A stretch of DNA of 64,000 nucleotides from a virus, in IMG/VR virus record IMGVR_UViG_3300023242_000004, positions 30,788-94,787 of that record; one strand, 5' to 3'. The notes beneath the pieces were generated by a model. That model did no database searches, was not told the DNA's origin, and saw only the letters and a list, made by a program, of their open reading frames with translations. This document shows positions 1 to 64,000 of the stretch, piece by piece (the first letter of the stretch is position 1; each line of letters opens with the position of its first letter). Position numbers and translations under genes: made by a program.

Positions 1-208
1 GTTGAGTTAAACCGAGATAACGTTCTTGTTTAACGTTATCTAATTGGTTTACGATAGCCGCTGACACCCCCTCTGAATCAAAGTGCGGTTCAATCGATGA
101 AAGGGTTGTCGTAACCGACTTATAAGTCTTACCAGTTACCCTGTGATGGTATTTATGTTCTATTGGCTCTAGAAATACTGGCCCTTCCCATAATTTAGCT
201 TTACTCAT
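1..208 (-). CDS. PD-(D/E)XK-type nuclease, N-terminal part (runs off left edge)
   Basis: Only the first 69 codons are in the window; the 3' end lies beyond base 1. The ATG at 208-206 is the only good start and sits about 15 nt below a strong Bacteroidetes-type promoter. The protein opens with MSKAKLWEGP, followed by an H-K-Y stretch and the segment TGKTYKSVTTTLS. An N-terminal H-x-Y...G-x-x-Y-x-S-V-T pattern is common in phage nucleases of the PD-(D/E)XK/Cas4-like superfamily. The catalytic D/E-x-K region would be downstream and cannot be checked. Its position beside primase and a resolvase suits a DNA-processing job. The family call is an inference from a short N-terminus. Confidence 0.5.
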   Translation of the reverse strand, partial: MSKAKLWEGPVFLEPIEHKYHHRVTGKTYKSVTTTLSSIEPHFDSEGVSAAIVNQLDNVKQERYLGLTQ

Positions 209-222
209 ATTTACTTTTATTA

Positions 223-253
223 CAAAGATACGAAATTTTATTCTACATTGCAA
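223..253 (-). promoter_or_regulatory. Bacteroidetes sigma-type promoter for the partial nuclease gene
   Basis: Read on the minus strand: TTG (253-251), a 20-nt spacer, then TATCTTTG (230-223). This matches the Bacteroidetes primary-sigma consensus TTG-N19-20-TAnnTTTG exactly. The predicted transcription start is about 11 nt before the ATG at 208. Confidence 0.8.
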
Positions 254-254
254 G

Positions 255-262
255 TATTTATA
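255..262 (+). promoter_or_regulatory. TATTTATA motif (candidate late promoter) before the GNAT gene
   Basis: TATTTATA lies 13 nt before the plus-strand ATG at 276 and reads in the gene's own direction. The same octamer precedes many minus-strand genes on their coding strand. Confidence 0.45.
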
Positions 263-275
263 TTAAAAGAATACC

Positions 276-662
276 ATGAAAGATTTTATTAAAGAACAAT
301 TTAGAAAAGCAATATTGGAATCTGAAAACGAAAAAATTGATACTTCTAAGATAAAAATAAAAAGACAAATAGTGAATAATTTGTTAGTTTTTATACCTTT
401 TTATGAAAACGAAAGAATGGGTGGTTTTAGACTTAAACCCTTTGAAGATGGTTATAAAATATTTGGAGTGGTACTCTATGATAAATTTAGAAATAAAGGT
501 TTGGGTAAAGGGATATATAAATATATTATTAGAACACTCTCCAAAGAACATAAAAAATTATATTCTGACAATTATTTATCACCAGACGCAAAAAATGTAT
601 GGGGTAGTTTAGTGTCTAATGGTTTTGCAACTAGTACGGACAATGGTTTCGTATCCATTTAA
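276..662 (+). CDS. GNAT-family N-acetyltransferase
   Basis: 128-aa protein. Residues around 70-85 read RNKGLGKGIYKYII, the acetyl-CoA pyrophosphate-binding loop (R/Q-x-x-G-x-G/A) of GNAT folds, preceded by a hydrophobic strand. Near the C-terminus, SPDAKNVWGSLVSNGF resembles the usual helix before the last strand (...A..W..L...GF). The acceptor substrate cannot be predicted; phage GNATs may modify host proteins, tRNA or DNA-linked groups. It is one of only three genes on the plus strand and is convergent with the primase, their stop codons overlapping by 4 bp. A TATTTATA motif lies just upstream. Confidence 0.7.
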   Translation: MKDFIKEQFRKAILESENEKIDTSKIKIKRQIVNNLLVFIPFYENERMGGFRLKPFEDGYKIFGVVLYDKFRNKGLGKGIYKYIIRTLSKEHKKLYSDNYLSPDAKNVWGSLVSNGFATSTDNGFVSI

Positions 663-1615
663 TATACATCTTTATCCTCTGGTTTAAAAGCACCCATAAG
701 GAGTTTAGTTATACCCTTATTACCTAAATTTTCGTAAATCTTAGATGGGTCATAACCTTCTGGTGTGCTAACTAATTTTATTCTACCTCTTAAGTTACCA
801 AAATTTAATTGTTGATACAAAATTTTAGCGTCTTCCCACGCATCACCATCTAAAACAATCACAACAAAACCAGATGATTTATCATGTAATAACTCTAAAA
901 GTTTGTTTGAGATAAATTTACCTAGTAATGGGATAGAATTTGGTGTTACTATATTATCAGTTGCGCCCTCAACCAAATAAATAGTTGCATCTAAGTTTAA
1001 TCGCCCTTCGTTAAATATAATTTCTTGTTTTTCAGCATCTGGATTTAGATACTTTAATTTTGTATATTCTTTACCAAACCATCTAGCAATAAAATAATTT
1101 AATTCGCCTTCCGAATCGTAAGACGGAATGATTACCCTATTGAAGAATTTTCCACGATAAGTATAACCAATATCGTATTCATCTATGATATCATCTGTGA
1201 TACCTCTGGTTTTTAAATAATTTAACGCTAAATTTGCTTTGTAGTCTTTTTCTGTGCAGTCAGATAATCGTTTATACCCTTCTGGTAATGTTAATAATAC
1301 TCGTTCACGTTCTATATTGGTAATAAATTCAGCATCTGGTTTTACCAATAAATAATCTCGAATATTTTTAGGTGTTGCGTATTTTTTTAAAAGTTTTAAA
1401 ACTGGGCCACGCATATGGTTAACTTCATGACATGACCAACATTTAAACTTGTTCATTTGGTAGTTAATCTCTAAATTACCTTTACCATCACCATCTATTA
1501 AACCTTTTTCAGCAGAACATGCTGGACAATCAAATGCGATTTGCCCAGTGTCTTCATTATGTTTTCTAGTTTCGCCTAAAAAACTTTCTAATATGTTAAC
1601 CAATAACATTGCCAT
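659..1615 (-). CDS. DNA primase (zinc-finger plus Toprim)
   Basis: 318-aa DnaG/gp61-type primase that would make RNA primers for lagging-strand synthesis with the phage helicase. A zinc ribbon is visible near the N-terminus: Cys30-x2-Cys33 (FDCPAC) and Cys59-x2-Cys62 (KCWSCHE). A Toprim core follows: an acidic motif LVEGATDN near residue 215 and the VIVLDGDAW metal-binding motif near residue 255. The length suits a phage primase without a fused helicase. The start at 1615 is only 4 nt from the promoter's -7 element, so the mRNA is probably leaderless; MAM offers a second ATG six bases in. No intein is seen here. Confidence 0.88.
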   Translation of the reverse strand: MAMLLVNILESFLGETRKHNEDTGQIAFDCPACSAEKGLIDGDGKGNLEINYQMNKFKCWSCHEVNHMRGPVLKLLKKYATPKNIRDYLLVKPDAEFITNIERERVLLTLPEGYKRLSDCTEKDYKANLALNYLKTRGITDDIIDEYDIGYTYRGKFFNRVIIPSYDSEGELNYFIARWFGKEYTKLKYLNPDAEKQEIIFNEGRLNLDATIYLVEGATDNIVTPNSIPLLGKFISNKLLELLHDKSSGFVVIVLDGDAWEDAKILYQQLNFGNLRGRIKLVSTPEGYDPSKIYENLGNKGITKLLMGAFKPEDKDVY

Positions 1616-1619
1616 TCGA

Positions 1620-1650
1620 CAAAGGTACGAAATTAAAATTGTTTTTCCAA
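1620..1650 (-). promoter_or_regulatory. Bacteroidetes sigma-type promoter for primase
   Basis: Minus strand: TTG (1650-1648), 20-nt spacer, TACCTTTG (1627-1620), matching TTG-N20-TAnnTTTG. The element ends 5 nt before the primase start codon, so transcription would begin at or next to the ATG. Confidence 0.8.
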
Positions 1651-1672
1651 ATAATTTTAATTTTGATTTGGT

Positions 1673-2332
1673 TTACCTAGGCCAAACACTTATTTTATTC
1701 ATATAACCTATAGCACAAGCATAGGCATCACTCATGTCGAAATTTTCTTTTTTTAGTTTATTTTTTTTATCTAAAATCCATTTTATTTGCGGTTCTAAAT
1801 CACATACATTTTCGAAAATCACCATTTTCTTGTCAACATCAAATGGGTAACCCCCAAACAACACAGGAGCGTTTTTAGCTATTTGTTTATCAGCTAAAGG
1901 TGTTCCATCTTTTTTTGCTTTTCTAACGACCATAAGTTCTGGAAATGCGTATTTACGTGCATCGTAAGAAGATATGAACTCTGGTACAATACCTAAAGCA
2001 TCGTAAACGGATTTTGAAATCATCCCGTTAAACCTTAATAAGGTCGCAATTGTGTAAACATTGTTAGACTGAAGTAGTGGTTCTTCGATAACAACCCTAG
2101 TAATACCAAAATCACTATAGTGTGAAAGAAACTCATTTTCAAATATTTCAATTTTCCTAAACAATTCTTCCGTTTTTGTTTCTGGTTTTGGTTTAACTTT
2201 TGGAGATACATGGTGTAAGAGTTTTAATTTACCCTTGTTACCCATATCTTCAAATAATGAAATACCAATGGTTGAAGTTGATACATCCAGACTTAAAAGA
2301 AATTCTGGTTCTTTTTCTATTTTATTTTTCAT
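1673..2332 (-). CDS. RuvC-like Holliday-junction resolvase
   Basis: About 219 aa from the ATG at 2332. The fold signature is RNase H-like: the first acidic strand FLLSLDVSTSTIGISLF near residue 16, and a second acidic strand VVIEEPLLQSNN near residue 92, as in RuvC. A lysine-rich segment and a late Asp (MSDAYACAIGY), where RuvC enzymes keep the last catalytic acid, complete the pattern. It would cut branched DNA during recombination-dependent replication and packaging. The frame stays open to 2383, but those 17 extra residues overlap the homing-endonuclease remnant in another frame, so 2332 is preferred. The stop of that remnant overlaps this start. Confidence 0.75.
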   Translation of the reverse strand: MKNKIEKEPEFLLSLDVSTSTIGISLFEDMGNKGKLKLLHHVSPKVKPKPETKTEELFRKIEIFENEFLSHYSDFGITRVVIEEPLLQSNNVYTIATLLRFNGMISKSVYDALGIVPEFISSYDARKYAFPELMVVRKAKKDGTPLADKQIAKNAPVLFGGYPFDVDKKMVIFENVCDLEPQIKWILDKKNKLKKENFDMSDAYACAIGYMNKISVWPR

Positions 2333-2551
2333 AATTTTTATATTTCCATTTAAAACCATATGCTGTTTTTGCAAACCCACCACAACACATTCTTATACTT
2401 TTTGCTGGTATATTTAATACTTCGCTAGCTGTAATTGAACAACTGAATTCGTTAATTAAATTATTATCCATATCAAATTGTTGTACTAATTTTGCTTTCG
2501 GGTGTTTTTCACCAGTATTAACGCCAATAAAAATTCTGGTTCTTTAATCAT
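2322..2551 (-). pseudogene. Homing-endonuclease C-terminal remnant (NUMOD1-like) at the resolvase start
   Basis: Too short to stand as a gene. Read from 2543 to 2322, one frame encodes about 70 residues ending in a NUMOD1-type module: KLVQQFDMDNNLINEF, then ITASEVLNIPAKSI, then GGFAKTAYGFKWKYKN. This is the DNA-binding tail typical of GIY-YIG and HNH homing endonucleases, and the same layout ends the intact enzyme at 28288-29034. There is no start codon or catalytic domain. An ATG at 2551 in another frame gives MIKEPEFLLAL and soon stops; those residues echo the resolvase's own IEKEPEFLLSL. Confidence 0.6.
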
Positions 2552-2596
2552 AACGCTTTTTACATTAATTTAACACACAAACAAAAAAAATAAACC

Positions 2597-3799
2597 TTAA
2601 AGAGTTATTTTTATCCCCAAAGCCAAAAATTCGTTAACATTTTTTATTATATGACGGTCTGTTTTAGCTACAGCAATTAAATTACCTACATCATCAAATA
2701 AACCAACCTCACTAATTCTAGGTATATCTCCAATATCAAAAGTAGGGTTTGTTGTTGAACCAAACTCACCTCTGTCAGCTATACATGTTATGCTTTGATA
2801 TACATTTGTTGAAACACTATTAAACATTACTGTCGTCGCTGTTGAAGCAGATTGATTAAAATTATTTACTATTGTTTGGTCTGTAATTACCGCAAATCCT
2901 TTGTCTAAATAAACTATCCCAACCAATGTGTCGGCTGTAACACCTAAATTAGAATTTGTTTGAAAATTGTATGTTTGTTTTTGGTTTAATGAGAAAGGTT
3001 TTTCCGTATTATAACCTGTAGCCCAACTTTTAGATACATCACCACCGTTTGGTTTCATGATATCATCAGAAACCAAAGCAGCGACATTATTACCAAATTG
3101 GTTAGTTTGCAATGCGTTATCTGAGATAAAATTATCTAATGTTATCAATGTATTATTACCACCTAAATAGGTAGAATAAATAGTATACGTCCCAGCAGAT
3201 GTTGGTAGTTCAAGTTTAAATGTTTTACCATCAATACACTCACCGTAGTTATTGTTATTTATTGCAATTACAAGTATTTTTGTTGCACTAAAAGCACTTA
3301 AAGCAGTATTGGAGTAACCACCATTCGTGTAAGTAACTCCAGTATATTTTGTATCATCATTAGTATTTAAAGGTAAACCGAATGAATAAAATAAATTAAC
3401 CAAGTTATCAGTAGCTATGTTATTTCTATTAACTAAAGATTGTGATAAATTACCAGCATCAACTGTAACCACACCATTAGGTATTATTTCGGACAAAACA
3501 TTAATTGATTGAGAAGAAACAGGTTTGGTTAACATACCGCTAGAGTTTACTATAAGCATACTTTTCATACCAATAGATTGTGTTGTACTATTACTAATTG
3601 TAGCGTTAGTACCAATATCACCACCAATTCCAGGTATTTCACCCGTGCCTAGTGTTAAGTTAGTGTGGTAATTAGCATCTGAATCGCCAAAACTAAAAGT
3701 TTTGATTAATGCATTATTGGTAGACACGATTTTTTGTCTACCAAGTGGAGTTAACTTAGCCGTTAGCGTAAGTGTTGTTGCAGTGTTATTAAATCCCAT
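2597..3799 (-). CDS. Tail-fibre/baseplate-like structural protein (paralogue of the next gene)
   Basis: About 400 aa from the ATG at 3799, one base after the stop of the upstream gene. An in-frame ATG at 3823 would overlap that gene by 23 bp; the 3799 start aligns better with the paralogue. The N-terminus keeps the pattern KLTPLGRQKI...FSFGDSDANY seen in its neighbour, and the C-terminus reads ISEVGLFDDVGNLIAVAK, a module found near the attachment end of many tail fibres. The middle is Ser/Thr/Asn-rich and looks beta-structured. It is probably a virion adhesion or baseplate-periphery protein; the receptor is unknown. Confidence 0.55.
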   Translation of the reverse strand: MGFNNTATTLTLTAKLTPLGRQKIVSTNNALIKTFSFGDSDANYHTNLTLGTGEIPGIGGDIGTNATISNSTTQSIGMKSMLIVNSSGMLTKPVSSQSINVLSEIIPNGVVTVDAGNLSQSLVNRNNIATDNLVNLFYSFGLPLNTNDDTKYTGVTYTNGGYSNTALSAFSATKILVIAINNNNYGECIDGKTFKLELPTSAGTYTIYSTYLGGNNTLITLDNFISDNALQTNQFGNNVAALVSDDIMKPNGGDVSKSWATGYNTEKPFSLNQKQTYNFQTNSNLGVTADTLVGIVYLDKGFAVITDQTIVNNFNQSASTATTVMFNSVSTNVYQSITCIADRGEFGSTTNPTFDIGDIPRISEVGLFDDVGNLIAVAKTDRHIIKNVNEFLALGIKITL

Positions 3800-3800
3800 A

Positions 3801-5936
3801 TTAAAAGTCCATTGATAATTCAATCATTATTATATTACCACTAACTAAAGGAACTGGATTAGATAATTTACCAATACATACAAGATTTTTATCTGCATCG
3901 TAAATTCCTACCTCAGTAATTTTAATATTTGGTGGGTTTGTTAACAAATCTTTGCTTCTAGTTGGGTTAGTAGTCGTATTAAACAGGCTAGCGTCAACTC
4001 TAATATCGAAGATTGTTTTGTATATTGTTGCACCGATGAATGTTGTTAAATTTCCATAAAAGAATCTTTCATCACCGAATTGTAATTCTTCTGGTTGTGT
4101 GTTTGCTGGTAAATTTAACGCAGCGATAACACTAAATATATCTGCTGATATATCTTTTAATTTATCTATAATAAACCCAGTTGTTGTTGGTGTTTGACCT
4201 TCTAATAATTTAGGGTCAATTGTTTCACCAACAACACCAGTAATTGCAGTGGTTGTAAAATCAAAAGTTTTCCAAGCTCCTGGGTCTGGACGGTCAGTTT
4301 GGTCTTGAACCATTTGATAAACTAATTTGAAGTTGTCAGCATAAAAACCATAACCATCATAACCAGTTTCTAATTTACGCATGTAAGGAAATAAATCCAT
4401 TTGATTTATTCTAAAAGAAACATCTTTAGATGATTCTGTGTTATTTGTTATTTTAACATATTCTTGGCAAGCCATAGAAGTCGTTAAACCAGTAGCCCTA
4501 GTGTTTTCTAAAATATATGTTAAGTACATTGTGTCGTTTACCGCTAATAAACCATTAGACGTACCACCAGTAGGTGCTTGTAAGGTTGCAGCTAATTCTG
4601 GGAGCGTCCAATTTCTATTTGATTTATAAGAAGTTGCAGCAACAATTTCATCATCATGAATAACACATGTTTTTAATTGTGGGTAAACCCTACCAACCAC
4701 TTTAGGTATTGATGTCGAGGCAATCGAAGTAGGATTTTCAATTAAATCAACGTATTCAATGTCGTTATTAGACATTAATTGTGTTGCACCTGTCGCAATA
4801 AACGTCATACCCATAGATGTTCCACTACCAGTAGCACCAGAATGTCTATGATACATTAAATCTGGCATATACAAACTCAAATACTTACCAGATACTGAAT
4901 CAGTGTAAAAGAATTCACCATATAAATTAGATATAGTATTATTCGTGTAGTGAATAATAGAAATAGATTTAACCACATCGTCTGGATAACTTAAACCTGG
5001 ACCGTTACAATTAAATGTTAGTGTTTGGCCAGTTGATTGACAAAGATATTCCATGTAAGGGTTTTTAGAACCTAAATATCTATACGAACCAAACTTAGTG
5101 TAGTTTTCGTATTCATTAGTAATAGACAAACCAGTAATCCCAGCAATATCTTCACACCAAACATTATTCATATTCCAAACTGGGACATCGTGACACGTAA
5201 CGTTTACGTTTGAATCAAAAGACAAAGTACCAGAATCCCAATAAGCTGTCGTTGTCCCAGTAGCGATAGTTTCATAAACCTCACCACCTCTATAAACAAT
5301 AACTTGGCTTGACGAAGTTTGAGCAGATAAATTTGGTAAGTTTCTATCTACAGTAACATACCCAATTCCAGTTGCTTTAACTTTGAACCAAAGATTCGGA
5401 AGCGCTCTAGTATTTTCATTATTGATAATATCACCAATTGTATCGTTCGCCAATTTAATCAACACAATATCACCAACATTTATGTTGGTAGTTGTGATAG
5501 CAAAGCTAGTTCCACCTGTAAAAACTGAATTAAATACGTTTGTAAAATATGGTGTGTAAGTTGACCCTGTAAGCGTTGTAAATGTTGAACCAGAACGTTG
5601 AAAAAACCCTCTTTCGTCAGCTTCATTGTTAACAATTGCTTTGACAACATTTAAAACTGAACCATTAACTGTTTGGAATGGGTCGCTCGCACCTTTTGGT
5701 GTGATAAATGTCTTTATATTTGGTTGTCTATCAAATGGTCTGAACACAGCACTAGTTGCTGATAATGTTGCGTCAGTAGGGTTTGCATCCACAATAGCTT
5801 CTCTATTGTAGTTAATTTCAGAATCCCCAATTGCCCAGTAATTAAAATTTAATTTACCTTGGGCCAATTGCTCACGTCCTTTTTGTGTTAACTTTATGCT
5901 AACAAACGGACTTGTGTTTTTAATTATGTAACTCAT
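3801..5936 (-). CDS. Tail-fibre/baseplate-like structural protein
   Basis: 711 aa. The N-terminus (KLTQKGREQL...WAIGDSEINY) and C-terminus (ITEVGIYDADKNLVCIGK) match the flanks of the following 400-aa protein, so the two are paralogues with different central regions. The EVG(I/L)(Y/F)D motif resembles the tail-collar fibre module of P2-like phages. The long Gly/Thr/Asn-rich centre has no recognised enzyme motif. It is the first gene after a TATTTATA motif at 5968 and is followed by its paralogue with a 1-nt gap, so the two are probably co-translated. Confidence 0.55.
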   Translation of the reverse strand: MSYIIKNTSPFVSIKLTQKGREQLAQGKLNFNYWAIGDSEINYNREAIVDANPTDATLSATSAVFRPFDRQPNIKTFITPKGASDPFQTVNGSVLNVVKAIVNNEADERGFFQRSGSTFTTLTGSTYTPYFTNVFNSVFTGGTSFAITTTNINVGDIVLIKLANDTIGDIINNENTRALPNLWFKVKATGIGYVTVDRNLPNLSAQTSSSQVIVYRGGEVYETIATGTTTAYWDSGTLSFDSNVNVTCHDVPVWNMNNVWCEDIAGITGLSITNEYENYTKFGSYRYLGSKNPYMEYLCQSTGQTLTFNCNGPGLSYPDDVVKSISIIHYTNNTISNLYGEFFYTDSVSGKYLSLYMPDLMYHRHSGATGSGTSMGMTFIATGATQLMSNNDIEYVDLIENPTSIASTSIPKVVGRVYPQLKTCVIHDDEIVAATSYKSNRNWTLPELAATLQAPTGGTSNGLLAVNDTMYLTYILENTRATGLTTSMACQEYVKITNNTESSKDVSFRINQMDLFPYMRKLETGYDGYGFYADNFKLVYQMVQDQTDRPDPGAWKTFDFTTTAITGVVGETIDPKLLEGQTPTTTGFIIDKLKDISADIFSVIAALNLPANTQPEELQFGDERFFYGNLTTFIGATIYKTIFDIRVDASLFNTTTNPTRSKDLLTNPPNIKITEVGIYDADKNLVCIGKLSNPVPLVSGNIIMIELSMDF

Positions 5937-5967
5937 GTTTTATAAATGTCTTTTTCTTTATTTTACT

Positions 5968-5975
5968 TATAAATA
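5968..5975 (-). promoter_or_regulatory. TATTTATA motif before the fibre pair
   Basis: Coding-strand GATATTTATAAG, 31 nt before the ATG at 5936, in the 56-nt gap after the 5993-7423 gene. Confidence 0.45.
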
Positions 5976-5992
5976 TCCAATAGTAAATAATA

Positions 5993-7423
5993 TTAATACG
6001 AATTTATCGAATTACTTTGAATTATTACTGGAATTATTTCACTATATGCTGTACTGTTGACGTTATCACCACAAATAGTTGTGTAATTTTTTTCATTTTT
6101 TACTCTATAGTATAAAGTATCACCTACTGTTCCATTAGCAATGAAACCTTGACTATAATAACTAATACCAACTTGATAATCTGTAATACCACTATAATAT
6201 AATGAATTAAACGTATCACCAGTCGATACCTCTAGAATAAAATAACCATTTTGAATAGTTGGTGATTCTCTTATACCCCAAGATACAATTGGTGTGTTTG
6301 TGTTTAAACCCATAGAAGAGGTGGCTCTAGGAAAATACACTATTGTAATAATATCGTTAACTATCACTGTGCCTTGAAGAATAATTCTTTTTGGGTTAGT
6401 GATTGATTGGAAGTGGTCTATATTATTAGCTAACGTAGCTCCATTCAACATTACTATAACACTACCACCATCCTGTGGTGTTATTGAAGTATAAATTTCA
6501 TATTTATCAGTATTTGTGTTAAAATAAACCTCACTAGAGCCTTGACTATCTGTTACACCACTCACAATAGGTGTCTTTATATTTATGTTATCACTTACCA
6601 TATTGTAACCACCACTAGTTGAATAAATAACTGTAATTATGTCGTTAGAAAAAGTTTCACCGCTCAAATATACTACATTACCAGAAAAAGAATAATCTTC
6701 ACCTAGAGCTAAAACCAAACCATTTAACGTAACAACAAAATCACCAATAACACCATTTTGAACATTAAAGGTTACTTGCCCATCACTAGGTATAATTACT
6801 TGTTGCGTTAATTGACCTATTTCAGCTGAGTTGCTACTATTTTGGGTTAAAATAGGTGTTTCGGCTTGTTTCATCGCCATAAAATAATAATCAAATTTTT
6901 TGTTGTAAATACCATATTCTGTTCCGTAAATAAATGTTGATGTGTCGACATTTTTGTTTAATTTACCCAAAAAATCAGTACATACACCAAAAGAATAATA
7001 TGGTTTAATTATATATTCACCATCAAGTGTTAAACCACTAGATGGAACATATTGTGTAGTCATATTGGTAGCACTAAATGTTGAATAATTTAGTGTTTCT
7101 GATTTATATACAGGTGTTGAACTAAACCCACTAAAAATATCTGAATATTTATAGATTTCAAATCTAAACAACGCACTAGTGTCAATAAAAGAGCTAGTGT
7201 TTGCTGTAAAATCAAATGTTAGAGGAATATTTTGTGTAGCAGCGGTAATAATATAAGAAGTACCGCTAGTTGAACCAATACAATCTATTTTAGATGCACC
7301 ACTAAGTGAATATTGTGGGCTTTGAAAAACACAAATATCTGAACTCATGTTGACATTCAGAATATCTTTGTTTCTCACAGCACCATTTTCATTTTGAACA
7401 TATATTGGTTCTTGATGTCTCAT
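5993..7423 (-). CDS. Virion structural protein with two beta-rich repeats
   Basis: 476 aa, not assigned to a family. Two internal repeats are visible: one with VTLNGLVLALGEDYSF...NDIITVIYSTSG, the next with VMLNGATLANNIDHF...NDIITIVYFPRA. Each looks like a small beta-sandwich with an L-N-G turn and a D-I-I-T-V/I-Y strand, a layout common in fibre and adhesin shafts. The start overlaps the previous stop as TAATG, so the gene is translationally coupled to the 80-aa protein. Location among fibre genes suggests a structural role; nothing points to enzymatic activity. Confidence 0.45.
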   Translation of the reverse strand: MRHQEPIYVQNENGAVRNKDILNVNMSSDICVFQSPQYSLSGASKIDCIGSTSGTSYIITAATQNIPLTFDFTANTSSFIDTSALFRFEIYKYSDIFSGFSSTPVYKSETLNYSTFSATNMTTQYVPSSGLTLDGEYIIKPYYSFGVCTDFLGKLNKNVDTSTFIYGTEYGIYNKKFDYYFMAMKQAETPILTQNSSNSAEIGQLTQQVIIPSDGQVTFNVQNGVIGDFVVTLNGLVLALGEDYSFSGNVVYLSGETFSNDIITVIYSTSGGYNMVSDNINIKTPIVSGVTDSQGSSEVYFNTNTDKYEIYTSITPQDGGSVIVMLNGATLANNIDHFQSITNPKRIILQGTVIVNDIITIVYFPRATSSMGLNTNTPIVSWGIRESPTIQNGYFILEVSTGDTFNSLYYSGITDYQVGISYYSQGFIANGTVGDTLYYRVKNEKNYTTICGDNVNSTAYSEIIPVIIQSNSINSY

Positions 7424-7665
7424 TAGTAATTTATTTCTAGCGTAATCATTGTTTTATTATAACTATTCTGTAAACCAAAAGATTGTGGAATAGTCAAAGC
7501 AGTTGTTTCTTCTGCTTTTGTTAAATTCTGTAAATATCCGACAAAACCGTTCAAGTTAATGAAATCTTCTTGTTGTATCTCACCTGTAATATTAGAAATA
7601 TAACGAATATTATCTATAACATTCGTTAACACTTCACCTTGTATGTTTTTAATTAATTTAGGCAT
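7423..7665 (-). CDS. Small hypothetical protein between fibre genes
   Basis: 80 aa, unrecognised. It opens MPKLIKNIQGEVL and ends in a Thr/Ile-rich tail. It lies 4 nt downstream of the SHAEG-repeat fibre and is coupled by a TAATG overlap to the 476-aa protein. A small linker, chaperone or fibre-attachment protein is plausible from context only. Confidence 0.5.
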   Translation of the reverse strand: MPKLIKNIQGEVLTNVIDNIRYISNITGEIQQEDFINLNGFVGYLQNLTKAEETTALTIPQSFGLQNSYNKTMITLEINY

Positions 7666-7669
7666 AATA

Positions 7670-8893
7670 TTATGGTTTTAGATAAACTGCTCTAGAACCT
7701 CTTAACAAATAAAGACCACCAGAAGGCATCGATGTATCTACATCAGCTTGAGCGTCATCATCGTATGGTCCGTATGTTTTAATACTTAATCTATCAACAT
7801 ATGTCGAATTAGCCACACTACTCTTAATACTAGCACCTAAAACAATCGTATTAATTTGTCCCGCTGTTGAATTTAAACCATGAACAAATGAATAAGTACC
7901 AAGAGCAGTGCTGCCAGAACCACCAGCGTGTGATGATTTACCACTAGCTAGTGTGTTTTGACCTTCAGCGTGTGATGTAAAACCACTAGCTACCGTGCCT
8001 TGACCTTCAGCATGTGAATAATCACCACTAGCTAGTGTGCTTTGACCTTCAGCGTGTGAAGAATCACCACTAGCTACCGTTGAATTACCTTCAGCATGTG
8101 AAAAATTCCCATTAGCTTGCGTGAATTCACCTTCAGCGTGTGAAGAATCACCACTAGCTACCGTTGAATTACCTTCAGCATGTGAAAAATTCCCATTAGC
8201 TTGCGTGAATTCACCTTCAGCGTGTGATGCTTCACCACTAGCTTGTGTTGAATTACCTTCAGCATGTGAAGAATTCCCACTAGCTATTGTATCACTACCT
8301 TCAGCATGTGATGCTCCACCACTAGCTACCGTTGCACCACCTTCAGCGTGACTATTATCCCCAGACGCTGTTGTGCTTTGACCTTCAGCGTGTGATGCTC
8401 CACCACTAGCTACCGTTGAATTACCTTCAGCATGTGACGCATAACTAATAGCTTGCGTTAATTCACCTTCAGCGTGTGATGCTCCACCACTAGCTTGTGT
8501 TGAATTACCTTCAGCATGTGAAGAATTCCCACTAGCTATTGTGCCTCGACCTTCAGCGACTGCATAGTCACCTGTTGCATCTAACCCAGTACCGTTAATA
8601 GCTTTGATTGAACCAACACCCGCTGAACCAGTTACCCAAATAGTATCTCCAATTGAGAAACCAGTTACGCTAAACGTACCACCAGTATTGTTGGTAAAAG
8701 TAGTAACACCATTTGTGTAAGTACCACCTGTAACTGTTACATCAGTGGGCAAAGTTATATTATCCAAAAGTTGTTGAACTGTAGCTTTATAAGAACTACC
8801 GTTAGGGTCTTGTGATTGGTCATTTACCAAAACAATGTGGAGAACATCATCCAAACCAACTGAAGGGGCTGTATTTCTACTAGTTAATTTCAT
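7670..8893 (-). CDS. Tail fibre with YadA-head-like SHAEG repeats
   Basis: 407 aa. Residues 1-110 look like a virion-attachment segment. Residues 111-334 hold 16 tandem 14-residue units of the form SHAEG(N/E/Q)-x-T-x-A-S-G-x-x, the left-handed beta-roll repeat of trimeric autotransporter adhesin heads (YadA/Hia type). The tail (YVDRLSIKTYGPYDDD... to SGGLYLLRGSRAVYLKP) is a short capping or receptor region. Such proteins form thin trimeric fibres, so host recognition is the likely role. The nearly identical 42-bp DNA units could recombine and change fibre length. Confidence 0.72.
   Translation of the reverse strand: MKLTSRNTAPSVGLDDVLHIVLVNDQSQDPNGSSYKATVQQLLDNITLPTDVTVTGGTYTNGVTTFTNNTGGTFSVTGFSIGDTIWVTGSAGVGSIKAINGTGLDATGDYAVAEGRGTIASGNSSHAEGNSTQASGGASHAEGELTQAISYASHAEGNSTVASGGASHAEGQSTTASGDNSHAEGGATVASGGASHAEGSDTIASGNSSHAEGNSTQASGEASHAEGEFTQANGNFSHAEGNSTVASGDSSHAEGEFTQANGNFSHAEGNSTVASGDSSHAEGQSTLASGDYSHAEGQGTVASGFTSHAEGQNTLASGKSSHAGGSGSTALGTYSFVHGLNSTAGQINTIVLGASIKSSVANSTYVDRLSIKTYGPYDDDAQADVDTSMPSGGLYLLRGSRAVYLKP
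7892..8563 (-). repeat. 16 tandem 42-bp units encoding SHAEG beta-roll repeats
   Basis: The + strand shows cctTCAGCGTGTGA/TTCAGCATGTGA recurring every 42 bp. Units encode 14 residues beginning SHAEG (14 exact, plus AVAEG at the first and SHAGG at the last). Two consecutive pairs (EFTQANGNF + NSTVASGDS) are exact repeats, a sign of recent duplication. Confidence 0.85.
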
Positions 8894-8911
8894 TTTTTAT
8901 TTTCTTTTATA

Positions 8912-8919
8912 TATAAATA
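8912..8919 (-). promoter_or_regulatory. TATTTATA motif before the SHAEG fibre
   Basis: Coding-strand ATATTTATATAT, 18 nt before the ATG at 8893. Confidence 0.4.
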
Positions 8920-8991
8920 TATTATTTTATTGAAATAAGGTCTTTATTTCGTTTAAATAAAAACGCACTTGTTTTTAAATTTATCTTTTTA

Positions 8992-11613
8992 TTAATCTCT
9001 ACCCTTTATAATAACCACGCTACCTATAAATTCAGAACCCCAATTCATCTGGGAAATACAAAGTTTGTTTAAACGAGTAGGTACTGGTTTTAGTGTTATT
9101 TCACCTTCTTTTGGTGTTGAAATAACTCTTATAACAACATCAATGTTTTGACACTGACCAGAAACTCCGTTTATCGGACTTAATACGTTTAAATATTCAA
9201 AAGGGTTACCACCAAATAATGAGGAATATTGTTTATACTTAAACTTCTGTTGGTCGAATATTGTGTTGGTATAAATTTTAACGCTACCCCAAATTGTTGT
9301 TGCTGGAATAACTTGTTCAATCACATCAACCCAATAATCACCTATAAGGTTAGCGAATTGGTCCATTGTATAATAGTCAAAAGCAGAACTTTCTGTGGGA
9401 CAATATTTTAAACTATTTAAGTATCTTTCATATAACGCTTTAAGTGTTGGATATCCAGATATTGTTTGTCTATTTTTAACGTTGATTAGTTCAGAAACTA
9501 ATAATTTTTTAAATTTATCAATTGTTTTAATTGTTGATAAATCAGTTGTAAACAAACTAGTAAAATCTATTTGGTTATCACCACAACAATATGGTTGTGT
9601 AGATAATTGGGCGTTATTTGATGTACCGTCCATAAAATCGTAAACATTAGAATCTTGAAAATTAAAACATTCACCATCTTGAAAATTGTAATTTCCACAA
9701 AAAACGCATGGGTCACAATATGTTACACCAGTTAATAAACATGGGTTATCTGATAAATAACACCAAACATCGTGTTCCACCGCAGAAGCGATATTCATAT
9801 CTAAATCAATTTCTTTGGTGTTAATTACCAATCTTTCATCAAACACATCGTAATCTGTTTGTCTAATAGCATTAAAACCACTAACGTTTTTAATATCAAA
9901 TTCTCTATTTACTAAATCAGTGTTATTTACCCAAGATTTTTTATTGTCGACAACTCTAGTTATATTAAAACCTGGTGATTGACTGATAAACAGGTTAGTA
10001 CTATCAACATCAACACATTGTTTTGTTAACGAAATCCTATCAATCATAACACAAAAATCACCACAACTACTATTAATATTAAGACTTAACTTAATTTTTT
10101 TGTTGGTAATCATATTAATTATGTCAACATCATTAATAAAACTGGTATGTTGTAACCACGAAGAAGATAATATTGTTGGCGATAACGAATTATTAAATAC
10201 TGATTGACCATTTGTTTGACCGCCTAATTCAGATTGGTTAAATAACTCTTGTAGAATATAATCTCTAACCCTTAAACAGTTTGAAACATTTGTTTGACCA
10301 TTAACCATATCATTACCTTGAAATTGTGGTAATAATTCTGTGTAACTTAATGGTGTACACCCACTAGCCCAAGATTCGTTAGCGCTAGGTTCACCACAAA
10401 CAAAGAAACCACTATTTGTTGGGTTGGAAGATAAATAATTATATAAATTACCAGCACCTATAGATGGAAAAAAATTATCTTCGTAAGCTGTTGTTAGATT
10501 ACCATTATCATCAACAACATCTATACTCATAGAAACACTTAAATTTTCAATAACACCAATCGGTGTACCACAACTAACAGTTAAGTCTTGTCGCTGTGTT
10601 ATTGAATTATCCAAATCTGTTTTTAATGTTAGTAATAAATCATTAAATTCAGTTTGTTTAATCACAAGCACATCTATTTTATTTTTAATTTCTGTTTTAT
10701 CACCAAAAGGTGTTTTACATTCTAAAATAAGCGGATTAATGTTTCCAGTTATTGATAATAATGCTTGATTTTGATTGTATATATTAATAACGTTTTCACA
10801 TGTGTAAGATGATGGGTCACCATTTAAAAACTGTTGGTACTTATTAGGACCCAAAATATTTTGCCAAATAGTAAGACCATCAGTTGTTAAACAAAAAGTA
10901 ACACTAGTGTATTTTACACTAGGAAAAGAAAAAGGTGCTAACCCTCCATTAAACCCAGTTCTAGTAAAAGGTTCTTTTTGTGTTTGTGTTGGGTTTATAG
11001 TTTCACTTGGCAAATATTCGATTGCTTCCGAATCAATTATTGTCATAGATGGGAAGCTATCACATTTTATTGAATAACTTGTTTTATCGTATTGGTCTAG
11101 CAAATAAATTAACTGCGTTTTTATTTCCTCACATTTAACTGTTTGTTCATCAATTTTTTGGTTTAAAGTAAAAATTCGGTTGTCTAAATCTGGGTCGCTA
11201 ACACTAGTTTGTGTTAGCGTTTTACTAAGCATTTCGCAATCTAGTTTAAACAAATAATCAAAATCAACAACCAAAGAACATGTTTCATCATCTTGAAGAT
11301 AGAAAATAGTCCCATCATTACCCTTTGGGTTTAAGACTATTTTAAATGGTTGGTCATCCGAACAACCTATACTAGATTTATCAGACCATCTACATTTTTG
11401 AGCATCTAAATCATAATAATATGGTTCGTTTGTTATTTCACCCAAAACACTACAACATTGTTGCGATACATATGTTGGTGATGGTAAACCGTTACTATTG
11501 GGTAAATATACAGAAATAGTACCGTCTGTGTTTTTAACCAAACCATTTTGTGCTATAACGTAACGCCAAAATTCATTACACCCTTTGATTATGTCTGCTA
11601 GGTTTATCCCCAT
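8992..11613 (-). CDS. Large hypothetical structural protein
   Basis: 873 aa, family not recognised. It begins MGINLADIIKGCNEFWRYV, is unusually rich in Cys (for example CDPCVFCGNYNFQDGEC in the second half), and has predicted helical segments around residues 145-175 and 310-350 between beta-rich stretches. The C-terminus ends VVIIKGRD. It shares Cys-rich, Asn/Thr-rich composition with the following 1000-aa gene and lies in the same minus-strand run as the baseplate wedge genes. A baseplate-peripheral or fibre-associated role is inferred from position only. Confidence 0.45.
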   Translation of the reverse strand: MGINLADIIKGCNEFWRYVIAQNGLVKNTDGTISVYLPNSNGLPSPTYVSQQCCSVLGEITNEPYYYDLDAQKCRWSDKSSIGCSDDQPFKIVLNPKGNDGTIFYLQDDETCSLVVDFDYLFKLDCEMLSKTLTQTSVSDPDLDNRIFTLNQKIDEQTVKCEEIKTQLIYLLDQYDKTSYSIKCDSFPSMTIIDSEAIEYLPSETINPTQTQKEPFTRTGFNGGLAPFSFPSVKYTSVTFCLTTDGLTIWQNILGPNKYQQFLNGDPSSYTCENVINIYNQNQALLSITGNINPLILECKTPFGDKTEIKNKIDVLVIKQTEFNDLLLTLKTDLDNSITQRQDLTVSCGTPIGVIENLSVSMSIDVVDDNGNLTTAYEDNFFPSIGAGNLYNYLSSNPTNSGFFVCGEPSANESWASGCTPLSYTELLPQFQGNDMVNGQTNVSNCLRVRDYILQELFNQSELGGQTNGQSVFNNSLSPTILSSSWLQHTSFINDVDIINMITNKKIKLSLNINSSCGDFCVMIDRISLTKQCVDVDSTNLFISQSPGFNITRVVDNKKSWVNNTDLVNREFDIKNVSGFNAIRQTDYDVFDERLVINTKEIDLDMNIASAVEHDVWCYLSDNPCLLTGVTYCDPCVFCGNYNFQDGECFNFQDSNVYDFMDGTSNNAQLSTQPYCCGDNQIDFTSLFTTDLSTIKTIDKFKKLLVSELINVKNRQTISGYPTLKALYERYLNSLKYCPTESSAFDYYTMDQFANLIGDYWVDVIEQVIPATTIWGSVKIYTNTIFDQQKFKYKQYSSLFGGNPFEYLNVLSPINGVSGQCQNIDVVIRVISTPKEGEITLKPVPTRLNKLCISQMNWGSEFIGSVVIIKGRD

Positions 11614-11649
11614 TTTATTTTTTTATTATAAGTATTCTTTATTTTATTT

Positions 11650-14600
11650 TTAACACGCTGGTAGCGTATTAAAATCAATAATTTTTGTAACTACACCGTT
11701 ATTAATCTGAATAACGTATTTTTGTTTTAATTGTAAACCAGTGTTTGTTGTGCTATTTAAATTAGTAACATCAATTGAGAAATTACCATTTAATGTATTA
11801 TACGGTGCTGCACCTAAAGCATTTGACACATATAATTGGGTACCTACAGTTATTGGACTAAAACTCCATGGTAATGTTGTTGGACCACTTAACCCAACCG
11901 TTCTTGATAGTGGGTAATAACTAAGTGGGTTAAGGGTTTTACATTTAACAGTTAGGTTATCGTCTGATGTAAACGGATAAATATTTGTACCGCTTTTAAA
12001 TGTAACTATTAGACTATCATATAATTTATAAATTATTGTTGGTGCCGATAATGTTGGCCAATTAAAATTACAACAATCACCCTTATCAGCCCTATTTGCA
12101 AATAAAGTTACTAATGTTTGGTAATTTTGTAAACCATATGTTGTTAATTTACAACCAACACCTGTTTCATTTGTAAATGGGTCTACTATATTTGGCACAG
12201 GTGTTGTCCACCCAACTGGACAAACTGATGCGTCTGGTAAAGTCACTTTGTTTACTCCAACACCGTAAAGAGTTATAAACGATAAAAAAGCATCGTCATT
12301 TAAATATACTGGTTCGTTATTTAATACCCAATTACACGATGCACTGCACCCACAGTTTTCACTAAAACAACAAATATAACCGCTTTCTAAATTACTAGTT
12401 ATTGGGTTGACAACTTCAGTATATACTGATTTTCCGTTTAGTGCTTTACAACATTCTCTGTCAGTAAAAATAGATGTTCTAATTATGGGTTGACCATTTG
12501 ATTCGAACACTGAACCATCTTGGTTATATTGGTAATAGTTGAAAACATAATAACCAGTATTAACATTTTTTTTTGGTTTTAAAGAAAACTCACTACATGG
12601 TTTTAATTGTGGTTTTTCTATTTTCTTAATACAAACGCTTAAAGCATCATCACTTAAATCAGATGGGCAACCACAAGCTGTTAAAACATCTTCTGGTATT
12701 GGGTCTTTTACTATTTCGGCTGTATATACAATACAATCACTTAAGTCTGTACCATCAATGTTAATAACGTCCACATAAGTGTCACCAACATAATCAGTAA
12801 TTTGACCTAAATCATAATTAATAAACAAATTAGTCGACCCACTAGATATTGTTTCAGCAGTAATAGTTACTGCCGAAAAATTAGGTATAAGTTTTCTTAA
12901 TTGGTTGATGTATTTACTACCACCATCGTATGGCCCAACGTGTGGGTTATTACCATTTAGATTATCCATTGTTGAACCACTTCCACCAGTTTCCCTATAC
13001 CAAAGACCATCAGATTGGAAATACATGTTTGGGTTGTCTTCGAAAAATTTAGGGTAACCATCATTATCTATTGGATAATTACTCAAATCACTATCTAAAT
13101 TGTTTAACCGTAATATTTTTTGGAAAAGTTCAGTATCTATAGGTGCATCCGCTAAATAAACATACTCATTAAACTCTATTAAACCTTTTGGTGTGCCGAT
13201 AAATTTAAGTAAAAACTCAACAGATTTACGTGCACCTTTGGATTTCCATATCCAAGGAGAGTTTAATATGATTCTTCTCCATAATTCGACATCGGCTTCA
13301 ATGTCGGTTAAACCAACTTCTTCACCAGAATATGTTGATTTTGAAGTTTTAACGTAATTCTTCAATAAATTATTTTCTAAAATAGAAGAAATTAAATCCC
13401 AACCCAAGACTCTAGCCAAATCTTTTAAGTATTTGTCTGGCATGTTATCTTGTTTATTATAAGTAACAACATTCGCAAATGAAACACTATAAATAAATGT
13501 GTTTATATCGTCAAAAGACCTACCATAAATGTTAAGTGTTTTATTAATTTTTTGACCAGAAGTATCCAAATGTTCTTCAGCTAAATGGACTGGGGTTGTG
13601 TCAAAATCAGAAATAGAGTCAGATACTAAGAATCTATTCATTAAATTACTATTACTTAAGTCATTATCTTCCGAAATTTTTAGTAATTTTGAAGCATAAT
13701 CAATATATTCACCACTATTGAAATCGATATTATATCCATCAGATACTGGCCAAATTATGTCTTTATCTACGTAAAGTACTATACCTTGTTCTGAAATAAT
13801 AGGTGAATTAAAAGTTGCTTTATATTTTGGAGATGATTTTCTATTTAATAAATAACCCTCAAAATTACTTAAACCATTGAAAAATAAATCTTCATTTATC
13901 TTACTAGGTTTTATGTGGTAACTAATTGTTGTTTGTTGACCAGAAAAAACATCACCTTTAACTTTAAAATAAACGTAATCATTAGTTAATTCGGTAGAAC
14001 CAGTAAAACCTATTACATCATATTCTAAATTATCTCTTAATATAACATACGAACCATAGTTAACGGTTAAATTTCTAATATCGTTTGTTTCATTAAATGT
14101 GTTAACAATAGTTCCATTTTTTAAATAATTAATATTGAATTTGTTGGTGATTAACGATGTGTTTATTTTAAAACTTGCAGAATTAGAAATTAAATCATAA
14201 GAATAGTCAGAATATGTGTTATCAACTATTGATTGACCTATATTATTAATAATGAAAGGAGATAAAAATAAAGATGCTGGCCATTTAGTTATTATTTCTT
14301 CTAGACTAACACGCACAAATTCAACTAAAGAACCAAACATAGCATAATATTTTAATTTAGTTTTATCTAAATTTAATATAACACCAGCGTTATTATTTAA
14401 AAGGGTTTGTGTTTGTTGAACCGTTAAATTTAAGTTTTCTAAAGAATAATAATCAGAAAATTTACCAGTATTATAAGACTTATCTTTTTTAGGGTCCATA
14501 TTTGTAGTGATAGAAAAATTACCCATAGTAAACAACGCCTCATCACTAGTTAGTTGAAGACCAACTAGGTCTGGGCTAAAATTTCTATACTCTATATTAC

Positions 14601-14652
14601 CGTTGTAAGTTTCTTTTTTTACATATCCAGCTACTTTAATGTTATCACTCAT
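11650..14652 (-). CDS. Large structural protein, probably baseplate-associated
   Basis: 1000 aa. The N-terminal half is ordered and mixed alpha/beta. The region around residues 405-500 (YLKDLARVLGWDLI..., then WIWKSKGARKSVEFLLKFIG) resembles segments of contractile-tail baseplate proteins (gpI-like), where a full-length run of helices precedes a fibre-like tail. The C-terminal third is Cys-rich (CGCPSDL, ENCGCSASCNW). It starts 8 nt before the end of the 312-aa gene, in a compact co-oriented cluster. The baseplate assignment is an inference. Confidence 0.45.
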   Translation of the reverse strand: MSDNIKVAGYVKKETYNGNIEYRNFSPDLVGLQLTSDEALFTMGNFSITTNMDPKKDKSYNTGKFSDYYSLENLNLTVQQTQTLLNNNAGVILNLDKTKLKYYAMFGSLVEFVRVSLEEIITKWPASLFLSPFIINNIGQSIVDNTYSDYSYDLISNSASFKINTSLITNKFNINYLKNGTIVNTFNETNDIRNLTVNYGSYVILRDNLEYDVIGFTGSTELTNDYVYFKVKGDVFSGQQTTISYHIKPSKINEDLFFNGLSNFEGYLLNRKSSPKYKATFNSPIISEQGIVLYVDKDIIWPVSDGYNIDFNSGEYIDYASKLLKISEDNDLSNSNLMNRFLVSDSISDFDTTPVHLAEEHLDTSGQKINKTLNIYGRSFDDINTFIYSVSFANVVTYNKQDNMPDKYLKDLARVLGWDLISSILENNLLKNYVKTSKSTYSGEEVGLTDIEADVELWRRIILNSPWIWKSKGARKSVEFLLKFIGTPKGLIEFNEYVYLADAPIDTELFQKILRLNNLDSDLSNYPIDNDGYPKFFEDNPNMYFQSDGLWYRETGGSGSTMDNLNGNNPHVGPYDGGSKYINQLRKLIPNFSAVTITAETISSGSTNLFINYDLGQITDYVGDTYVDVINIDGTDLSDCIVYTAEIVKDPIPEDVLTACGCPSDLSDDALSVCIKKIEKPQLKPCSEFSLKPKKNVNTGYYVFNYYQYNQDGSVFESNGQPIIRTSIFTDRECCKALNGKSVYTEVVNPITSNLESGYICCFSENCGCSASCNWVLNNEPVYLNDDAFLSFITLYGVGVNKVTLPDASVCPVGWTTPVPNIVDPFTNETGVGCKLTTYGLQNYQTLVTLFANRADKGDCCNFNWPTLSAPTIIYKLYDSLIVTFKSGTNIYPFTSDDNLTVKCKTLNPLSYYPLSRTVGLSGPTTLPWSFSPITVGTQLYVSNALGAAPYNTLNGNFSIDVTNLNSTTNTGLQLKQKYVIQINNGVVTKIIDFNTLPAC

Positions 14653-14660
14653 TTTTTATA

Positions 14661-15599
14661 TTAGATTGTTGTTATATTATTAAATGTTTTGTTAAAATCT
14701 ATACTAGCACGTTCCTCTCTAACTTCAAATAATGGTTTACCAGTAAACTTATCTTTTATTTCATATAAGTTGTATTGTTTGTAAATATCGTTATTGAAAT
14801 TGTATATAGTATAAATCCCATCATCAAGACTTTTGCTTTGATTACCAAATAACGCAAATGCGATTGTTTCTATATCATGTTGTACCATCTCAACTTCAAG
14901 CATAACTGGGTTAAAGTAAGTATTGGTTATAATAACTTTTTGGTTTGGTTGCCCGATAAAAGGTAACGCATTTGGTTTTACACTAGGAGCTGAAGCTGGC
15001 GATACAGTACAAAAAGTAAGTGTTGAATTATCATTAAATCTATATCTAATAGCTTTTTGATTAGAATTAGTAAGGTTTTGGTTAACTGGTTCAGCTCTAT
15101 TATTTGTGGTGATAACCCTAAAAAAATTATTTATCTTAACGTCACTAACCGAATTAGCTGAACTATCAGTATTTAAATATTCAACCCTATAACCAACCAA
15201 ACCGTTATTTTCGAATCTATTTAAAAAATTTGCTGGGATGTTTGACATATCAAACACCAAACCTTTGATATCTGGATAAGCCGATAAAACACCAACATCA
15301 ACTATTGATGTTCTAATTTCAATGGGTTTTATAATTATAGTATAAAACCCTTTAACACCAAAAGTGGCTACGGGTAATTTAAGTGTATACATACCACCAA
15401 AAACCTCAAAACCAGTTACATTTGATTGCGCTTTGTTTGGGTTGTCTATTTTTATTAATACTTCTAATGGGTCTAATCTATTTAATTTTTCATCACCGAT
15501 TGTATCTCTAGATGGTGTAAAATGATAAAATATCTCTACGTCTTCTGGTGATATATCTGCTGGTCTAACTATTCCATATGTTCCTGTTGCAAAATACAT
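14661..15599 (-). CDS. Hypothetical structural protein
   Basis: 312 aa, unrecognised. It opens MYFATGTYGIVRPADISPED and contains beta-rich segments (FEVFGGMYTLKLPVATFGV) without catalytic motifs. It lies 8 nt upstream of the 1000-aa gene with the same orientation, so both are probably translated from one message. The 108-nt gap before it (15600-15707) is AT-rich and shows no promoter or hairpin that I could identify. Confidence 0.45.
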   Translation of the reverse strand: MYFATGTYGIVRPADISPEDVEIFYHFTPSRDTIGDEKLNRLDPLEVLIKIDNPNKAQSNVTGFEVFGGMYTLKLPVATFGVKGFYTIIIKPIEIRTSIVDVGVLSAYPDIKGLVFDMSNIPANFLNRFENNGLVGYRVEYLNTDSSANSVSDVKINNFFRVITTNNRAEPVNQNLTNSNQKAIRYRFNDNSTLTFCTVSPASAPSVKPNALPFIGQPNQKVIITNTYFNPVMLEVEMVQHDIETIAFALFGNQSKSLDDGIYTIYNFNNDIYKQYNLYEIKDKFTGKPLFEVREERASIDFNKTFNNITTI

Positions 15600-15707
15600 T
15601 TATATTTGTTTATTAATAATTTTGTTATTTTTATCTACCACTAAAATTTTAATTGGTTTATGTTTTGTTTTTACTTAATATAACATTTTTTTTTAAAAAG
15701 TATATTT

Positions 15708-16580
15708 TTATTGTTTATTTAATTTGTAATAACCATTTCCGTATCTAGTTAACGCTGAAATATTACCTATTTCAGATAATTTTAAATGCATATCCAACAC
15801 ACTAGTTGAACCTCTATCTATAAATACATCACTTTGTACTTCTGGTTGAGAAATAACACCAAATAAATATTCTTCTTTGGTTAATGCAGATAAAGAAATG
15901 TTTGTTTTATTCCAACCTTCACCTATAAACCTAAAAGTATTTAAAGGTATTAAACCTAAAACACCATTAATATTTATTTCAGTATCACCACTATAGTCCA
16001 TGTATTGAATACCTGTTGTTTGATTCATAGTACCTAAATTAGCATCGTTTTCAGTATCAAAAACATAAATCTTGGGCTCACCCATTGATTTTATCCTATC
16101 AACACCCATAACTGTTAAATCATTGTAGTTTTCATAAGTTTCTGTTGCTGTGTTAAAATTAATCCTAAATTGGTCGTTACTTTTGTAAGATTTTACGTCT
16201 TCAATTTTACTATCAGTTTTACCAGTAATTGGTAAATTACCAAAAACATAATAATCCGATTCACTTGAATTTGGTAACCTAACCGTTACTTTATCGGTAC
16301 CATACAAATTTGTTAATGTTTGAGGCACAGCCCCAAGCATAAAAGGAAAAGAATAACCTAAAGTATTTAATTTAGAAATTAAAACACTATAATCAACTGA
16401 TGTGTTTTCCTCGTCTTGTGAGATAAATTCTGAATTAACAAATAACCCCATATCATCAATATTTTGAGTTAATAAAACATTCAAATAAAAAGTAGATGCC
16501 GTAATGGTACCCCATTTATTGCTACCCTTACCTCTATCAATACTATCTTCTAGCAATATTTTTCTTTTAATTATTTCCAT
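15708..16580 (-). CDS. Hypothetical structural protein
   Basis: 290 aa, not recognised. The N-terminus (MEIIKRKILLEDSIDR) is followed by a soluble, Asn/Thr-rich, beta-looking chain. Its ATG overlaps the previous stop (TAATG), so it is translationally coupled to the 284-aa protein. The constant neighbour spacing in this block suggests subunits of one assembly, likely in the baseplate or fibre network. Confidence 0.45.
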   Translation of the reverse strand: MEIIKRKILLEDSIDRGKGSNKWGTITASTFYLNVLLTQNIDDMGLFVNSEFISQDEENTSVDYSVLISKLNTLGYSFPFMLGAVPQTLTNLYGTDKVTVRLPNSSESDYYVFGNLPITGKTDSKIEDVKSYKSNDQFRINFNTATETYENYNDLTVMGVDRIKSMGEPKIYVFDTENDANLGTMNQTTGIQYMDYSGDTEININGVLGLIPLNTFRFIGEGWNKTNISLSALTKEEYLFGVISQPEVQSDVFIDRGSTSVLDMHLKLSEIGNISALTRYGNGYYKLNKQ

Positions 16581-17434
16581 TATGTTGCTTTTATTTCATA
16601 CAATGTAACTTTACATGTATTACCATTATAAGTTACGTTATTAGACCCACTAGTACCTGTATTACCATGGTATACATTATCTATTTCATAATAATAACCA
16701 CTAGACGTTCTAGTCATTTTATATCTTGTATATAATTCATGAACTAATTTGTCGATTGGTTGTGCAATATTTTTAACCATAAGGTTTACCGATTTACCAG
16801 TCTTTGCGTTTTTAAAACTAGCTCTCATATAAACATATTTTGATTCACCGATATCTAAGCTATCTTTGTAATCATATAAATGAAAACCTTCAGCAAAACC
16901 TCTAGGGTTAAGTAATGGGTTTTCTACCACAAAATTAATTGGTATTTGTGAAACATCAACTGGTTGTCCAGGTATACCATTTGTTGTAGAAATAGGTAAA
17001 TAATCAGTTTTATTCAAATTAGCATAAAGAGTCAAAAAAGTTACTAGTTTTTGTGTTAATGGGTTATCATTATCATAAAAAGATAGATTTAAAAATGTTT
17101 CTTTAAAACTATTTTTCCTAAATTTTATATCATTATTATCAAAACCAATAAAACCATAATAATCAACATAGTTATTTGCTGTGTCGAACAACTTAACATC
17201 ATAAATTATTTTATTTATTTGATTATTTCCTAAATCTAAAGGTAAAAACCTAATTCTATCATAGTCTAATATTGGGTTAATTGAATTTTCTATTTCAGTT
17301 TTAACAAAAACTTCTTCAATAAGTTCGGCATTATCAACAATTTGATATTCCATATTAATAGGGAAACTAATAGTAGTAGCTGTTGAGCCACTAGCTAGTG
17401 TTGATAGGTTTATTTTAAATTTATTAACAAACAT
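16580..17434 (-). CDS. Hypothetical structural protein
   Basis: 284 aa, not recognised. It starts MFVNKFKINLSTLASGST and has the Asn/Ile/Tyr-rich soluble composition of its neighbours; no transmembrane segment or active-site motif is visible. It overlaps the upstream 603-aa gene by 11 nt and the downstream gene by 1 nt, so the three are coupled. Confidence 0.45.
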   Translation of the reverse strand: MFVNKFKINLSTLASGSTATTISFPINMEYQIVDNAELIEEVFVKTEIENSINPILDYDRIRFLPLDLGNNQINKIIYDVKLFDTANNYVDYYGFIGFDNNDIKFRKNSFKETFLNLSFYDNDNPLTQKLVTFLTLYANLNKTDYLPISTTNGIPGQPVDVSQIPINFVVENPLLNPRGFAEGFHLYDYKDSLDIGESKYVYMRASFKNAKTGKSVNLMVKNIAQPIDKLVHELYTRYKMTRTSSGYYYEIDNVYHGNTGTSGSNNVTYNGNTCKVTLYEIKAT

Positions 17435-19235
17435 CTGGATTAGCTGTATTTACTGTAAATTTATCTGTTATTCTTTCACCAACTGGGTCAGCTGGAAACC
17501 TACCGTAGTAAAGATTCCATAAAGAAAATTGGTCTTGTCTTCTTAAATAAAAACAATGATTTTGGTACATATAATGGCTACCATTTAAAAATGGGTAGTT
17601 CAATGGTCTTTCATCTGTTTGGTTGAAACCAATATCTAATAAGTCCCTCCATAAATATCTACCATCACCCATATTTACAACGTAATCTGGCATACCTTCA
17701 GTAAATTCATCACCTTCTTCAACATAGTTAGAAAAATCTCTAATTTTAATTTGGTGATGTGCTTGATAATGGTACCCTTCTTGCCTAGGCCCCAAATTGG
17801 TCTGAGCATATGTCGGTTGACCATTAACGTCTGTTGGTGTTGATAAAACATAACTAATCGTTGCTGGTGTTTCTCTACTTATTGTGTTAAATCTATGAGA
17901 AACAGTTGCTAAAATTATTTCATTTAATATTTCAATATTGTATTCAACTAAATCACCATAATAATCAATATTACTTGGTAACCCATTGTTGTCAGTAATT
18001 TTAACATTATTTTCTAATGGTGTATGTGATTGGAAAGGCAACGCACCACCGTTGTGTATTTTATTAATTGCTGGGATATCTAACAAATAAGGGTTTATAT
18101 TACTAGTGTTTAAACGATTAATAAAAGGTGTTTCAATACCAGAAGACACATTACTAAATAAATTATTACTATCAGTTTTAATTATTGTCAAATAAATTTC
18201 ACTAAGCGGTCTACCTAAATTATCAGTTAAATCACTAACATCAATATCTTCATTAAAAACATATTGAGTTATTTGGTCGTTAAACAAGTTTTCGCTGAAC
18301 CCAACTTGGTATGTTTCATAATCATCAGTTTCAATAACAGCAGTAGCTCTAGTTTTAATTTTTCTAAATTTTCTAAAATAATATTCTGACTCAACACCAT
18401 TTACTAGTTTTTTAATTCTAGATAGATTATTTATTGTCCCAGTATTTGGAACATCAATCACAAAATAATAATCTTTGTAATCACCGTTACTTAAACCTAA
18501 AGTAAATACTTCGTGGTCACCATTATACCCATTAGTTCCACTTATTCTTACTATATCACCAATCGATAGGTTGTGCAAACAAGGCATACCAATAGCTGTC
18601 ATTGGTCTAGTTGAAACTATTGTTGTTTGGGTTTCAACTATCAATAAACCACCATTAACTAATTTATGTGTTTTATCACTTGAGTTTGGGTAGGTTACCA
18701 CCAACTCCCAATTTTTAACTGGTTGACTAGTTGGAGAATGGTATGGTGAGATATCTGGTAAAAAAGAAAAACGTTCTCTTTTTGGTTCCATATCATAATA
18801 ACTACATAACATTGGTTTTGTAATGTCTGGGTCAAAATAACCAAACCAACCATCTTTTTCTTTTAAATAATACTTAATTGATTTAGCGTATGTAAAATCA
18901 CCATCATCATTCACATCACCGTCTTTTGGGTATGACCAATCTAGAAAATCTAAATTATTAAACCCAGCTAATGTGTTTCTATCTGCTAATAATGAGTCAT
19001 TCAAATTAAATAAAGGATTGCTGATTAAAGGGTTTATCGTACCGATTAATCGATAATATTTACTTCGTTGTCTTTCAACATTAAACCTATCGGCAACATT
19101 GACTATCCTATCAATTTCATTGGTGGGTAATAACCTTTCATCGCCTTCAATACTAATTTTTAAAAAAGCGTCAGTATTTGTAGCTAATTTAGATTTTTCA
19201 ACACCAAATCTTTTTATTATTCTATCAGTACTCAT
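17424..19235 (-). CDS. Hypothetical structural protein
   Basis: 603 aa, not recognised. It begins MSTDRIIKRFGVEKSKLATN and contains long beta-rich stretches plus a His/Tyr-rich segment near the C-terminus (HYQAHHQIKI, then SHYMYQNHCFYLRRQDQF). No enzyme motif was found. It lies 25 nt downstream of the giant 1437-aa gene and overlaps the next one, so it belongs to the same structural operon. Confidence 0.45.
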   Translation of the reverse strand: MSTDRIIKRFGVEKSKLATNTDAFLKISIEGDERLLPTNEIDRIVNVADRFNVERQRSKYYRLIGTINPLISNPLFNLNDSLLADRNTLAGFNNLDFLDWSYPKDGDVNDDGDFTYAKSIKYYLKEKDGWFGYFDPDITKPMLCSYYDMEPKRERFSFLPDISPYHSPTSQPVKNWELVVTYPNSSDKTHKLVNGGLLIVETQTTIVSTRPMTAIGMPCLHNLSIGDIVRISGTNGYNGDHEVFTLGLSNGDYKDYYFVIDVPNTGTINNLSRIKKLVNGVESEYYFRKFRKIKTRATAVIETDDYETYQVGFSENLFNDQITQYVFNEDIDVSDLTDNLGRPLSEIYLTIIKTDSNNLFSNVSSGIETPFINRLNTSNINPYLLDIPAINKIHNGGALPFQSHTPLENNVKITDNNGLPSNIDYYGDLVEYNIEILNEIILATVSHRFNTISRETPATISYVLSTPTDVNGQPTYAQTNLGPRQEGYHYQAHHQIKIRDFSNYVEEGDEFTEGMPDYVVNMGDGRYLWRDLLDIGFNQTDERPLNYPFLNGSHYMYQNHCFYLRRQDQFSLWNLYYGRFPADPVGERITDKFTVNTANPDVC

Positions 19236-19260
19236 TATTTATTTATATTTTTTATATTCA

Positions 19261-22200
19261 TTATGTAGAAATATTAATAGTGTTTGAAATACAACCTACA
19301 TTATCTGTTATGGTTATTGTAACAATAACCGTTGTTGCTGGTAGACTATTTGGTTGTGGCACATTTCCAATTATTTCTTGTTGATTTGTAATTATTACTG
19401 GTAATGTTGATGGATTTATAATCAACGCACCTTCTGAATTAATCCCTTCAACTGAATAACTTACAGTATAAGGTACTCTTAATGTTTGCCCTAACAATAA
19501 ATGACTAACATTAAACTTAAACTTAACTAAATTTGGACCTATTAATTGTATAGGTGCGTTAACACCTGTAGTGTTAATACTTAACAAGTTTGGTGGTAAT
19601 TTAATATCGTAAACACTTATATAAACTTCTTGACTAAAACATGTTTTAGCCGCATTAGTCATCCTAAAAATAATTTCATCTTGTAAAACTGATGCTGGTA
19701 TTATTATACTTAACGGTGTTGTCGAATTAACATAAATATTACTCGGTGTTGGTTGCCATAATGGTGAACCGTCAGGCATTTGTTGCCCATCAATAACATA
19801 ATCTAAATAAACTATTGAACCAACAGAATAAGGGCTTGTAACAAATAAATCAATATGGTAATTATTTGGGTCACACTGTTTTTCCAAATCTTGTAGTGAG
19901 GCTGATTCAATTTCCATGAATGGGTTCATATAACTCAAAACACTAGTTGAAAAAGCTTGCGTACCCATAATGTCAACTACTTCTGTAGTGTATGTGTCAG
20001 CAGATAAACTCAGCAAATTAAAACCAGAACCAACGTAACCGTTAGGTGATGTTGTATTTGCTGAATATGGTGGTGTACCCCCACTAACATTTATATTTAT
20101 AATACCCGTATTTTGACCATAACATAAAATTTGTGTAACTGTAGGTGTTAATGTAATTGGTGTCGCACCATTTAAAACTAAATTAACTAAATACACTGTT
20201 TCAATACCATCGGTTACTGTCATTGTATAACCGTTTCCAGTGAATGCAGTAAAAGTTGTATTTACACCAACATCAACCGCCAGACCTTGTATAATATGTG
20301 GTACAGAAGTAATATTAAGCGGACCGCTAGCAACAGCACCATTACTATTATAAAGAGTATAACTATAAATACTACCAACACCACCAATAATTGACATGAT
20401 TGTTATTTCACCATTAGAAGCAGCAGCTGTTGTGCAATCTTGACTAACGAAAGCATCAACCGATAATGGTGGTGGGCCAGAAATTATAAATGTTTGTGTT
20501 ACTGGCGAACCAAAGTTATCGTTACCTGTTATCGTATAAATACCAATTGGTAGATTATTTAAAGTTCCAGTTGGTTGTGTGTTATTTTGACCAACAATTG
20601 TTATATTAGTATAACCATTAACACCACTAGTTGTAGCAGTAAATGGTGCGTCACCGCCAATAAATGTGAATGTTGCCGTACCATTTGTTGTTTCATTAGT
20701 TGTAGTTGGTGTTGTAGATATTTGAATCACAAATTCCAAATCATTTTTTGCTGTGCAAGCGGTAAAAAATCTTTGATTCATAACCTCTAACCCACTTTTA
20801 CCAGGAAGTATTCCAAAGTAAAAATAATACGAATGTTTTGGTTGACCAAAATTATATTGACCTACTTGACTATTACCCATCGAATAATTCCTAAAATTAA
20901 CGTAATCCTGTCCATTTTCAACTGGACTGGTAAAATCGTATACACTCTCATCAAATAAATTAAAATTACTGGTATAAGGTAATTGTAAATTCCATGAATT
21001 AACTGTTGAATTTAACCCTAAGAAAACATCTCTAAACCATTTTGGTCTATCAACGTCATCAGCATCTAAATCTCTTAAACCAATTACACCATCAGTTTCA
21101 TTATTAACACCTCTATATTCATCAATTTCAACACCAAACTCACATAAATGTCTAATGTTCATACATTGCCTAGTATTTACATGTAAACCTAAACAATTTA
21201 TACTAAAAAATAAACCAAGTGTGTTTCCATCAACATCACATTGTCCAGTAGTTAACACTGTTGTGTTATCCGCTGCAAGTTCTTGAATAACTGGTGGTAT
21301 TTTATATGTTGTAGGTATTAAATGCTCTTGTAGTTTTGGTACACCTTGCCAGTCGCAATTAAATACCGCACCTAAATTAATAATATCCGTAGCGAATAAC
21401 TTAAAACTAGCGTTATGTGTTGACGCAGCATAGAAGAACTCATTGTTTTTCTTTTTAATTAAACCTTCTCTAAGTAAAACATTTCTATTTTCAAATTGTT
21501 GGTCCCCGCTATCACCTCTAAAACATGTATCTAATAGGTGACTACTCCTACAATTATTATCTGGTACACCATTTTTGTTTCCATCAACAGTCGTACTATC
21601 CGTATAGTTTTTAAAATCACTGCAATCATATTCGCAGAATCTTTCTGAATTTCTACGTCTAATTTTGTATTTTAATAAAAAAGTATATAATGAGCCATTT
21701 ATCCAATCATTATAAAAATCAAACTCAAAAAGATTTAATTTTTGCGCCATTTGAAAAGCCACACAATCATCCAAACCACATAAGTCACCGAAACCACCAT
21801 GACCAAAACTATCACCATCATAATATTTTGGTGTGTTACCTTGGTCAACCGAAGAATCAAAAGCCGCACCACCATCTAAACCACCTTTGCTACACCCAGG
21901 AGCAAAAATAGATGGGTTATCATCTGCTGGGCATTGAATATAAATACAAGGTATGTAATTAATTGGGTTAATTATTAATTTACACAAAAAACTAAGAAAA
22001 CCAAAAATTTTAACCCCCAATATTTTTCTTTTACTAGCATCACATAAAGCACCCACCAAAAAATTCCATCCTTCAATTAAAAGATTTATAACTTTTAACA
22101 CCACATTAATTAAAGGTATAATAAGCGAATTAATTATATAAATTAAAAAACCTACAATTTTAATAACCAAACAAATAATAAAAAAAATAGGTGATGTTTG

Positions 22201-23574
22201 GGTTCCTACTCTATTAAAAGGAAACGGTGTTTTATCACCAGCACAGGCATCAACATCTTTAATACCCATCATATTTCTAGTGCGTGAACCACCAGAATTA
22301 AACGGTGTAATCTGTTGGAACCTAGAAATAAAATTACTAACAGAATATATTTTATTCCAATATAAATCTCTAAAACTACTTTCTTTAGTTTTTTCACCAA
22401 ACTCATAGTCAATTTCATTTTCGTTGTTTGGGTTGTTTGGTACCAAATATTTAGCCCTAGTTCTAAGTCTACCTTCACCACCTGTTTGGTCCATACCAAT
22501 TTTAAATCGAACACTAGCTCTAGTTGGTATACCTTTGTTTGGTTCATCAGACAATACCAAAACACCAAATTCATCGGTAACCATATAATCTAAATTCATT
22601 GGGATTTGATAAGCCCAAGCACCGTTTTCATCAATAACTCTTCCACCCTCAACATCAAATCTTTCGATAGTGCCGTCAAGTGTTTCTCTAATCATTTCAA
22701 TAGTACCTTCATTTGCAACTTGTTCGCAAAGGTTACCTAAATCTTTTCTAGGTCGACAATTTTTATTAACACTATTTTTATCTTGGTCACCAAATATACT
22801 ACCCATAAATATTGCAGATGGGGTTATGGAGTAGTTTAAATCAATATCTACCCTAGTTATACCAATCTCACACGTATCGATATCCCCCCAAAAAGGCTGT
22901 ACGTTTACACCAATATTAGATGATTTTACTTGAATTAATTTATCTAAATTAGTATCACCTTTAAATTTTGTTGGTGAATCGAAAAATTTCAATGGAGTCC
23001 CTTGGCTAATGCTATCATAAGGTCTTTGAGACGCAATACCTATATCGGAAATATCCGCATCAACATGTAGAGTATATGTACCAACTGGTACCCCAAAAAC
23101 CATAAAATCACCAGCATAATTTGTTGTTGTAGTAAATTTATAGTATTTACAATAAACACCTAACATTTCTGGGTTATCTAATACTTCTCTTTTATTTGGA
23201 AAAGTACCAATTGGTGTAAAACAGTTATTATCTGTTTCAGAAGTTCTAGGTAGCAAATTATACCTAATACCATCACTATCTCTATCCGTGATAATCTCAT
23301 AAGGATATAACCCTTTAATATTTGGGTCATTTATATCAATATCATCAATAGGTATGAAAACACTAACTCTAGCATTTGGAACACCAAAACCACTGTTAAT
23401 TATTACTCTACCAGTAATCACACCGTAATCAGAACAAAAATTTCTATACGCTTCTTCTTGCGAAATCTTTAGTGAAAGAACTTCAATAAAGTCAAACTCT
23501 TGTTCTAGTTTTACTTTTAAATATTTATCGGTACCATTAGGTGTAGTCCTAATTCTAACAGTGTTGTTAGGCAT
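19261..23574 (-). CDS. Giant virion protein with carboxypeptidase-regulatory-like and SprB-like domains
   Basis: 1437 aa. Residues 50-170 (GVITGRVIINSGFGVPNARV, then NYAGDFMVFGVPVGTYTLHV) fit a carboxypeptidase-regulatory-like beta-sandwich. Residues 462-545 form a strongly hydrophobic, Cys-containing region able to span or insert into membranes, unusual inside a structural protein. From about 950 to 1230 come Ig-like repeats, one with CYGQNTGIININVSGGTPPY, the SprB-repeat pattern common in Bacteroidetes surface adhesins. A large baseplate or fibre protein contacting the host envelope is plausible. The domain calls are by eye. Confidence 0.55.
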   Translation of the reverse strand: MPNNTVRIRTTPNGTDKYLKVKLEQEFDFIEVLSLKISQEEAYRNFCSDYGVITGRVIINSGFGVPNARVSVFIPIDDIDINDPNIKGLYPYEIITDRDSDGIRYNLLPRTSETDNNCFTPIGTFPNKREVLDNPEMLGVYCKYYKFTTTTNYAGDFMVFGVPVGTYTLHVDADISDIGIASQRPYDSISQGTPLKFFDSPTKFKGDTNLDKLIQVKSSNIGVNVQPFWGDIDTCEIGITRVDIDLNYSITPSAIFMGSIFGDQDKNSVNKNCRPRKDLGNLCEQVANEGTIEMIRETLDGTIERFDVEGGRVIDENGAWAYQIPMNLDYMVTDEFGVLVLSDEPNKGIPTRASVRFKIGMDQTGGEGRLRTRAKYLVPNNPNNENEIDYEFGEKTKESSFRDLYWNKIYSVSNFISRFQQITPFNSGGSRTRNMMGIKDVDACAGDKTPFPFNRVGTQTSPIFFIICLVIKIVGFLIYIINSLIIPLINVVLKVINLLIEGWNFLVGALCDASKRKILGVKIFGFLSFLCKLIINPINYIPCIYIQCPADDNPSIFAPGCSKGGLDGGAAFDSSVDQGNTPKYYDGDSFGHGGFGDLCGLDDCVAFQMAQKLNLFEFDFYNDWINGSLYTFLLKYKIRRRNSERFCEYDCSDFKNYTDSTTVDGNKNGVPDNNCRSSHLLDTCFRGDSGDQQFENRNVLLREGLIKKKNNEFFYAASTHNASFKLFATDIINLGAVFNCDWQGVPKLQEHLIPTTYKIPPVIQELAADNTTVLTTGQCDVDGNTLGLFFSINCLGLHVNTRQCMNIRHLCEFGVEIDEYRGVNNETDGVIGLRDLDADDVDRPKWFRDVFLGLNSTVNSWNLQLPYTSNFNLFDESVYDFTSPVENGQDYVNFRNYSMGNSQVGQYNFGQPKHSYYFYFGILPGKSGLEVMNQRFFTACTAKNDLEFVIQISTTPTTTNETTNGTATFTFIGGDAPFTATTSGVNGYTNITIVGQNNTQPTGTLNNLPIGIYTITGNDNFGSPVTQTFIISGPPPLSVDAFVSQDCTTAAASNGEITIMSIIGGVGSIYSYTLYNSNGAVASGPLNITSVPHIIQGLAVDVGVNTTFTAFTGNGYTMTVTDGIETVYLVNLVLNGATPITLTPTVTQILCYGQNTGIININVSGGTPPYSANTTSPNGYVGSGFNLLSLSADTYTTEVVDIMGTQAFSTSVLSYMNPFMEIESASLQDLEKQCDPNNYHIDLFVTSPYSVGSIVYLDYVIDGQQMPDGSPLWQPTPSNIYVNSTTPLSIIIPASVLQDEIIFRMTNAAKTCFSQEVYISVYDIKLPPNLLSINTTGVNAPIQLIGPNLVKFKFNVSHLLLGQTLRVPYTVSYSVEGINSEGALIINPSTLPVIITNQQEIIGNVPQPNSLPATTVIVTITITDNVGCISNTINIST

Positions 23575-23581
23575 ATTTTAA

Positions 23582-23932
23582 TTATTTGCTTTTATTTGTT
23601 ATATCTTCTACGTTAACCATGATTACATCTTCTTCAGTTAATTCATCATCATCATCATCATCATCATAATCATCATCGTCGTCTTTCATAAAAAATTTAT
23701 TTGCTTTCACAAATTTATTAATTACAAGTCTTAAATCAATATCTTTATTCAATACTATTGTATCAAACATAAACCACACTATGGCTAACATTATAATTGG
23801 TAATAATAACATACCAACTAAAAAACCTAGGGTTTTTGCTAGGTATTTTACTATCGTTGCGGTTACACCTTCGTTTTGTGTTAGTACATTATACTCTTTA
23901 ACCCCATCGGTGTTTTTACAATTACATCCCAT
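23582..23932 (-). CDS. Small membrane protein with an Asp-rich tail
   Basis: About 116 aa from the ATG at 23932 (MGCNCKNTDGVKEY); the frame is open to 23980 but those residues look like leader sequence. A long hydrophobic segment (LGFLVGMLLLPIIMLAIVWF) near residues 38-58 is one or two membrane passes. Near the C-terminus runs MKDDDDDYDDDDDDDELTEE, an extreme acidic tail. The Cys pair at the N-terminus (GCNC) could bind metal or be modified. It sits between the gp6-like gene and the giant protein, 7 nt from the latter. Function unknown. Confidence 0.5.
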   Translation of the reverse strand: MGCNCKNTDGVKEYNVLTQNEGVTATIVKYLAKTLGFLVGMLLLPIIMLAIVWFMFDTIVLNKDIDLRLVINKFVKANKFFMKDDDDDYDDDDDDDELTEEDVIMVNVEDITNKSK

Positions 23933-23994
23933 TTTATTTGTTTTTATTTTGTTATTAACAAATATAGTTATAACATACAAATAAGGAAACCCTA

Positions 23995-25812
23995 TTATTT
24001 AACTCTAACAACAATATCGAACGTTGGGGTTTTAACTTCAAACATACTATTTGATTCTCCGAATAAAGTATAGTTTTCACCTAAATCAATTTGTCTAGTT
24101 GTTACGTCAAAATATTCTTGTGATATTTCATTTAAACTATAGTTACCATTAACTTTATTAAAAACTCTAACATCTAAAACATTTATAACACCTCCAACAT
24201 TGTTAATAACCTCTATTAATGGTGACATGTAAATACTATCACCCATTTGGTATTTACTAATATCCGTATAGTTTTTAACCTCGGTAATTACTTGACTGAT
24301 GATTTGCGATTGTGGCATTTTTTTATCAATAAGCAAATCCACCTCAAAAGACAAATTAATTATTCTACCATTACCTACTTGGACATAGTCATTTAACATT
24401 CTATAATCGGCCAAATAAGTTGTTATGTTTTCTCTTAAGGCACTAGTTGAATTATTTGATAATTTACCAGTTGAATCTAAACCTAAAATATAAATTTTAA
24501 CCTTATTTTGTTCCTCAGTTACACCGCATCTAAAAGGTATTCCAAAACTTCCAGGCATTTGAGCAATTCTAGTTTGATAATCTTTAATGGTTACAGCTCT
24601 GTTTTGAGACGAAAAATTATATTTAACCATATTCCTAATCTCCTCAACACTAGGAACGTCTTTACCACCTAACGCTGGAAATAAATTATTTACTTTTAAT
24701 GAACTCCTAACCGCTTGATTTATTGATTCGTTTGGACCATTGATTGTTAAATTTAAAAGACCAACAGAATTTAAAGTATTTGGACCTATATTACTATCAG
24801 CGCCACCACCTAATCTATATCTTATGAACATAGTAGTGTTTGCGTTTGGTACAATACCTAAAGATAAATTATTTATAAAATCACCAATTTGATTTACTAA
24901 TTCTTTATTAGTATCAAAATCACATAAACTACTAGTGTCTTGGGTACCAGCACCAAATGTAATTTTAGTAAAACCTAAATCAGTATATTCACTAATAAAT
25001 TTTTTATTGGTTGTTATCCATTTTCCTGGTGTTACACCAGAATTATCTGTTATTCTTGAATAATCAGAAATAAACACTTTGTCTTCAGCTAAAGCGCTCA
25101 TCTCAAACCATTTATTTTCTATGTTTGCAAAATCAGAAATATTAGGCGTGCCAACAAAATTAGTACCAGGAAGCATTATAATAGATTCAATACTAATCAC
25201 ATTATCTTCTGGTAATATAACTTCTAAAAATGGTCTAACATCAGATTGTGTGATAACTCTTTTATAAATTTTTGAATACCCATTTGTAACTATTTCCCTT
25301 TTTATTAAAGTATAGTTAACCAACGTACCATTAGAATTAAAATTTGGTAAAATTAATCTATTTGGTACTCCACCTATAGTAAATGGATTTGAGAAATCTA
25401 TATCATTTGTTGTTTCAAAAATTTTACCACCACCAGAAACTTGGGAACCAGTTGTGATAATTGGTGCATAAGAAAAGTTAAAGGTGTCACCTAATACAGG
25501 TACTATTATACTAAAATCAACAATAGTAATACTAGGTCTTTTTCCTGGGATTTTTAAACCAAAAGTTCTAGCCATAGATAAAACTGATTTTCTTTCTTTT
25601 GCATAATCTATTTGTGTTTCTTGAAACATTCTATCAGTATTAACTGACAGCATATCACCTACAGCTGCATTTAACTCTAGAAGCATCATACCAACACTAG
25701 CGTCATTAAAATCATTAAATATGTCTGGGTAATATTGTCTTACCATATCGACTAATTCTGCACGTATATCAGCAAAATTTCTTGCTGTATAATTTATTCC
25801 TTGATTTGCCAT
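23995..25812 (-). CDS. Baseplate wedge protein, gp6/baseplate-J-like
   Basis: 605 aa, close to the 660 residues of T4 gp6. The N-terminus (NYTARNFADIRAELVDMVRQ, then DFNDASVGMMLLELNAAVGD) is the characteristic opening of gp6-like/baseplate J proteins, in which the first helices build the wedge ring. Later segments such as NRAVTIKDYQTRIAQMPG fit the same family. It would form the inner baseplate ring with the gp25-like and gp53-like proteins. It starts 7 nt after the gp25-like stop, matching the usual 25-6 order of T4-like phages. Confidence 0.8.
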   Translation of the reverse strand: MANQGINYTARNFADIRAELVDMVRQYYPDIFNDFNDASVGMMLLELNAAVGDMLSVNTDRMFQETQIDYAKERKSVLSMARTFGLKIPGKRPSITIVDFSIIVPVLGDTFNFSYAPIITTGSQVSGGGKIFETTNDIDFSNPFTIGGVPNRLILPNFNSNGTLVNYTLIKREIVTNGYSKIYKRVITQSDVRPFLEVILPEDNVISIESIIMLPGTNFVGTPNISDFANIENKWFEMSALAEDKVFISDYSRITDNSGVTPGKWITTNKKFISEYTDLGFTKITFGAGTQDTSSLCDFDTNKELVNQIGDFINNLSLGIVPNANTTMFIRYRLGGGADSNIGPNTLNSVGLLNLTINGPNESINQAVRSSLKVNNLFPALGGKDVPSVEEIRNMVKYNFSSQNRAVTIKDYQTRIAQMPGSFGIPFRCGVTEEQNKVKIYILGLDSTGKLSNNSTSALRENITTYLADYRMLNDYVQVGNGRIINLSFEVDLLIDKKMPQSQIISQVITEVKNYTDISKYQMGDSIYMSPLIEVINNVGGVINVLDVRVFNKVNGNYSLNEISQEYFDVTTRQIDLGENYTLFGESNSMFEVKTPTFDIVVRVK

Positions 25813-25819
25813 AATTTAT

Positions 25820-26206
25820 TTATAGTTTTACTACTACTATGTCTGATGTTGTAAAAACAGCATCTGTTATTGTATATTTTAAAGTGAACACAGCAGCGTA
25901 TTCGCTTTCAGTTGATTCTTCAACCAAAATTTCATCCAATTGTAATTTTGGTAAATAAAGTTTTACTACTGATTTAATTTCTTCTTTAACACCATTTAAT
26001 GTCATCCCATCTTGTGGTTCAAAGATAAATTTTAATAAATCAGTACCAAAGTTTGGTTTATAAAGTCTTTGACCTTTTCTAGTCAATATTATATGTAGAA
26101 GGTCGGCTTTTATCGCTTGACTATCTTCATCATTTAAATCTAAGAAAAAACCTTTGTTACTATTCTTAAAAGGATAATTTATATTTATGTATTTACCGTT
26201 TGCCAT
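25820..26206 (-). CDS. Baseplate wedge protein, gp25-like (GPW/gp25 family)
   Basis: 128 aa, the normal size for T4 gp25 and P2 gpW-type wedge proteins. The family core is visible: ADLLHIILTRKGQRLYKPNFG followed by a G-x-D-L-L-x-F-I-F-E-P stretch. It nucleates sheath polymerisation in contractile tails. It lies immediately upstream of the gp6-like gene. A TATTTATC variant of the candidate late motif is about 17 nt before the start, at 26222-26229. Confidence 0.88.
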   Translation of the reverse strand: MANGKYININYPFKNSNKGFFLDLNDEDSQAIKADLLHIILTRKGQRLYKPNFGTDLLKFIFEPQDGMTLNGVKEEIKSVVKLYLPKLQLDEILVEESTESEYAAVFTLKYTITDAVFTTSDIVVVKL

Positions 26207-26265
26207 AATTGTGTTTATTTGATAAATATCATACTAAACAATTTTTATAAGTAAATATGGGAAAT

Positions 26266-26292
26266 AAAAAAAGGGTCCCTATTGGACCCTTT
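26266..26292 (-). terminator. Rho-independent terminator after nrdA part 3
   Basis: Minus strand: AAAGGGTCC, 5-nt loop, GGACCCTTT, then a T run. The 9-bp stem (26270-26278 with 26284-26292) lies 18 nt beyond the nrdA stop at 26310 and before the gp25-like gene, closing the replication block. Confidence 0.85.
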
Positions 26293-26309
26293 AATTTGTT
26301 TATCTTTTA

Positions 26310-26927
26310 TTAACTTGAACAACCCACGCACTCAAATTGACTCTCGGTAGGTTTTTCTACTTGTTTTTGTTTTGTCATATCAATAGCTAAATGTTTAGCT
26401 TTCATATCAACGGACTCACTCCTTAAATAATACTGACCAGTTTTAAGTCCTAATTTCCAAGACAAATTATGTGATGTAGTTAATTTACCAACAGTAGGTG
26501 TACTAAAGAAAATATTAAGACTTTGCGATTGGTCAATGAATGGTGCTCTATCAGCAGACATTTCGATTAACGCTTTTTGGGAAATTTCCCAAACTGTTTT
26601 ATACCTTTCTTTCATCTCTGAACTAATAACTGGTATGTTTTGAACACTACCATTATTTTTTATCAATTCACTAAGAATTTCTCTATTCCATAAACCTTCT
26701 GATTCTAAATCTCTAACTAGGTGTTTGTTTACCATAGCGAATTCACCACCAGTCACTCTTCGAACATAAAGATTTGAAGTGAACGGTTCGAAAGCTTCGT
26801 TTGAACCAATTACACGAGCAGAATTATGACTAACACAACCATTTTCCATTATATAATGATTCACGTTTGGTACTTCAATATCCCACGTAGGTTTTATATC
26901 ACCCTTAGTTATTTTTTTTATTTTCAT
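26310..26927 (-). CDS. nrdA: Ribonucleotide reductase alpha, part 3: C-intein plus C-terminal extein
   Basis: 205 aa. Residues 1-35 are a split-intein C-half (TWDIEVPNVNHYIM, ending CVSHN) directly followed by Ser+1. Residues 36-205 are the NrdA C-terminus: SARVIGSNEAFEPFTSNLY fits after PTAS of part 2, QYYLRS carries the Tyr pair of the radical-transfer path, and the end ECVGCSS supplies the CxxC redox arm. By itself it is not an enzyme; it must be joined in trans to part 2. It starts within the last codons of the homing-endonuclease fragment. Confidence 0.9.
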   Translation of the reverse strand: MKIKKITKGDIKPTWDIEVPNVNHYIMENGCVSHNSARVIGSNEAFEPFTSNLYVRRVTGGEFAMVNKHLVRDLESEGLWNREILSELIKNNGSVQNIPVISSEMKERYKTVWEISQKALIEMSADRAPFIDQSQSLNIFFSTPTVGKLTTSHNLSWKLGLKTGQYYLRSESVDMKAKHLAIDMTKQKQVEKPTESQFECVGCSS

Positions 26928-27268
26928 AATTTATTCTTTAAAATTTTATTTATTTTTTCTTTATTTATTTTTTCAGAATCCGAAGACCATAATTCTATAT
27001 AGTTACCCCATTTTAAATTACCATCGTGTTCACCCCATTTAATTATAAACATTTCTAAGGTGTGTTTACTTTTATCACAAAATTCTTGGTATTTTAATGG
27101 ACCATAAATTTCGCCATGATTAAAAATAAAACTCTCTAAAGTCCTACCACACTTTAATTTATGTAACCTTACTTTTTCAATAGATTCATTATTCATTAAA
27201 CCTTTTTTTAACCAATACTCAATTTTGAATGGTGATGGTTTGTTAGATATTTTTATATGTTTTATTAA
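26924..27268 (-). pseudogene. Decayed homing endonuclease fragment in the second nrdA gap
   Basis: The frame is open from 27268, just after a TAG, with no ATG until 27196, giving about 114 residues. It starts ISNKPSPFKIEYWLKKGL, which resembles the N-terminal module of Vsr-like homing endonucleases, and contains two copies of the G-x2-K-W/Y module also found in the intact enzyme at 32156 (HGEIYGPLKYQEF, GEHDGNLKW). The Vsr-like nuclease domain and a start codon for the full frame are missing. It occupies the exact slot where an intact enzyme sits in the other two gaps, so it is probably a remnant. Confidence 0.65.
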
Positions 27269-27295
27269 CTACGTACACAACACTTAAACGACCTA

Positions 27296-28282
27296 CTACT
27301 TTTCAAATATATTTAATATATCGTCCGTGGCTACCAAATCAATTACTTCAACCCATATTCCATCATTACCTCTTTTTACTTTGAATTTATGATTTTCAGT
27401 TGCTTCAAAAATTGACCCATCTTCCATTTCTATTTTATAGACAACAGAATGTGCGTTATACTTTATTTTATTAACTTCTTCATACCCATTAATTGTTTTA
27501 ACATTAAAAGCTTTTAAATCTAACCATTGTTGTAGATTCATACTTTCTAATTGTTCCCAATCAATATTGTTTTCTTCTAATATATCTTTAAATGATTTAA
27601 CACCACTTTCAGTATGAATCCTAGTATCAATAACTTGACAACTAGCTGTTGGTGGGCATGTTGTAACTAAAGAGTTTCTAACACCATATTTTTTAATGTC
27701 TTTTCTTAACCCTTTCCAATCATGCATACCAGATAAATTATCTTCAGTCAACCCCCACATTTGCCATTGGAAAATACCTTCAGAAATTGGTGAACCCTCG
27801 TAACCATCATACGTTAACCCAGTTTTTTTAGCTAAAGCACAAGATTCACTTAAAGCATTAAAATAAATCGTTTCAAATATGTCTTTATTTAATTGTCTAG
27901 CTATTTCACCAGTGAACGGTAATTTTAATATAGCAAACACATCTGCTAAACCTTGTATACCAATACCTAATGCTCTTTGTTCTAAACCACCTTTTCTACC
28001 TTCTGGTGTTGAATATTCGTTAACCTCTAAAGCTATGTTTAATGATTTTGTTATTGAACGTGCTACTTTACCCAATCCTATGAAGTCGTAAACTCCATCT
28101 ATAATATATTTTTGAACTGGGATGCTAGTAAGCGTACAAATAGCTGTTGTTTCAGCGTTGGTCGTCTCCATAATTTCCGAACAATTATGTACTAATATAT
28201 CATTACCAAAAAAATTATGGTTATCCTCAACAGTAATATCGTATACTGGTATTTTTTCGTTTAATTTTTCTATTTTTATCAT
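27296..28282 (-). CDS. nrdA: Ribonucleotide reductase alpha, part 2: C-intein, extein, N-intein
   Basis: 328 aa built of three pieces. Residues 1-33 are a C-intein (DITVEDNHNFFGNDILVHN). Residues 34-214 are the middle of NrdA: CSEIMETTNAETTAICTLTS holds both active-site cysteines, and the piece ends RNSLVTTCPPTAS. Residues 215-328 are a second N-intein starting CQVIDTRIHTESG with a block-B-like TENHKFKV. The protein therefore has to splice at both ends, with part 1 and with part 3. The GIY-YIG gene ends 5 nt upstream. Confidence 0.92.
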   Translation of the reverse strand: MIKIEKLNEKIPVYDITVEDNHNFFGNDILVHNCSEIMETTNAETTAICTLTSIPVQKYIIDGVYDFIGLGKVARSITKSLNIALEVNEYSTPEGRKGGLEQRALGIGIQGLADVFAILKLPFTGEIARQLNKDIFETIYFNALSESCALAKKTGLTYDGYEGSPISEGIFQWQMWGLTEDNLSGMHDWKGLRKDIKKYGVRNSLVTTCPPTASCQVIDTRIHTESGVKSFKDILEENNIDWEQLESMNLQQWLDLKAFNVKTINGYEEVNKIKYNAHSVVYKIEMEDGSIFEATENHKFKVKRGNDGIWVEVIDLVATDDILNIFEK

Positions 28283-28287
28283 TTATT

Positions 28288-29034
28288 TTAATTTTTAAAT
28301 TTCCATTTAAAACCACCAGCAGTGGTTCCTTGTTTACAAGCTCTACTAATTCCAGACTTATGTTTAATATTATTCTTTTCAGCTGCTTCAACAGTAGTTA
28401 AGTAAGTGTCAATTTCTTCACCATTTACACTCATTTTAACAACAGTTTTAGCGTTTGGGTTATTTTCTCTAGTATTATTAATAGACATCTTTTTTAAAGT
28501 TTCATCATTAGCTTTTCTACCTAAGTTCCAATGATTACCATTTATTTTAGCTTTATGTGATGGTCGTTCTTTTAAAGATAACCCATACATATTGTTATTA
28601 ACACCAGTAGCGTTTAACCTATGTTTTTCACGTATTTCTTCTTTATTTGGGTTATTAGTAAACGTATCACCACCTAACCCACCTTTAGTTAAATTGGTTA
28701 GAATACCACTTTTATTATGTCTAAAACCCATTATATCTATTAATAAACTTTCAATATCATAAGCGGTTTGTTCTTCTAACCCTTCAACTATTTTTATTAT
28801 TATGGGTTCTAACCCATTTTTTAATATTTGATTAATAACATTTAACTTATAAATATTATTTGTTAAATCTTTATTTTGTTCTTTTATTAACTTTAAATGT
28901 TTTTCTAACCTATTAGAACTATCTTTACCCTTTCCAATATAAAAAGGTTTATTTTTAAAAATATAATTTCCAAAATTATACTCACCAATTTCTCTAGGGT
29001 CCAAGTAAGCGTACACATAATATTTTTTTTCCAT
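28288..29034 (-). CDS. GIY-YIG homing endonuclease in the first nrdA gap
   Basis: About 248 aa from the ATG at 29034 (MEKKYYVYAYLD). The GIY-YIG signature is split as YVYAYLD (residues 5-11) and PFYIGKGK about 20 residues later, with a Glu in the following helix region. The middle (NNNMYGLSLKERPSHKAK, then NHWNLGRKANDETLKKMS) fits NUMOD3, and the end (SVNGEEIDTYLTTVEAAEKN ... GGFKWKFKN) is NUMOD1. It lies exactly between the two halves of the first nrdA intein and could spread that break by cutting intact nrdA. A 42-bp palindrome covers its start region. Confidence 0.85.
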   Translation of the reverse strand: MEKKYYVYAYLDPREIGEYNFGNYIFKNKPFYIGKGKDSSNRLEKHLKLIKEQNKDLTNNIYKLNVINQILKNGLEPIIIKIVEGLEEQTAYDIESLLIDIMGFRHNKSGILTNLTKGGLGGDTFTNNPNKEEIREKHRLNATGVNNNMYGLSLKERPSHKAKINGNHWNLGRKANDETLKKMSINNTRENNPNAKTVVKMSVNGEEIDTYLTTVEAAEKNNIKHKSGISRACKQGTTAGGFKWKFKN

Positions 29035-29075
29035 TGTGATTTCCATTATGTATATATACATAATGGAAATCACAA
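29034..29075. repeat. 42-bp perfect palindrome at the homing-endonuclease start
   Basis: Arms TTGTGATTTCCATTATGTATA and its exact reverse complement meet without a loop at 29054/29055. It fills the gap between the stop of nrdA part 1 (29081) and the endonuclease ATG, whose first base is the last base of the palindrome. As RNA it could form a stem (up to 21 bp less a few loop bases) that buries the upstream ATGs and abuts the real one. Confidence 0.85.
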
Positions 29076-29080
29076 AAAGA

Positions 29081-30655
29081 TTAAAATATTTCTAATACAT
29101 CAGTCTCAACTAAATCTTTAGCTAACACATATCCTCTATTTTTTGTGAATATTTGGTGTTCTGGTGTGCAAATAATATGTTTACCAGTTTCCTCATCAGT
29201 TATCTTTAAAACATCAGCTGACTCATTCATTAAGGCAGCATTTGTTATCTTTTTATATTCTGGTTTATTTGTTTCAATATTATAACTTAATACTTCTATA
29301 CCGTGTTCTACATTAAAATCGTTAACAACATCGGAAATATTAAAATCAACTTCCTTACCATGATATTTTGTTTTAATAATTGTTTTACCATCAACACACA
29401 AATTACTAGAGTGAATCATACCAATATTTTTTTGGTTGGATTTCTCATTAACGTGGTCTTTAAAGCACATATATGGCATACCAGTTTCAATTTGTGATTC
29501 CAAAATTTTAAGCCATAAATCATGTGCTTTAATTTTAGTACCAATACCCATCTCTACGGCCTTATTATATTCTTCCTCATACTCTTTACCATAAATCTCA
29601 TAAAATGGCTTTAAACCAGCTTCTTTTATGTCGTTTGGGCAGAATAAATACCAAGCATCATTTGTTTCAACAGCTCTCATAAAATTATTTGGAATCCATA
29701 GTGCTGAAAATAAGTCACGAGCCCTTAAAGTATCATCACCTGTCTTTTTTCTTATATCTAAAACGTCGAAAACATCTTTATGCCATGGTTCAATATAAAC
29801 AGCACAAGAGCCAGGTCTTTTACCTCTTTGGTTCCAGAATCTAAGTGTTTCATTAACAACTTTAAGGTATTTTAAAATACCACCAGCTTTTCCGTTTGAA
29901 TTACCCACATTACTTTCTTTTGAACGAATATTTGAAATAGCTAAACCTATACCTTCTGCTTTTGATGATGATATAGCAATTCTACCTAGGATATCTAATA
30001 ACCCTTCTGTTGAATCATCTGGAACAATCGATAAATTACATGAGGCAATTTGACCAATTGTTGTTCCTATGTTCATTTTTATAGGCGTTGCTGGGCTTTC
30101 TTTTTGATTACTTATGTAATTGTATTTTTCAATAAAATCTTCAGCGTTTTCTGTCACCATAAGAGCGACCCTAACATACATTTGTTGTGGTCTTTCTACT
30201 ATCACGCCATCTTTTGTTTTTAAAAGATATATGTCTTTAAGAGAACACCAACCAAAATAATCAAAATTAAAATCTCTAGAATAATCGATTGTTGATTCGA
30301 TTAACTCTATATTTTCTTTAACTTTATTAAAATACACATCATTCAATAAACCTAAATTATACATTTTTTTTATTGCCTTCATGAACGAGTCATCGGTTTC
30401 TTTATGTAATTTAGTTATGGATATATTTGCAGCCAATTTTGAATAGTCTGGATGATTCATAGCTAATGATTCAGATACGACTGAAATCAAATCATCTAAC
30501 TCATTTGTTGTCATATCATCAGCAATACCTTGCGTAACCTTTATAAACACCTCGTCAGCGTTAACTTTTAACCCTTCGGATTGTTTTTTTATTCTGGTAA
30601 GAATTTTATTTGGGTTAAAATCTATTTTATTACCGTTTCTTTTTATTACTTGCAT
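29081..30655 (-). CDS. nrdA: Ribonucleotide reductase alpha, part 1: N-terminal extein plus N-intein
   Basis: 524 aa. Residues 1-90 are the ATP-cone allosteric domain (VIKRNGNKIDFNPNK). The catalytic barrel follows, with Cys206 in GQIASCNLSIVP matching E. coli C225, and it ends NIGMIHSSNL at residue 419. Residues 420-524 are a split-intein N-half beginning CVDGKTIIKTKYHG with a block-B-like ICTPEHQIF. The next extein residue, supplied by part 2, is the cysteine equivalent to the thiyl-radical Cys439. The three exteins sum to about 770 aa, a normal NrdA. It lies 17 nt downstream of nrdB. Confidence 0.93.
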   Translation of the reverse strand: MQVIKRNGNKIDFNPNKILTRIKKQSEGLKVNADEVFIKVTQGIADDMTTNELDDLISVVSESLAMNHPDYSKLAANISITKLHKETDDSFMKAIKKMYNLGLLNDVYFNKVKENIELIESTIDYSRDFNFDYFGWCSLKDIYLLKTKDGVIVERPQQMYVRVALMVTENAEDFIEKYNYISNQKESPATPIKMNIGTTIGQIASCNLSIVPDDSTEGLLDILGRIAISSSKAEGIGLAISNIRSKESNVGNSNGKAGGILKYLKVVNETLRFWNQRGKRPGSCAVYIEPWHKDVFDVLDIRKKTGDDTLRARDLFSALWIPNNFMRAVETNDAWYLFCPNDIKEAGLKPFYEIYGKEYEEEYNKAVEMGIGTKIKAHDLWLKILESQIETGMPYMCFKDHVNEKSNQKNIGMIHSSNLCVDGKTIIKTKYHGKEVDFNISDVVNDFNVEHGIEVLSYNIETNKPEYKKITNAALMNESADVLKITDEETGKHIICTPEHQIFTKNRGYVLAKDLVETDVLEIF

Positions 30656-30672
30656 ACTTTTATTTATTAATG

Positions 30673-31626
30673 TTAAATTTCTTCATCAAATGAGATTGGC
30701 CCACTTAAATCAGCTGATTTATATTCCGTTGAACGACCCTCGAAAAAATTTGCCTTTGTTTTTAAAGCAATTTGATTCATAAACTCAAAAGGGTTTTTAC
30801 TATTAAATTCTTTATCGCACTCTAATTGTTGTAATAAACCATCAACAACAAACTCTAAATATTGTTTCATAACATTAGAGTTCATACCAATAAGCGAAAC
30901 TGGTAATGATTCAGTAATAAATTCTTTCTCAATCTCTAAAGCAGATAAGAAAATTTCTTTGATTCTTTCTTTAGATGGTTTATCAACTATATGATTATTT
31001 AATAAATGAATAGCAAAATCAGCATGCATAGCTTCATCTCTAGAAATGAACGTATTTGAATCACATAAACCTGGCATTAAACCTCTAGATTTTAAATAAA
31101 AAATACTACAGAAAGAACCAGAAAAGAAAATACCCTCCACAGCAACAAACGCTATTAATCTCTCAACAAAAGATTCAGATTCAATCCATTTTAACGCCCA
31201 TTCAGCTTTTTTCTTAACTGGTGGCATGTATTCAATAGCGTTAAAACATTCTTGTCTTTCTTTAGTATCTTTAATGTATGTATCGATAAGTAAAGAATAC
31301 ATTTGACTATGGATATTTTCCATCATAATTTGAAAACCGTAAAAAAACTTTGCTTCGGTGTATTGAACCTCATTTAAGAAATTTATAGCTAGATTTTCGT
31401 TCACTATACCGTCACTGGCAGCAAAGAAGGCTAACACGTTTTTAACGAAAAATCTTTCTTTTTCAGTTAGTTTATTGTTCCAGTGGTCAATGTCTTTAGA
31501 TAAATCAACTTCTTGAGTTGTCCACATAGCACTTAATTGTGTTTCATACAAATCCCAAATATCTTGGTGTTCAATAGGAAAAAGCACAAATCTGTTTGGG
31601 TTGTTAATTAATATTGGTTCGTTCAT
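30673..31626 (-). CDS. nrdB: Ribonucleotide reductase beta subunit (class I R2)
   Basis: 317 aa. It houses the diiron/tyrosyl cofactor that starts catalysis in the alpha subunit. Visible ligand motifs: Asp72 in SDGIVNENL, Glu103-x2-His106 ([10 protein letters not shown]) with Tyr110 as the likely radical tyrosine, a Glu in VAVEGIFF, and a Glu-x2-His in [10 protein letters not shown]. The pattern is of the eukaryote/T4-like R2 type. The C-terminus ends SFDEEI, the kind of acidic tail that docks on the alpha subunit. Unlike nrdA it is uninterrupted. It lies between the split helicase and split nrdA genes. Confidence 0.93.
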
Positions 31627-31661
31627 TTTTTTATTAAATTATTATTTTATTTTATTTTGTA

Positions 31662-32150
31662 TTATTGTTGAGTTGGGCTATTTAATATAGTGTTTCTGTT
31701 TTGAGCGGCCGCTAATACTGTATTAACTCTGTTTTGGTTTACTTCGTCTTTATCCATCTTATGTTCCGTTTGACTTCTAGCGCCTTTACTTTTACCCATA
31801 TCTATTTGAATTTTTGCGTTATCAAATCTTATATCTTGAAAGATAATACCATCTTTACCAAATCTAGATTTAAGTATCGCCATTGTCGCAGTACCAGCTT
31901 CTTTTTGGTCTAAGTTTTTCGCTATAGACACAATAAAGTGACCAATTTGACCTTTTTTAATTGAACCACCTATTTGGTTAGCTTCAACCACATCAGCCGA
32001 AATAGAGCTGTTGTGTGTGTAAATATCGTTACCATAAAACATATGTGTGTCTTCTACGGTGATATCAATAGTGTCTTCCTCACCAATTAACTCAATTGAT
32101 TCGATTTCATCCAAATCAAAATTACTTAAATCTAAATTGTGTTTTACCAT
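31662..32150 (-). CDS. Replicative helicase, part 2: C-intein plus C-terminal extein
   Basis: About 162 aa from the ATG at 32150, 5 nt after the endonuclease stop; a 9-residue longer frame from 32177 overlaps that gene. Residues 1-47 are the C-intein (DITVEDTHMFYGNDIYTHN), then Ser+1. The extein continues the RecA core of a gp41/DnaB helicase: SSISADVVEANQIGG, KKGQIGHFIVSIAK and ILKSRFGKDG (arginine-finger region). It must be spliced to the N-terminal part encoded at 33337-34665. The intein position and motifs resemble the known gp41-1-type split inteins. Confidence 0.9.
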   Translation of the reverse strand: MVKHNLDLSNFDLDEIESIELIGEEDTIDITVEDTHMFYGNDIYTHNSSISADVVEANQIGGSIKKGQIGHFIVSIAKNLDQKEAGTATMAILKSRFGKDGIIFQDIRFDNAKIQIDMGKSKGARSQTEHKMDKDEVNQNRVNTVLAAAQNRNTILNSPTQQ

Positions 32151-32155
32151 TTTTT

Positions 32156-33277
32156 TTATTTTAAAAAGTTTAAACATTTCTCTAATGTTTTTTCTTTATT
32201 TATTTTGTATTCACTTTCTTTAATCCTTAATATTTTATAACCCTTACCAATTAAAAACTCATCTCTTACCATATCTTTAGATTTTTGTTCTGGTTTAGAA
32301 TGCCAATAATCACCATCAAACTCAATTATTTTATCACCACATTTGAAATCGACAAGTATAGTAAAAATATTTTTTATGTTAACGTAGAAATACTCTTCAC
32401 CATTTAATTCCGCAAATTTAACATTAATTTTATCAATATCTGTTAATTTATTAAATAATAACCAAAATAATTCCTGTGATATCTTACTATAATAGACACC
32501 ACTTCTAAATTGTTTATCTAAAAACTCAATAAATTTTATTTTACCAACTTTACAACCATATCTATCGATAAATGATTGTAATGACGTTTTTGACATAGTG
32601 GTACAATATTCTAACCATTTAACTTTACCATGTTTATCACCATATAAATCAATAAAATATTTTTCACTAAATCGATATTTTTGTTGGTTGTTACGTTTTA
32701 TCCATTTTTGATAACCAACTTTAACCCCATCTCTATCTTGATATTCAACTAAAGTTCTACCATTTCTATATGGTTTAATTTTCCTACGTTCTTTTTGGGT
32801 CTCAATTTTCTTAGTTAAACGTTCTTGCCATTTTTTAGTACCTTCAGTCTCACCATATCTTTCAATGCAAGCTTCAAATCCCCAAGGTGTTTTTGAATTA
32901 ACTAAATATTCAGTATATTTATTAACCCCATCTTCTTTACCATATTTTTTAATATAACCATCTAACGTATGTGCAAATTTAACATATAATTCTGATTTAA
33001 CCAATTCAACATTTTCTTTACCATACCTAATTTCTAAAGCATATTCAGAAGCGATATCATTTTTTAAAACGTTGATGATGATATTAAGTCTTTCTAACCA
33101 ATCACCATCAACATTAAATTTAATAAAATCATGTATATTTTTCATTCTATTCTTAATTCTTACATTATCGTAAACTTCTAATATTTTACTTATTTCAGTC
33201 TTTTGACATTCTGTAACTTTAGAAATATCAATATCCCCAAATATTTTTCTACTTAATAATTTTTCTATAGTTATCAT
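32156..33277 (-). CDS. Vsr-like (EDxHD-type) homing endonuclease in the helicase gap
   Basis: 373 aa. The C-terminal 55 residues carry EFDGDYWHSKPEQ and GYKILRIKESEY, a Vsr/PD-(D/E)XK-like nuclease core like the endonuclease family found beside split inteins in marine metagenomes. The central part has about five modules of the form YG-x3-G-x2-K-(W/Y)-x-E (YGKEDGVNKYTEY, YGETEGTKKWQER, YGDKHGKVKWLEY and so on), probably DNA-binding repeats. It sits exactly between the two helicase halves and would drive homing of the break. A short inverted repeat precedes the start. Confidence 0.82.
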   Translation of the reverse strand: MITIEKLLSRKIFGDIDISKVTECQKTEISKILEVYDNVRIKNRMKNIHDFIKFNVDGDWLERLNIIINVLKNDIASEYALEIRYGKENVELVKSELYVKFAHTLDGYIKKYGKEDGVNKYTEYLVNSKTPWGFEACIERYGETEGTKKWQERLTKKIETQKERRKIKPYRNGRTLVEYQDRDGVKVGYQKWIKRNNQQKYRFSEKYFIDLYGDKHGKVKWLEYCTTMSKTSLQSFIDRYGCKVGKIKFIEFLDKQFRSGVYYSKISQELFWLLFNKLTDIDKINVKFAELNGEEYFYVNIKNIFTILVDFKCGDKIIEFDGDYWHSKPEQKSKDMVRDEFLIGKGYKILRIKESEYKINKEKTLEKCLNFLK

Positions 33278-33280
33278 ATC

Positions 33281-33302
33281 TTTTCATATAAATATATGAA
33301 AA
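33281..33302. repeat. Inverted repeat before the Vsr-like endonuclease start
   Basis: TTTTCATATA, 2 nt, TATATGAAAA: a 10-bp stem ending 4 nt before the ATG at 33277. It contains a TATTTATA octamer (33287-33294). The flanking GTGATTTTCAT resembles the arm GTGATTTCCAT of the palindrome before the other intact homing endonuclease. Confidence 0.6.
33287..33294 (-). promoter_or_regulatory. TATTTATA motif before the Vsr-like endonuclease
   Basis: Coding-strand ATATTTATATG, 9 nt before the ATG at 33277 and embedded in the inverted repeat. Confidence 0.4.
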
Positions 33303-33336
33303 TCACATAAAAAGTAAACAGCAATAGAAAAAAAAA

Positions 33337-34665
33337 TTATTTTTTGGTTAATAAACTATCACCAACTGTTAACCCACTCTCAATAGATAAAAACTTACCA
33401 TCAGAAGTTGGGAAAAAATGTTTTTTAGCTACTTTAATTTCCTTACCCGATTTTAATTTAATTTTATAAACTGGTTGTTTCGCAATAGGGAAAATATGTG
33501 ATATTGTTTTATATCCATCATGAGTCAAAATTTCGTCACCTAATACAGCATCTTTTATCTCAATAAGTCCATTATTTTTCGTAACTATCTTAGTATCAAG
33601 TGAAACACATCTATTACCTTGAACAGCCGTCCATCCAGCTATATCTAGTTCAGATAAAAGCGTTTCAAATTGTCGCATAACACTACCCTCACCAGCGTTA
33701 ATATCATCAAATTTTTTCGATGGTTCGACACAATCAATATAATCCAATAAAATTATATCTGGTCTAAAACCTTGTGCTATCAACTTTCTAATATATTGTC
33801 TAATCATTGGAATTGTAGTACCATCGCTAGAAAACTTTTTAAGTTTAAGATTTTCATGAGGTAATTTTGCAGCAATTTCAAATATTTCTTCTTTGTGTAA
33901 ACTTAAACTATTTAGTTCATACCCAGAAGAACAAGCTAAATGTTTTCTTTGGATAACTTTTGGGTTGTCTTCGAAAAATATTTGTAAAACTTTATAACCA
34001 TCTGCCATTGCGGTGTTAGCTAATTTTGTAATCATGGTTGTTTTTCCAACACCGAATGGTGCTAATATTACAGCTAACTCACCTCTGGATAACCCACCAT
34101 CCATGACTTCATCTAAACCTTTTATCCCAGTAGCAATTGGTTTTCTAAAATCATCAACTAAAACATGTTCTATACCATCAAAAACGTTAAAACCATCATC
34201 TTTAGCATCACCATGCTCAAGTGCTTTTCTTATAATAGCTTCAACTTGTTCGTAATCTTCAAGGTTACCTCGTTCGATGATTTTATTAACTTGCATCATC
34301 GATTTTCTCATTTCTTGTTGTTTACAAAACCTCATCGCCATATCTTGGACTTTCAAGGTATCGTTCAAATCAGCTTCTTGAACTTTACGTAGTTGGCTGA
34401 TAACGTATTTTCTTTGGTATTCGTCCTTAACATCTTCTAGTAACCTGAATTCAAGACTACCAACATCTGGGACAATATCATCGGTAACCTTTGCATCTTT
34501 TATTGTTGCAACTATTACTCGTAAATACTGGTCTTCAAAGTAGTTTGGGTCAACGATATCTAATATAGAATTTGCAAACTTTCTATCCGTTAAAAATTGC
34601 GCTATAAGCCTTAATTGGTAGTCGTGTCCTAAATAACCAAAACTATTTTTATCTATTTTTGTCAT
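33337..34665 (-). CDS. Replicative helicase, part 1: N-terminal extein plus N-intein
   Basis: 442 aa. Residues 1-352 are a gp41/DnaB-type helicase: N-terminal helical domain, a DnaB-like hinge ending in TGIKGLDEVMDGGLSRGEL, Walker A in APFGVGKTT, Walker B in DIILLDYID, and a final WTAVQGNR. Residues 353-442 are an N-intein beginning CVSLDTKIVTKNNG with block B near KKHFFPTSDG, then a stop. The helicase unwinds DNA at the fork with the primase encoded at 659-1615. Without the partner at 31662-32150 it lacks half of the ATPase core. Confidence 0.92.
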   Translation of the reverse strand: MTKIDKNSFGYLGHDYQLRLIAQFLTDRKFANSILDIVDPNYFEDQYLRVIVATIKDAKVTDDIVPDVGSLEFRLLEDVKDEYQRKYVISQLRKVQEADLNDTLKVQDMAMRFCKQQEMRKSMMQVNKIIERGNLEDYEQVEAIIRKALEHGDAKDDGFNVFDGIEHVLVDDFRKPIATGIKGLDEVMDGGLSRGELAVILAPFGVGKTTMITKLANTAMADGYKVLQIFFEDNPKVIQRKHLACSSGYELNSLSLHKEEIFEIAAKLPHENLKLKKFSSDGTTIPMIRQYIRKLIAQGFRPDIILLDYIDCVEPSKKFDDINAGEGSVMRQFETLLSELDIAGWTAVQGNRCVSLDTKIVTKNNGLIEIKDAVLGDEILTHDGYKTISHIFPIAKQPVYKIKLKSGKEIKVAKKHFFPTSDGKFLSIESGLTVGDSLLTKK

Positions 34666-34717
34666 TAAAAATTTCTATTTTTTCACTTGTGTTATAATAA
34701 ATATCTAATAATAATTA

Positions 34718-35194
34718 TTAAACTGTCACCAGTGAATAATTTTTTCTACTAGTTGTTTGTCTAATCTCAGACATAATTTCTGGGATAACTTCTCTAATAT
34801 CAACATTAACTCTAGGGTTTAAAGTAAAAAATTCGTTTGAGAATTGTGTTGCGACAACAACTCTTTTATCGACCTTAAATTCAAATTGAAACTCGTCACC
34901 TTTTTTGGCTGGTGCCCTATACGATTCATCTGTTTGAACAAAGTATGGGTTATAATTTTCCCAAAGGTACTGGATTGATTTTCTTTTTAAATATTTAGGT
35001 ATAATACCTGACGTACCAGCAATTTCATCAATCATTTCTTTAATATCTAAAGAATTGATAGAGTCCTCATTAAAATCAAAAATATGGAAATATCTTTGAC
35101 AAACGATATTATTGTTAACATAAAGTACGAATTCAAATCTTTGTTCTTCGATTTTCTTTGTAATTGGTGCGGTTGTTTTTTCTTTTGCGTTCAT
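34718..35194 (-). CDS. Hypothetical protein in the replication cluster
   Basis: 158 aa, not recognised. It is a soluble, charged, beta-rich protein (FEFVLYVNNNIVCQRYFHI near the N-terminus, PRVNVDIREVIPEIMSEI near the C-terminus). It lies between the exonuclease and the helicase, 12 nt after the former, where T4-like phages often keep accessory replication proteins. That context hints at a replication role; the sequence gives no motif. Confidence 0.5.
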   Translation of the reverse strand: MNAKEKTTAPITKKIEEQRFEFVLYVNNNIVCQRYFHIFDFNEDSINSLDIKEMIDEIAGTSGIIPKYLKRKSIQYLWENYNPYFVQTDESYRAPAKKGDEFQFEFKVDKRVVVATQFSNEFFTLNPRVNVDIREVIPEIMSEIRQTTSRKNYSLVTV

Positions 35195-35206
35195 ATAATT
35201 TTTTTT

Positions 35207-36259
35207 TTAAAATATTAGTTTTTCTCTAGCTATTAAGTTTTTAAAGGGTAAAAGATATTCTGGATACCTGTGTTCACCTATAGCTTTATCTATCCCATCT
35301 CTTTTCATGTATATTAGAACGTTTTTTAAGTCTCTACCCGATGAGTCTAGGGTACCGTCAATTAACTCTTCTAAATTTTTTATACCATCTTCGGTCATCA
35401 TAGGTTTTCTTAGGTTAACTAATCTTTCGTTTATTTCGTAAACTTTTTCACCTTGTACACCTTCAGTAACAGCATTGATAATGTTATCTAACACTTTAAG
35501 TGGTTTTTTCTTATCGATTAATCTTTGTTCTTGTTGTTTTTTTGCATTTTCTAAAATTTCGGTTAAAATTACTTTTCTTTGCGTCAATACTGGAAATAAT
35601 GTTGTGAGTGTTGTTTCACCTAGACCTTTTATACCCTTGATACTATCACTTGAATCACCAGTCATTGTTTTTACCAACGCTGCATTTTCATAATAATAAC
35701 AAAAGTACGAAGAAAAGTTGGCATTATCAACATATTTCTTCAAATCTAGAAAATAAACTTTAACATTATCTTGGATTAACTGTGCCATATCCCTATCATT
35801 AGTCATAATAGTTATTTTCTCGTTTTCTTTTTTTGTTAAACAATAGTAGGCTATGAAGTCGTCACCCTCAATTATCTCATCTTTTAATTGTCTAACATAC
35901 ATTTCATTTAAATATTCCCAAACAATTTCTCTTTGTCTTAATTCCGACTCATCAATAGGTTGGGTGCCGTTTTTATAATCCTTACCTCTACCGCTTTTGT
36001 ATGGTTCGTAAATTTCATATCTTAATTTACCACTAAACTTACCATCCCAAAAAACATAGACTCTATGATATAAATCATTATCTAATACCATTCTAAGTGT
36101 AGTGAGGAATTGATAGATGCCACCTACATGATTACCATGTTGGTTATATTGACTTTTGGCCCCGAAAAACCCTGTCTTAAACAAGGCGTTTCCGTCTACC
36201 AACAATGTATTTTGTATTTTTAAAGTAATTTCACCATTACGTGGTGGTCTTTTGTTCAT
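35207..36259 (-). CDS. RNase H / 5'-3' exonuclease (T4 Rnh-like)
   Basis: 350 aa, near the 305 of T4 RNase H. The N-terminal PIN-like core shows TLLVDGNALF (first metal Asp), VYVFWDGKFSGKLR, then the acidic EIIEGDDFIAYY and TIMTNDRDMAQLI. The helix-hairpin-helix segment GDSSDSIKGIKGLGETT follows, as in FEN/RNase H enzymes. It would remove RNA primers and flaps during lagging-strand processing. It sits between uvsX and the 158-aa gene in a co-oriented replication cluster. Confidence 0.88.
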   Translation of the reverse strand: MNKRPPRNGEITLKIQNTLLVDGNALFKTGFFGAKSQYNQHGNHVGGIYQFLTTLRMVLDNDLYHRVYVFWDGKFSGKLRYEIYEPYKSGRGKDYKNGTQPIDESELRQREIVWEYLNEMYVRQLKDEIIEGDDFIAYYCLTKKENEKITIMTNDRDMAQLIQDNVKVYFLDLKKYVDNANFSSYFCYYYENAALVKTMTGDSSDSIKGIKGLGETTLTTLFPVLTQRKVILTEILENAKKQQEQRLIDKKKPLKVLDNIINAVTEGVQGEKVYEINERLVNLRKPMMTEDGIKNLEELIDGTLDSSGRDLKNVLIYMKRDGIDKAIGEHRYPEYLLPFKNLIAREKLIF

Positions 36260-36290
36260 ATTAGAACATTTAAAGAGTTAATAAATAGAT

Positions 36291-37403
36291 TTAATCTTTT
36301 TCGTATGCATCAGCTTCTAAAGCAATTTCTTTAACATCGAAATCGTCAAATGATGTTCCTAACTTTTGGTTAATAAAATCTTTGTTTGCTTTAACATAAT
36401 CGTTTTTTTCAGTTGGGTTCACAAACCCATGTGGTGTTGAACAAATAGAACCCATTTGTTCGATTCCATTTACGTGATTTTTAACACATTTGATATCGGT
36501 CATAACACCAAATTGGTAACTTCTACCAGCGTTTACTGCATCCAATTTTTTTGCTGAAGATGTTGTCATACCACCCATGTGAAAAATAAGTCTAACACCA
36601 TATTTGAAACCTTCACCACCATTATGCATAACAGTTGGTTGACCTACAGCATTTGGTCTTAACCAGATTTTTTGCACAGCAACAAACGTATTTATAAAAG
36701 GAGCATCTTCTCTTCTAGAAGCTGGAATTCTAAAGTTTAGAATTGATTCAAAAGCTCTTTTTAACGCACCAGCGGTCCATTGGTTGTTGTTTGTATTTGA
36801 CACAGCACCTTCATAGCAACCAATAGAACCAATTGAGTCCCAAAGGAACGTAATGTTTTTATTTAACTCACCTCTCATTTGCTTATCCATAAGTTCATTC
36901 ATTGCACGTGCAACATCTTCAACGACTGGAATGTAACGTTTTGGTTCTGTTGTCAGCTTACCAGATTTGTAGTCAAAATTTTGATACATATTAACCAAAT
37001 CCATTCCACCTAAATAAAGAAAGTCTTCACCTTCATAATCAATCACCTCACCAGTTTCTTCATCACAAACTTCAGTATACTTAAACCCAACTAATCGTGC
37101 GTGTTCCCAACTAAAACTTCCTTCTGTATCAAATATTACAATATAGTCACCCAATTTTTGAGCACCAGAAATTGTCTCATAAATACTAGTTGATTTACCC
37201 ACATCCGAGAAACCTCTAAATTGTGAGGTATAACCACGTGGAACACCTGGTAGGCCTACGGCATCGTGGAACGCTTTTTTAAAGGGAATCCACGCTAATT
37301 CTTTTTCTTTAACAATTTGACCACCTAAACCTAATGACGCTTTCATAGTTTTATTATCGAATTCTTTTTTTTCAATTGTTTTTTTTTGTGGTTTTGTCGC
37401 CAT
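36291..37403 (-). CDS. uvsX: UvsX/RecA-like recombinase
   Basis: 370 aa, similar in length to T4 UvsX (391). Walker A is GFSDVGKST (residues 64-72), the following helix and the VIFDTEGSFSW strand fit the RecA core, and the Walker B strand is ITFLWDSIGSI. A segment TAGALKRAFESILNFRIP resembles the filament-forming region. It would drive strand invasion and recombination-dependent replication, together with the gp32-like SSB encoded just upstream. A terminator at 37438-37467 separates the two genes. Confidence 0.9.
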   Translation of the reverse strand: MATKPQKKTIEKKEFDNKTMKASLGLGGQIVKEKELAWIPFKKAFHDAVGLPGVPRGYTSQFRGFSDVGKSTSIYETISGAQKLGDYIVIFDTEGSFSWEHARLVGFKYTEVCDEETGEVIDYEGEDFLYLGGMDLVNMYQNFDYKSGKLTTEPKRYIPVVEDVARAMNELMDKQMRGELNKNITFLWDSIGSIGCYEGAVSNTNNNQWTAGALKRAFESILNFRIPASRREDAPFINTFVAVQKIWLRPNAVGQPTVMHNGGEGFKYGVRLIFHMGGMTTSSAKKLDAVNAGRSYQFGVMTDIKCVKNHVNGIEQMGSICSTPHGFVNPTEKNDYVKANKDFINQKLGTSFDDFDVKEIALEADAYEKD

Positions 37404-37437
37404 TTCTTATAAGATTTATTTATTTGTTATTTTAGAA

Positions 37438-37467
37438 CAAAAAAGAGGCAATTCCTCACCTCTTTTT
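37438..37467 (-). terminator. Rho-independent terminator after the SSB gene
   Basis: Stem AAAGAGG (37442-37448) with CCTCTTT (37459-37465), A-run on one side and T-run on the other, 19 nt past the SSB stop. It could work in both directions. Confidence 0.75.
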
Positions 37468-37485
37468 GTTTTGTTTAATTTCAAA

Positions 37486-38373
37486 TTAGAAAGGTAAGTC
37501 ATCTTCTTCTTCAGTAGGAGCAGTTTTAACAGTCTCAGCAACTTTTAAGTTAGCTTTGATATTTTCAACACCCATTGTTAACTCGGCCTCTAAAGTAGCG
37601 TTAGGGTTTTCAGTAGTTAAAGCTTCTCTATCAACAAATTTTTTCTCTTCTTTATCCCACACTGGAACCCCGCCTTTAACTATAATTTCTAAGTAATCAT
37701 AAGTTCTTACCGAATAAACGTCTTCCCATACTCTAGAATCAGACAACCACAAGTCTGTTAATTCTTGGTCTTCTGATAACGTAGAAGGGTCAAGTGAAGC
37801 AACAGCCGACACAACTGGGATGTTATTCATGTTTCTGTTAATAGTCAATAATAAATCACGACCATTTTCTGCGTTTGTAACATCTTTTTTGATTGCATTA
37901 AGAACACCAATGATTTTATCATAGATACCCTCTTTACGATAATCATGATTAAATCTCCAGAATTTAACACCTTCGTCTTCGTGTTCTCTGTCAATTACTT
38001 TAACCACATACATCTTGCGTGCATTGTATTTTTTAGCTAGTTCTTTATCAGAATCTTTACCTGTTGATAATAGAGCCTCACGAGCTTCACAAAAAGGACA
38101 AGCCTCACCTTTTTCATGTTTTAAACATGCGAATGTTTTCCATTCACCATCCACTTGAACTTTGTGTGTGTGTACTTCCACAAACGGTGTAGAACCATTA
38201 GTTGTTGGAAGAATTCTAATTTGTTTAGTCGCTGATTTAACACCTTCTTTAATGTAAGTGTTAAAATAGTTTTTAAGGTCATAAACCTTGGCTTCAGTTT
38301 TTACTGGTCTTGGAGCGTTGTTTTTCTCATACTGCGCAAGCATAGCGTCTAATGAGTTGTTTTCTTTAGTCAT
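37486..38373 (-). CDS. Single-stranded DNA-binding protein, gp32-like
   Basis: 295 aa, the size of T4 gp32 (301). A zinc-binding set is visible: Cys83-x2-His86-x5-Cys92-x2-Cys95 (FACLKHEKGEACPFC). The core follows with aromatic and basic residues typical of the OB fold (KFWRFNHDYRKEG). The acidic C-terminal tip ends EEEDDLPF, the partner-binding tail of SSBs. It coats ssDNA for UvsX, helicase and polymerase. The gene has two upstream promoters and a leader hairpin, suggesting tight control. Confidence 0.9.
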   Translation of the reverse strand: MTKENNSLDAMLAQYEKNNAPRPVKTEAKVYDLKNYFNTYIKEGVKSATKQIRILPTTNGSTPFVEVHTHKVQVDGEWKTFACLKHEKGEACPFCEAREALLSTGKDSDKELAKKYNARKMYVVKVIDREHEDEGVKFWRFNHDYRKEGIYDKIIGVLNAIKKDVTNAENGRDLLLTINRNMNNIPVVSAVASLDPSTLSEDQELTDLWLSDSRVWEDVYSVRTYDYLEIIVKGGVPVWDKEEKKFVDREALTTENPNATLEAELTMGVENIKANLKVAETVKTAPTEEEDDLPF

Positions 38374-38426
38374 TTTTTTGTTTGTTTTATATATTTACGT
38401 TATTTATTTTCTTTTAAATTGTTATA

Positions 38427-38457
38427 CAAATATAGTAACTTTTAGTTTAAAAGTCAA
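38427..38457 (-). promoter_or_regulatory. Proximal Bacteroidetes-type promoter of the SSB gene
   Basis: Minus strand: TTG (38457-38455), 20-nt spacer, TATATTTG (38434-38427). Predicted leader about 50 nt before the ATG at 38373. Confidence 0.75.
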
Positions 38458-38486
38458 TAGATTTTCAACATAAGTTAAGGTATATT

Positions 38487-38514
38487 GTTAAATTATTTTT
38501 ATAAATAATTTAAC
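38487..38514 (-). promoter_or_regulatory. Hairpin in the distal SSB leader
   Basis: 12-bp perfect stem GTTAAATTATTT / AAATAATTTAAC with a 4-nt loop, between the two SSB promoters. It lacks a T run, so it is not an obvious terminator; a regulatory leader structure or operator is possible. Confidence 0.5.
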
Positions 38515-38534
38515 CATAGCAACATAATTACGTA

Positions 38535-38565
38535 CAAAGATACGAAGACTTTGCTGTATATGCAA
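38535..38565 (-). promoter_or_regulatory. Distal Bacteroidetes-type promoter of the SSB gene
   Basis: Minus strand: TTG (38565-38563), 20-nt spacer, TATCTTTG (38542-38535). It gives a leader of about 158 nt that includes the 38487-38514 hairpin. Confidence 0.8.
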
Positions 38566-38594
38566 CAAAAAAATAACATTTATCGTTATAAAAC

Positions 38595-38621
38595 AAAAAG
38601 ACCCTAAAATAGGGTCTTTTT
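38595..38621 (-). terminator. Rho-independent terminator after the acidic coiled-coil gene
   Basis: 12-bp stem AAAAAGACCCTA / TAGGGTCTTTTT with a 3-nt loop, 18 nt beyond the stop at 38640. The A and T runs on both sides allow bidirectional function. Confidence 0.88.
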
Positions 38622-38639
38622 AAATATATTTATTTTGTT

Positions 38640-39386
38640 TTAGATATCTTCTTCTTCAAAGTCATTTGTATTAACACTAAAACTTTTTTTGATGTTTGGT
38701 GCGCTGTAATCGTAATCAACATCATCTTGTTTCAATACGTACTCTTCTTTTTTATCATTACCCATGACATCATACGCACCTTCTTTATCGGCCCAATAAT
38801 CAGTTAGTTTCTGGCTGTAAGGGAATGAGTTCAACGAACGCATTTCTAATTTTTCAACAGGTGTTGGGTTTCTTTTAACTATTTCTTTTTCTAACGCTTC
38901 AATCTTAGCAGAAACAGAATCCATTTTAGCGATACGTGCTTCTAAATCAGATAACTTATTCAACAACATTTCTGAATTTTTACTAGCGTTATCAGCAGCG
39001 GCTTTAGCTTCTTCTGAACCTTGTACTAAAGAAGTGACATCTACCTCAACCGAATCATCTACTGGTTCCTCAATAGCTGGTTCAACTTCTGGTTCTGGCA
39101 TATCTCCAACTGGTGTTTCATCATCTGTTGGTTCAACACCTAACTCCCCAGCAACAGCATCAGCAGCGTTTGCGTCTATATCACCGTTACCTTCAACATC
39201 TGCTGGTTGTAAGTCGTTTAGGTTTTCATCGTCTTCAGCTTCTTCTAATTCATTACCTAGTAAAATAGCTTCAGTATTATATTCTGGTTCTTTTTTTTCT
39301 TCATGATAGAAATCATAATTTTCAAGCACCTTGAATCTTTTCAATTCTTCTTTAAGTAATTCTGGATTAAATTTATTTTTTCTCAT
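38640..39386 (-). CDS. Acidic coiled-coil protein, possibly internal head or scaffold
   Basis: 248 aa, not recognised. It opens MRKNKFNPELLKEELKRF, then has a very acidic Pro/Glu/Asp-rich segment (residues 50-120) and a heptad-like coiled coil (LLNKLSDLEARIAKMDSVS, about residues 140-170). The composition resembles phage scaffold or core proteins, and the short basic N-terminus resembles those of other proteins here that may share a targeting peptide. That role is speculative. Its ATG overlaps the stop of the 63-aa gene, and it ends at a strong terminator. Confidence 0.5.
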   Translation of the reverse strand: MRKNKFNPELLKEELKRFKVLENYDFYHEEKKEPEYNTEAILLGNELEEAEDDENLNDLQPADVEGNGDIDANAADAVAGELGVEPTDDETPVGDMPEPEVEPAIEEPVDDSVEVDVTSLVQGSEEAKAAADNASKNSEMLLNKLSDLEARIAKMDSVSAKIEALEKEIVKRNPTPVEKLEMRSLNSFPYSQKLTDYWADKEGAYDVMGNDKKEEYVLKQDDVDYDYSAPNIKKSFSVNTNDFEEEDI

Positions 39387-39577
39387 TAGAATAATAGTTG
39401 TCTTCCGTCTTCTGTTATTATTTTTTTATTTATTCTTTCAACAAGGCTTTTATCACCTTTAATAACACAAACACCAGAACTACAATCTAAATTCGGGTCT
39501 TTATCTTCAGTATTTAAAAAACCTTCTAAGGCTTTATCTAATTTACTGACTTCTTTTTTGTTTTCTTTATTTTCCAT
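39386..39577 (-). CDS. Small hypothetical protein
   Basis: 63 aa, unrecognised. Lys/Glu-rich N-terminus, then CSSGVCVIKGDKS with two Cys four residues apart, and ends EDGRQLLF. It is coupled to the acidic coiled-coil gene by a one-base overlap and is preceded by a TATTTATA motif. Confidence 0.5.
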   Translation of the reverse strand: MENKENKKEVSKLDKALEGFLNTEDKDPNLDCSSGVCVIKGDKSLVERINKKIITEDGRQLLF

Positions 39578-39609
39578 GATTTATATTTTTGTAAATATTA
39601 TCTTTTTAA

Positions 39610-39617
39610 TATAAATA
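39610..39617 (-). promoter_or_regulatory. TATTTATA motif before the 63-aa gene
   Basis: Coding-strand GATATTTATATTAAAAAG, 32 nt before the ATG at 39577. Confidence 0.45.
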
Positions 39618-39628
39618 TCACAAAACCA

Positions 39629-40030
39629 TCAAAAAACCCTACTTATGTTGAAAATAGTGAGTTCACCATTATTGATAAGAATCATTTTGTTTTGATATGT
39701 TTCCCAATCTATTTTTATTGATTTATTATCAATATTACCAATTGATTCTGGAAATTTTTCTTGAATTAGTTTATTTAAAGCATTTATTGTATATAAAGCA
39801 TCACCTTTTTTATGTATTGGGATTGCACTAGGAAATAAATTTTTAAGGTCTAATTTTTTATCTTCTGGTATTGATATTTTAAACGTCATAATTAATTTGG
39901 ATTCATCACCCAAATTTTTATAACAAAAAATTTTATCCTTAGTGACTTTAAATCTTGAGTCTAGGTAGCTAAGAAACCATTCTACTCTCTCTGGGAATAT
40001 GAATGAAGCTAGAAGTATTGTTTTGGTCAT
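39629..40030 (-). CDS. Hypothetical protein
   Basis: 133 aa, not recognised. Soluble alpha/beta protein starting MTKTILLASFIFPERVEWFL and containing DSRFKVTKDKIFCYKNLG. Its first 62 nt overlap the end of the 216-aa gene in another frame, so the two are probably expressed together. A TATTTATA octamer lies 11 nt before its start, inside the preceding gene. Confidence 0.5.
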   Translation of the reverse strand: MTKTILLASFIFPERVEWFLSYLDSRFKVTKDKIFCYKNLGDESKLIMTFKISIPEDKKLDLKNLFPSAIPIHKKGDALYTINALNKLIQEKFPESIGNIDNKSIKIDWETYQNKMILINNGELTIFNISRVF

Positions 40031-40619
40031 TTGTTATAGAATATAAATATGGTATATATCTAACTTGATTGTCAAGTTCATTGATAGTATCTTTATAATC
40101 TATAAGTATCTTGTCATTGGTCAAAAAGACTGAGCTTTTTGTTATTATTTTATCTTTTATCTTACCATAATCTAAACCAATATATTTTAACAATTTTAAA
40201 TCAACACCGAAAATAATTTTGTCTGAGTAAATATACAACATTTGCCCATTTTGGTAAGTAATTTTATTTACCATAGAATGGAATTTTCTAATTATTTTTC
40301 TAATAGTTTTAGCGTTATATTGTATTAGGTCAACAAAAACATAGCTTATATCTGAAATTAAGTCAGTAAGAACTTTATTTATAAACCAAGATAAATCTTC
40401 TTCATATTTATCTCTTTTTTCTGTTCGTTTAAGTGTCCAATATAGTTTTTCACCTAATTTTCTATCCATAACGTCAAAATTTGGGTAATTTTTATTAACA
40501 TAATCAAAACCAACTATTAATGTAGGTAAGCCATGAATAATATCATCCATGGATACCACCACATTAAATTCTGCTGAAACACTTACCTTTTGGTTTGACA
40601 CTATATTTGCAATCTTCAT
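39969..40619 (-). CDS. Hypothetical early protein
   Basis: About 216 aa from the ATG at 40619 (MKIANIVSNQKVSVSAEF). The frame is open to 40646, but the promoter's -7 element ends 5 nt before 40619, so the extra residues would not be transcribed. This is the same promoter-to-ATG distance as for primase. No motif was recognised; the middle has an Ile/Lys-rich helix (YNAKTIRKIIRKFHSMVNK) and the rest is soluble. The promoter type groups it with replication genes. Confidence 0.55.
   Translation of the reverse strand: MKIANIVSNQKVSVSAEFNVVVSMDDIIHGLPTLIVGFDYVNKNYPNFDVMDRKLGEKLYWTLKRTEKRDKYEEDLSWFINKVLTDLISDISYVFVDLIQYNAKTIRKIIRKFHSMVNKITYQNGQMLYIYSDKIIFGVDLKLLKYIGLDYGKIKDKIITKSSVFLTNDKILIDYKDTINELDNQVRYIPYLYSITNDQNNTSSFIHIPRESRMVS
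40042..40049 (-). promoter_or_regulatory. TATTTATA motif before the 133-aa gene
   Basis: Coding-strand ATATTTATATTC, 11 nt before the ATG at 40030 and inside the 3' end of the 216-aa gene. Confidence 0.35.
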
Positions 40620-40623
40620 TTTA

Positions 40624-40654
40624 CAAAAGTACGAATAATATACCAAATAAACAA
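40624..40654 (-). promoter_or_regulatory. Bacteroidetes-type promoter for the 216-aa gene
   Basis: Minus strand: TTG (40654-40652), 20-nt spacer, TACTTTTG (40631-40624). It ends 5 nt before the ATG at 40619, predicting a leaderless message, and fills the gap after the tail-hub gene. Confidence 0.8.
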
Positions 40655-40656
40655 AT

Positions 40657-43600
40657 TTATATCCAAGTATTCATAGGTTCGTCTATATCTACATTAAAAC
40701 CATAAGATTTTAAAGTTAGTGCCGTAGATAAGGCATAATTACTAGGGTTATTTTTATCCCCCCATGGAGCGTATTGGTTAATGTATTGTCTTAACGATGG
40801 GCTGGTATTTTTAGTATACGCATAACTACCTAAATCTTGGTATTTAACACCACCATTTTTAAACAATTTATTTGTATCTGCTACATAACAATCAGCTAAA
40901 GTATTTGACCAACTCCAACCAGTTTTTGACCTTCCAAGTAAATATTCACTATAAGCTTCATAACCTTCTTGCCACGTACTAAAAGTTTTAAACCCTTTAT
41001 TACTAGAAGGTCGTAAATTTCCTGGGTTTTTTCTACTTGGTGCGCTTCCGAACCCTTCATCAATAGCTTGAGACATAGCAACAACACCCCTTTTGGTTAA
41101 TTTACTACCATCCCAAAGAGTAGGTACTAGTTTTAACCCAGCTAAGGAACCTACACAATCTCTAGTACTTGGACAATTGTTCTTACCAGCTAATATTTTA
41201 TCTATAGATGATTTATTACCACTATTTTGAGCAAAACCTTTATTACCTATAGCTGGACAAGATGTGTTGTTATTAGACATAGCCCCAGTACCAGTTCCAA
41301 TTAATTTTTTTTCATTATAGTATTTGTTATCGGTTTTTTTAACACATAAAACATAACCCAGAACATCTGATGTATCGTCAATATAACCATTTTTTAAATT
41401 TAATTCAAGTAAAGAAATACTGTCACCAATATTTCCACCAATTAAGTAAGCTTTTTCACCGAACACAGAGTAAACAACTTCTGAGTGACTTGCGTTATTG
41501 CCACCGACTCTTGGTTTGTTAAAAATATCACCTACTTCAACTTTTATTTTCAACCCAGCTTTTAAAGGAAATACCTCATAACCAGCAACGCCATTCATTG
41601 CTGACTCTATATATACTTGATGTGAAGCTGACCTTGGAAAATTTTTATCAGCAGCTAACATTATATAAGAAATAAACACACCACTCCATGGTTCAGTATT
41701 ATTAGCGAAATTTTCAGCAGAGATTCCAGGTGTAGCTTTAGCGTATTCCTTTAAAAATTGAACGCCATCAGATTCATCTAAATTACCATCATCCCAATTA
41801 AGTTTTTCTTGTTGGGCTGTAACCCCTAAACTATTTTTTTCAATAGCAGTTAAGGTACCTATGATTATTTTATCTTCAGGTAAATTTGCCATTAAATCTG
41901 ATTTAAATGAAGTAGTAAAATGATTGGAAAAATTACCACCGCTAGAACCACCACCACCACTATTTCCACCTGTAATCCCTAAATTATCAATAAATGACAT
42001 ATATAAATCCAATGCAGTAATTAAAGGTGTTTCCGCATACCTAATCCTAACACCTGTGAAATTTGTTGACATGTGATTTGGTTTTATTGAGTGTTTGACT
42101 CTTGTAATCATATATGCACCATGAAACATAGGTATATTATCTAATTGAAAATACATCATAGGTTGTATCATAGCGTTACCCATCATTTCAATTTGGGCCG
42201 TATAGCTTCTTACTGAATAAACATTGTAAAGATTTTGACCAGCAATACTTCTATTATTTGTACCAGCTTTTTGAGATATATCATCTTGTATTTGTAGCGA
42301 TTCATCTGTTTCAGTAAACTCACTTTGGTCCAAACTAATATCTTTAAATAAATTTTGGTTTTGTTGACTATATCTTACAACAAAAGCACCAACAGCGTCC
42401 TCATAAGGCTCATCATCTGTTTTAAAATCATCTGGGATACCAGGATTAATATTTACACTTTTTTCATCATATAAACATCTAAGGTCAAAACCATCGTTAG
42501 GGTAATCAGAAGTACTATAATCCAAATGATTTGATTTACCACCAACATACGCACAAACAAATGAAGGACCACAAGTTCCAACAGAAATAGCTTCTGTGTA
42601 ACTACCATAGGGTTGAAATATCGCTTCTACTTCTGCTTTATCTTTAAAATTAATAAAACTAGGTAACGCAATAAAATCAAAATTATTATCTGATAATAAT
42701 TGACTAATAGCACCATAAGACGAAGTGTTAGGGTTTTCTAATAAAAAATCATTAATTGGTAACGGATTAATATATAATTTATCACCAATATCTTTAAAAG
42801 ACCTACTAATAAACCTAAAACTATCAATTAATTTTGGTGATGTTTTACTTTTATATTGAATAGCTAATTTAGAATCGGTATTACTTCTATTATTTGCACC
42901 GCATTGAAAAATGATATTATTTATATCTGTAGTACCAGCTAACCACTTATCATGTACATTTTTACATGTTTTATATAATATTAGTTTTATTGTGTCCTCA
43001 TTCGCAGTGCCAAAAATTTCTTGTTGTAATTGTTTATCTTCATTTGTCGGTGAATAAGAGTCCGAGGTGTCTTTTAAACGCTTAGTTAATGCATCAAAAT
43101 ATATTTTAAAAGTTGCCTCGTAAACATTTATTCCTTCTCTTAGGTTTGTTTTATACTCACCCTTAGTACCATAGTCATCTTTTTTTGGACCTCTCCAGAT
43201 ATAATAGTTATTATTAGCTATTATAAGTGGTTCAACCAAAGCTTTTATTAATGTTGTAACCGAATCGTTAGTACTATAACCATCTTTTAATTCTAACCTA
43301 AAATTATCTTTTTCGCCTAAAATAGTTTGCGGTATTATTACCACATATTTATCTTCGTTTTTTAAACCATTAATTTGGGAAAGGTCACTATATGAATTGT
43401 TTAGTAAAGTTTCAAAACCAATACCATCTCCATCCCAAATTTCTAGACCATTTTTAATTGCATCCCATGATATTGAGTTATCATCGCCATTAACAAAATT
43501 AAAAAATATTTTTTTAAATTCAATTTTAACTTGTTTTGGTAACGTACTTAATAAATCTGTTTGGCTTATTTCCACAGGTAGTTCGGTTTTTTTACTTGTT

Positions 43601-46600
43601 TTATAAAGACTTACAATATAATCAGTTTTCTCTATTTTTTTATAATTACCCCAAATTATAGGGTCGTTACTACCAGTACCACCACCAGTTTGTTTTCCTC
43701 CTATTAATTCTGGGTCATCAGTTGACAACCTCCAGAGAATACTACCAATATAAGCACACCAAAGTCTTGGTACTGCTACAAAACCACCACGTATGGTAAA
43801 TATATTTCTAATATAATTAATAACACCTCCTGATGTTTGGTTAATACCGTTACCCACAAAAGGTAATGTGTGTAAAAATAACATCGCTTTAGAGTATTCG
43901 CTAGTTTGATTATAATATAAGGTAGACCCAAATAAACTAACACCTTTAGATTCACTATTTATAATGAAATCTGGTTCAGATTCATTTGCTGCACCAAGTT
44001 GGAAAGGTAATAATAGAAAAGGAAAAGTTAAGTCAGAAGTATTACCAGAATAATATTCTAATAATAATTCTCTATTACTACCCCATTTATTATGAAATTT
44101 TTTACCACCAATTTCATAATTAATAGTTTGATTATTTTCTGGTATGTTTTGTGGTTTTTTACTTAAATCAAATATAGAACTATTACCACCAGAGGCTTTT
44201 CTGGTGTATGTTAAACCTGGTCTTTTATCTCGGTAAAAAGCAAAACTTAAAGGGCCTTGGTTATCATCACCAAAATCCATTAAAGAAAATTCTTGCATAC
44301 CTAAAGGACCAGCAAATACGTTAAACCCAGCGTCTGATACTTGCTGAGGTGTTAAAGTTACATTATCTTTTAAAATACTTAATTTTAAAGGTGAAATTTT
44401 TGTATCCACCCCTTCAACAGGGTATAATTGTTTTATTTTGTTATAATCATTTAATGTTAATATTTTAACATATGTACCACCATCTAAAGATTTATCATAT
44501 TGGTCTGTCTCACCGCTTTTACCAAAAGAAGAGGAATAATTTGTTAAAAATAAATTACCACTTTCGCTATCTTTTTGTAAATTAGTATAGTTTTTAGTTG
44601 AGTTTACACCCCCACTAACATCACCCCATGTTTTATTGTTAAACTCTTTTTGTATTGGGATAATTTTAAAATCATTTGAGGAGTTATAGATATAATCATA
44701 AGAATAATAAGGTTTTACTTGTTGTCCATCAAAAGTTGATACTTTATTTACCACGTTTCTAGATACCGTATTTATAGTACCAGTAACGTTAGCTACAGTA
44801 CTAGTACTTATAAGACTTATAGTTTGTTTTAAATTTTTATTTGTTACCCCTCTAACAATAGCGTCTGCTTCAGCTATCGCCATTGATTGAATTTCTTTAT
44901 CGCTTAACGAATCTGGGTCGTTAGTATAACCTAAAAAAGTCATACCTCTTATTAACATAAGCCTCATAACATCTTGATTACTTAGCAATTCAACCCTAGA
45001 ATAAGGTTCTGTATTTATAAAAATACTAGTATCTATAGGTGAAATCGGAAACCAAGTGGTTTGGTTTTGTGTTATGTCATCAAGTACATCGTCAGTTGCT
45101 TTTTGAGCAATTAAAAACGCATTTAATAAATCATCAATAAAAACTAATTCATCAACGTGGTGTGGTTTTTCTAACAGACGAGCTTTACCTAAATATTTAT
45201 CAACATATGTCTTAGTTTTTTCATCTCTTTCTCTATAATCTGGCCAAGCATAAAACTCTTTTGTTTCTAATTTTTCTTTTTTTATATCCGAATTTATTAT
45301 TTCAACACCAAATGTTGATTCTAATTGTGAAATTCTTCTTTCATTACCTTTATTTTCCGCTGTTTGAGAAACAGTGTAAATACTTTCCATAAATACCTCA
45401 ATTGCATTTGTGAAAATTTCAATTATTCTTCTAACTGTTGGGTCGAAACCTAAAGATTCGGCAACGTTTTCTTTTAATTCTAACGCTAATTCTTTTTTAC
45501 TAGAGTTAATTTGTTCATTTACAACTAATCTAGTAGCGTTTATTTTTTCATATAAACCATTGAAATTATATATATCTAATTTAACAGTATTATTAATTTC
45601 ATAATCTTTTAAATAGTCAAATATTTCTTTTTTTAATTTTTCTAAATCGGTTGGTGAACCTAAAGTGTTGGATAAAGTTTTTTGGTCAAATGAACCATTT
45701 TTATTTGGGTCAAACATTTCTTTAACAACTGACGTATATAGACCTTTATTCGTATCTACTTTGTCAAAAAATAAAAAATAATTTTCATCTAATTTACCAC
45801 CAGAATCCGTTTCATTAAATTCGTTTATTCTTACAACTACCGATGCTTTATACTCCTCTATATTCGCAGTTTGTTCATCTGTTAACGGGTTATTTTTTTT
45901 TACAACAAAAAAATGATTATCTTTTACATCACTGTTTAAATCTAAATTACGACCTAACACATTAATTAACGCCTCAATATTATTTAATTTTTCAATAGCG
46001 TCATTACCTCTACCAAAAGAATCAGCGTTTTTTGAGTTTTGGGCTATTTTTTCAACACCACCATTTATTTTCTGGATATTTTCCATTAAAGTTACCAATT
46101 TGATTACTTCGTAACCACGCTCCTCGTTATATCTTTCATGTATTTTTTTACCGATTGTTGTAAATGGTATTGCTTTAAGATAACCTAATAACATATCTGA
46201 TAACATAGCGTAAGTATAACCAATAAATTGGCAAGAAATTTCAAAATTACCTGTTTTTGAATTAAATTTTGAATTAAATTTAAGCATATGTAAACAATAT
46301 GTAACTGGTTTACCGTAATAACCTTTAATTTCTAACTCAAATTTTGGGTATGGTAATTGAAAAAAAGTAGAATACTTGTTTGCTGTATTATTACCCGAAT
46401 TATTTTGTTCATTTTGGAAAATAGCACTACCTCTAACATCAATAAAATCAATGTTAACCATTGGGGCGAAAGAAGAATTAAAATCAATGTCAATATTTGT
46501 AATACCTAAAGCCTCATCATTACTACTATCTGAACCCAAAGAAGTTAAATCGGTATAATTAGTTGTTAATACTTTTCTACCAGAAACTTCGCTTCCCTCA

Positions 46601-46836
46601 ATAAAATTTATTGTCATAGTTTTAGAACTTTCTCTAGTACCTACAGTGTTTTCATCATCACTACTAGTTAAAACTGTTCTACCCATTCTTGTTGTAGATA
46701 AAACAACCGAAATATTTAAGTCCTCTAATGGTACTGATATATTGCTTTCAGAATCAAAACCACTAAAATTATTTGGGTCAACAATTTTTGTTCTACCAGC
46801 TTCACAACCTATCTTGTTTGTTATTCTATTCGCCAT
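40657..46836 (-). CDS. Baseplate hub/tail-tip protein with two peptidoglycan-targeting domains
   Basis: 2059 aa. The N-terminal 1600 residues are structural; the segment with FQLPYPKFELEIKGYYGKPV looks like a hub-ring protein. A linker GGNSGGGGSSGGN near residue 1625 leads to a DUF2272-like region (EPWSGVFISYIMLAADKNFP, then HSEVVYSVFGEKAYLIGG). The last about 145 residues (KNPGNLRPSSNKGFKTFSTW, then WQEGYEAYSEYLL) look like a transglycosylase/muramidase-type wall enzyme of phage tails. It would puncture the host wall on injection. It overlaps the gp53-like gene by 11 nt. Confidence 0.68.
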   Translation of the reverse strand: MANRITNKIGCEAGRTKIVDPNNFSGFDSESNISVPLEDLNISVVLSTTRMGRTVLTSSDDENTVGTRESSKTMTINFIEGSEVSGRKVLTTNYTDLTSLGSDSSNDEALGITNIDIDFNSSFAPMVNIDFIDVRGSAIFQNEQNNSGNNTANKYSTFFQLPYPKFELEIKGYYGKPVTYCLHMLKFNSKFNSKTGNFEISCQFIGYTYAMLSDMLLGYLKAIPFTTIGKKIHERYNEERGYEVIKLVTLMENIQKINGGVEKIAQNSKNADSFGRGNDAIEKLNNIEALINVLGRNLDLNSDVKDNHFFVVKKNNPLTDEQTANIEEYKASVVVRINEFNETDSGGKLDENYFLFFDKVDTNKGLYTSVVKEMFDPNKNGSFDQKTLSNTLGSPTDLEKLKKEIFDYLKDYEINNTVKLDIYNFNGLYEKINATRLVVNEQINSSKKELALELKENVAESLGFDPTVRRIIEIFTNAIEVFMESIYTVSQTAENKGNERRISQLESTFGVEIINSDIKKEKLETKEFYAWPDYRERDEKTKTYVDKYLGKARLLEKPHHVDELVFIDDLLNAFLIAQKATDDVLDDITQNQTTWFPISPIDTSIFINTEPYSRVELLSNQDVMRLMLIRGMTFLGYTNDPDSLSDKEIQSMAIAEADAIVRGVTNKNLKQTISLISTSTVANVTGTINTVSRNVVNKVSTFDGQQVKPYYSYDYIYNSSNDFKIIPIQKEFNNKTWGDVSGGVNSTKNYTNLQKDSESGNLFLTNYSSSFGKSGETDQYDKSLDGGTYVKILTLNDYNKIKQLYPVEGVDTKISPLKLSILKDNVTLTPQQVSDAGFNVFAGPLGMQEFSLMDFGDDNQGPLSFAFYRDKRPGLTYTRKASGGNSSIFDLSKKPQNIPENNQTINYEIGGKKFHNKWGSNRELLLEYYSGNTSDLTFPFLLLPFQLGAANESEPDFIINSESKGVSLFGSTLYYNQTSEYSKAMLFLHTLPFVGNGINQTSGGVINYIRNIFTIRGGFVAVPRLWCAYIGSILWRLSTDDPELIGGKQTGGGTGSNDPIIWGNYKKIEKTDYIVSLYKTSKKTELPVEISQTDLLSTLPKQVKIEFKKIFFNFVNGDDNSISWDAIKNGLEIWDGDGIGFETLLNNSYSDLSQINGLKNEDKYVVIIPQTILGEKDNFRLELKDGYSTNDSVTTLIKALVEPLIIANNNYYIWRGPKKDDYGTKGEYKTNLREGINVYEATFKIYFDALTKRLKDTSDSYSPTNEDKQLQQEIFGTANEDTIKLILYKTCKNVHDKWLAGTTDINNIIFQCGANNRSNTDSKLAIQYKSKTSPKLIDSFRFISRSFKDIGDKLYINPLPINDFLLENPNTSSYGAISQLLSDNNFDFIALPSFINFKDKAEVEAIFQPYGSYTEAISVGTCGPSFVCAYVGGKSNHLDYSTSDYPNDGFDLRCLYDEKSVNINPGIPDDFKTDDEPYEDAVGAFVVRYSQQNQNLFKDISLDQSEFTETDESLQIQDDISQKAGTNNRSIAGQNLYNVYSVRSYTAQIEMMGNAMIQPMMYFQLDNIPMFHGAYMITRVKHSIKPNHMSTNFTGVRIRYAETPLITALDLYMSFIDNLGITGGNSGGGGSSGGNFSNHFTTSFKSDLMANLPEDKIIIGTLTAIEKNSLGVTAQQEKLNWDDGNLDESDGVQFLKEYAKATPGISAENFANNTEPWSGVFISYIMLAADKNFPRSASHQVYIESAMNGVAGYEVFPLKAGLKIKVEVGDIFNKPRVGGNNASHSEVVYSVFGEKAYLIGGNIGDSISLLELNLKNGYIDDTSDVLGYVLCVKKTDNKYYNEKKLIGTGTGAMSNNNTSCPAIGNKGFAQNSGNKSSIDKILAGKNNCPSTRDCVGSLAGLKLVPTLWDGSKLTKRGVVAMSQAIDEGFGSAPSRKNPGNLRPSSNKGFKTFSTWQEGYEAYSEYLLGRSKTGWSWSNTLADCYVADTNKLFKNGGVKYQDLGSYAYTKNTSPSLRQYINQYAPWGDKNNPSNYALSTALTLKSYGFNVDIDEPMNTWI

Positions 46837-47146
46837 ATAATATTTTATGTTTTGTAATTTGTTCGTTATACCTACCTATAGCACTATCAAAAGGGTATGG
46901 TACCCTAATTAATGTCATATCTGGTATATTAAATTCTAAACCACCAAATTCTGGGTTAGCTAACATAATTAACCAACCACTATATGGGTTATTATAATAC
47001 ATCTGACTCAATTTGTCAAGTCTAGTTAACCCATGTTTATAAATCATATTTTTATCTTGACCAGAATTTGGTATTGTTGTACCAATCACTGGCTTCATAC
47101 TAGCGTTAACTCTGAACGCATTATATCTATCTACGTATTGTGCCAT
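46826..47146 (-). CDS. Baseplate wedge protein, gp53-like
   Basis: 106 aa. The core YKHGLTRLDKLSQMYYNNPY followed by SGWLIMLANPEF fits the gp53/LysM-like wedge pattern (R-L-D-x-L-A...Y-x-x-P-x-x-W-x-I-x-L-A-N) and lies beside the hub gene as expected. T4 gp53 has about 196 residues, so this is a short form. It would link wedges around the hub with the gp25-like and gp6-like proteins. It is 12 nt downstream of the OmpA-domain giant. Confidence 0.72.
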   Translation of the reverse strand: MAQYVDRYNAFRVNASMKPVIGTTIPNSGQDKNMIYKHGLTRLDKLSQMYYNNPYSGWLIMLANPEFGGLEFNIPDMTLIRVPYPFDSAIGRYNEQITKHKILYGE

Positions 47147-47158
47147 AATATTTTCTTG

Positions 47159-50100
47159 TTAATTATTTGTTAATACATTAAGGTGTGTAAAGTTTGCATA
47201 AATTTTACCACCCCATTCTACTTGCCAAACTATTTCAATCGAGCCACCATTGCCGTTCCAAGCATCAATAATAAATTTAGTTAGTTCATCGTCGTCATCA
47301 ATATCTACATCTGTATGTAATAATATTTTATTTTTATCTTGTTGCCCGACAAAACCAATCACGGTACTGGTTTTAGGTTGGCTAGGGATACTACTAGGAG
47401 TTATTTGTCCGCTACCAAAACCATACACCGAATATACCAAAGTATCTGCTGAGTTTGGTCGTATTTTAATAAGACCAACTAATCTCTTTCCTTTTTTATC
47501 GTTAATAATGTAAATAAAAGCTTCATATGTTTTATTTAATGCTGGGTTTTGTATATCTTTTGTTGCGTTCCAATTCAATCTTAAATTCAAAGAAACACTT
47601 GTTGGGTCCGTTTGGTCGAAAGCAAAACAACCATCATAACCAAAACAACCAATAACCGCTTTATCATCAATAGTTGTTTCCGTACTTGGTGCGTTATCTG
47701 GAGATGATGAAATAGCTATTTCATTTGCTTTTTCTTGGTCAATTTCTGGTGTGTTATCAGTTATCGTTTCATTTGTAGCTGTACCTCCTTCAATATATTT
47801 TTTAACATCTCCATTGTATGGTGATTCATCTATTAAATTACGAAGATAATATCCAGTTGGTGAATTAGCTAAATCTTTACCGTCTTTATCTTTTATTAAT
47901 GGTTTTTCAATTGAAATATAATCAGCTCTAGGGTCATAAACTTGTGAGTTGGCAAAATAATTAAAAGATAAAGCGTTTTGTAATTTATTTAATGGTCCCA
48001 TAAGCGTTGAACCACCTATAAATTTAAAAGCCATACTAACATTTGCAATCATCGGTTGTACACCTACACCTTCTGGGTTAAGGTCCCAAACCAATGGTTC
48101 GTAATCAATACTAACATTATCGATAATAATTTTTGTATTGTAAAAATCACCTATTCTAAGTATACAAACTGGAGCCCTACCAAAAGCTAAATTATTAGCA
48201 CCTTGGCCTTCGTTAGTTTTACCTTGTCTGGTACACTGTAGTAAAAACGTTAACCTAGAATTTAAACCTTCTGGTGTAGTTGAATGGAAAGCTGGATGAA
48301 AATAACGAATTTTTTCCCTAAAACTATCAAAAACAAAAGGGTCGTTATCAGTTAATTGCTCAAAATAATTACATTCAGTGTAAAATCTATTTGTTATAGT
48401 TGTGTTGATAGTTTTAGTCCTTTTTTTAATTATTGGTGGTGGTGTAGCCATTTCATCTTCTGCCATTTGAGAACTATACTCGAAATTAATAGTTGCACGC
48501 CTATCTTGTTTACATTCCAATGTATCGGTAGGACATAAAATATCTCTATTTTCATTAGTTACGTTTGGTGGGCATGGTTTACAACCAGTACCAGTTAATT
48601 GTTTTGTTTCACCAATTTTAAAACGTTTATCAAAATCAGATTCAATTAATTTTGGTAAAGCAGCTTTAATACTTGGCCACCATTTTTGTTTAATATCTTC
48701 TTTAATTTTTTCTGCTCTAGCTTTAGCTAGTTTGTCGTTGTATTCTAGACTACCTTGTTCACTAGCATAACCAGTTATAGTGGCAACACAATGTGGGCAA
48801 ATCTCGGTTAAATGTTTTATAATAAAAACATCAGTATTAGGGTCAAAATAACCTCTAAGTTCAAAATCATCAGCACCAACAATGGTTGTTTTTGTTTCTG
48901 GACTACGAGAAGTACCAGACTGGGAATAATTTAAGCCATAATTATACCTATCTGGCCAACCTTCACCATCACTTAATAAACTGTTGTTGTGATTACCAGG
49001 AGTAAAATTAGCTTTATAAGACCCTAAACCTTCACCAGCACCGTTTTTGTTAATTAAATAATCAATAGGTGTAGTTGTACTAGGTATTAAACCATTTTCA
49101 TATGGTTTGTATATTTCTGCGTTATCATTAGGGAAATAAACAGATAGAGGTCCTGGTGGTTTTTCTGCTGTTGGATTTTTCTTAACTGGTATTGTCAAAT
49201 CATCTGGGGTCGAAACGCTCCTTTCACTAACTGTTAATTTTTTACCCATCTCACTATTTGGGTCAATACAACCAGCCCAGAATGAATTAACGTAATTATC
49301 ATCTGGACCAAATGCACCTCTAAACGAATTTACATAGCTTGGGTGGTCGACAACTATCTTAAATGATAAGTTACCACTTCTTTCAGTGTTGTTATATGTG
49401 TATACCGATTCACCTCTACCTATAAAATTGTTAGCTTCCCAGCTAACGCTACTATTTTCACTAAACTGTATATCATATGGTGGAAACCACATAATTCTAC
49501 CTTTTTTGCCAGATAATAAATCTCCTGGACCAACTTCACATTCTGGTAAATTTTCATGTTCATCACTCCACGCTAAGTTTTCTATAGAAAACATAAATTT
49601 TTTAGTGTCACTTGTTGCGTTGGCATAAGGCGCTATTTTTGGAAAACCATACTCACCCAATACTGAATTTTCAGTATTTAACCTGTACGGTACGTTATTT
49701 GAATCCCACAAACCGTGACTTCTAACCATTTTGGACACGGTATCGTACCTATCTAATGTTGTCCAACTTCTACAATAGGTATCTTCAGCACTATAAGTAC
49801 CTCCGCTATATCGGCCCGTTGATAAATCAAATAATTCTTTTTTTAATACAGCATTACCTTTAGAAATACCATTACCGTTAACTGTTTCTATTTGTGAGGA
49901 TTTTTTTCCAATATCACCTTTATTAGTAACAATATTTCTCATTCCTTTACTATTAAATAATTTTTGTGTTTTACTTAAAAGCGATTTTTTATTGACATCT
50001 TCGATATTAATTTGGGCATATTCATATCCACTAGAATTTGAATTAACTAACCCACCCATTTCAGTGCCCCAAGAAAAACCTATATCGCTAATTTTTCTAT

Positions 50101-51493
50101 CATTATAACTAAAACCACCTTGGTACCCCACGAATAATTGTTCTTCTGGACTTTTGAACCCAGCTTCACTAACTTTTTCTTCTCTTAGATAAGTTAAATC
50201 AGCAATGATACCATCAGTAGAACCGAATAAATTTATAGCAGCACCATTTTTACTAAAAGCATAAACCAAAGCATCAGTGATTTGTGTTTGACCTTTGTTG
50301 TTTGCAAAAGCTGGTGCGTATCCACTTCTAAATAAGGATTTAGAAGGGTCATCAGAACCTCCAGCGTTAGTTCCTATCTGATTTGTTTTAATATTTTTTA
50401 AAAGGGCCTCTATTTGACCTTTACCTGTGTTTAGAATCATAGAGTTAGCTCTTTCAATATTACCAACCCCATTATTTTCTGTTTGAAATATAGAGCCCTC
50501 TGGTTCTAAATAACTTCTAGGTATAGTAAACCCTAGTATTTTACCAGCGGTATCTAATATTCTACCCCCAACACTAGATGGTATAGTAATTTTGTAGCTT
50601 GGTCTTAAACCAACCAAACCATCACCTTTTATAAGGCTAAGTATATTGTTTTGTACATTTAACGAACCTAGTATTTCTTGTTGAACATTAAAAGCAGCGT
50701 TATTAGCTAACGCCAAAGCCAATTGTTGTCCACCTATGTTTCCTAGCTTAGTATCTGTTATAATACCTGTAGCGCCTAATATTCTACCAGCTAAGGAACT
50801 TCTAATATCAAAATTAGGTACCACACCACCTTTACTTAAACCTAATCCTTGACCAGTTATAACACTACCGATAATGTTTGCAGCTTGAATAGCACCACTA
50901 CCACCTAAATTTAAGCTCCCATAAGTGTCTAAATAACCAGAAACTTGTCGAGATATATCTAAAGGGTTTAAATTGATGAAATCAGCCATATCTATTTGTT
51001 TAGTAACATCTAGATATAAATTTTTTATCACATTTTTCTTTCTGAATTGTGCATCAGTAGTTTTACCAATCAATCCGTAATCATTTACTTCTTGATTAGC
51101 TGTAGTTGGGTAATCTTGAGTACCTTGTGGCCAAATACTATTTGGAAAATTAACGTTAGGTATTGCATTAATATAATACATACTAGTTAAATCATTTGCA
51201 GTTGAGGCACCGTTTTGAAATGTGTTTATGCTGATGTTTATATCCTTGAATAAAATACCGTTTGTTTCCAAAGGCAAATATAATGGAATAACATTACTAC
51301 CGTTGTTGATAAGTGTGTCTAAGACTGGCTCACCAATCTTGGGACTACCATTCAATGAAGTTGATATCTGTGGATAAGTTGGTAATAGATTTAAGTTCAA
51401 TAAAAAATCCCTAACACCATAGTTAGTTGCAACATCTGTAATAGTATTTTTAGTTGTTGGTGTAGGGGTTGAAGTATTATAAAAAATTGGCAT
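47159..51493 (-). CDS. Giant tail protein with an OmpA-like peptidoglycan-binding domain
   Basis: 1444 aa. The first 770 residues are Asn/Gly/Thr-rich and structural. From about 783 to 1007 there is an OmpA-like fold with inserts: first strand LSVYFPNDNAEIY, then ATITGYASEQGSLEYNDKLA, KARAEKIKEDI, and a closing DRRATINFEY. This is the domain that holds peptidoglycan in cell-envelope proteins. The C-terminus is beta-rich. Its place between tape measure and the hub suggests a tail-tip or baseplate role, perhaps docking to the wall before the lysozyme acts. A TATTTATA motif precedes it. Confidence 0.62.
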   Translation of the reverse strand: MPIFYNTSTPTPTTKNTITDVATNYGVRDFLLNLNLLPTYPQISTSLNGSPKIGEPVLDTLINNGSNVIPLYLPLETNGILFKDINISINTFQNGASTANDLTSMYYINAIPNVNFPNSIWPQGTQDYPTTANQEVNDYGLIGKTTDAQFRKKNVIKNLYLDVTKQIDMADFINLNPLDISRQVSGYLDTYGSLNLGGSGAIQAANIIGSVITGQGLGLSKGGVVPNFDIRSSLAGRILGATGIITDTKLGNIGGQQLALALANNAAFNVQQEILGSLNVQNNILSLIKGDGLVGLRPSYKITIPSSVGGRILDTAGKILGFTIPRSYLEPEGSIFQTENNGVGNIERANSMILNTGKGQIEALLKNIKTNQIGTNAGGSDDPSKSLFRSGYAPAFANNKGQTQITDALVYAFSKNGAAINLFGSTDGIIADLTYLREEKVSEAGFKSPEEQLFVGYQGGFSYNDRKISDIGFSWGTEMGGLVNSNSSGYEYAQINIEDVNKKSLLSKTQKLFNSKGMRNIVTNKGDIGKKSSQIETVNGNGISKGNAVLKKELFDLSTGRYSGGTYSAEDTYCRSWTTLDRYDTVSKMVRSHGLWDSNNVPYRLNTENSVLGEYGFPKIAPYANATSDTKKFMFSIENLAWSDEHENLPECEVGPGDLLSGKKGRIMWFPPYDIQFSENSSVSWEANNFIGRGESVYTYNNTERSGNLSFKIVVDHPSYVNSFRGAFGPDDNYVNSFWAGCIDPNSEMGKKLTVSERSVSTPDDLTIPVKKNPTAEKPPGPLSVYFPNDNAEIYKPYENGLIPSTTTPIDYLINKNGAGEGLGSYKANFTPGNHNNSLLSDGEGWPDRYNYGLNYSQSGTSRSPETKTTIVGADDFELRGYFDPNTDVFIIKHLTEICPHCVATITGYASEQGSLEYNDKLAKARAEKIKEDIKQKWWPSIKAALPKLIESDFDKRFKIGETKQLTGTGCKPCPPNVTNENRDILCPTDTLECKQDRRATINFEYSSQMAEDEMATPPPIIKKRTKTINTTITNRFYTECNYFEQLTDNDPFVFDSFREKIRYFHPAFHSTTPEGLNSRLTFLLQCTRQGKTNEGQGANNLAFGRAPVCILRIGDFYNTKIIIDNVSIDYEPLVWDLNPEGVGVQPMIANVSMAFKFIGGSTLMGPLNKLQNALSFNYFANSQVYDPRADYISIEKPLIKDKDGKDLANSPTGYYLRNLIDESPYNGDVKKYIEGGTATNETITDNTPEIDQEKANEIAISSSPDNAPSTETTIDDKAVIGCFGYDGCFAFDQTDPTSVSLNLRLNWNATKDIQNPALNKTYEAFIYIINDKKGKRLVGLIKIRPNSADTLVYSVYGFGSGQITPSSIPSQPKTSTVIGFVGQQDKNKILLHTDVDIDDDDELTKFIIDAWNGNGGSIEIVWQVEWGGKIYANFTHLNVLTNN

Positions 51494-51508
51494 AGTTATT
51501 TATTTATA

Positions 51509-51516
51509 TATAAATA
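51509..51516 (-). promoter_or_regulatory. TATTTATA motif before the OmpA-domain giant
   Basis: Coding-strand GTATTTATATATAAATA, 15 nt before the ATG at 51493. Confidence 0.4.
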
Positions 51517-51571
51517 CTACACTACTAAAAATTTTGATAAAATAAATACTTAGACTAAAAGAAGGTAAAAT

Positions 51572-51596
51572 AAAAAAAGACACAATGCGTGTCTTT
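51572..51596 (-). terminator. Rho-independent terminator between tape measure and the OmpA-domain gene
   Basis: Minus strand: AAAGACAC, 5-nt loop, GTGTCTTT, then a run of seven T. It lies about 170 nt beyond the tape-measure stop and about 80 nt before the next gene. Confidence 0.85.
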
Positions 51597-51676
51597 AATT
51601 AATTTATATTATAATTAAATATATAATAATTTATAATAATATATAATAATATATATATATATAATACTTTTTATTT
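51572..51676 (-). ncRNA. Candidate AU-rich small RNA with its own promoter and terminator
   Basis: The 272-nt gap 51494-51765 holds no gene. A consensus promoter (51680-51710) would start a transcript near 51676 that meets a rho-independent terminator at 51572-51596 after about 105 nt. The body is almost purely A/T (TATATATATATATTATT...), with no open frame. It may be a stable small RNA, a leader with a leaky terminator for the OmpA-domain gene, or a by-product of antitermination control. Sequence alone does not decide. Confidence 0.4.
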
Positions 51677-51679
51677 ATA

Positions 51680-51710
51680 CAAAAATACGGTTTTTTAACC
51701 ACAAAGTCAA
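51680..51710 (-). promoter_or_regulatory. Bacteroidetes-type promoter upstream of the candidate small RNA
   Basis: Minus strand: TTG (51710-51708), 20-nt spacer, TATTTTTG (51687-51680). It sits 56 nt beyond the tape-measure stop, not near a start codon. Confidence 0.7.
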
Positions 51711-51765
51711 GTCATTGTAACATTAATTTTAATAAAAAACATAATTTGTTGATAATCAATGATAA

Positions 51766-54369
51766 TTAGCCTTTATTTTTACCACCATTTCTATTCTTTT
51801 CGAGTTCAACTTGAATAATTCTGGTTATATCTCTTTTGAAAGAAGCATCTTTTAATAAGTCTACAACTTCTCCAGGATTATTTCCTGGACTTTTTAATAA
51901 TATTTCACCGTTTATGTTTATGTTACCAAATGAATGTGTAACAATATTACTACCTTGTGATTTAGAGGTTTTATCAATAGCACCACTAGGTTTCATCGCC
52001 AACAAATCATCTTTATTATCAATTGGTGTTATTTTACCACCTTGTATTACACCTCTACCCTTAGAAAAATCAGAACCTAACATATTACCAGACGAACTAG
52101 CAATAGAACCTAACATACCAGATAGAGGCGAACTACTCATTCCACCTATTATGCCATCATGTAATGGTCTGGTCATTCTATCTTCATCACCATATATTGC
52201 ATCACCACCAGCTTCACCTAAAGAACCACCAGCAAATCCTCCTAAAGCAGCACCAATAAGACCACCAATAATTGTCCCAACAACAGGAAAAGCAGAACCA
52301 ATAGCTGCACCAGCAGCAGCACCACCCCATGCACCTAAACCAGCACCAGCAGCCTTAGCGGTAGTTCTTCCAGTATTTTCACCTTTATCCATACCTTTTT
52401 CAGCGTTTTCACTCCATTCATCCCATGCAGCTAACCCACCAGCTAAAATACCAGCACCAACACCACCAAAACTTTTAAGTCCACCTTTAAAATTACCCGC
52501 CATACCTTTACTTGTTTTTGCGGCAGCACCTGTTATTTTTTGATTAAATATTTTTTTACCAAATTTATCTAAAACACTTTCAACACCATCTGTTGGGTCA
52601 CTATCACCACCACCAATACTAGCTGCCATATTAAACCCTTTAGCCAATGCAATACCGTTAAGTAACCATTTAGCCACATCGAAGAACATACCACCAAATT
52701 TAGCGGCACCATAAATCATTGCTGACATAATAGGGTTATCAATAATAAACCCACCAATAGCTGAAATTACCCCACCAACAGATTCGGCAAGTTTCTCAAT
52801 TTTTTCACCCCAACCACCTTTAACTGTGAATTTATCACTTAAGTCCCTTAATTTAGGGATAAGTTTTTCATTCATTGTTTTAACCAATGGTAACATAAAT
52901 ACTTTTAATTCATTTATTAAATAAGTTATTTGTTCATCAAAAGTTATAGATTGTTCAGCTCTTTTTTTCATAGTAGCTTGTTCCGTGATTCTGCTTTTTA
53001 TAGCTTCTCTATCAGCACTAGTTAACTGACTTAATAACTTTGGTGTCCCACCAATTTCAACTTCAATTCTAGCATTACCGTTTTCATCAAGTTTAGCTGT
53101 ATTGGCTAAAAATTCTTTTTCATCCTCATTCATGGTAAAACTTACTTGACCTTTAATTTTCGTAAATTTAGCTGCATTTTTTCCAGCTGTAGCTAGTTCA
53201 TCGTAAGATATACCAGTTTGTTCCGCAATAACTCTAAGTCTGCTCATTTCCAGTGAACCCAATTCAAATTCTTTAGTCTTTGTGTTAAATGTAGCAGAAG
53301 AAGCAGCGGCATTTGCTATTTCTTCAGTCAAACCAGCCATATCATTTCTAGCCATAAACATTAAACGAAAAGGGTCAGCTAATTTAGACCATTCACCACC
53401 CATAACCTGTAATTGAGCTGACATATCAACTGCACCCTCTATGTTAAATAATTTTTCAGCAAAACCAGCTGCGAATTCCATATTTACACCTAATTTAGTT
53501 ACAAGAGAAGCCATTTTAGTTAAACCTTTTACACCATCTTTGAAGTTGTAACGATTAAGCATTTTTGTGTTATTGGCTATGTTTTTCATAATCTTGGTTG
53601 CGTTGATACCCATAGCACTAGCATCATTCAATGTTTGTTCAACATACGCAGCAGTTCTTTCAGCCGATAAACCTTGATTTTCCATTTCAGCCGACATCTT
53701 AGCCGCACCTTCGGCACCTAAACCAGTAACCACAGCCATTTGGCCCATAGCAACCAAACCTTCTTTACTTAAAGTAACTGCTCTACCTAATTCTTCACTA
53801 TAAGCTGATTGCATTTGAGACAATTCCTTGACACCTATACCAATCATAGCGGTTTCTTTAGCTGCATTGACTATTGTAGTTCTAAAAGAATCACTTTGTT
53901 TAGATAAAACACCCATGGATAAAGCAGATTTTTTAATCTCCTTCTCCATTTCAAATAAACCTGAACCTTTAATTTTGCCGTATGCCGACTGAATCATTCC
54001 AGGTAAATTAACAAAAGCTTTACCTAAACCTTTTGCTGCCTCACCCATTAATTTAGCACCAAGCAAAGATTTTTTATTAACGGAAGATAAAGCCCCACCC
54101 ATTATCCTACTTTGTTTTTCAAGTTCGTCTGTTTGGTCTTGTAATATTTTAAGTTTTATAGATGCTAAATCTTTTTCCTTTTGGGTACCAACAGTTGTTA
54201 ATCTTTGTAACTCAATTTCACGCTGTTTGTTTTTATTAATCTCCTTTAAAGTTCTCTTATATTCATCCATTCCACTCATATAAGCTTCAATGGATTGACC
54301 AATTTCTTGTTGTATTTTAGCTTGTTTGGTAAGCTCTTCGGTAAGTTGTTTAATCTCTGCTGGACTCAT
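51766..54369 (-). CDS. Tail tape-measure protein
   Basis: 867 aa. It begins with helical, charged coiled-coil sequence (residues 1-90), has long predicted helices through the middle, a hydrophobic helix near residue 545 (PIMSAMIYGAAKFGGMFF), and a Gly/Ala-rich hydrophobic block near 690-740 (GAWGGAAAGAAIGSAFPVVG), as expected for a protein that sets tail length and enters the host membrane. It is preceded by a TAC-like frameshift pair and a 487-aa protein, the usual order. No lytic domain is seen. Confidence 0.75.
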   Translation of the reverse strand: MSPAEIKQLTEELTKQAKIQQEIGQSIEAYMSGMDEYKRTLKEINKNKQREIELQRLTTVGTQKEKDLASIKLKILQDQTDELEKQSRIMGGALSSVNKKSLLGAKLMGEAAKGLGKAFVNLPGMIQSAYGKIKGSGLFEMEKEIKKSALSMGVLSKQSDSFRTTIVNAAKETAMIGIGVKELSQMQSAYSEELGRAVTLSKEGLVAMGQMAVVTGLGAEGAAKMSAEMENQGLSAERTAAYVEQTLNDASAMGINATKIMKNIANNTKMLNRYNFKDGVKGLTKMASLVTKLGVNMEFAAGFAEKLFNIEGAVDMSAQLQVMGGEWSKLADPFRLMFMARNDMAGLTEEIANAAASSATFNTKTKEFELGSLEMSRLRVIAEQTGISYDELATAGKNAAKFTKIKGQVSFTMNEDEKEFLANTAKLDENGNARIEVEIGGTPKLLSQLTSADREAIKSRITEQATMKKRAEQSITFDEQITYLINELKVFMLPLVKTMNEKLIPKLRDLSDKFTVKGGWGEKIEKLAESVGGVISAIGGFIIDNPIMSAMIYGAAKFGGMFFDVAKWLLNGIALAKGFNMAASIGGGDSDPTDGVESVLDKFGKKIFNQKITGAAAKTSKGMAGNFKGGLKSFGGVGAGILAGGLAAWDEWSENAEKGMDKGENTGRTTAKAAGAGLGAWGGAAAGAAIGSAFPVVGTIIGGLIGAALGGFAGGSLGEAGGDAIYGDEDRMTRPLHDGIIGGMSSSPLSGMLGSIASSSGNMLGSDFSKGRGVIQGGKITPIDNKDDLLAMKPSGAIDKTSKSQGSNIVTHSFGNININGEILLKSPGNNPGEVVDLLKDASFKRDITRIIQVELEKNRNGGKNKG

Positions 54370-54371
54370 AA

Positions 54372-55835
54372 TTATTTAATATTTTCTTTTTTTGGAATCT
54401 TATATCCATCTGAATTTAAAAACTCTAATTCGGTAGTTATTGGTTTACTAACAGCGGTAAAAATATTACTACTAGTTAATCTACCTATTATTAACCTACA
54501 TTCTTTTATATTTTCAGTTTCGGTTTTCCCGTCAACAATAACCCTTAAAATATAATTTGGGTCTTGAGGTAAGTTAACGTCCAAAACCAACCCAGTTTCT
54601 CTTTTATCGGCAGAAGTTTTAATTTCTGTTGGTTTTAATGTTTGTAATTTAAATTCTTTACGACCTTCTTTTTGTAGGTTGTAACTAATCGTTGTTGGTT
54701 TTAAAGGGTTAAATTCTACAATATCACCTTTTTTATTGCTAAAACCTTCACCAATCTGTTCAATTATTTGTTTGTACTCATAGTTTTTAACTATATTTAA
54801 AACGGTAATTATACCATTTCCTGGACTTTTTTTACCTTTTAATTCAGCCACGAATGATTGCCAAAATGTTGGTTGTGAATAAAAAGCTTTTTGCATCATT
54901 GGGTCCGAAATAATTTTTTCAAAAGCTTCTTTAGCGTCCAATTTTAATTCTTCTTCTTTGTTGTTAGCTTCTTCACTATTTTCCATGTCATTATCAGTTT
55001 TATCTTCACATGATTTTGTAATAGCAACACCTTGACCACCTATAACCCAAACTTCAGATTCTTTATCACTAGTTATCACTTTAAATTTTATACTAAAAGT
55101 TTTACCGTTGTCTGGTGTTTTTACTATGTTTTTGTTCGCTTCGTAAATAGATGTTTCATCATCATTGGGGTTACTTTTAATATCTAAAACAAAAGTTTGC
55201 CATTTATTTAGTTCTGGTATTGATTTATTTTCCATGATTTCTAAATCAAAAATACCCCCCGTCTTTTTATTACAGCAAAAAATAACTTCAGCGTTATTTA
55301 AAATCAATTTCAATCCTTTACCTTCAGCTAATTGTTCTAAGATTATGGTTAAATTATTGTTTATATCTGTAATAAAATCACTAGACTCAGTAGTGTCAGT
55401 ATTTCCTTTTTTTTGTTGTTTAGCAGCATTAGGGGAAACTGGGTCGACTCTATCAATTACTTTACCATCTCTAATAACTTGAATATCCGTAATGTCTTTA
55501 ACTGTAATGTTTGCCCATTTTTTTTGGTCATCTAATTTATCGGCTTCTTTTGTTTTATGTACTCTTCTTAATTCCAAATCATCACCATCTAAAGACGTAT
55601 AAACCATAAAATAACGATAATTAATATTAGCGGAACCTTTATCAATGTTGTCCATGGTAATTTGACCAGAAGTATTATTAATAACTTTAAAGTTATTTTT
55701 GCTACCTTTCCATGTAATAGATATCACATCCCCATTTTTAATACTAGATTTAGTCATAGTATCAAAAGGTGTTTCAACCATTAGATTAATTAACCTATTG
55801 TATTGTGTTTCTGTTATTTTTATTTTTTTATTCAT
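54372..55835 (-). CDS. Hypothetical protein with KIKITE-type N-terminus
   Basis: 487 aa, not recognised. It opens MNKKIKITETQYNRLINLMVE, a short amphipathic leader also found on the 129-aa protein at 59400 and the small plus-strand ORF at 59283. The rest is soluble and mixed alpha/beta, without an enzyme motif, and has a Lys/Glu-rich central segment (EEANNKEEELKLDAKEAFEK). It ends 2 nt before the tape-measure start, so it may be a tail-assembly or virion protein. The leader may be a targeting signal. Confidence 0.5.
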   Translation of the reverse strand: MNKKIKITETQYNRLINLMVETPFDTMTKSSIKNGDVISITWKGSKNNFKVINNTSGQITMDNIDKGSANINYRYFMVYTSLDGDDLELRRVHKTKEADKLDDQKKWANITVKDITDIQVIRDGKVIDRVDPVSPNAAKQQKKGNTDTTESSDFITDINNNLTIILEQLAEGKGLKLILNNAEVIFCCNKKTGGIFDLEIMENKSIPELNKWQTFVLDIKSNPNDDETSIYEANKNIVKTPDNGKTFSIKFKVITSDKESEVWVIGGQGVAITKSCEDKTDNDMENSEEANNKEEELKLDAKEAFEKIISDPMMQKAFYSQPTFWQSFVAELKGKKSPGNGIITVLNIVKNYEYKQIIEQIGEGFSNKKGDIVEFNPLKPTTISYNLQKEGRKEFKLQTLKPTEIKTSADKRETGLVLDVNLPQDPNYILRVIVDGKTETENIKECRLIIGRLTSSNIFTAVSKPITTELEFLNSDGYKIPKKENIK

Positions 55836-55851
55836 TATTTTACTGTTTGTT

Positions 55852-55859
55852 TATAAATA
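55852..55859 (-). promoter_or_regulatory. TATTTATA motif before the 487-aa gene
   Basis: Coding-strand GATATTTATAAAC, 16 nt before the ATG at 55835. Confidence 0.45.
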
Positions 55860-55867
55860 TCTTATAA

Positions 55868-55898
55868 AACAAAATACCCACTAAAAAGCGGGTATTTT
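55868..55898 (-). terminator. Rho-independent terminator after the frameshift ORF
   Basis: Stem AAAATACCC (55871-55879) with GGGTATTTT (55890-55898), T-rich on the minus-strand exit side. It abuts the stop at 55900. Confidence 0.82.
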
Positions 55899-55899
55899 A

Positions 55900-56238
55900 T
55901 TATGTTAATGGTATATCTCCATTTTTCATTCTATTTTTAAGACCTTCACCACTAACCTTTGTTGTTCGGTTACCTTTGGTGCCTTTTGTTTTTTGTTGTT
56001 CTTTCATTTTTTCTACTTGTTCTTCTTTATCCCTATTTTCTTTAGTTAACAACCCTAAAAAGAATCGTCTTTCATAAGTAGGCATAGATAGAACATCATT
56101 ATAACTCATACCTTTTAAATATTGTGTACAAATATATATTTCTTCTAATAATGGTATTTTATACTCTGTAGTTAGGCCAAAAAAACTGGATGTTAAGTGG
56201 AAGAAAGGTGGCAATAGACCCACCTCCAGGGGTCGCAA
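55900..56238 (-). CDS. Tail-assembly-chaperone extension, probably made by frameshift
   Basis: About 112 aa with no ATG: the frame is open only from a TAA near 56247 and its first possible start is a TTG at 56238. Its useful part begins FFGLTTEYKIPLLEEIYICT and continues with SYNDVLSMPTYERRFF, the kind of C-terminal extension seen in tail-assembly chaperones. It overlaps the 449-aa gene by 80 nt around a run of seven T. A +1 (or -2) shift there would fuse the two into one longer protein. A separate start is the alternative. Confidence 0.6.
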   Translation of the reverse strand: MRPLEVGLLPPFFHLTSSFFGLTTEYKIPLLEEIYICTQYLKGMSYNDVLSMPTYERRFFLGLLTKENRDKEEQVEKMKEQQKTKGTKGNRTTKVSGEGLKNRMKNGDIPLT

Positions 56239-57508
56239 TCTTAATATTTAAGTCGATACCACTCTCTAATTCCTCAATATAATTATCTAAAGCTTTTGCG
56301 TCTGAGATTCTCATAATGTTAGCAAATTCTCTAATCATATTTCTATCTCTAGAACCATTAACTTCTTTAATCATTCTTTCAAACTTATATGTTGTTAGGT
56401 TGTTTACTGGAATTCCTTTTTCTTTTTCATCAGTGATTGTTTTTTCCAAATCATCTATTTCACCACATGTCAATAACTTAAATTTAAGATTTACCTTCAT
56501 TATCGGTAAATCGAAAGAATACAAACCATCCTCATCTGGGTCAATCGCACATTCTTTTGTTTTTAAATCATTCAAGTTAACCTCCGTATCAAAAGGAATA
56601 CTGTTTTCATCTAACAACGTTACTGGGTACATCTCACCGTAACCAGTTGCTCGCAACCAAATCATGATTGCGTTTCTATCTCCTGGTAAAAGGTCTTTAT
56701 AACGCAATTCTGGGTCTAGTATTTTTCTATTGATTAAAATTTCTAAAAATTCACCACTTTGTAATAAGTTAGGGCTAGTAAGAATGTTTTCATCGGCTGT
56801 TGTCATGTATGCTAATTTAACATTGGCTTTTTTATTTCTATAAGTCTTACCTTTAGAAGGTAATGGAATCACATCAAATGGTGCGTTGTAATTAGGTTGA
56901 CTTAGCTCTAAAATATAAGGGTCGATATTAGAAGGGTTCTGACCAAAATTTTGGTTTAAATTTACTGGTGGAACACTAGGTGGTGTTGGTGGGATATAAT
57001 AACCTTTATTGTTATTATCATTAGTATAGTTATTAGCTGTACTTTGTGTATTTTCATTCATTTGAGGTGTTGGATTATATAAACCAGTGTTTGTTTCTGG
57101 GTTTTTATTTTCTCTAGCAGAAGCTTGATTAGCTTGCTGTTGATATTTTTGAATATTTTCATTGTTTATTCTTAACTGCTCATCACGAAGTCTCATTTGT
57201 TCTTCATTTTTTTCACGAGCCGCTTCAGCGTAAACACTAGCAGCAGTCTTCTCAGCCAATGAATGGTCTTGAACAACACCACTTTCTTGTTGTTGTTGTA
57301 ATTGGTTAAAAGTTCTTTGTCGCATCATCTCAACAGCGCTTATATGACCATAAGGTGTGTCATCTGGTGCCATAGCTGTACCGTATACTTCATTAGTGAC
57401 CAAAGCTTTTTCTGTTTCATACGCTTCTAATTTAGCTTTTTCAGTAGCAGCGGCATTCATTTGTTCCTTACTAGGAATAACGTTTGGTTTTAGGGTTTTT
57501 TCGCTCAT
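56159..57508 (-). CDS. Tail-assembly chaperone, gp26-like
   Basis: 449 aa. Residues 1-200 are a low-complexity Gln/Asn-rich arm. From about 210 the pattern FDVIPLPSKGKTYRNKKANV, LAYMTTADENILTSPNLLQS, LPGDRNAIMIWLRATGYG is the conserved domain of T4 gp26-like baseplate-hub/tail-assembly proteins. It lies two genes before the tape measure, where phage chaperones sit, and its 3' end overlaps a second frame at a T7 run. The 0-frame product stops after NIQFFWPNYRV; the shifted one would continue. Confidence 0.72.
   Translation of the reverse strand: MSEKTLKPNVIPSKEQMNAAATEKAKLEAYETEKALVTNEVYGTAMAPDDTPYGHISAVEMMRQRTFNQLQQQQESGVVQDHSLAEKTAASVYAEAAREKNEEQMRLRDEQLRINNENIQKYQQQANQASARENKNPETNTGLYNPTPQMNENTQSTANNYTNDNNNKGYYIPPTPPSVPPVNLNQNFGQNPSNIDPYILELSQPNYNAPFDVIPLPSKGKTYRNKKANVKLAYMTTADENILTSPNLLQSGEFLEILINRKILDPELRYKDLLPGDRNAIMIWLRATGYGEMYPVTLLDENSIPFDTEVNLNDLKTKECAIDPDEDGLYSFDLPIMKVNLKFKLLTCGEIDDLEKTITDEKEKGIPVNNLTTYKFERMIKEVNGSRDRNMIREFANIMRISDAKALDNYIEELESGIDLNIKIATPGGGSIATFLPLNIQFFWPNYRV
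56179..56185 (-). promoter_or_regulatory. T7 slippery run in the chaperone overlap
   Basis: Coding strand CAG TTT TTT TGG in the 449-aa frame. The downstream frame is TTT TTT GGC, displaced by one base. A +1 slip (or -2) on this run would continue into the 112-aa extension. Confidence 0.55.
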
Positions 57509-57613
57509 TATTTATATTTTTATGTTTTTATGTTTTTATATTTACTAGTATATATTAATAAACGTAAAAAGTAAATCTTAAATAAAAAAATAAATCAAAT
57601 TATTTGGGTAAAT

Positions 57614-57637
57614 AAAAAAACCACCGTGTGGTGGTTT
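57614..57637 (-). terminator. Rho-independent terminator after the 260-aa gene
   Basis: Stem AAACCACC / GGTGGTTT (57618-57625 with 57630-57637) with a 4-nt loop and a T run on the minus-strand exit side, 8 nt beyond the stop at 57645. Confidence 0.88.
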
Positions 57638-57644
57638 CTCTATG

Positions 57645-58427
57645 CTATTTGTTATATTTCAACATGTCAATTACTTTATCTACTGAATCTTTATCCATCA
57701 ATTCAATGTCGTCATTTGAATCAATGTAATAAACATTTGAAGGGTCATACTTAATAAAAAGAGTTTTATCGTTGTATTCATCTTCACTTTTAGGTCTCAT
57801 AAATATCAAGTCATATTTTCCAAAATTATTAGTATATTTTAATGTTTCAAAAAAATATCTACCATTTGTTGTTTCAACACTTTGTCCTTTATAATTATTA
57901 TTAAATTCTATTTTAAATTTTTCATTAGCTTGTTGGTTTCTATTTTTATAATCACCACCCTTTTGTTTGTCCCCTAAAAAATCTATCCACGGATAATCAC
58001 CAGTATTATTTAGTTCTGTAGAATAATCTGATAAACCATCTTCGTTTAATTCAGAATCAACACCATTATTCCCCATCATAGTACCTAATTGTTGAATATG
58101 TGATTGATAAATTTTAATTATCGTATCTAAAACCTCATTATTACTATAATAAGGTTTCTCCATAGCATATAGTTTACTAGTATACTCACTTTTTATGGCA
58201 CTAATATCTTTACCAGCGTCTTGTTGTGCTTGAACCCACTCATCAGAACCATACATTCTATCTATTGGCGCTTCTTCTGATACTGGTCTGTGCATACTAT
58301 CAACACCAATTGGCGTACCGTCAGCATTATGGAATGATTCCTTAACCAAACCCTTAGACTCTAAATATCTTTGCTCTGATAATAAGTTAACTTTTTTAAA
58401 GTTGTTCTTTTTGTCTATTTTTCTCAT
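57645..58427 (-). CDS. Hypothetical protein
   Basis: 260 aa, not recognised. Basic N-terminus (MRKIDKKNNFKKVNLLSEQR) followed by a Glu/Asp/Asn-rich soluble chain. The last 90 residues are ordered (NGRYFFETLKYTNNFGKYDL). It lies between tail tube and chaperone genes and ends at a good terminator. The N-terminus resembles the basic leaders of other small phage proteins here. Confidence 0.48.
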   Translation of the reverse strand: MRKIDKKNNFKKVNLLSEQRYLESKGLVKESFHNADGTPIGVDSMHRPVSEEAPIDRMYGSDEWVQAQQDAGKDISAIKSEYTSKLYAMEKPYYSNNEVLDTIIKIYQSHIQQLGTMMGNNGVDSELNEDGLSDYSTELNNTGDYPWIDFLGDKQKGGDYKNRNQQANEKFKIEFNNNYKGQSVETTNGRYFFETLKYTNNFGKYDLIFMRPKSEDEYNDKTLFIKYDPSNVYYIDSNDDIELMDKDSVDKVIDMLKYNK

Positions 58428-58456
58428 ATTTTATATTTTTAAACTCATTTAATCTT

Positions 58457-58543
58457 TTATTTTATACCATGCTTTTGACTTCTGTGTTACCTAACTGAAT
58501 CTAACGTTTCGAAATCTCTATCACATTCTTTACAAACTACCAT
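58457..58543 (-). pseudogene. C2H2-like zinc-finger mini-ORF with an in-frame stop
   Basis: From the ATG at 58543 the frame gives MVVCKECDRDFETLDSVR, then a TAA (58489-58487), then HRSQKHGIK and a second stop. Ignoring the TAA, this reads as one zinc finger: C-x2-C, F, L, then H-x4-H. The 207-nt gap 58428-58634 otherwise holds only AT-rich DNA. A nonsense change in a small gene, or a relic of a zinc-finger endonuclease, fits best. Confidence 0.45.
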
Positions 58544-58634
58544 AAAATAAATATTTTTTTAATTTATTTGTTATTTTTAACAAAAACTAAAGAAATATTT
58601 ACAAGTCAAGTTTTGGTAAAGCTATTTTAATAAA

Positions 58635-59123
58635 TTAAAATAATAAAATTGCTCTATCGAATCTAAGAGTTGCTGTAATCTCAGCGATACCATCATCGTC
58701 CATTGATAAGGCACCAAATCCAACGTTAGTTAACATTGTACCATCTAATAACCATTTTTCGACAACAACACCCGTTGGGTCAAGCATCTCTAGTTCAACT
58801 GGGCGTTTGTAACCAGCAGCATAACCTTGACGACCTGTTATTGATTCAGAATGAAGACGTACCCACTCCATGATTGCTTGTGTAGCAGATGGACCGATTG
58901 GGTCACGGAACGTTACATCGATTGCTTCCCAAGTAAATCTACCGATTACCCACGTAGATGTGTTAAGAAACGGGATTTCAACTTCGTTTTGTGTAATTGA
59001 AGGTCTAGAAGCAGACGCTAACCACCATTGTTGGATACCTAAATCTGCTGGGAATGTAATTAACCAACGATTCTTTTTCTTAGGTTCGTATGGTAAGGGC
59101 ATTTTCATCAATAAATCAGCCAT
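58635..59123 (-). CDS. Tail tube protein, gp19-like
   Basis: 162 aa, matching T4 gp19 (163). The N-terminal KMPLPYEPKKKNRWLITF and the following segment with FTWEAIDVTFRDPIGPSATQ fit the tail-tube family, with the closing strands ITATLRFDRAILLF. It polymerises on the hub inside the sheath, to the length set by the tape measure. Two TATTTATA motifs lie upstream (59205, 59273), as suits a highly expressed late gene. Confidence 0.88.
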   Translation of the reverse strand: MADLLMKMPLPYEPKKKNRWLITFPADLGIQQWWLASASRPSITQNEVEIPFLNTSTWVIGRFTWEAIDVTFRDPIGPSATQAIMEWVRLHSESITGRQGYAAGYKRPVELEMLDPTGVVVEKWLLDGTMLTNVGFGALSMDDDGIAEITATLRFDRAILLF

Positions 59124-59204
59124 GTTTTTTGTTTTTAATTTTATTTGTTCTTATTTAATAAAAAATATAATAAGAATTATTTTTGTTATTTTTTTATCCT
59201 TACC

Positions 59205-59212
59205 TATAAATA
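59205..59212 (-). promoter_or_regulatory. TATTTATA motif, proximal, before the tail tube gene
   Basis: Coding-strand ATATTTATAGG, 81 nt before the ATG at 59123. Confidence 0.45.
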
Positions 59213-59272
59213 TAATGGTTTTTAAAAATATACTAGGAAATATTAAAAAAAAATCGTGTATTTGTTCTTTAA

Positions 59273-59280
59273 TATAAATA
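59273..59280 (-). promoter_or_regulatory. TATTTATA motif, distal, before the tail tube gene
   Basis: Coding-strand GATATTTATATTAAAG, 149 nt before 59123 and 2 nt from the small plus-strand ORF at 59283, which is read the other way. Confidence 0.4.
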
Positions 59281-59282
59281 TC

Positions 59283-59414
59283 ATGAAAGAAATTAAAATT
59301 ACTAAAAAACAATTATTAAAAAAATATAATAACTTTGTTGATAATATTTTAAATGATTGTAACTGGAAAACTAGTTTTACTGGAGAAATAATTTACGAAT
59401 TACTTACCACCTAG
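59283..59414 (+). CDS. Small KIKITE-type protein on the plus strand
   Basis: 43 aa starting MKEIKITKKQLLKKYNN and ending EIIYELLTT. The opening closely resembles the leader of the 487-aa (MNKKIKITETQYNRLI) and 129-aa (MVKLKITQEQYNKII) proteins, which favours a real gene. Its 3' end overlaps the convergent 129-aa gene by 15 bp. No promoter specific to the plus strand is seen, so expression is uncertain. Confidence 0.45.
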   Translation: MKEIKITKKQLLKKYNNFVDNILNDCNWKTSFTGEIIYELLTT

Positions 59415-59789
59415 CTCTAAAAGGTTTGTTTTTGATATAAAATCTAATTTTCCAGATTTTGCGTATTGGTTATATTTTTTAACTAACCCACCAACATTCT
59501 TAGATAAAAAACTTTCAACGTCCTTCATACCTTTTTCTTCCATTTTACCAACCAATTCTTTAACTTTATTTTTATCCTCTAACGTAGATTTGATTAAATC
59601 CATAGTTTTATTATCATTTAAAGCTTTATTAGCGATTATTTCGTTTTGGCCAGATAGTTTTAACCCAGCTAACTTTGCAACACCTAAAATGACTTCATTT
59701 GTTGTTTCAACTAACAAAGATGAACGTGAAGCTTGTTCATGTAAAATAATTTTGTTATATTGTTCTTGCGTGATTTTTAGTTTAACCAT
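59400..59789 (-). CDS. Hypothetical KIKITE-type protein
   Basis: 129 aa, unrecognised. It opens MVKLKITQEQYNKIILHEQ, like the 487-aa and 43-aa proteins, then is Lys/Glu-rich and helical (DKNKVKELVGKMEEKGMKD). It lies between sheath and tube genes. The repeated N-terminal peptide could direct these proteins into the virion, but no cleavage site can be shown. Confidence 0.5.
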   Translation of the reverse strand: MVKLKITQEQYNKIILHEQASRSSLLVETTNEVILGVAKLAGLKLSGQNEIIANKALNDNKTMDLIKSTLEDKNKVKELVGKMEEKGMKDVESFLSKNVGGLVKKYNQYAKSGKLDFISKTNLLELGGK

Positions 59790-59802
59790 AATATTGTTTT
59801 AC

Positions 59803-59810
59803 TATAAATA
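59803..59810 (-). promoter_or_regulatory. TATTTATA motif before the 129-aa gene
   Basis: Coding-strand GATATTTATAGTAAAA, 13 nt before the ATG at 59789. Confidence 0.45.
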
Positions 59811-59821
59811 TCTTATAAAAC

Positions 59822-59847
59822 AAAAAAGCCTCCGTTATGGAAGCTTT
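59822..59847 (-). terminator. Rho-independent terminator after the sheath gene
   Basis: Near-perfect stem AAAGCCTCC / GGAAGCTTT (one mismatch), loop GTTAT, T run on the minus-strand exit side, 24 nt past the sheath stop at 59871. Confidence 0.75.
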
Positions 59848-59870
59848 GATGTTTAAATATGTTTTTATGA

Positions 59871-62729
59871 TTAGATATTGTCGAAAGACGCACCTGTATT
59901 CATAATTACGAATTCTAATTGAATGAACTCTAAAGCTCTGGTCGGCTTCAAGAAGATTTGACCAGTCAATTGGTTTCTATCGCTATCCTCTGGGTCGTTT
60001 GAAAGAACCACACGGAAGTCAGTTAAACCTCTCTCACTTCTAATGCTATCCAAGATTGGGTTTACAAGCGCTAAGAATTGGTTTCTAACTACACTATCGT
60101 TTTGTTCAAACAACAATCTGATAGATACAGCAGAAATAAGTTTTCTAGCTTGTAATAACAATCTTCTAACGTTAATTCTGTTAAGAGCAGACTCTTTAAC
60201 TTGTAACGTTTTATTTCCCCATATTTTAATACCATCAGATGTGAAAGTAGCAATTGGGTTAATTCTGTTTTCGTAAAGCTCATCTCTCTCGGCAAGAGTT
60301 AATTTTTTACGAGCTTGTACAGCATCAACATCCCCTCTTTGGATACCAGCAACTGCGAACCATGGGAACGCAATGTTGTCAGTTAAAGCGATATTTCTTA
60401 CAACATCTCTTGTTGGTGGCATGAAAATATAAACGTTGTTTTCGGTATCGTTTACTTGAATCCAAGGCCAGTAAGTACATGAGTAGTTACTATCGTACAT
60501 TCCATCTAAGAAATCAGTTACGTCTTCTACACCCATAACATCACCACCACCGTTAGTGTCTGGAGTTGTCATAATATATAATGAGTCAGCTCTATCGGTT
60601 TCAACCATATCAATAGCTGCTTCAATTAAATTAGTGTTATCAAAATTATCAATACCAGGTGTAGCAAATACACTAATATTAACAGCTTCTGGGTTTTTGA
60701 ATGTCCAGATTGCCTCTAAATAAGCGTAGTAATCAGAGTTGATACCCATATCACCGTTTGTAAGTGTTTTATTAGTGAAAGCACCGCTAGATAAACCTTT
60801 AGAACCATTAGTACCGTTTATAATGAAACTATCTAAATTACTTCTTCTAGTTCTATAAACATCCCATCCATCATATCCACCGTATGGTGCAAATGTAAAT
60901 TTACGAGATTGAATTCTTTCATATGGTCCGTTAACCAAACCGTTATCAGTTCTAAACTGCCAATTACCTGTGTCGAACAAGAATATTGGGCTGTAAGTAC
61001 CACCTGTAGTATTAATAACCACAGTTATATTGTCAATTGTAGAAGCAGACGCATCGATATCCATGTGGAAACCATTTGTCATACCTGTCCACATATCTGG
61101 AGATAATGTTTGTGGTTTACCTTTATAATCAAAGAAATCAGCGTCAATACCCATAGTTTCAGAAAGACCTAAGTAATATTTACGTTTATTTTCAAATGCA
61201 CCATATTCAGTTTTGTAAGTTAATTTAGGGTCAACAACGGTTGGATTATTTAATTGGTAATCACGGATTGGATAACCTACGAAACCAGCTGGGAACGCAT
61301 CACTAGTGTTAGATGAATCATCTAATTCACATAATATGTAAGTAGATTTAGAAGGATAAAAACCATCAAGTGTACCGATTCTTCTACCAATATAATTGTT
61401 AGAAGTTGGGTCCATTGTACAACGGCTAAATGATTCTAATATTGTTGGTTGAGCATCCGTATCGTAGAAAGCTCTAACCACCACATCAAATTCTTTAGTG
61501 TCTAATTTAATATTTCTAATAGATATTTTAAATTGTTCGTTAGCAGCATTACCATCAGATATAGTCCAAAATCTGAACAATCTTAATAATTTATTACCAC
61601 GTAACTCAGATACAACATAAGGTGTTATAGCTGGTTGGAATTGTTGTTGATAATCAGAAAATTCATCATCATATTCAACAATATCGTAGTTAATACCGTA
61701 TATTTTATCGTTATCGTTAAGAGTTTCAAACATTTTGTTATAAAATTCTTCAAGGAATAATGGTGTGTTACCATCTGGAACTGTTCTACCTAATACTCTA
61801 GGTAAATAATTCTTTTTAGTTTTATCCAAAGACACTAAGTTGTTAAATAAACCTTGAGTATTAGAAACACCTGTCAAAGCAAAATCACCTAATGGGTTAG
61901 TTATCGCACCAACAACATTTGGGTCAAACACAACAGCGTTTGTTACACCAGTAACTTCGAATGATGGGTATTGTGTGTCTGAGTTAATTCCACCTCTAGA
62001 GCGTAATAACGCTACTAATTTATTTTCAACATCAACATAAGCATCACCACTGAATAATGTAGTGACACCACTAGTTGTACCCGTGATAAAACCACCAGAT
62101 GGGTCTTGACCTTTAGAGTCTAAATAAATAGTAAATTCAGCACCACTAAAATTAGCACCATTTTTAATATAGTTAGGGTCAATTTTAGAAGAGTATCCTA
62201 CGCTTGAAAAAGATAATACAGATAATGTACTATTTAATGTTCCGTTATCGATAAGGTCTTGAATAATTGGTTCAGCGGAAACAAGGGTAACAATAGTACC
62301 AGCAGATGTTGCCGTAAATGAAATTAATGAATCAGAGCTACCACCAGTATAAGTATTAGTAGCAGTTGCTATAACTGTATCTGGGTCTAATGCACCTTGA
62401 AGAGTAATACCCCACGATAAACCAGCATAGAAACCAGAAAAACCTAATACTCTAGTTACGAATAATTGGTTAGATTGTGTAAAATATGATTTTGCAATGT
62501 ATGGAAGTTCATATTTTGGTGCCCCGTTGTCTTTTATTTTTGCTGGATTTGTACCACCAAAGAAAGACTGAAATTCACCATAGTTGCTAACAAAGATTGG
62601 TTGAAAAGCTGGCCCTATTGTTGTTTCGCCAACTAACCCCAATGTTGTAACACCTACTTGACGTGTAATAAAACTTAAGTCTTTTTCTGAAGTATAAACA
62701 CCAGGACTTACGAATACTTTTGTTGCCAT
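59871..62729 (-). CDS. Tail sheath protein, gp18-like
   Basis: 952 aa, longer than T4 gp18 (659). The N-terminus (KVFVSPGVYTSEKDLSFIT, then GLVGETTIGPAFQPIFV) is the sheath family's opening, and the last 150 residues (ERDELYENRINPIATFTSDG, VRRLLLQARKLISAV, RNQLTGQIFLKPTRALEF) are its C-terminal core. The extra 300 residues lie in the middle and probably form outward domains. It contracts to drive the tube through the host envelope. A TATTTATA motif and a 70-bp shared upstream repeat precede it. Confidence 0.92.
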   Translation of the reverse strand: MATKVFVSPGVYTSEKDLSFITRQVGVTTLGLVGETTIGPAFQPIFVSNYGEFQSFFGGTNPAKIKDNGAPKYELPYIAKSYFTQSNQLFVTRVLGFSGFYAGLSWGITLQGALDPDTVIATATNTYTGGSSDSLISFTATSAGTIVTLVSAEPIIQDLIDNGTLNSTLSVLSFSSVGYSSKIDPNYIKNGANFSGAEFTIYLDSKGQDPSGGFITGTTSGVTTLFSGDAYVDVENKLVALLRSRGGINSDTQYPSFEVTGVTNAVVFDPNVVGAITNPLGDFALTGVSNTQGLFNNLVSLDKTKKNYLPRVLGRTVPDGNTPLFLEEFYNKMFETLNDNDKIYGINYDIVEYDDEFSDYQQQFQPAITPYVVSELRGNKLLRLFRFWTISDGNAANEQFKISIRNIKLDTKEFDVVVRAFYDTDAQPTILESFSRCTMDPTSNNYIGRRIGTLDGFYPSKSTYILCELDDSSNTSDAFPAGFVGYPIRDYQLNNPTVVDPKLTYKTEYGAFENKRKYYLGLSETMGIDADFFDYKGKPQTLSPDMWTGMTNGFHMDIDASASTIDNITVVINTTGGTYSPIFLFDTGNWQFRTDNGLVNGPYERIQSRKFTFAPYGGYDGWDVYRTRRSNLDSFIINGTNGSKGLSSGAFTNKTLTNGDMGINSDYYAYLEAIWTFKNPEAVNISVFATPGIDNFDNTNLIEAAIDMVETDRADSLYIMTTPDTNGGGDVMGVEDVTDFLDGMYDSNYSCTYWPWIQVNDTENNVYIFMPPTRDVVRNIALTDNIAFPWFAVAGIQRGDVDAVQARKKLTLAERDELYENRINPIATFTSDGIKIWGNKTLQVKESALNRINVRRLLLQARKLISAVSIRLLFEQNDSVVRNQFLALVNPILDSIRSERGLTDFRVVLSNDPEDSDRNQLTGQIFLKPTRALEFIQLEFVIMNTGASFDNI

Positions 62730-62763
62730 TTTTTTAAGATTTTATTTTTTGTTATTATTTACT

Positions 62764-62833
62764 TTATAATTTTCTTTATTATAAATATTAAGTTTTTATC
62801 AAAAGTAGGGGTGATTAAAAAGATAAATTCGTT
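62764..62833 (-). repeat. 70-bp upstream repeat, copy 1 (before the sheath)
   Basis: Differs from 63467-63536 at one position of 70. It contains TATTTATA (62780-62787). It lies 35 nt before the sheath ATG. Confidence 0.85.
62780..62787 (-). promoter_or_regulatory. TATTTATA motif before the sheath
   Basis: Coding-strand AATATTTATAATAAAG, 50 nt before the ATG at 62729, inside the 70-bp repeat. Confidence 0.5.
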
Positions 62834-62882
62834 TTAGTGTGTTTTTTTTCATACTTTTGACATACTTATATCAAAAAACACT

Positions 62883-63032
62883 ATGAAAAGGGATAAAAAC
62901 TTAAAAATAACACCAACCACTCACGAACTTTTAAAAAAGTATTGTGATGATAACGGGTTAAAAATGTTTGCTTTTGTTGAAAGATTAATTAGGGAAAAAT
63001 GTACTCCTAAAAAAGATTTATATGGTGAATAA
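62883..63032 (+). CDS. Ribbon-helix-helix-like DNA-binding protein
   Basis: 49 aa starting MKRDKNLKITPTTHELLKKY, then DNGLKMFAFVERLIREKC. A short basic strand (LKIT) plus two helices with a conserved turn is the Arc/MetJ-type fold of small phage repressors. The plus-strand ATG is 23 nt after TACTTTTG (62852-62859), a Bacteroidetes-like -7 element without a good -33 match. It is divergent from the sheath, whose upstream repeat it abuts, so it could regulate that promoter. Confidence 0.6.
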   Translation: MKRDKNLKITPTTHELLKKYCDDNGLKMFAFVERLIREKCTPKKDLYGE

Positions 63033-63117
63033 AATAGTTATTCGTTTATTTCCCATTTGACCAATTATTTTTTACCAGACTGTTAGTTATTCTAGATTGT
63101 TTTCGTAGATATGAATG

Positions 63118-63435
63118 TTACCATAAAACATAAGCTATTAAAAAACCTAAATAAGCGAAAATTGTTGAAACGATTATATCGGTTATTGTGTCTTTTCGGC
63201 TAGGTTTTACCACCAAATCTTTTTGTTGAAAGTACTCAAACGCACCCGAAAATACAATTGATAAAATAATCACAATTATCGATTGTGGAATAAAGGCTGA
63301 TGTTTGAAATTCCCAACCAAACCATTTATCGTTGTATTGTAGTGCGTTCCAGCCTGTCCAATTGGTTATTTTTAAAATTATAGCTAATATAAAAGCTATT
63401 GGTAGGGCTAAAGTGTGTTTTTTACTTGTTCTCAT
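63118..63435 (-). CDS. VanZ-like small membrane protein
   Basis: 105 aa with three hydrophobic segments: LALPIAFILAIILKI, SIIVIILSIVFSGAF and IVSTIFAYLGFLIAYVL. A stretch around FEYFQQKDLVV and SRKDTITDIIVST matches the VanZ pattern (E-x-x-Q...R...S-x-x-D). VanZ-like proteins occur in Bacteroidetes, but a holin or superinfection-exclusion role in a phage is also possible. It is preceded by the same 70-bp repeat as the sheath and is therefore likely expressed late. Confidence 0.55.
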   Translation of the reverse strand: MRTSKKHTLALPIAFILAIILKITNWTGWNALQYNDKWFGWEFQTSAFIPQSIIVIILSIVFSGAFEYFQQKDLVVKPSRKDTITDIIVSTIFAYLGFLIAYVLW

Positions 63436-63466
63436 TTGTTGTTATTTTTTAATATTTTATTTTTTG

Positions 63467-63536
63467 TTATAATTTTCTTTATTATAAATATTAAGTTTTT
63501 ATAAAAAGTAGGGGTGATTAAAAAGATAAATTCGTT
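63467..63536 (-). repeat. 70-bp upstream repeat, copy 2 (before the VanZ-like gene)
   Basis: Matches 62764-62833 at 69 of 70 positions and contains TATTTATA (63483-63490), 31 nt before the ATG at 63435. Confidence 0.85.
63483..63490 (-). promoter_or_regulatory. TATTTATA motif before the VanZ-like gene
   Basis: Coding-strand AATATTTATAATAAAG, 47 nt before the ATG at 63435, inside the 70-bp repeat. Confidence 0.45.
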
Positions 63537-63543
63537 ATAAAAT

Positions 63544-63765
63544 CTATTTTTTCTCATTTTTAATTTTTTTATAGTACTTCGGTTTGTATATATATATGAA
63601 ATTCTTAGTGTATCTAAATATCGTTTTTTCATTACACTTGTAAATAGTATCATTATAAAGCATCAAAACTTCTACGACTTTATATTTTTTATTTTCATAT
63701 GTTATGAACTCTCTTTTTTGAGATGAACAATTTAAAAAAATCAGTAGTAATAGTAATTTCATCAT
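63544..63765 (-). CDS. Small lipoprotein, possible outer-membrane spanin-like
   Basis: 73 aa. It starts MMKLLLLLIFLNCSSQKRE: a short basic start, a hydrophobic core and a lipobox ending in Cys, so it should be lipidated after cleavage. The mature part is basic and Tyr-rich. Small phage lipoproteins are often o-spanins or superinfection-exclusion factors. Its neighbour is a three-pass membrane protein, so a lysis role is possible but not shown. A shadow frame overlaps it and is not counted. Confidence 0.6.
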   Translation of the reverse strand: MMKLLLLLIFLNCSSQKREFITYENKKYKVVEVLMLYNDTIYKCNEKTIFRYTKNFIYIYKPKYYKKIKNEKK

Positions 63766-63776
63766 AATTGAATATT

Positions 63777-64000
63777 TTATACTAAATTAGGCGTTATTTT
63801 TATTTCAAAAAGTGTTTTTCTAAAGTTATCAGAAGTATTTCCTTTAACGGCAAAAAATACATAATTATCAATTGCTGGATTAAAAGTATAATCTAAAAAC
63901 TGATTTTGAGACACTTGCAATATACTTACCGCTTCGTCAGTTGTGCCTGCAAAAGCCGTTGAAATCCCTCGTAAATTTGTGCCTCTCAAGATTAACTCAC
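63777..64000 (-). CDS. C-terminal part of a gene running off the right edge
   Basis: The frame is open to base 64000 (encoding ELILRGTNLRGISTAFAG at the edge), so the true start is outside the window. The 74 visible residues are beta-rich (NYVFFAVKGNTSDNFRKTLF). It lies 11 nt upstream of the lipoprotein gene. Family not recognised; a virion protein is possible. Confidence 0.55.
   Translation of the reverse strand, partial: ELILRGTNLRGISTAFAGTTDEAVSILQVSQNQFLDYTFNPAIDNYVFFAVKGNTSDNFRKTLFEIKITPNLV

What the first reader, a model, noticed from the sequence alone, without database searches (positions are those of the whole stretch)
31662..34665. gp41/DnaB-type helicase split by a gp41-1-like intein with an intact endonuclease in the gap
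The N-part ends WTAVQGNR followed by CVSLDT (N-intein, 90 aa). The C-part starts with a 47-aa C-intein ending YTHN followed by SSISAD, restoring the conserved QGNR-SSIS run. Intein motifs (GDEILTHDGY, KKHFFPT) resemble the fast-splicing gp41-1 family. The gap holds a 373-aa Vsr-like endonuclease. The split falls between Walker B and the arginine-finger region, so neither half can be active alone.
Basis: partly seen in the sequence, partly recalled or inferred. Interest (0 to 1): 0.75.

Follow-up and report, generated by a model that had tools for sequence, protein, structure and literature searches.

The report
Split-intein phage helicase with homing endonuclease
A phage's DNA-unwinding enzyme is encoded in two pieces, each ending in half of a self-splicing protein tag, with a DNA-cutting "homing" gene sitting between them: a clean new example of a known kind of mobile element, notable because the same phage's ribonucleotide reductase, one gene further on, is cut into three pieces in the same way.

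Summary
A T4 gp41/DnaB-type helicase gene is interrupted, directly after the QGNR motif, by an insert of exactly 1,600 bp (32010-33609). The insert holds an N-intein (90 aa), a 373-aa EDxHD/Vsr-like homing endonuclease and a C-intein (47 aa). A close relative (L008) has the gene uninterrupted, with the two flanks abutting at the predicted base (95.0% and 90.5% DNA identity).

This is a "fractured gene" of the kind named by Dassa et al. 2009. I found 45 distinct occupied helicase alleles at this site: 32 carry the same endonuclease family, 9 have an empty gap and 4 hold an unclassified short ORF. In some phage pairs synonymous divergence is several-fold lower in the element than in the helicase around it; another pair shows the reverse. 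Both indicate horizontal movement.

Correction: the insertion point is not that of gp41-1, which sits three residues downstream; this one fits the gp41-8-type site.

Close relatives carry different subsets of these elements or have lost the endonucleases. Splicing and cleavage are inferred, not shown.

The parts
33610..34665 (-). Helicase N-extein, aa 1-352, ends WTAVQGNR; Walker A (APFGVGKTT), Walker B (IILLDYID), motif H3
   Evidence: Pfam DnaB_C 4e-11; Foldseek best hit T4 gp41 8gao E=1e-18
33340..33609 (-). N-intein, 90 aa, C1...KHFFPT...LLTKK (stop 33337-33339)
   Evidence: PDB 6qaz gp41-1, E=1.5e-11; Cys1, GD, ILT, His and FP invariant or nearly so in 15 alleles
32010..33609 (-). Whole mobile element (N-intein + endonuclease gene + C-intein), 1,600 bp, 25.4% GC against 33-34% in the flanking helicase exons
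   Evidence: DNA alignment with intein-free L008, flanks abut at 7056|7057; GC
32156..33277 (-). EDxHD/Vsr-like homing endonuclease, 373 aa; helical repeats with a [YW]G...G..K[WYF] core at about aa 100-256, nuclease domain about aa 286-373 with D310, E319, D321, H326, D335 invariant
   Evidence: MTES_1575/DUF559; 3r3p I-Bth0305I (phmmer E=0.0045; Foldseek prob 1.00)
32010..32150 (-). C-intein, 47 aa, MVKHNLDLSNF...HMFYGNDIYTHN, start codon just beyond the endonuclease stop codon
   Evidence: 6qaz E=9e-4; conserved start and HN terminus in 18 alleles
31662..32009 (-). Helicase C-extein, SSISADVVE..., motif H4 LKSRFGKDG
29399..30655 (-). nrdA N-extein (419 aa), ends HSSNL; next residue in the ligated protein is the NLC cysteine
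   Evidence: Ribonuc_red_lgC 3e-67
29081..29398 (-). nrdA split intein 1, N-half (CVDGKT...DVLEIF)
   Evidence: Intein_splicing 1.8e-6
28288..29073 (-). GIY-YIG homing endonuclease, 261 aa, in the gap of nrdA split intein 1
   Evidence: LEM-3_GIY-YIG 3.5e-12; PHROG homing endonuclease 2.5e-18
28184..28282 (-). nrdA split intein 1, C-half (33 aa, ends LVHN, +1 Cys)
   Evidence: Intein_splicing 9e-11
27641..28183 (-). nrdA middle extein, CSEIM...TCPPTAS
   Evidence: Ribonuc_red_lgC 8e-52 over the ORF
27296..27640 (-). nrdA split intein 2, N-half (CQVIDT...ILNIFEK)
26924..27196 (-). Remnant of an endonuclease, 90 aa; both ends match a 366-aa ORF at the same site in L112 (66% and 81%), middle including the nuclease core deleted
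   Evidence: also 35% identity to the repeats of the helicase endonuclease
26823..26927 (-). nrdA split intein 2, C-half (35 aa, ends CVSHN, +1 Ser)
26310..26822 (-). nrdA C-extein, SARVIGSNE...ECVGCSS
   Evidence: PHROG RNR large subunit 1.4e-20

Best explanation
It is a fractured gene: a mobile element made of a class 1 split intein (Cys1, His-Asn terminus, Ser+1) and a free-standing EDxHD/Vsr-like homing endonuclease gene, inserted in the helicase gene straight after the Gln-sensor motif QxNR. The two helicase pieces are translated separately. The N- and C-intein halves associate, excise themselves and join R352 to Ser, restoring a T4 gp41-like helicase. In mixed infections the endonuclease cuts helicase alleles that lack the insert, and repair from the occupied copy transfers the element. 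Shown here: exact boundaries, the empty site, recurrence, horizontal movement, purifying selection on the endonuclease, conserved catalytic residues. Inferred: trans-splicing, cleavage of the empty site, repair-mediated copying.
For: Exact empty site in L008. The window's helicase nests inside a clade of intein-free alleles (branch with L008 100/97), and L023 is a separate occupied branch beside an empty one. There are 45 distinct occupied alleles at the same site, 32 with the same endonuclease family. Between L038/L043 and L043/L044, dS is 0.69-1.29 in the helicase N-extein but 0.09-0.10 in the endonuclease; between L043/L045 the helicase is the more similar part. Endonuclease dN/dS is 0.16-0.31. 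The motif D310...E319-F-D321-G-D-Y-W-H326...D335 is invariant in 18 proteins. Structure match to I-Bth0305I. C1, HN and S+1 are invariant. Insert GC is 25.4% against 33-34% in the flanking exons.
Against: No splicing or cleavage was measured. No donor close to the window's own element was found (nearest endonuclease 62% identical). The window's flanks show no sign of co-conversion: 48 nt around the site are identical to L008. The endonuclease model has low pTM (0.37), so its match rests on the nuclease domain alone.
Confidence: 0.93

Rival explanations
1. The split intein is resident and the endonuclease is a separate selfish gene that invades and leaves the gap on its own, so the mobile unit is the endonuclease gene rather than the whole 1,600-bp element.
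For: In L041/L044, L043/L044 and L038/L044 the endonuclease is 94-100% identical while the flanking intein halves are about 88-93%. Nine alleles keep the split intein with no ORF in the gap. L104 has a GIY-YIG gene at nrdA site 1 where L105 has none.
Against: In the window lineage the whole unit, inteins included, is absent from its nearest relatives, so here the full element moved. Loss of the endonuclease explains empty gaps as well.
Confidence: 0.2
2. The helicase is assembled by non-covalent association of the two fragments (as reported for Aeromonas phage Aeh1 NrdA split by mobE), and the intein halves are dead.
For: Phage proteins split by a homing endonuclease without an intein can work (Aeh1 nrdA, PMC3653736).
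Against: All splicing residues are conserved, and the N-inteins show dN/dS of about 0.1 to 0.3 where it can be computed. Dead inteins would not be expected to keep Cys1 and the HN/Ser junction across 15-18 alleles.
Confidence: 0.04
3. A metagenome assembly error or a broken helicase pseudogene.
For: Only one contig found here carries this exact helicase allele.
Against: Open frames, a perfect empty-site join and recurrence in 45 alleles. Both exteins are 92-96% identical to the intact L008 helicase. The nrdA part is also present at 100% identity in a second contig, L103.
Confidence: 0.02

Closest known systems
Fractured genes of Dassa et al. 2009 (doi 10.1093/nar/gkp095; paper itself not held, known from citing papers and own knowledge)
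   Same: Gene broken by a split intein with a free-standing Vsr-like homing endonuclease gene between the halves; gp41 helicase and nrdA are among the host genes
   Different: Different phage lineage; here two nearby genes carry three such insertions, one with a GIY-YIG endonuclease and one with a deleted endonuclease
gp41-1 split intein (PDB 6qaz, 6riz)
   Same: Class 1, Cys1 and Ser+1; 88+37 aa against 90+47 aa here; N-half 38%, C-half 51% identity
   Different: gp41-1 is inserted after TRSGY, three residues downstream of this site; shorter C-half
gp41-8 split intein
   Same: As I recall, inserted in SQLNR|SAVEE, the same QxNR|S position; N-half 48%, C-half 56% identity (sequence from memory); Cys1 and Ser+1 (PMC11766414)
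   Different: Not verified against a held sequence record
I-Bth0305I, EDxHD homing endonuclease (PDB 3r3p)
   Same: C-terminal nuclease domain, best hit by sequence and by fold
   Different: I-Bth0305I is labelled a mobile intron protein in the PDB; this one lies between split-intein halves
CapR/DUF723-like repeat + EDxHD/Vsr homing endonucleases of phage group II introns (PMC12350094)
   Same: Several repeats followed by a C-terminal EDxHD/Vsr-like domain
   Different: Those sit in introns; similarity of the repeats judged by layout only, no Pfam CapR or DUF723 hit here

Membership tests
Fractured gene (split intein plus free-standing homing endonuclease) | Host gene in two ORFs, joined by N- and C-intein halves at one conserved site | tested here: met
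Fractured gene (split intein plus free-standing homing endonuclease) | Free-standing endonuclease ORF between the halves | tested here: met
Fractured gene (split intein plus free-standing homing endonuclease) | Intein-free alleles exist with an exact empty site | tested here: met
Fractured gene (split intein plus free-standing homing endonuclease) | Protein trans-splicing takes place | not testable with these tools
   Only conservation of splicing residues could be shown
EDxHD/Vsr-like homing endonuclease | Catalytic residues and fold of I-Bth0305I | tested here: met
   Invariant D310/E319/D321/H326/D335; 3r3p best hit, prob 1.00, phmmer 0.0045
EDxHD/Vsr-like homing endonuclease | Cuts the empty target site | not testable with these tools
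   No assay
gp41-1 intein allele | Same insertion site (TRSGY|S) | tested here: not met
   Insertion is three residues upstream, after QGNR (TRSGY from PMC7895425)
gp41-8 intein allele | Same insertion site and highest sequence identity | tested here: inconclusive
   48% and 56% identity, better than gp41-1, but the gp41-8 sequence and site were from memory
T4 gp41/DnaB-type replicative helicase | DnaB_C domain, gp41 fold, neighbours typical of a T4-like replication block | tested here: met
   RecA-like (UvsX), gp32-like, 5'-3' exonuclease and ribonucleotide reductase genes beside it

The most novel reading that the evidence does not exclude
The phage makes two enzymes of its DNA replication and nucleotide supply, helicase and ribonucleotide reductase large subunit, from five separate polypeptides by three mutually orthogonal split inteins working at once. 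The reductase needs two trans-splicing events in one protein, one of them directly before the NLC cysteine. The three gaps show three stages of one life cycle: intact EDxHD endonuclease, intact GIY-YIG endonuclease, deleted endonuclease.
Probability: 0.6. Interest if true: 0.55.

Novelty: new member of a known kind. Interest (0 to 1): 0.4.

Why it matters
It adds a phage lineage to the fractured-gene catalogue, with a close intein-free relative that fixes the element's boundaries to the base. The family of about 45 helicase alleles gives a comparative series (endonuclease intact, truncated, lost) and a source of new naturally split inteins of about 90+47 aa. The three-piece reductase offers a natural test of split-intein orthogonality, so far studied in engineered assemblies (for example PMC7090010).

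Tried and rejected
Search of bacterial and archaeal genomes with the C-part profile found no relative, so the element looks phage-bound at this sensitivity. Cultured-phage records hold no helicase above 60% identity and no match covering 80% of this endonuclease, so no named phage was found to carry this element.

The idea that the intein is gp41-1 itself was dropped after the site comparison. Assembly error was dropped. Co-conversion tracts around the window's insert were looked for and not seen. Ser+1 codon use was noted: TCN in the 15 other occupied alleles shown, AGY in the window and in seven empty alleles; it may only follow ancestry, so no weight is put on it.

PHROGs gave nothing for the endonuclease. 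The papers of Dassa 2009, Taylor 2011 and Carvajal-Vallejos 2012 are not held, so their content is taken from citing papers and own knowledge.

Full report
Observation. On the - strand of the window the helicase N-part (33337-34665), endonuclease (32156-33277) and C-part (31662-32177) lie in that order. The N-part is 352 aa of extein plus a 90-aa N-intein. The C-part carries a 47-aa C-intein when counted from its second ATG at 32150, the start that relatives share; from the first ATG the ORF overlaps the endonuclease by 22 nt. The intein halves match gp41-1 in the PDB (E=1.5e-11 and 9e-4). The N-part model matches T4 gp41 best of all solved structures (8gao, E=1e-18).

Boundaries. Fifteen relatives came back from viral contigs, 14 of them at 67-91% identity, and those 14 carry the uninterrupted run QGNRSSI. 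Against L008 the flanks align at 95.0% and 90.5% DNA identity and abut at L008 7056|7057, which puts the insert at exactly 32010-33609, 1,600 bp. The insert has 25.4% GC against 33-34% in the helicase exons. In the helicase tree the window is the sister of L008 (100/97) inside a clade that is otherwise intein-free except for one other occupied allele, L023. The simplest reading is recent gain.

The endonuclease. Pfam assigns MTES_1575 and DUF559 to all 18 aligned members. The only PDB sequence hit is 3r3p, the catalytic domain of I-Bth0305I, which is also the best fold hit (probability 1.00, E=0.044, TM 0.57 on the target). D310, E319, D321, H326 and D335 are invariant; that these are the catalytic residues is my reading of the EDxHD motif. 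Upstream of the nuclease lie about five helical repeats with a [YW]G...G..K[WYF] core. PMC12350094 describes a similar layout, CapR/DUF723-like repeats before an EDxHD/Vsr domain, in endonucleases of phage group II introns.

Recurrence and movement. Of 81 stretches examined around endonuclease relatives (80 loci plus this window), 38 had a helicase N-part, a nuclease and a C-part by pattern; a few of these paired parts of neighbouring elements. A wider census found 45 distinct helicase alleles split at this site: 32 with an EDxHD ORF (two of them truncated to 88 and 117 aa), 9 with no ORF in the gap and 4 with a short unclassified ORF. Between L038/L043 and L043/L044 the helicase N-extein has dS 0.69-1.29 while the endonuclease has dS 0.09-0.10. 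Between L043 and L045 the helicase is 83-100% identical around the site while the element is 62-88%. Discordance in both directions means the element moves between phages independently of its host gene. In several pairs the endonuclease is also more alike than the intein halves around it, so the endonuclease gene may sometimes be exchanged alone. Endonuclease dN/dS is 0.16-0.31.

Which intein. The native upstream residues of gp41-1 are TRSGY (PMC7895425). Aligned through Prochlorococcus phage P-SSM7 gp41, that point lies three residues downstream of this insertion. I therefore call it gp41-8-type, provisionally.

Mechanism. Translation yields two helicase fragments. The intein halves associate and splice, joining R352 to Ser. 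The cut separates Walker A, Walker B and the H3 Gln motif from the H4 LKSRFG region, so each fragment alone probably lacks a complete ATPase site (inference from DnaB/gp41 biochemistry). The endonuclease spreads the element by cutting empty helicase alleles (inference from the family).

Beyond the finding. The nearby nrdA gene, separated from the helicase only by nrdB, is broken twice: 29081-30655, 27296-28282 and 26310-26927 are its three pieces. Insert 1 (28184-29398) sits between HSSNL and CSEIM and carries a GIY-YIG endonuclease. Insert 2 (26823-27640) sits between PPTAS and SARVIG and carries a 90-aa remnant whose two ends match a 366-aa ORF at the same site in L112, so it is an internally deleted endonuclease. 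The contig that holds L008 and L113 is 99.1% identical over nrdB and nrdA up to site 2, shares insert 1, and lacks both insert 2 and the helicase insert. L105-L107 keep all three split inteins with the endonucleases gone. Three-piece reductases recur, for example in L109, L110 and L114. One more intein, a mini-intein in a single ORF, lies in the P-loop of a gp46/Rad50-like gene outside the window (G000 near 24.4 kb; gene named from its sequence features, not from a family search).

Verdict. A real, probably active element of a known kind. The helicase alone is a new member of the fractured-gene class. The combination with a doubly fractured reductase, and relatives with different subsets of insertions, is what raises it above routine. 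PMC3653736 reports a phage nrdA with two putative inteins and cites seven intein-interrupted nrdA genes from ocean metagenomes, so multiple invasion of nrdA as such is not new.

Noticed in passing
26310-30655 (-): Ribonucleotide reductase large subunit encoded in three pieces by two split inteins; one gap holds a GIY-YIG endonuclease, the other a deleted endonuclease.
   Followed up: yes
L113 / L008 (contig IMGVR_UViG_3300037294_000405): Relative 99.1% identical in nrdB-nrdA but lacking nrdA insert 2 and the helicase insert; shares nrdA insert 1.
   Followed up: yes
L105-L107, L109, L110, L114: Relatives in which split inteins persist after loss of the endonucleases in their gaps (all three sites in L105-L107; both nrdA sites in the others).
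   Followed up: partly
L004 (G000:C1 about 24364-24681, outside the window): Mini-intein in one ORF in the P-loop of a gp46/Rad50-like protein, NQGGK|C...VSHN|TTLT.
   Followed up: partly
L066-L067, L072-L084, L087-L102: Many relatives of the endonuclease lie directly upstream of ORFs that begin inside an intein (from about intein residue 21), as if these inteins were split close to their N-terminus; Vibrio phage Va1 (L184) has such a nuclease in a gene annotated as terminase.
   Followed up: no
L061-L065, L068, L085, L086: EDxHD endonucleases in split genes at a KPSG|TSSLV site, probably another ribonucleotide reductase position.
   Followed up: no
L024, L030, L031, L033, L050, L105: Helicase N-part ORFs of about 770-820 aa, roughly 330-380 aa longer than the window's; in L105 an extra N-intein-like hit lies at aa 215-282, so a second intein near the P-loop is likely.
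   Followed up: no
L038, L041, L043, L044: Endonuclease gene more conserved than the intein halves beside it, a hint that it is exchanged separately.
   Followed up: partly
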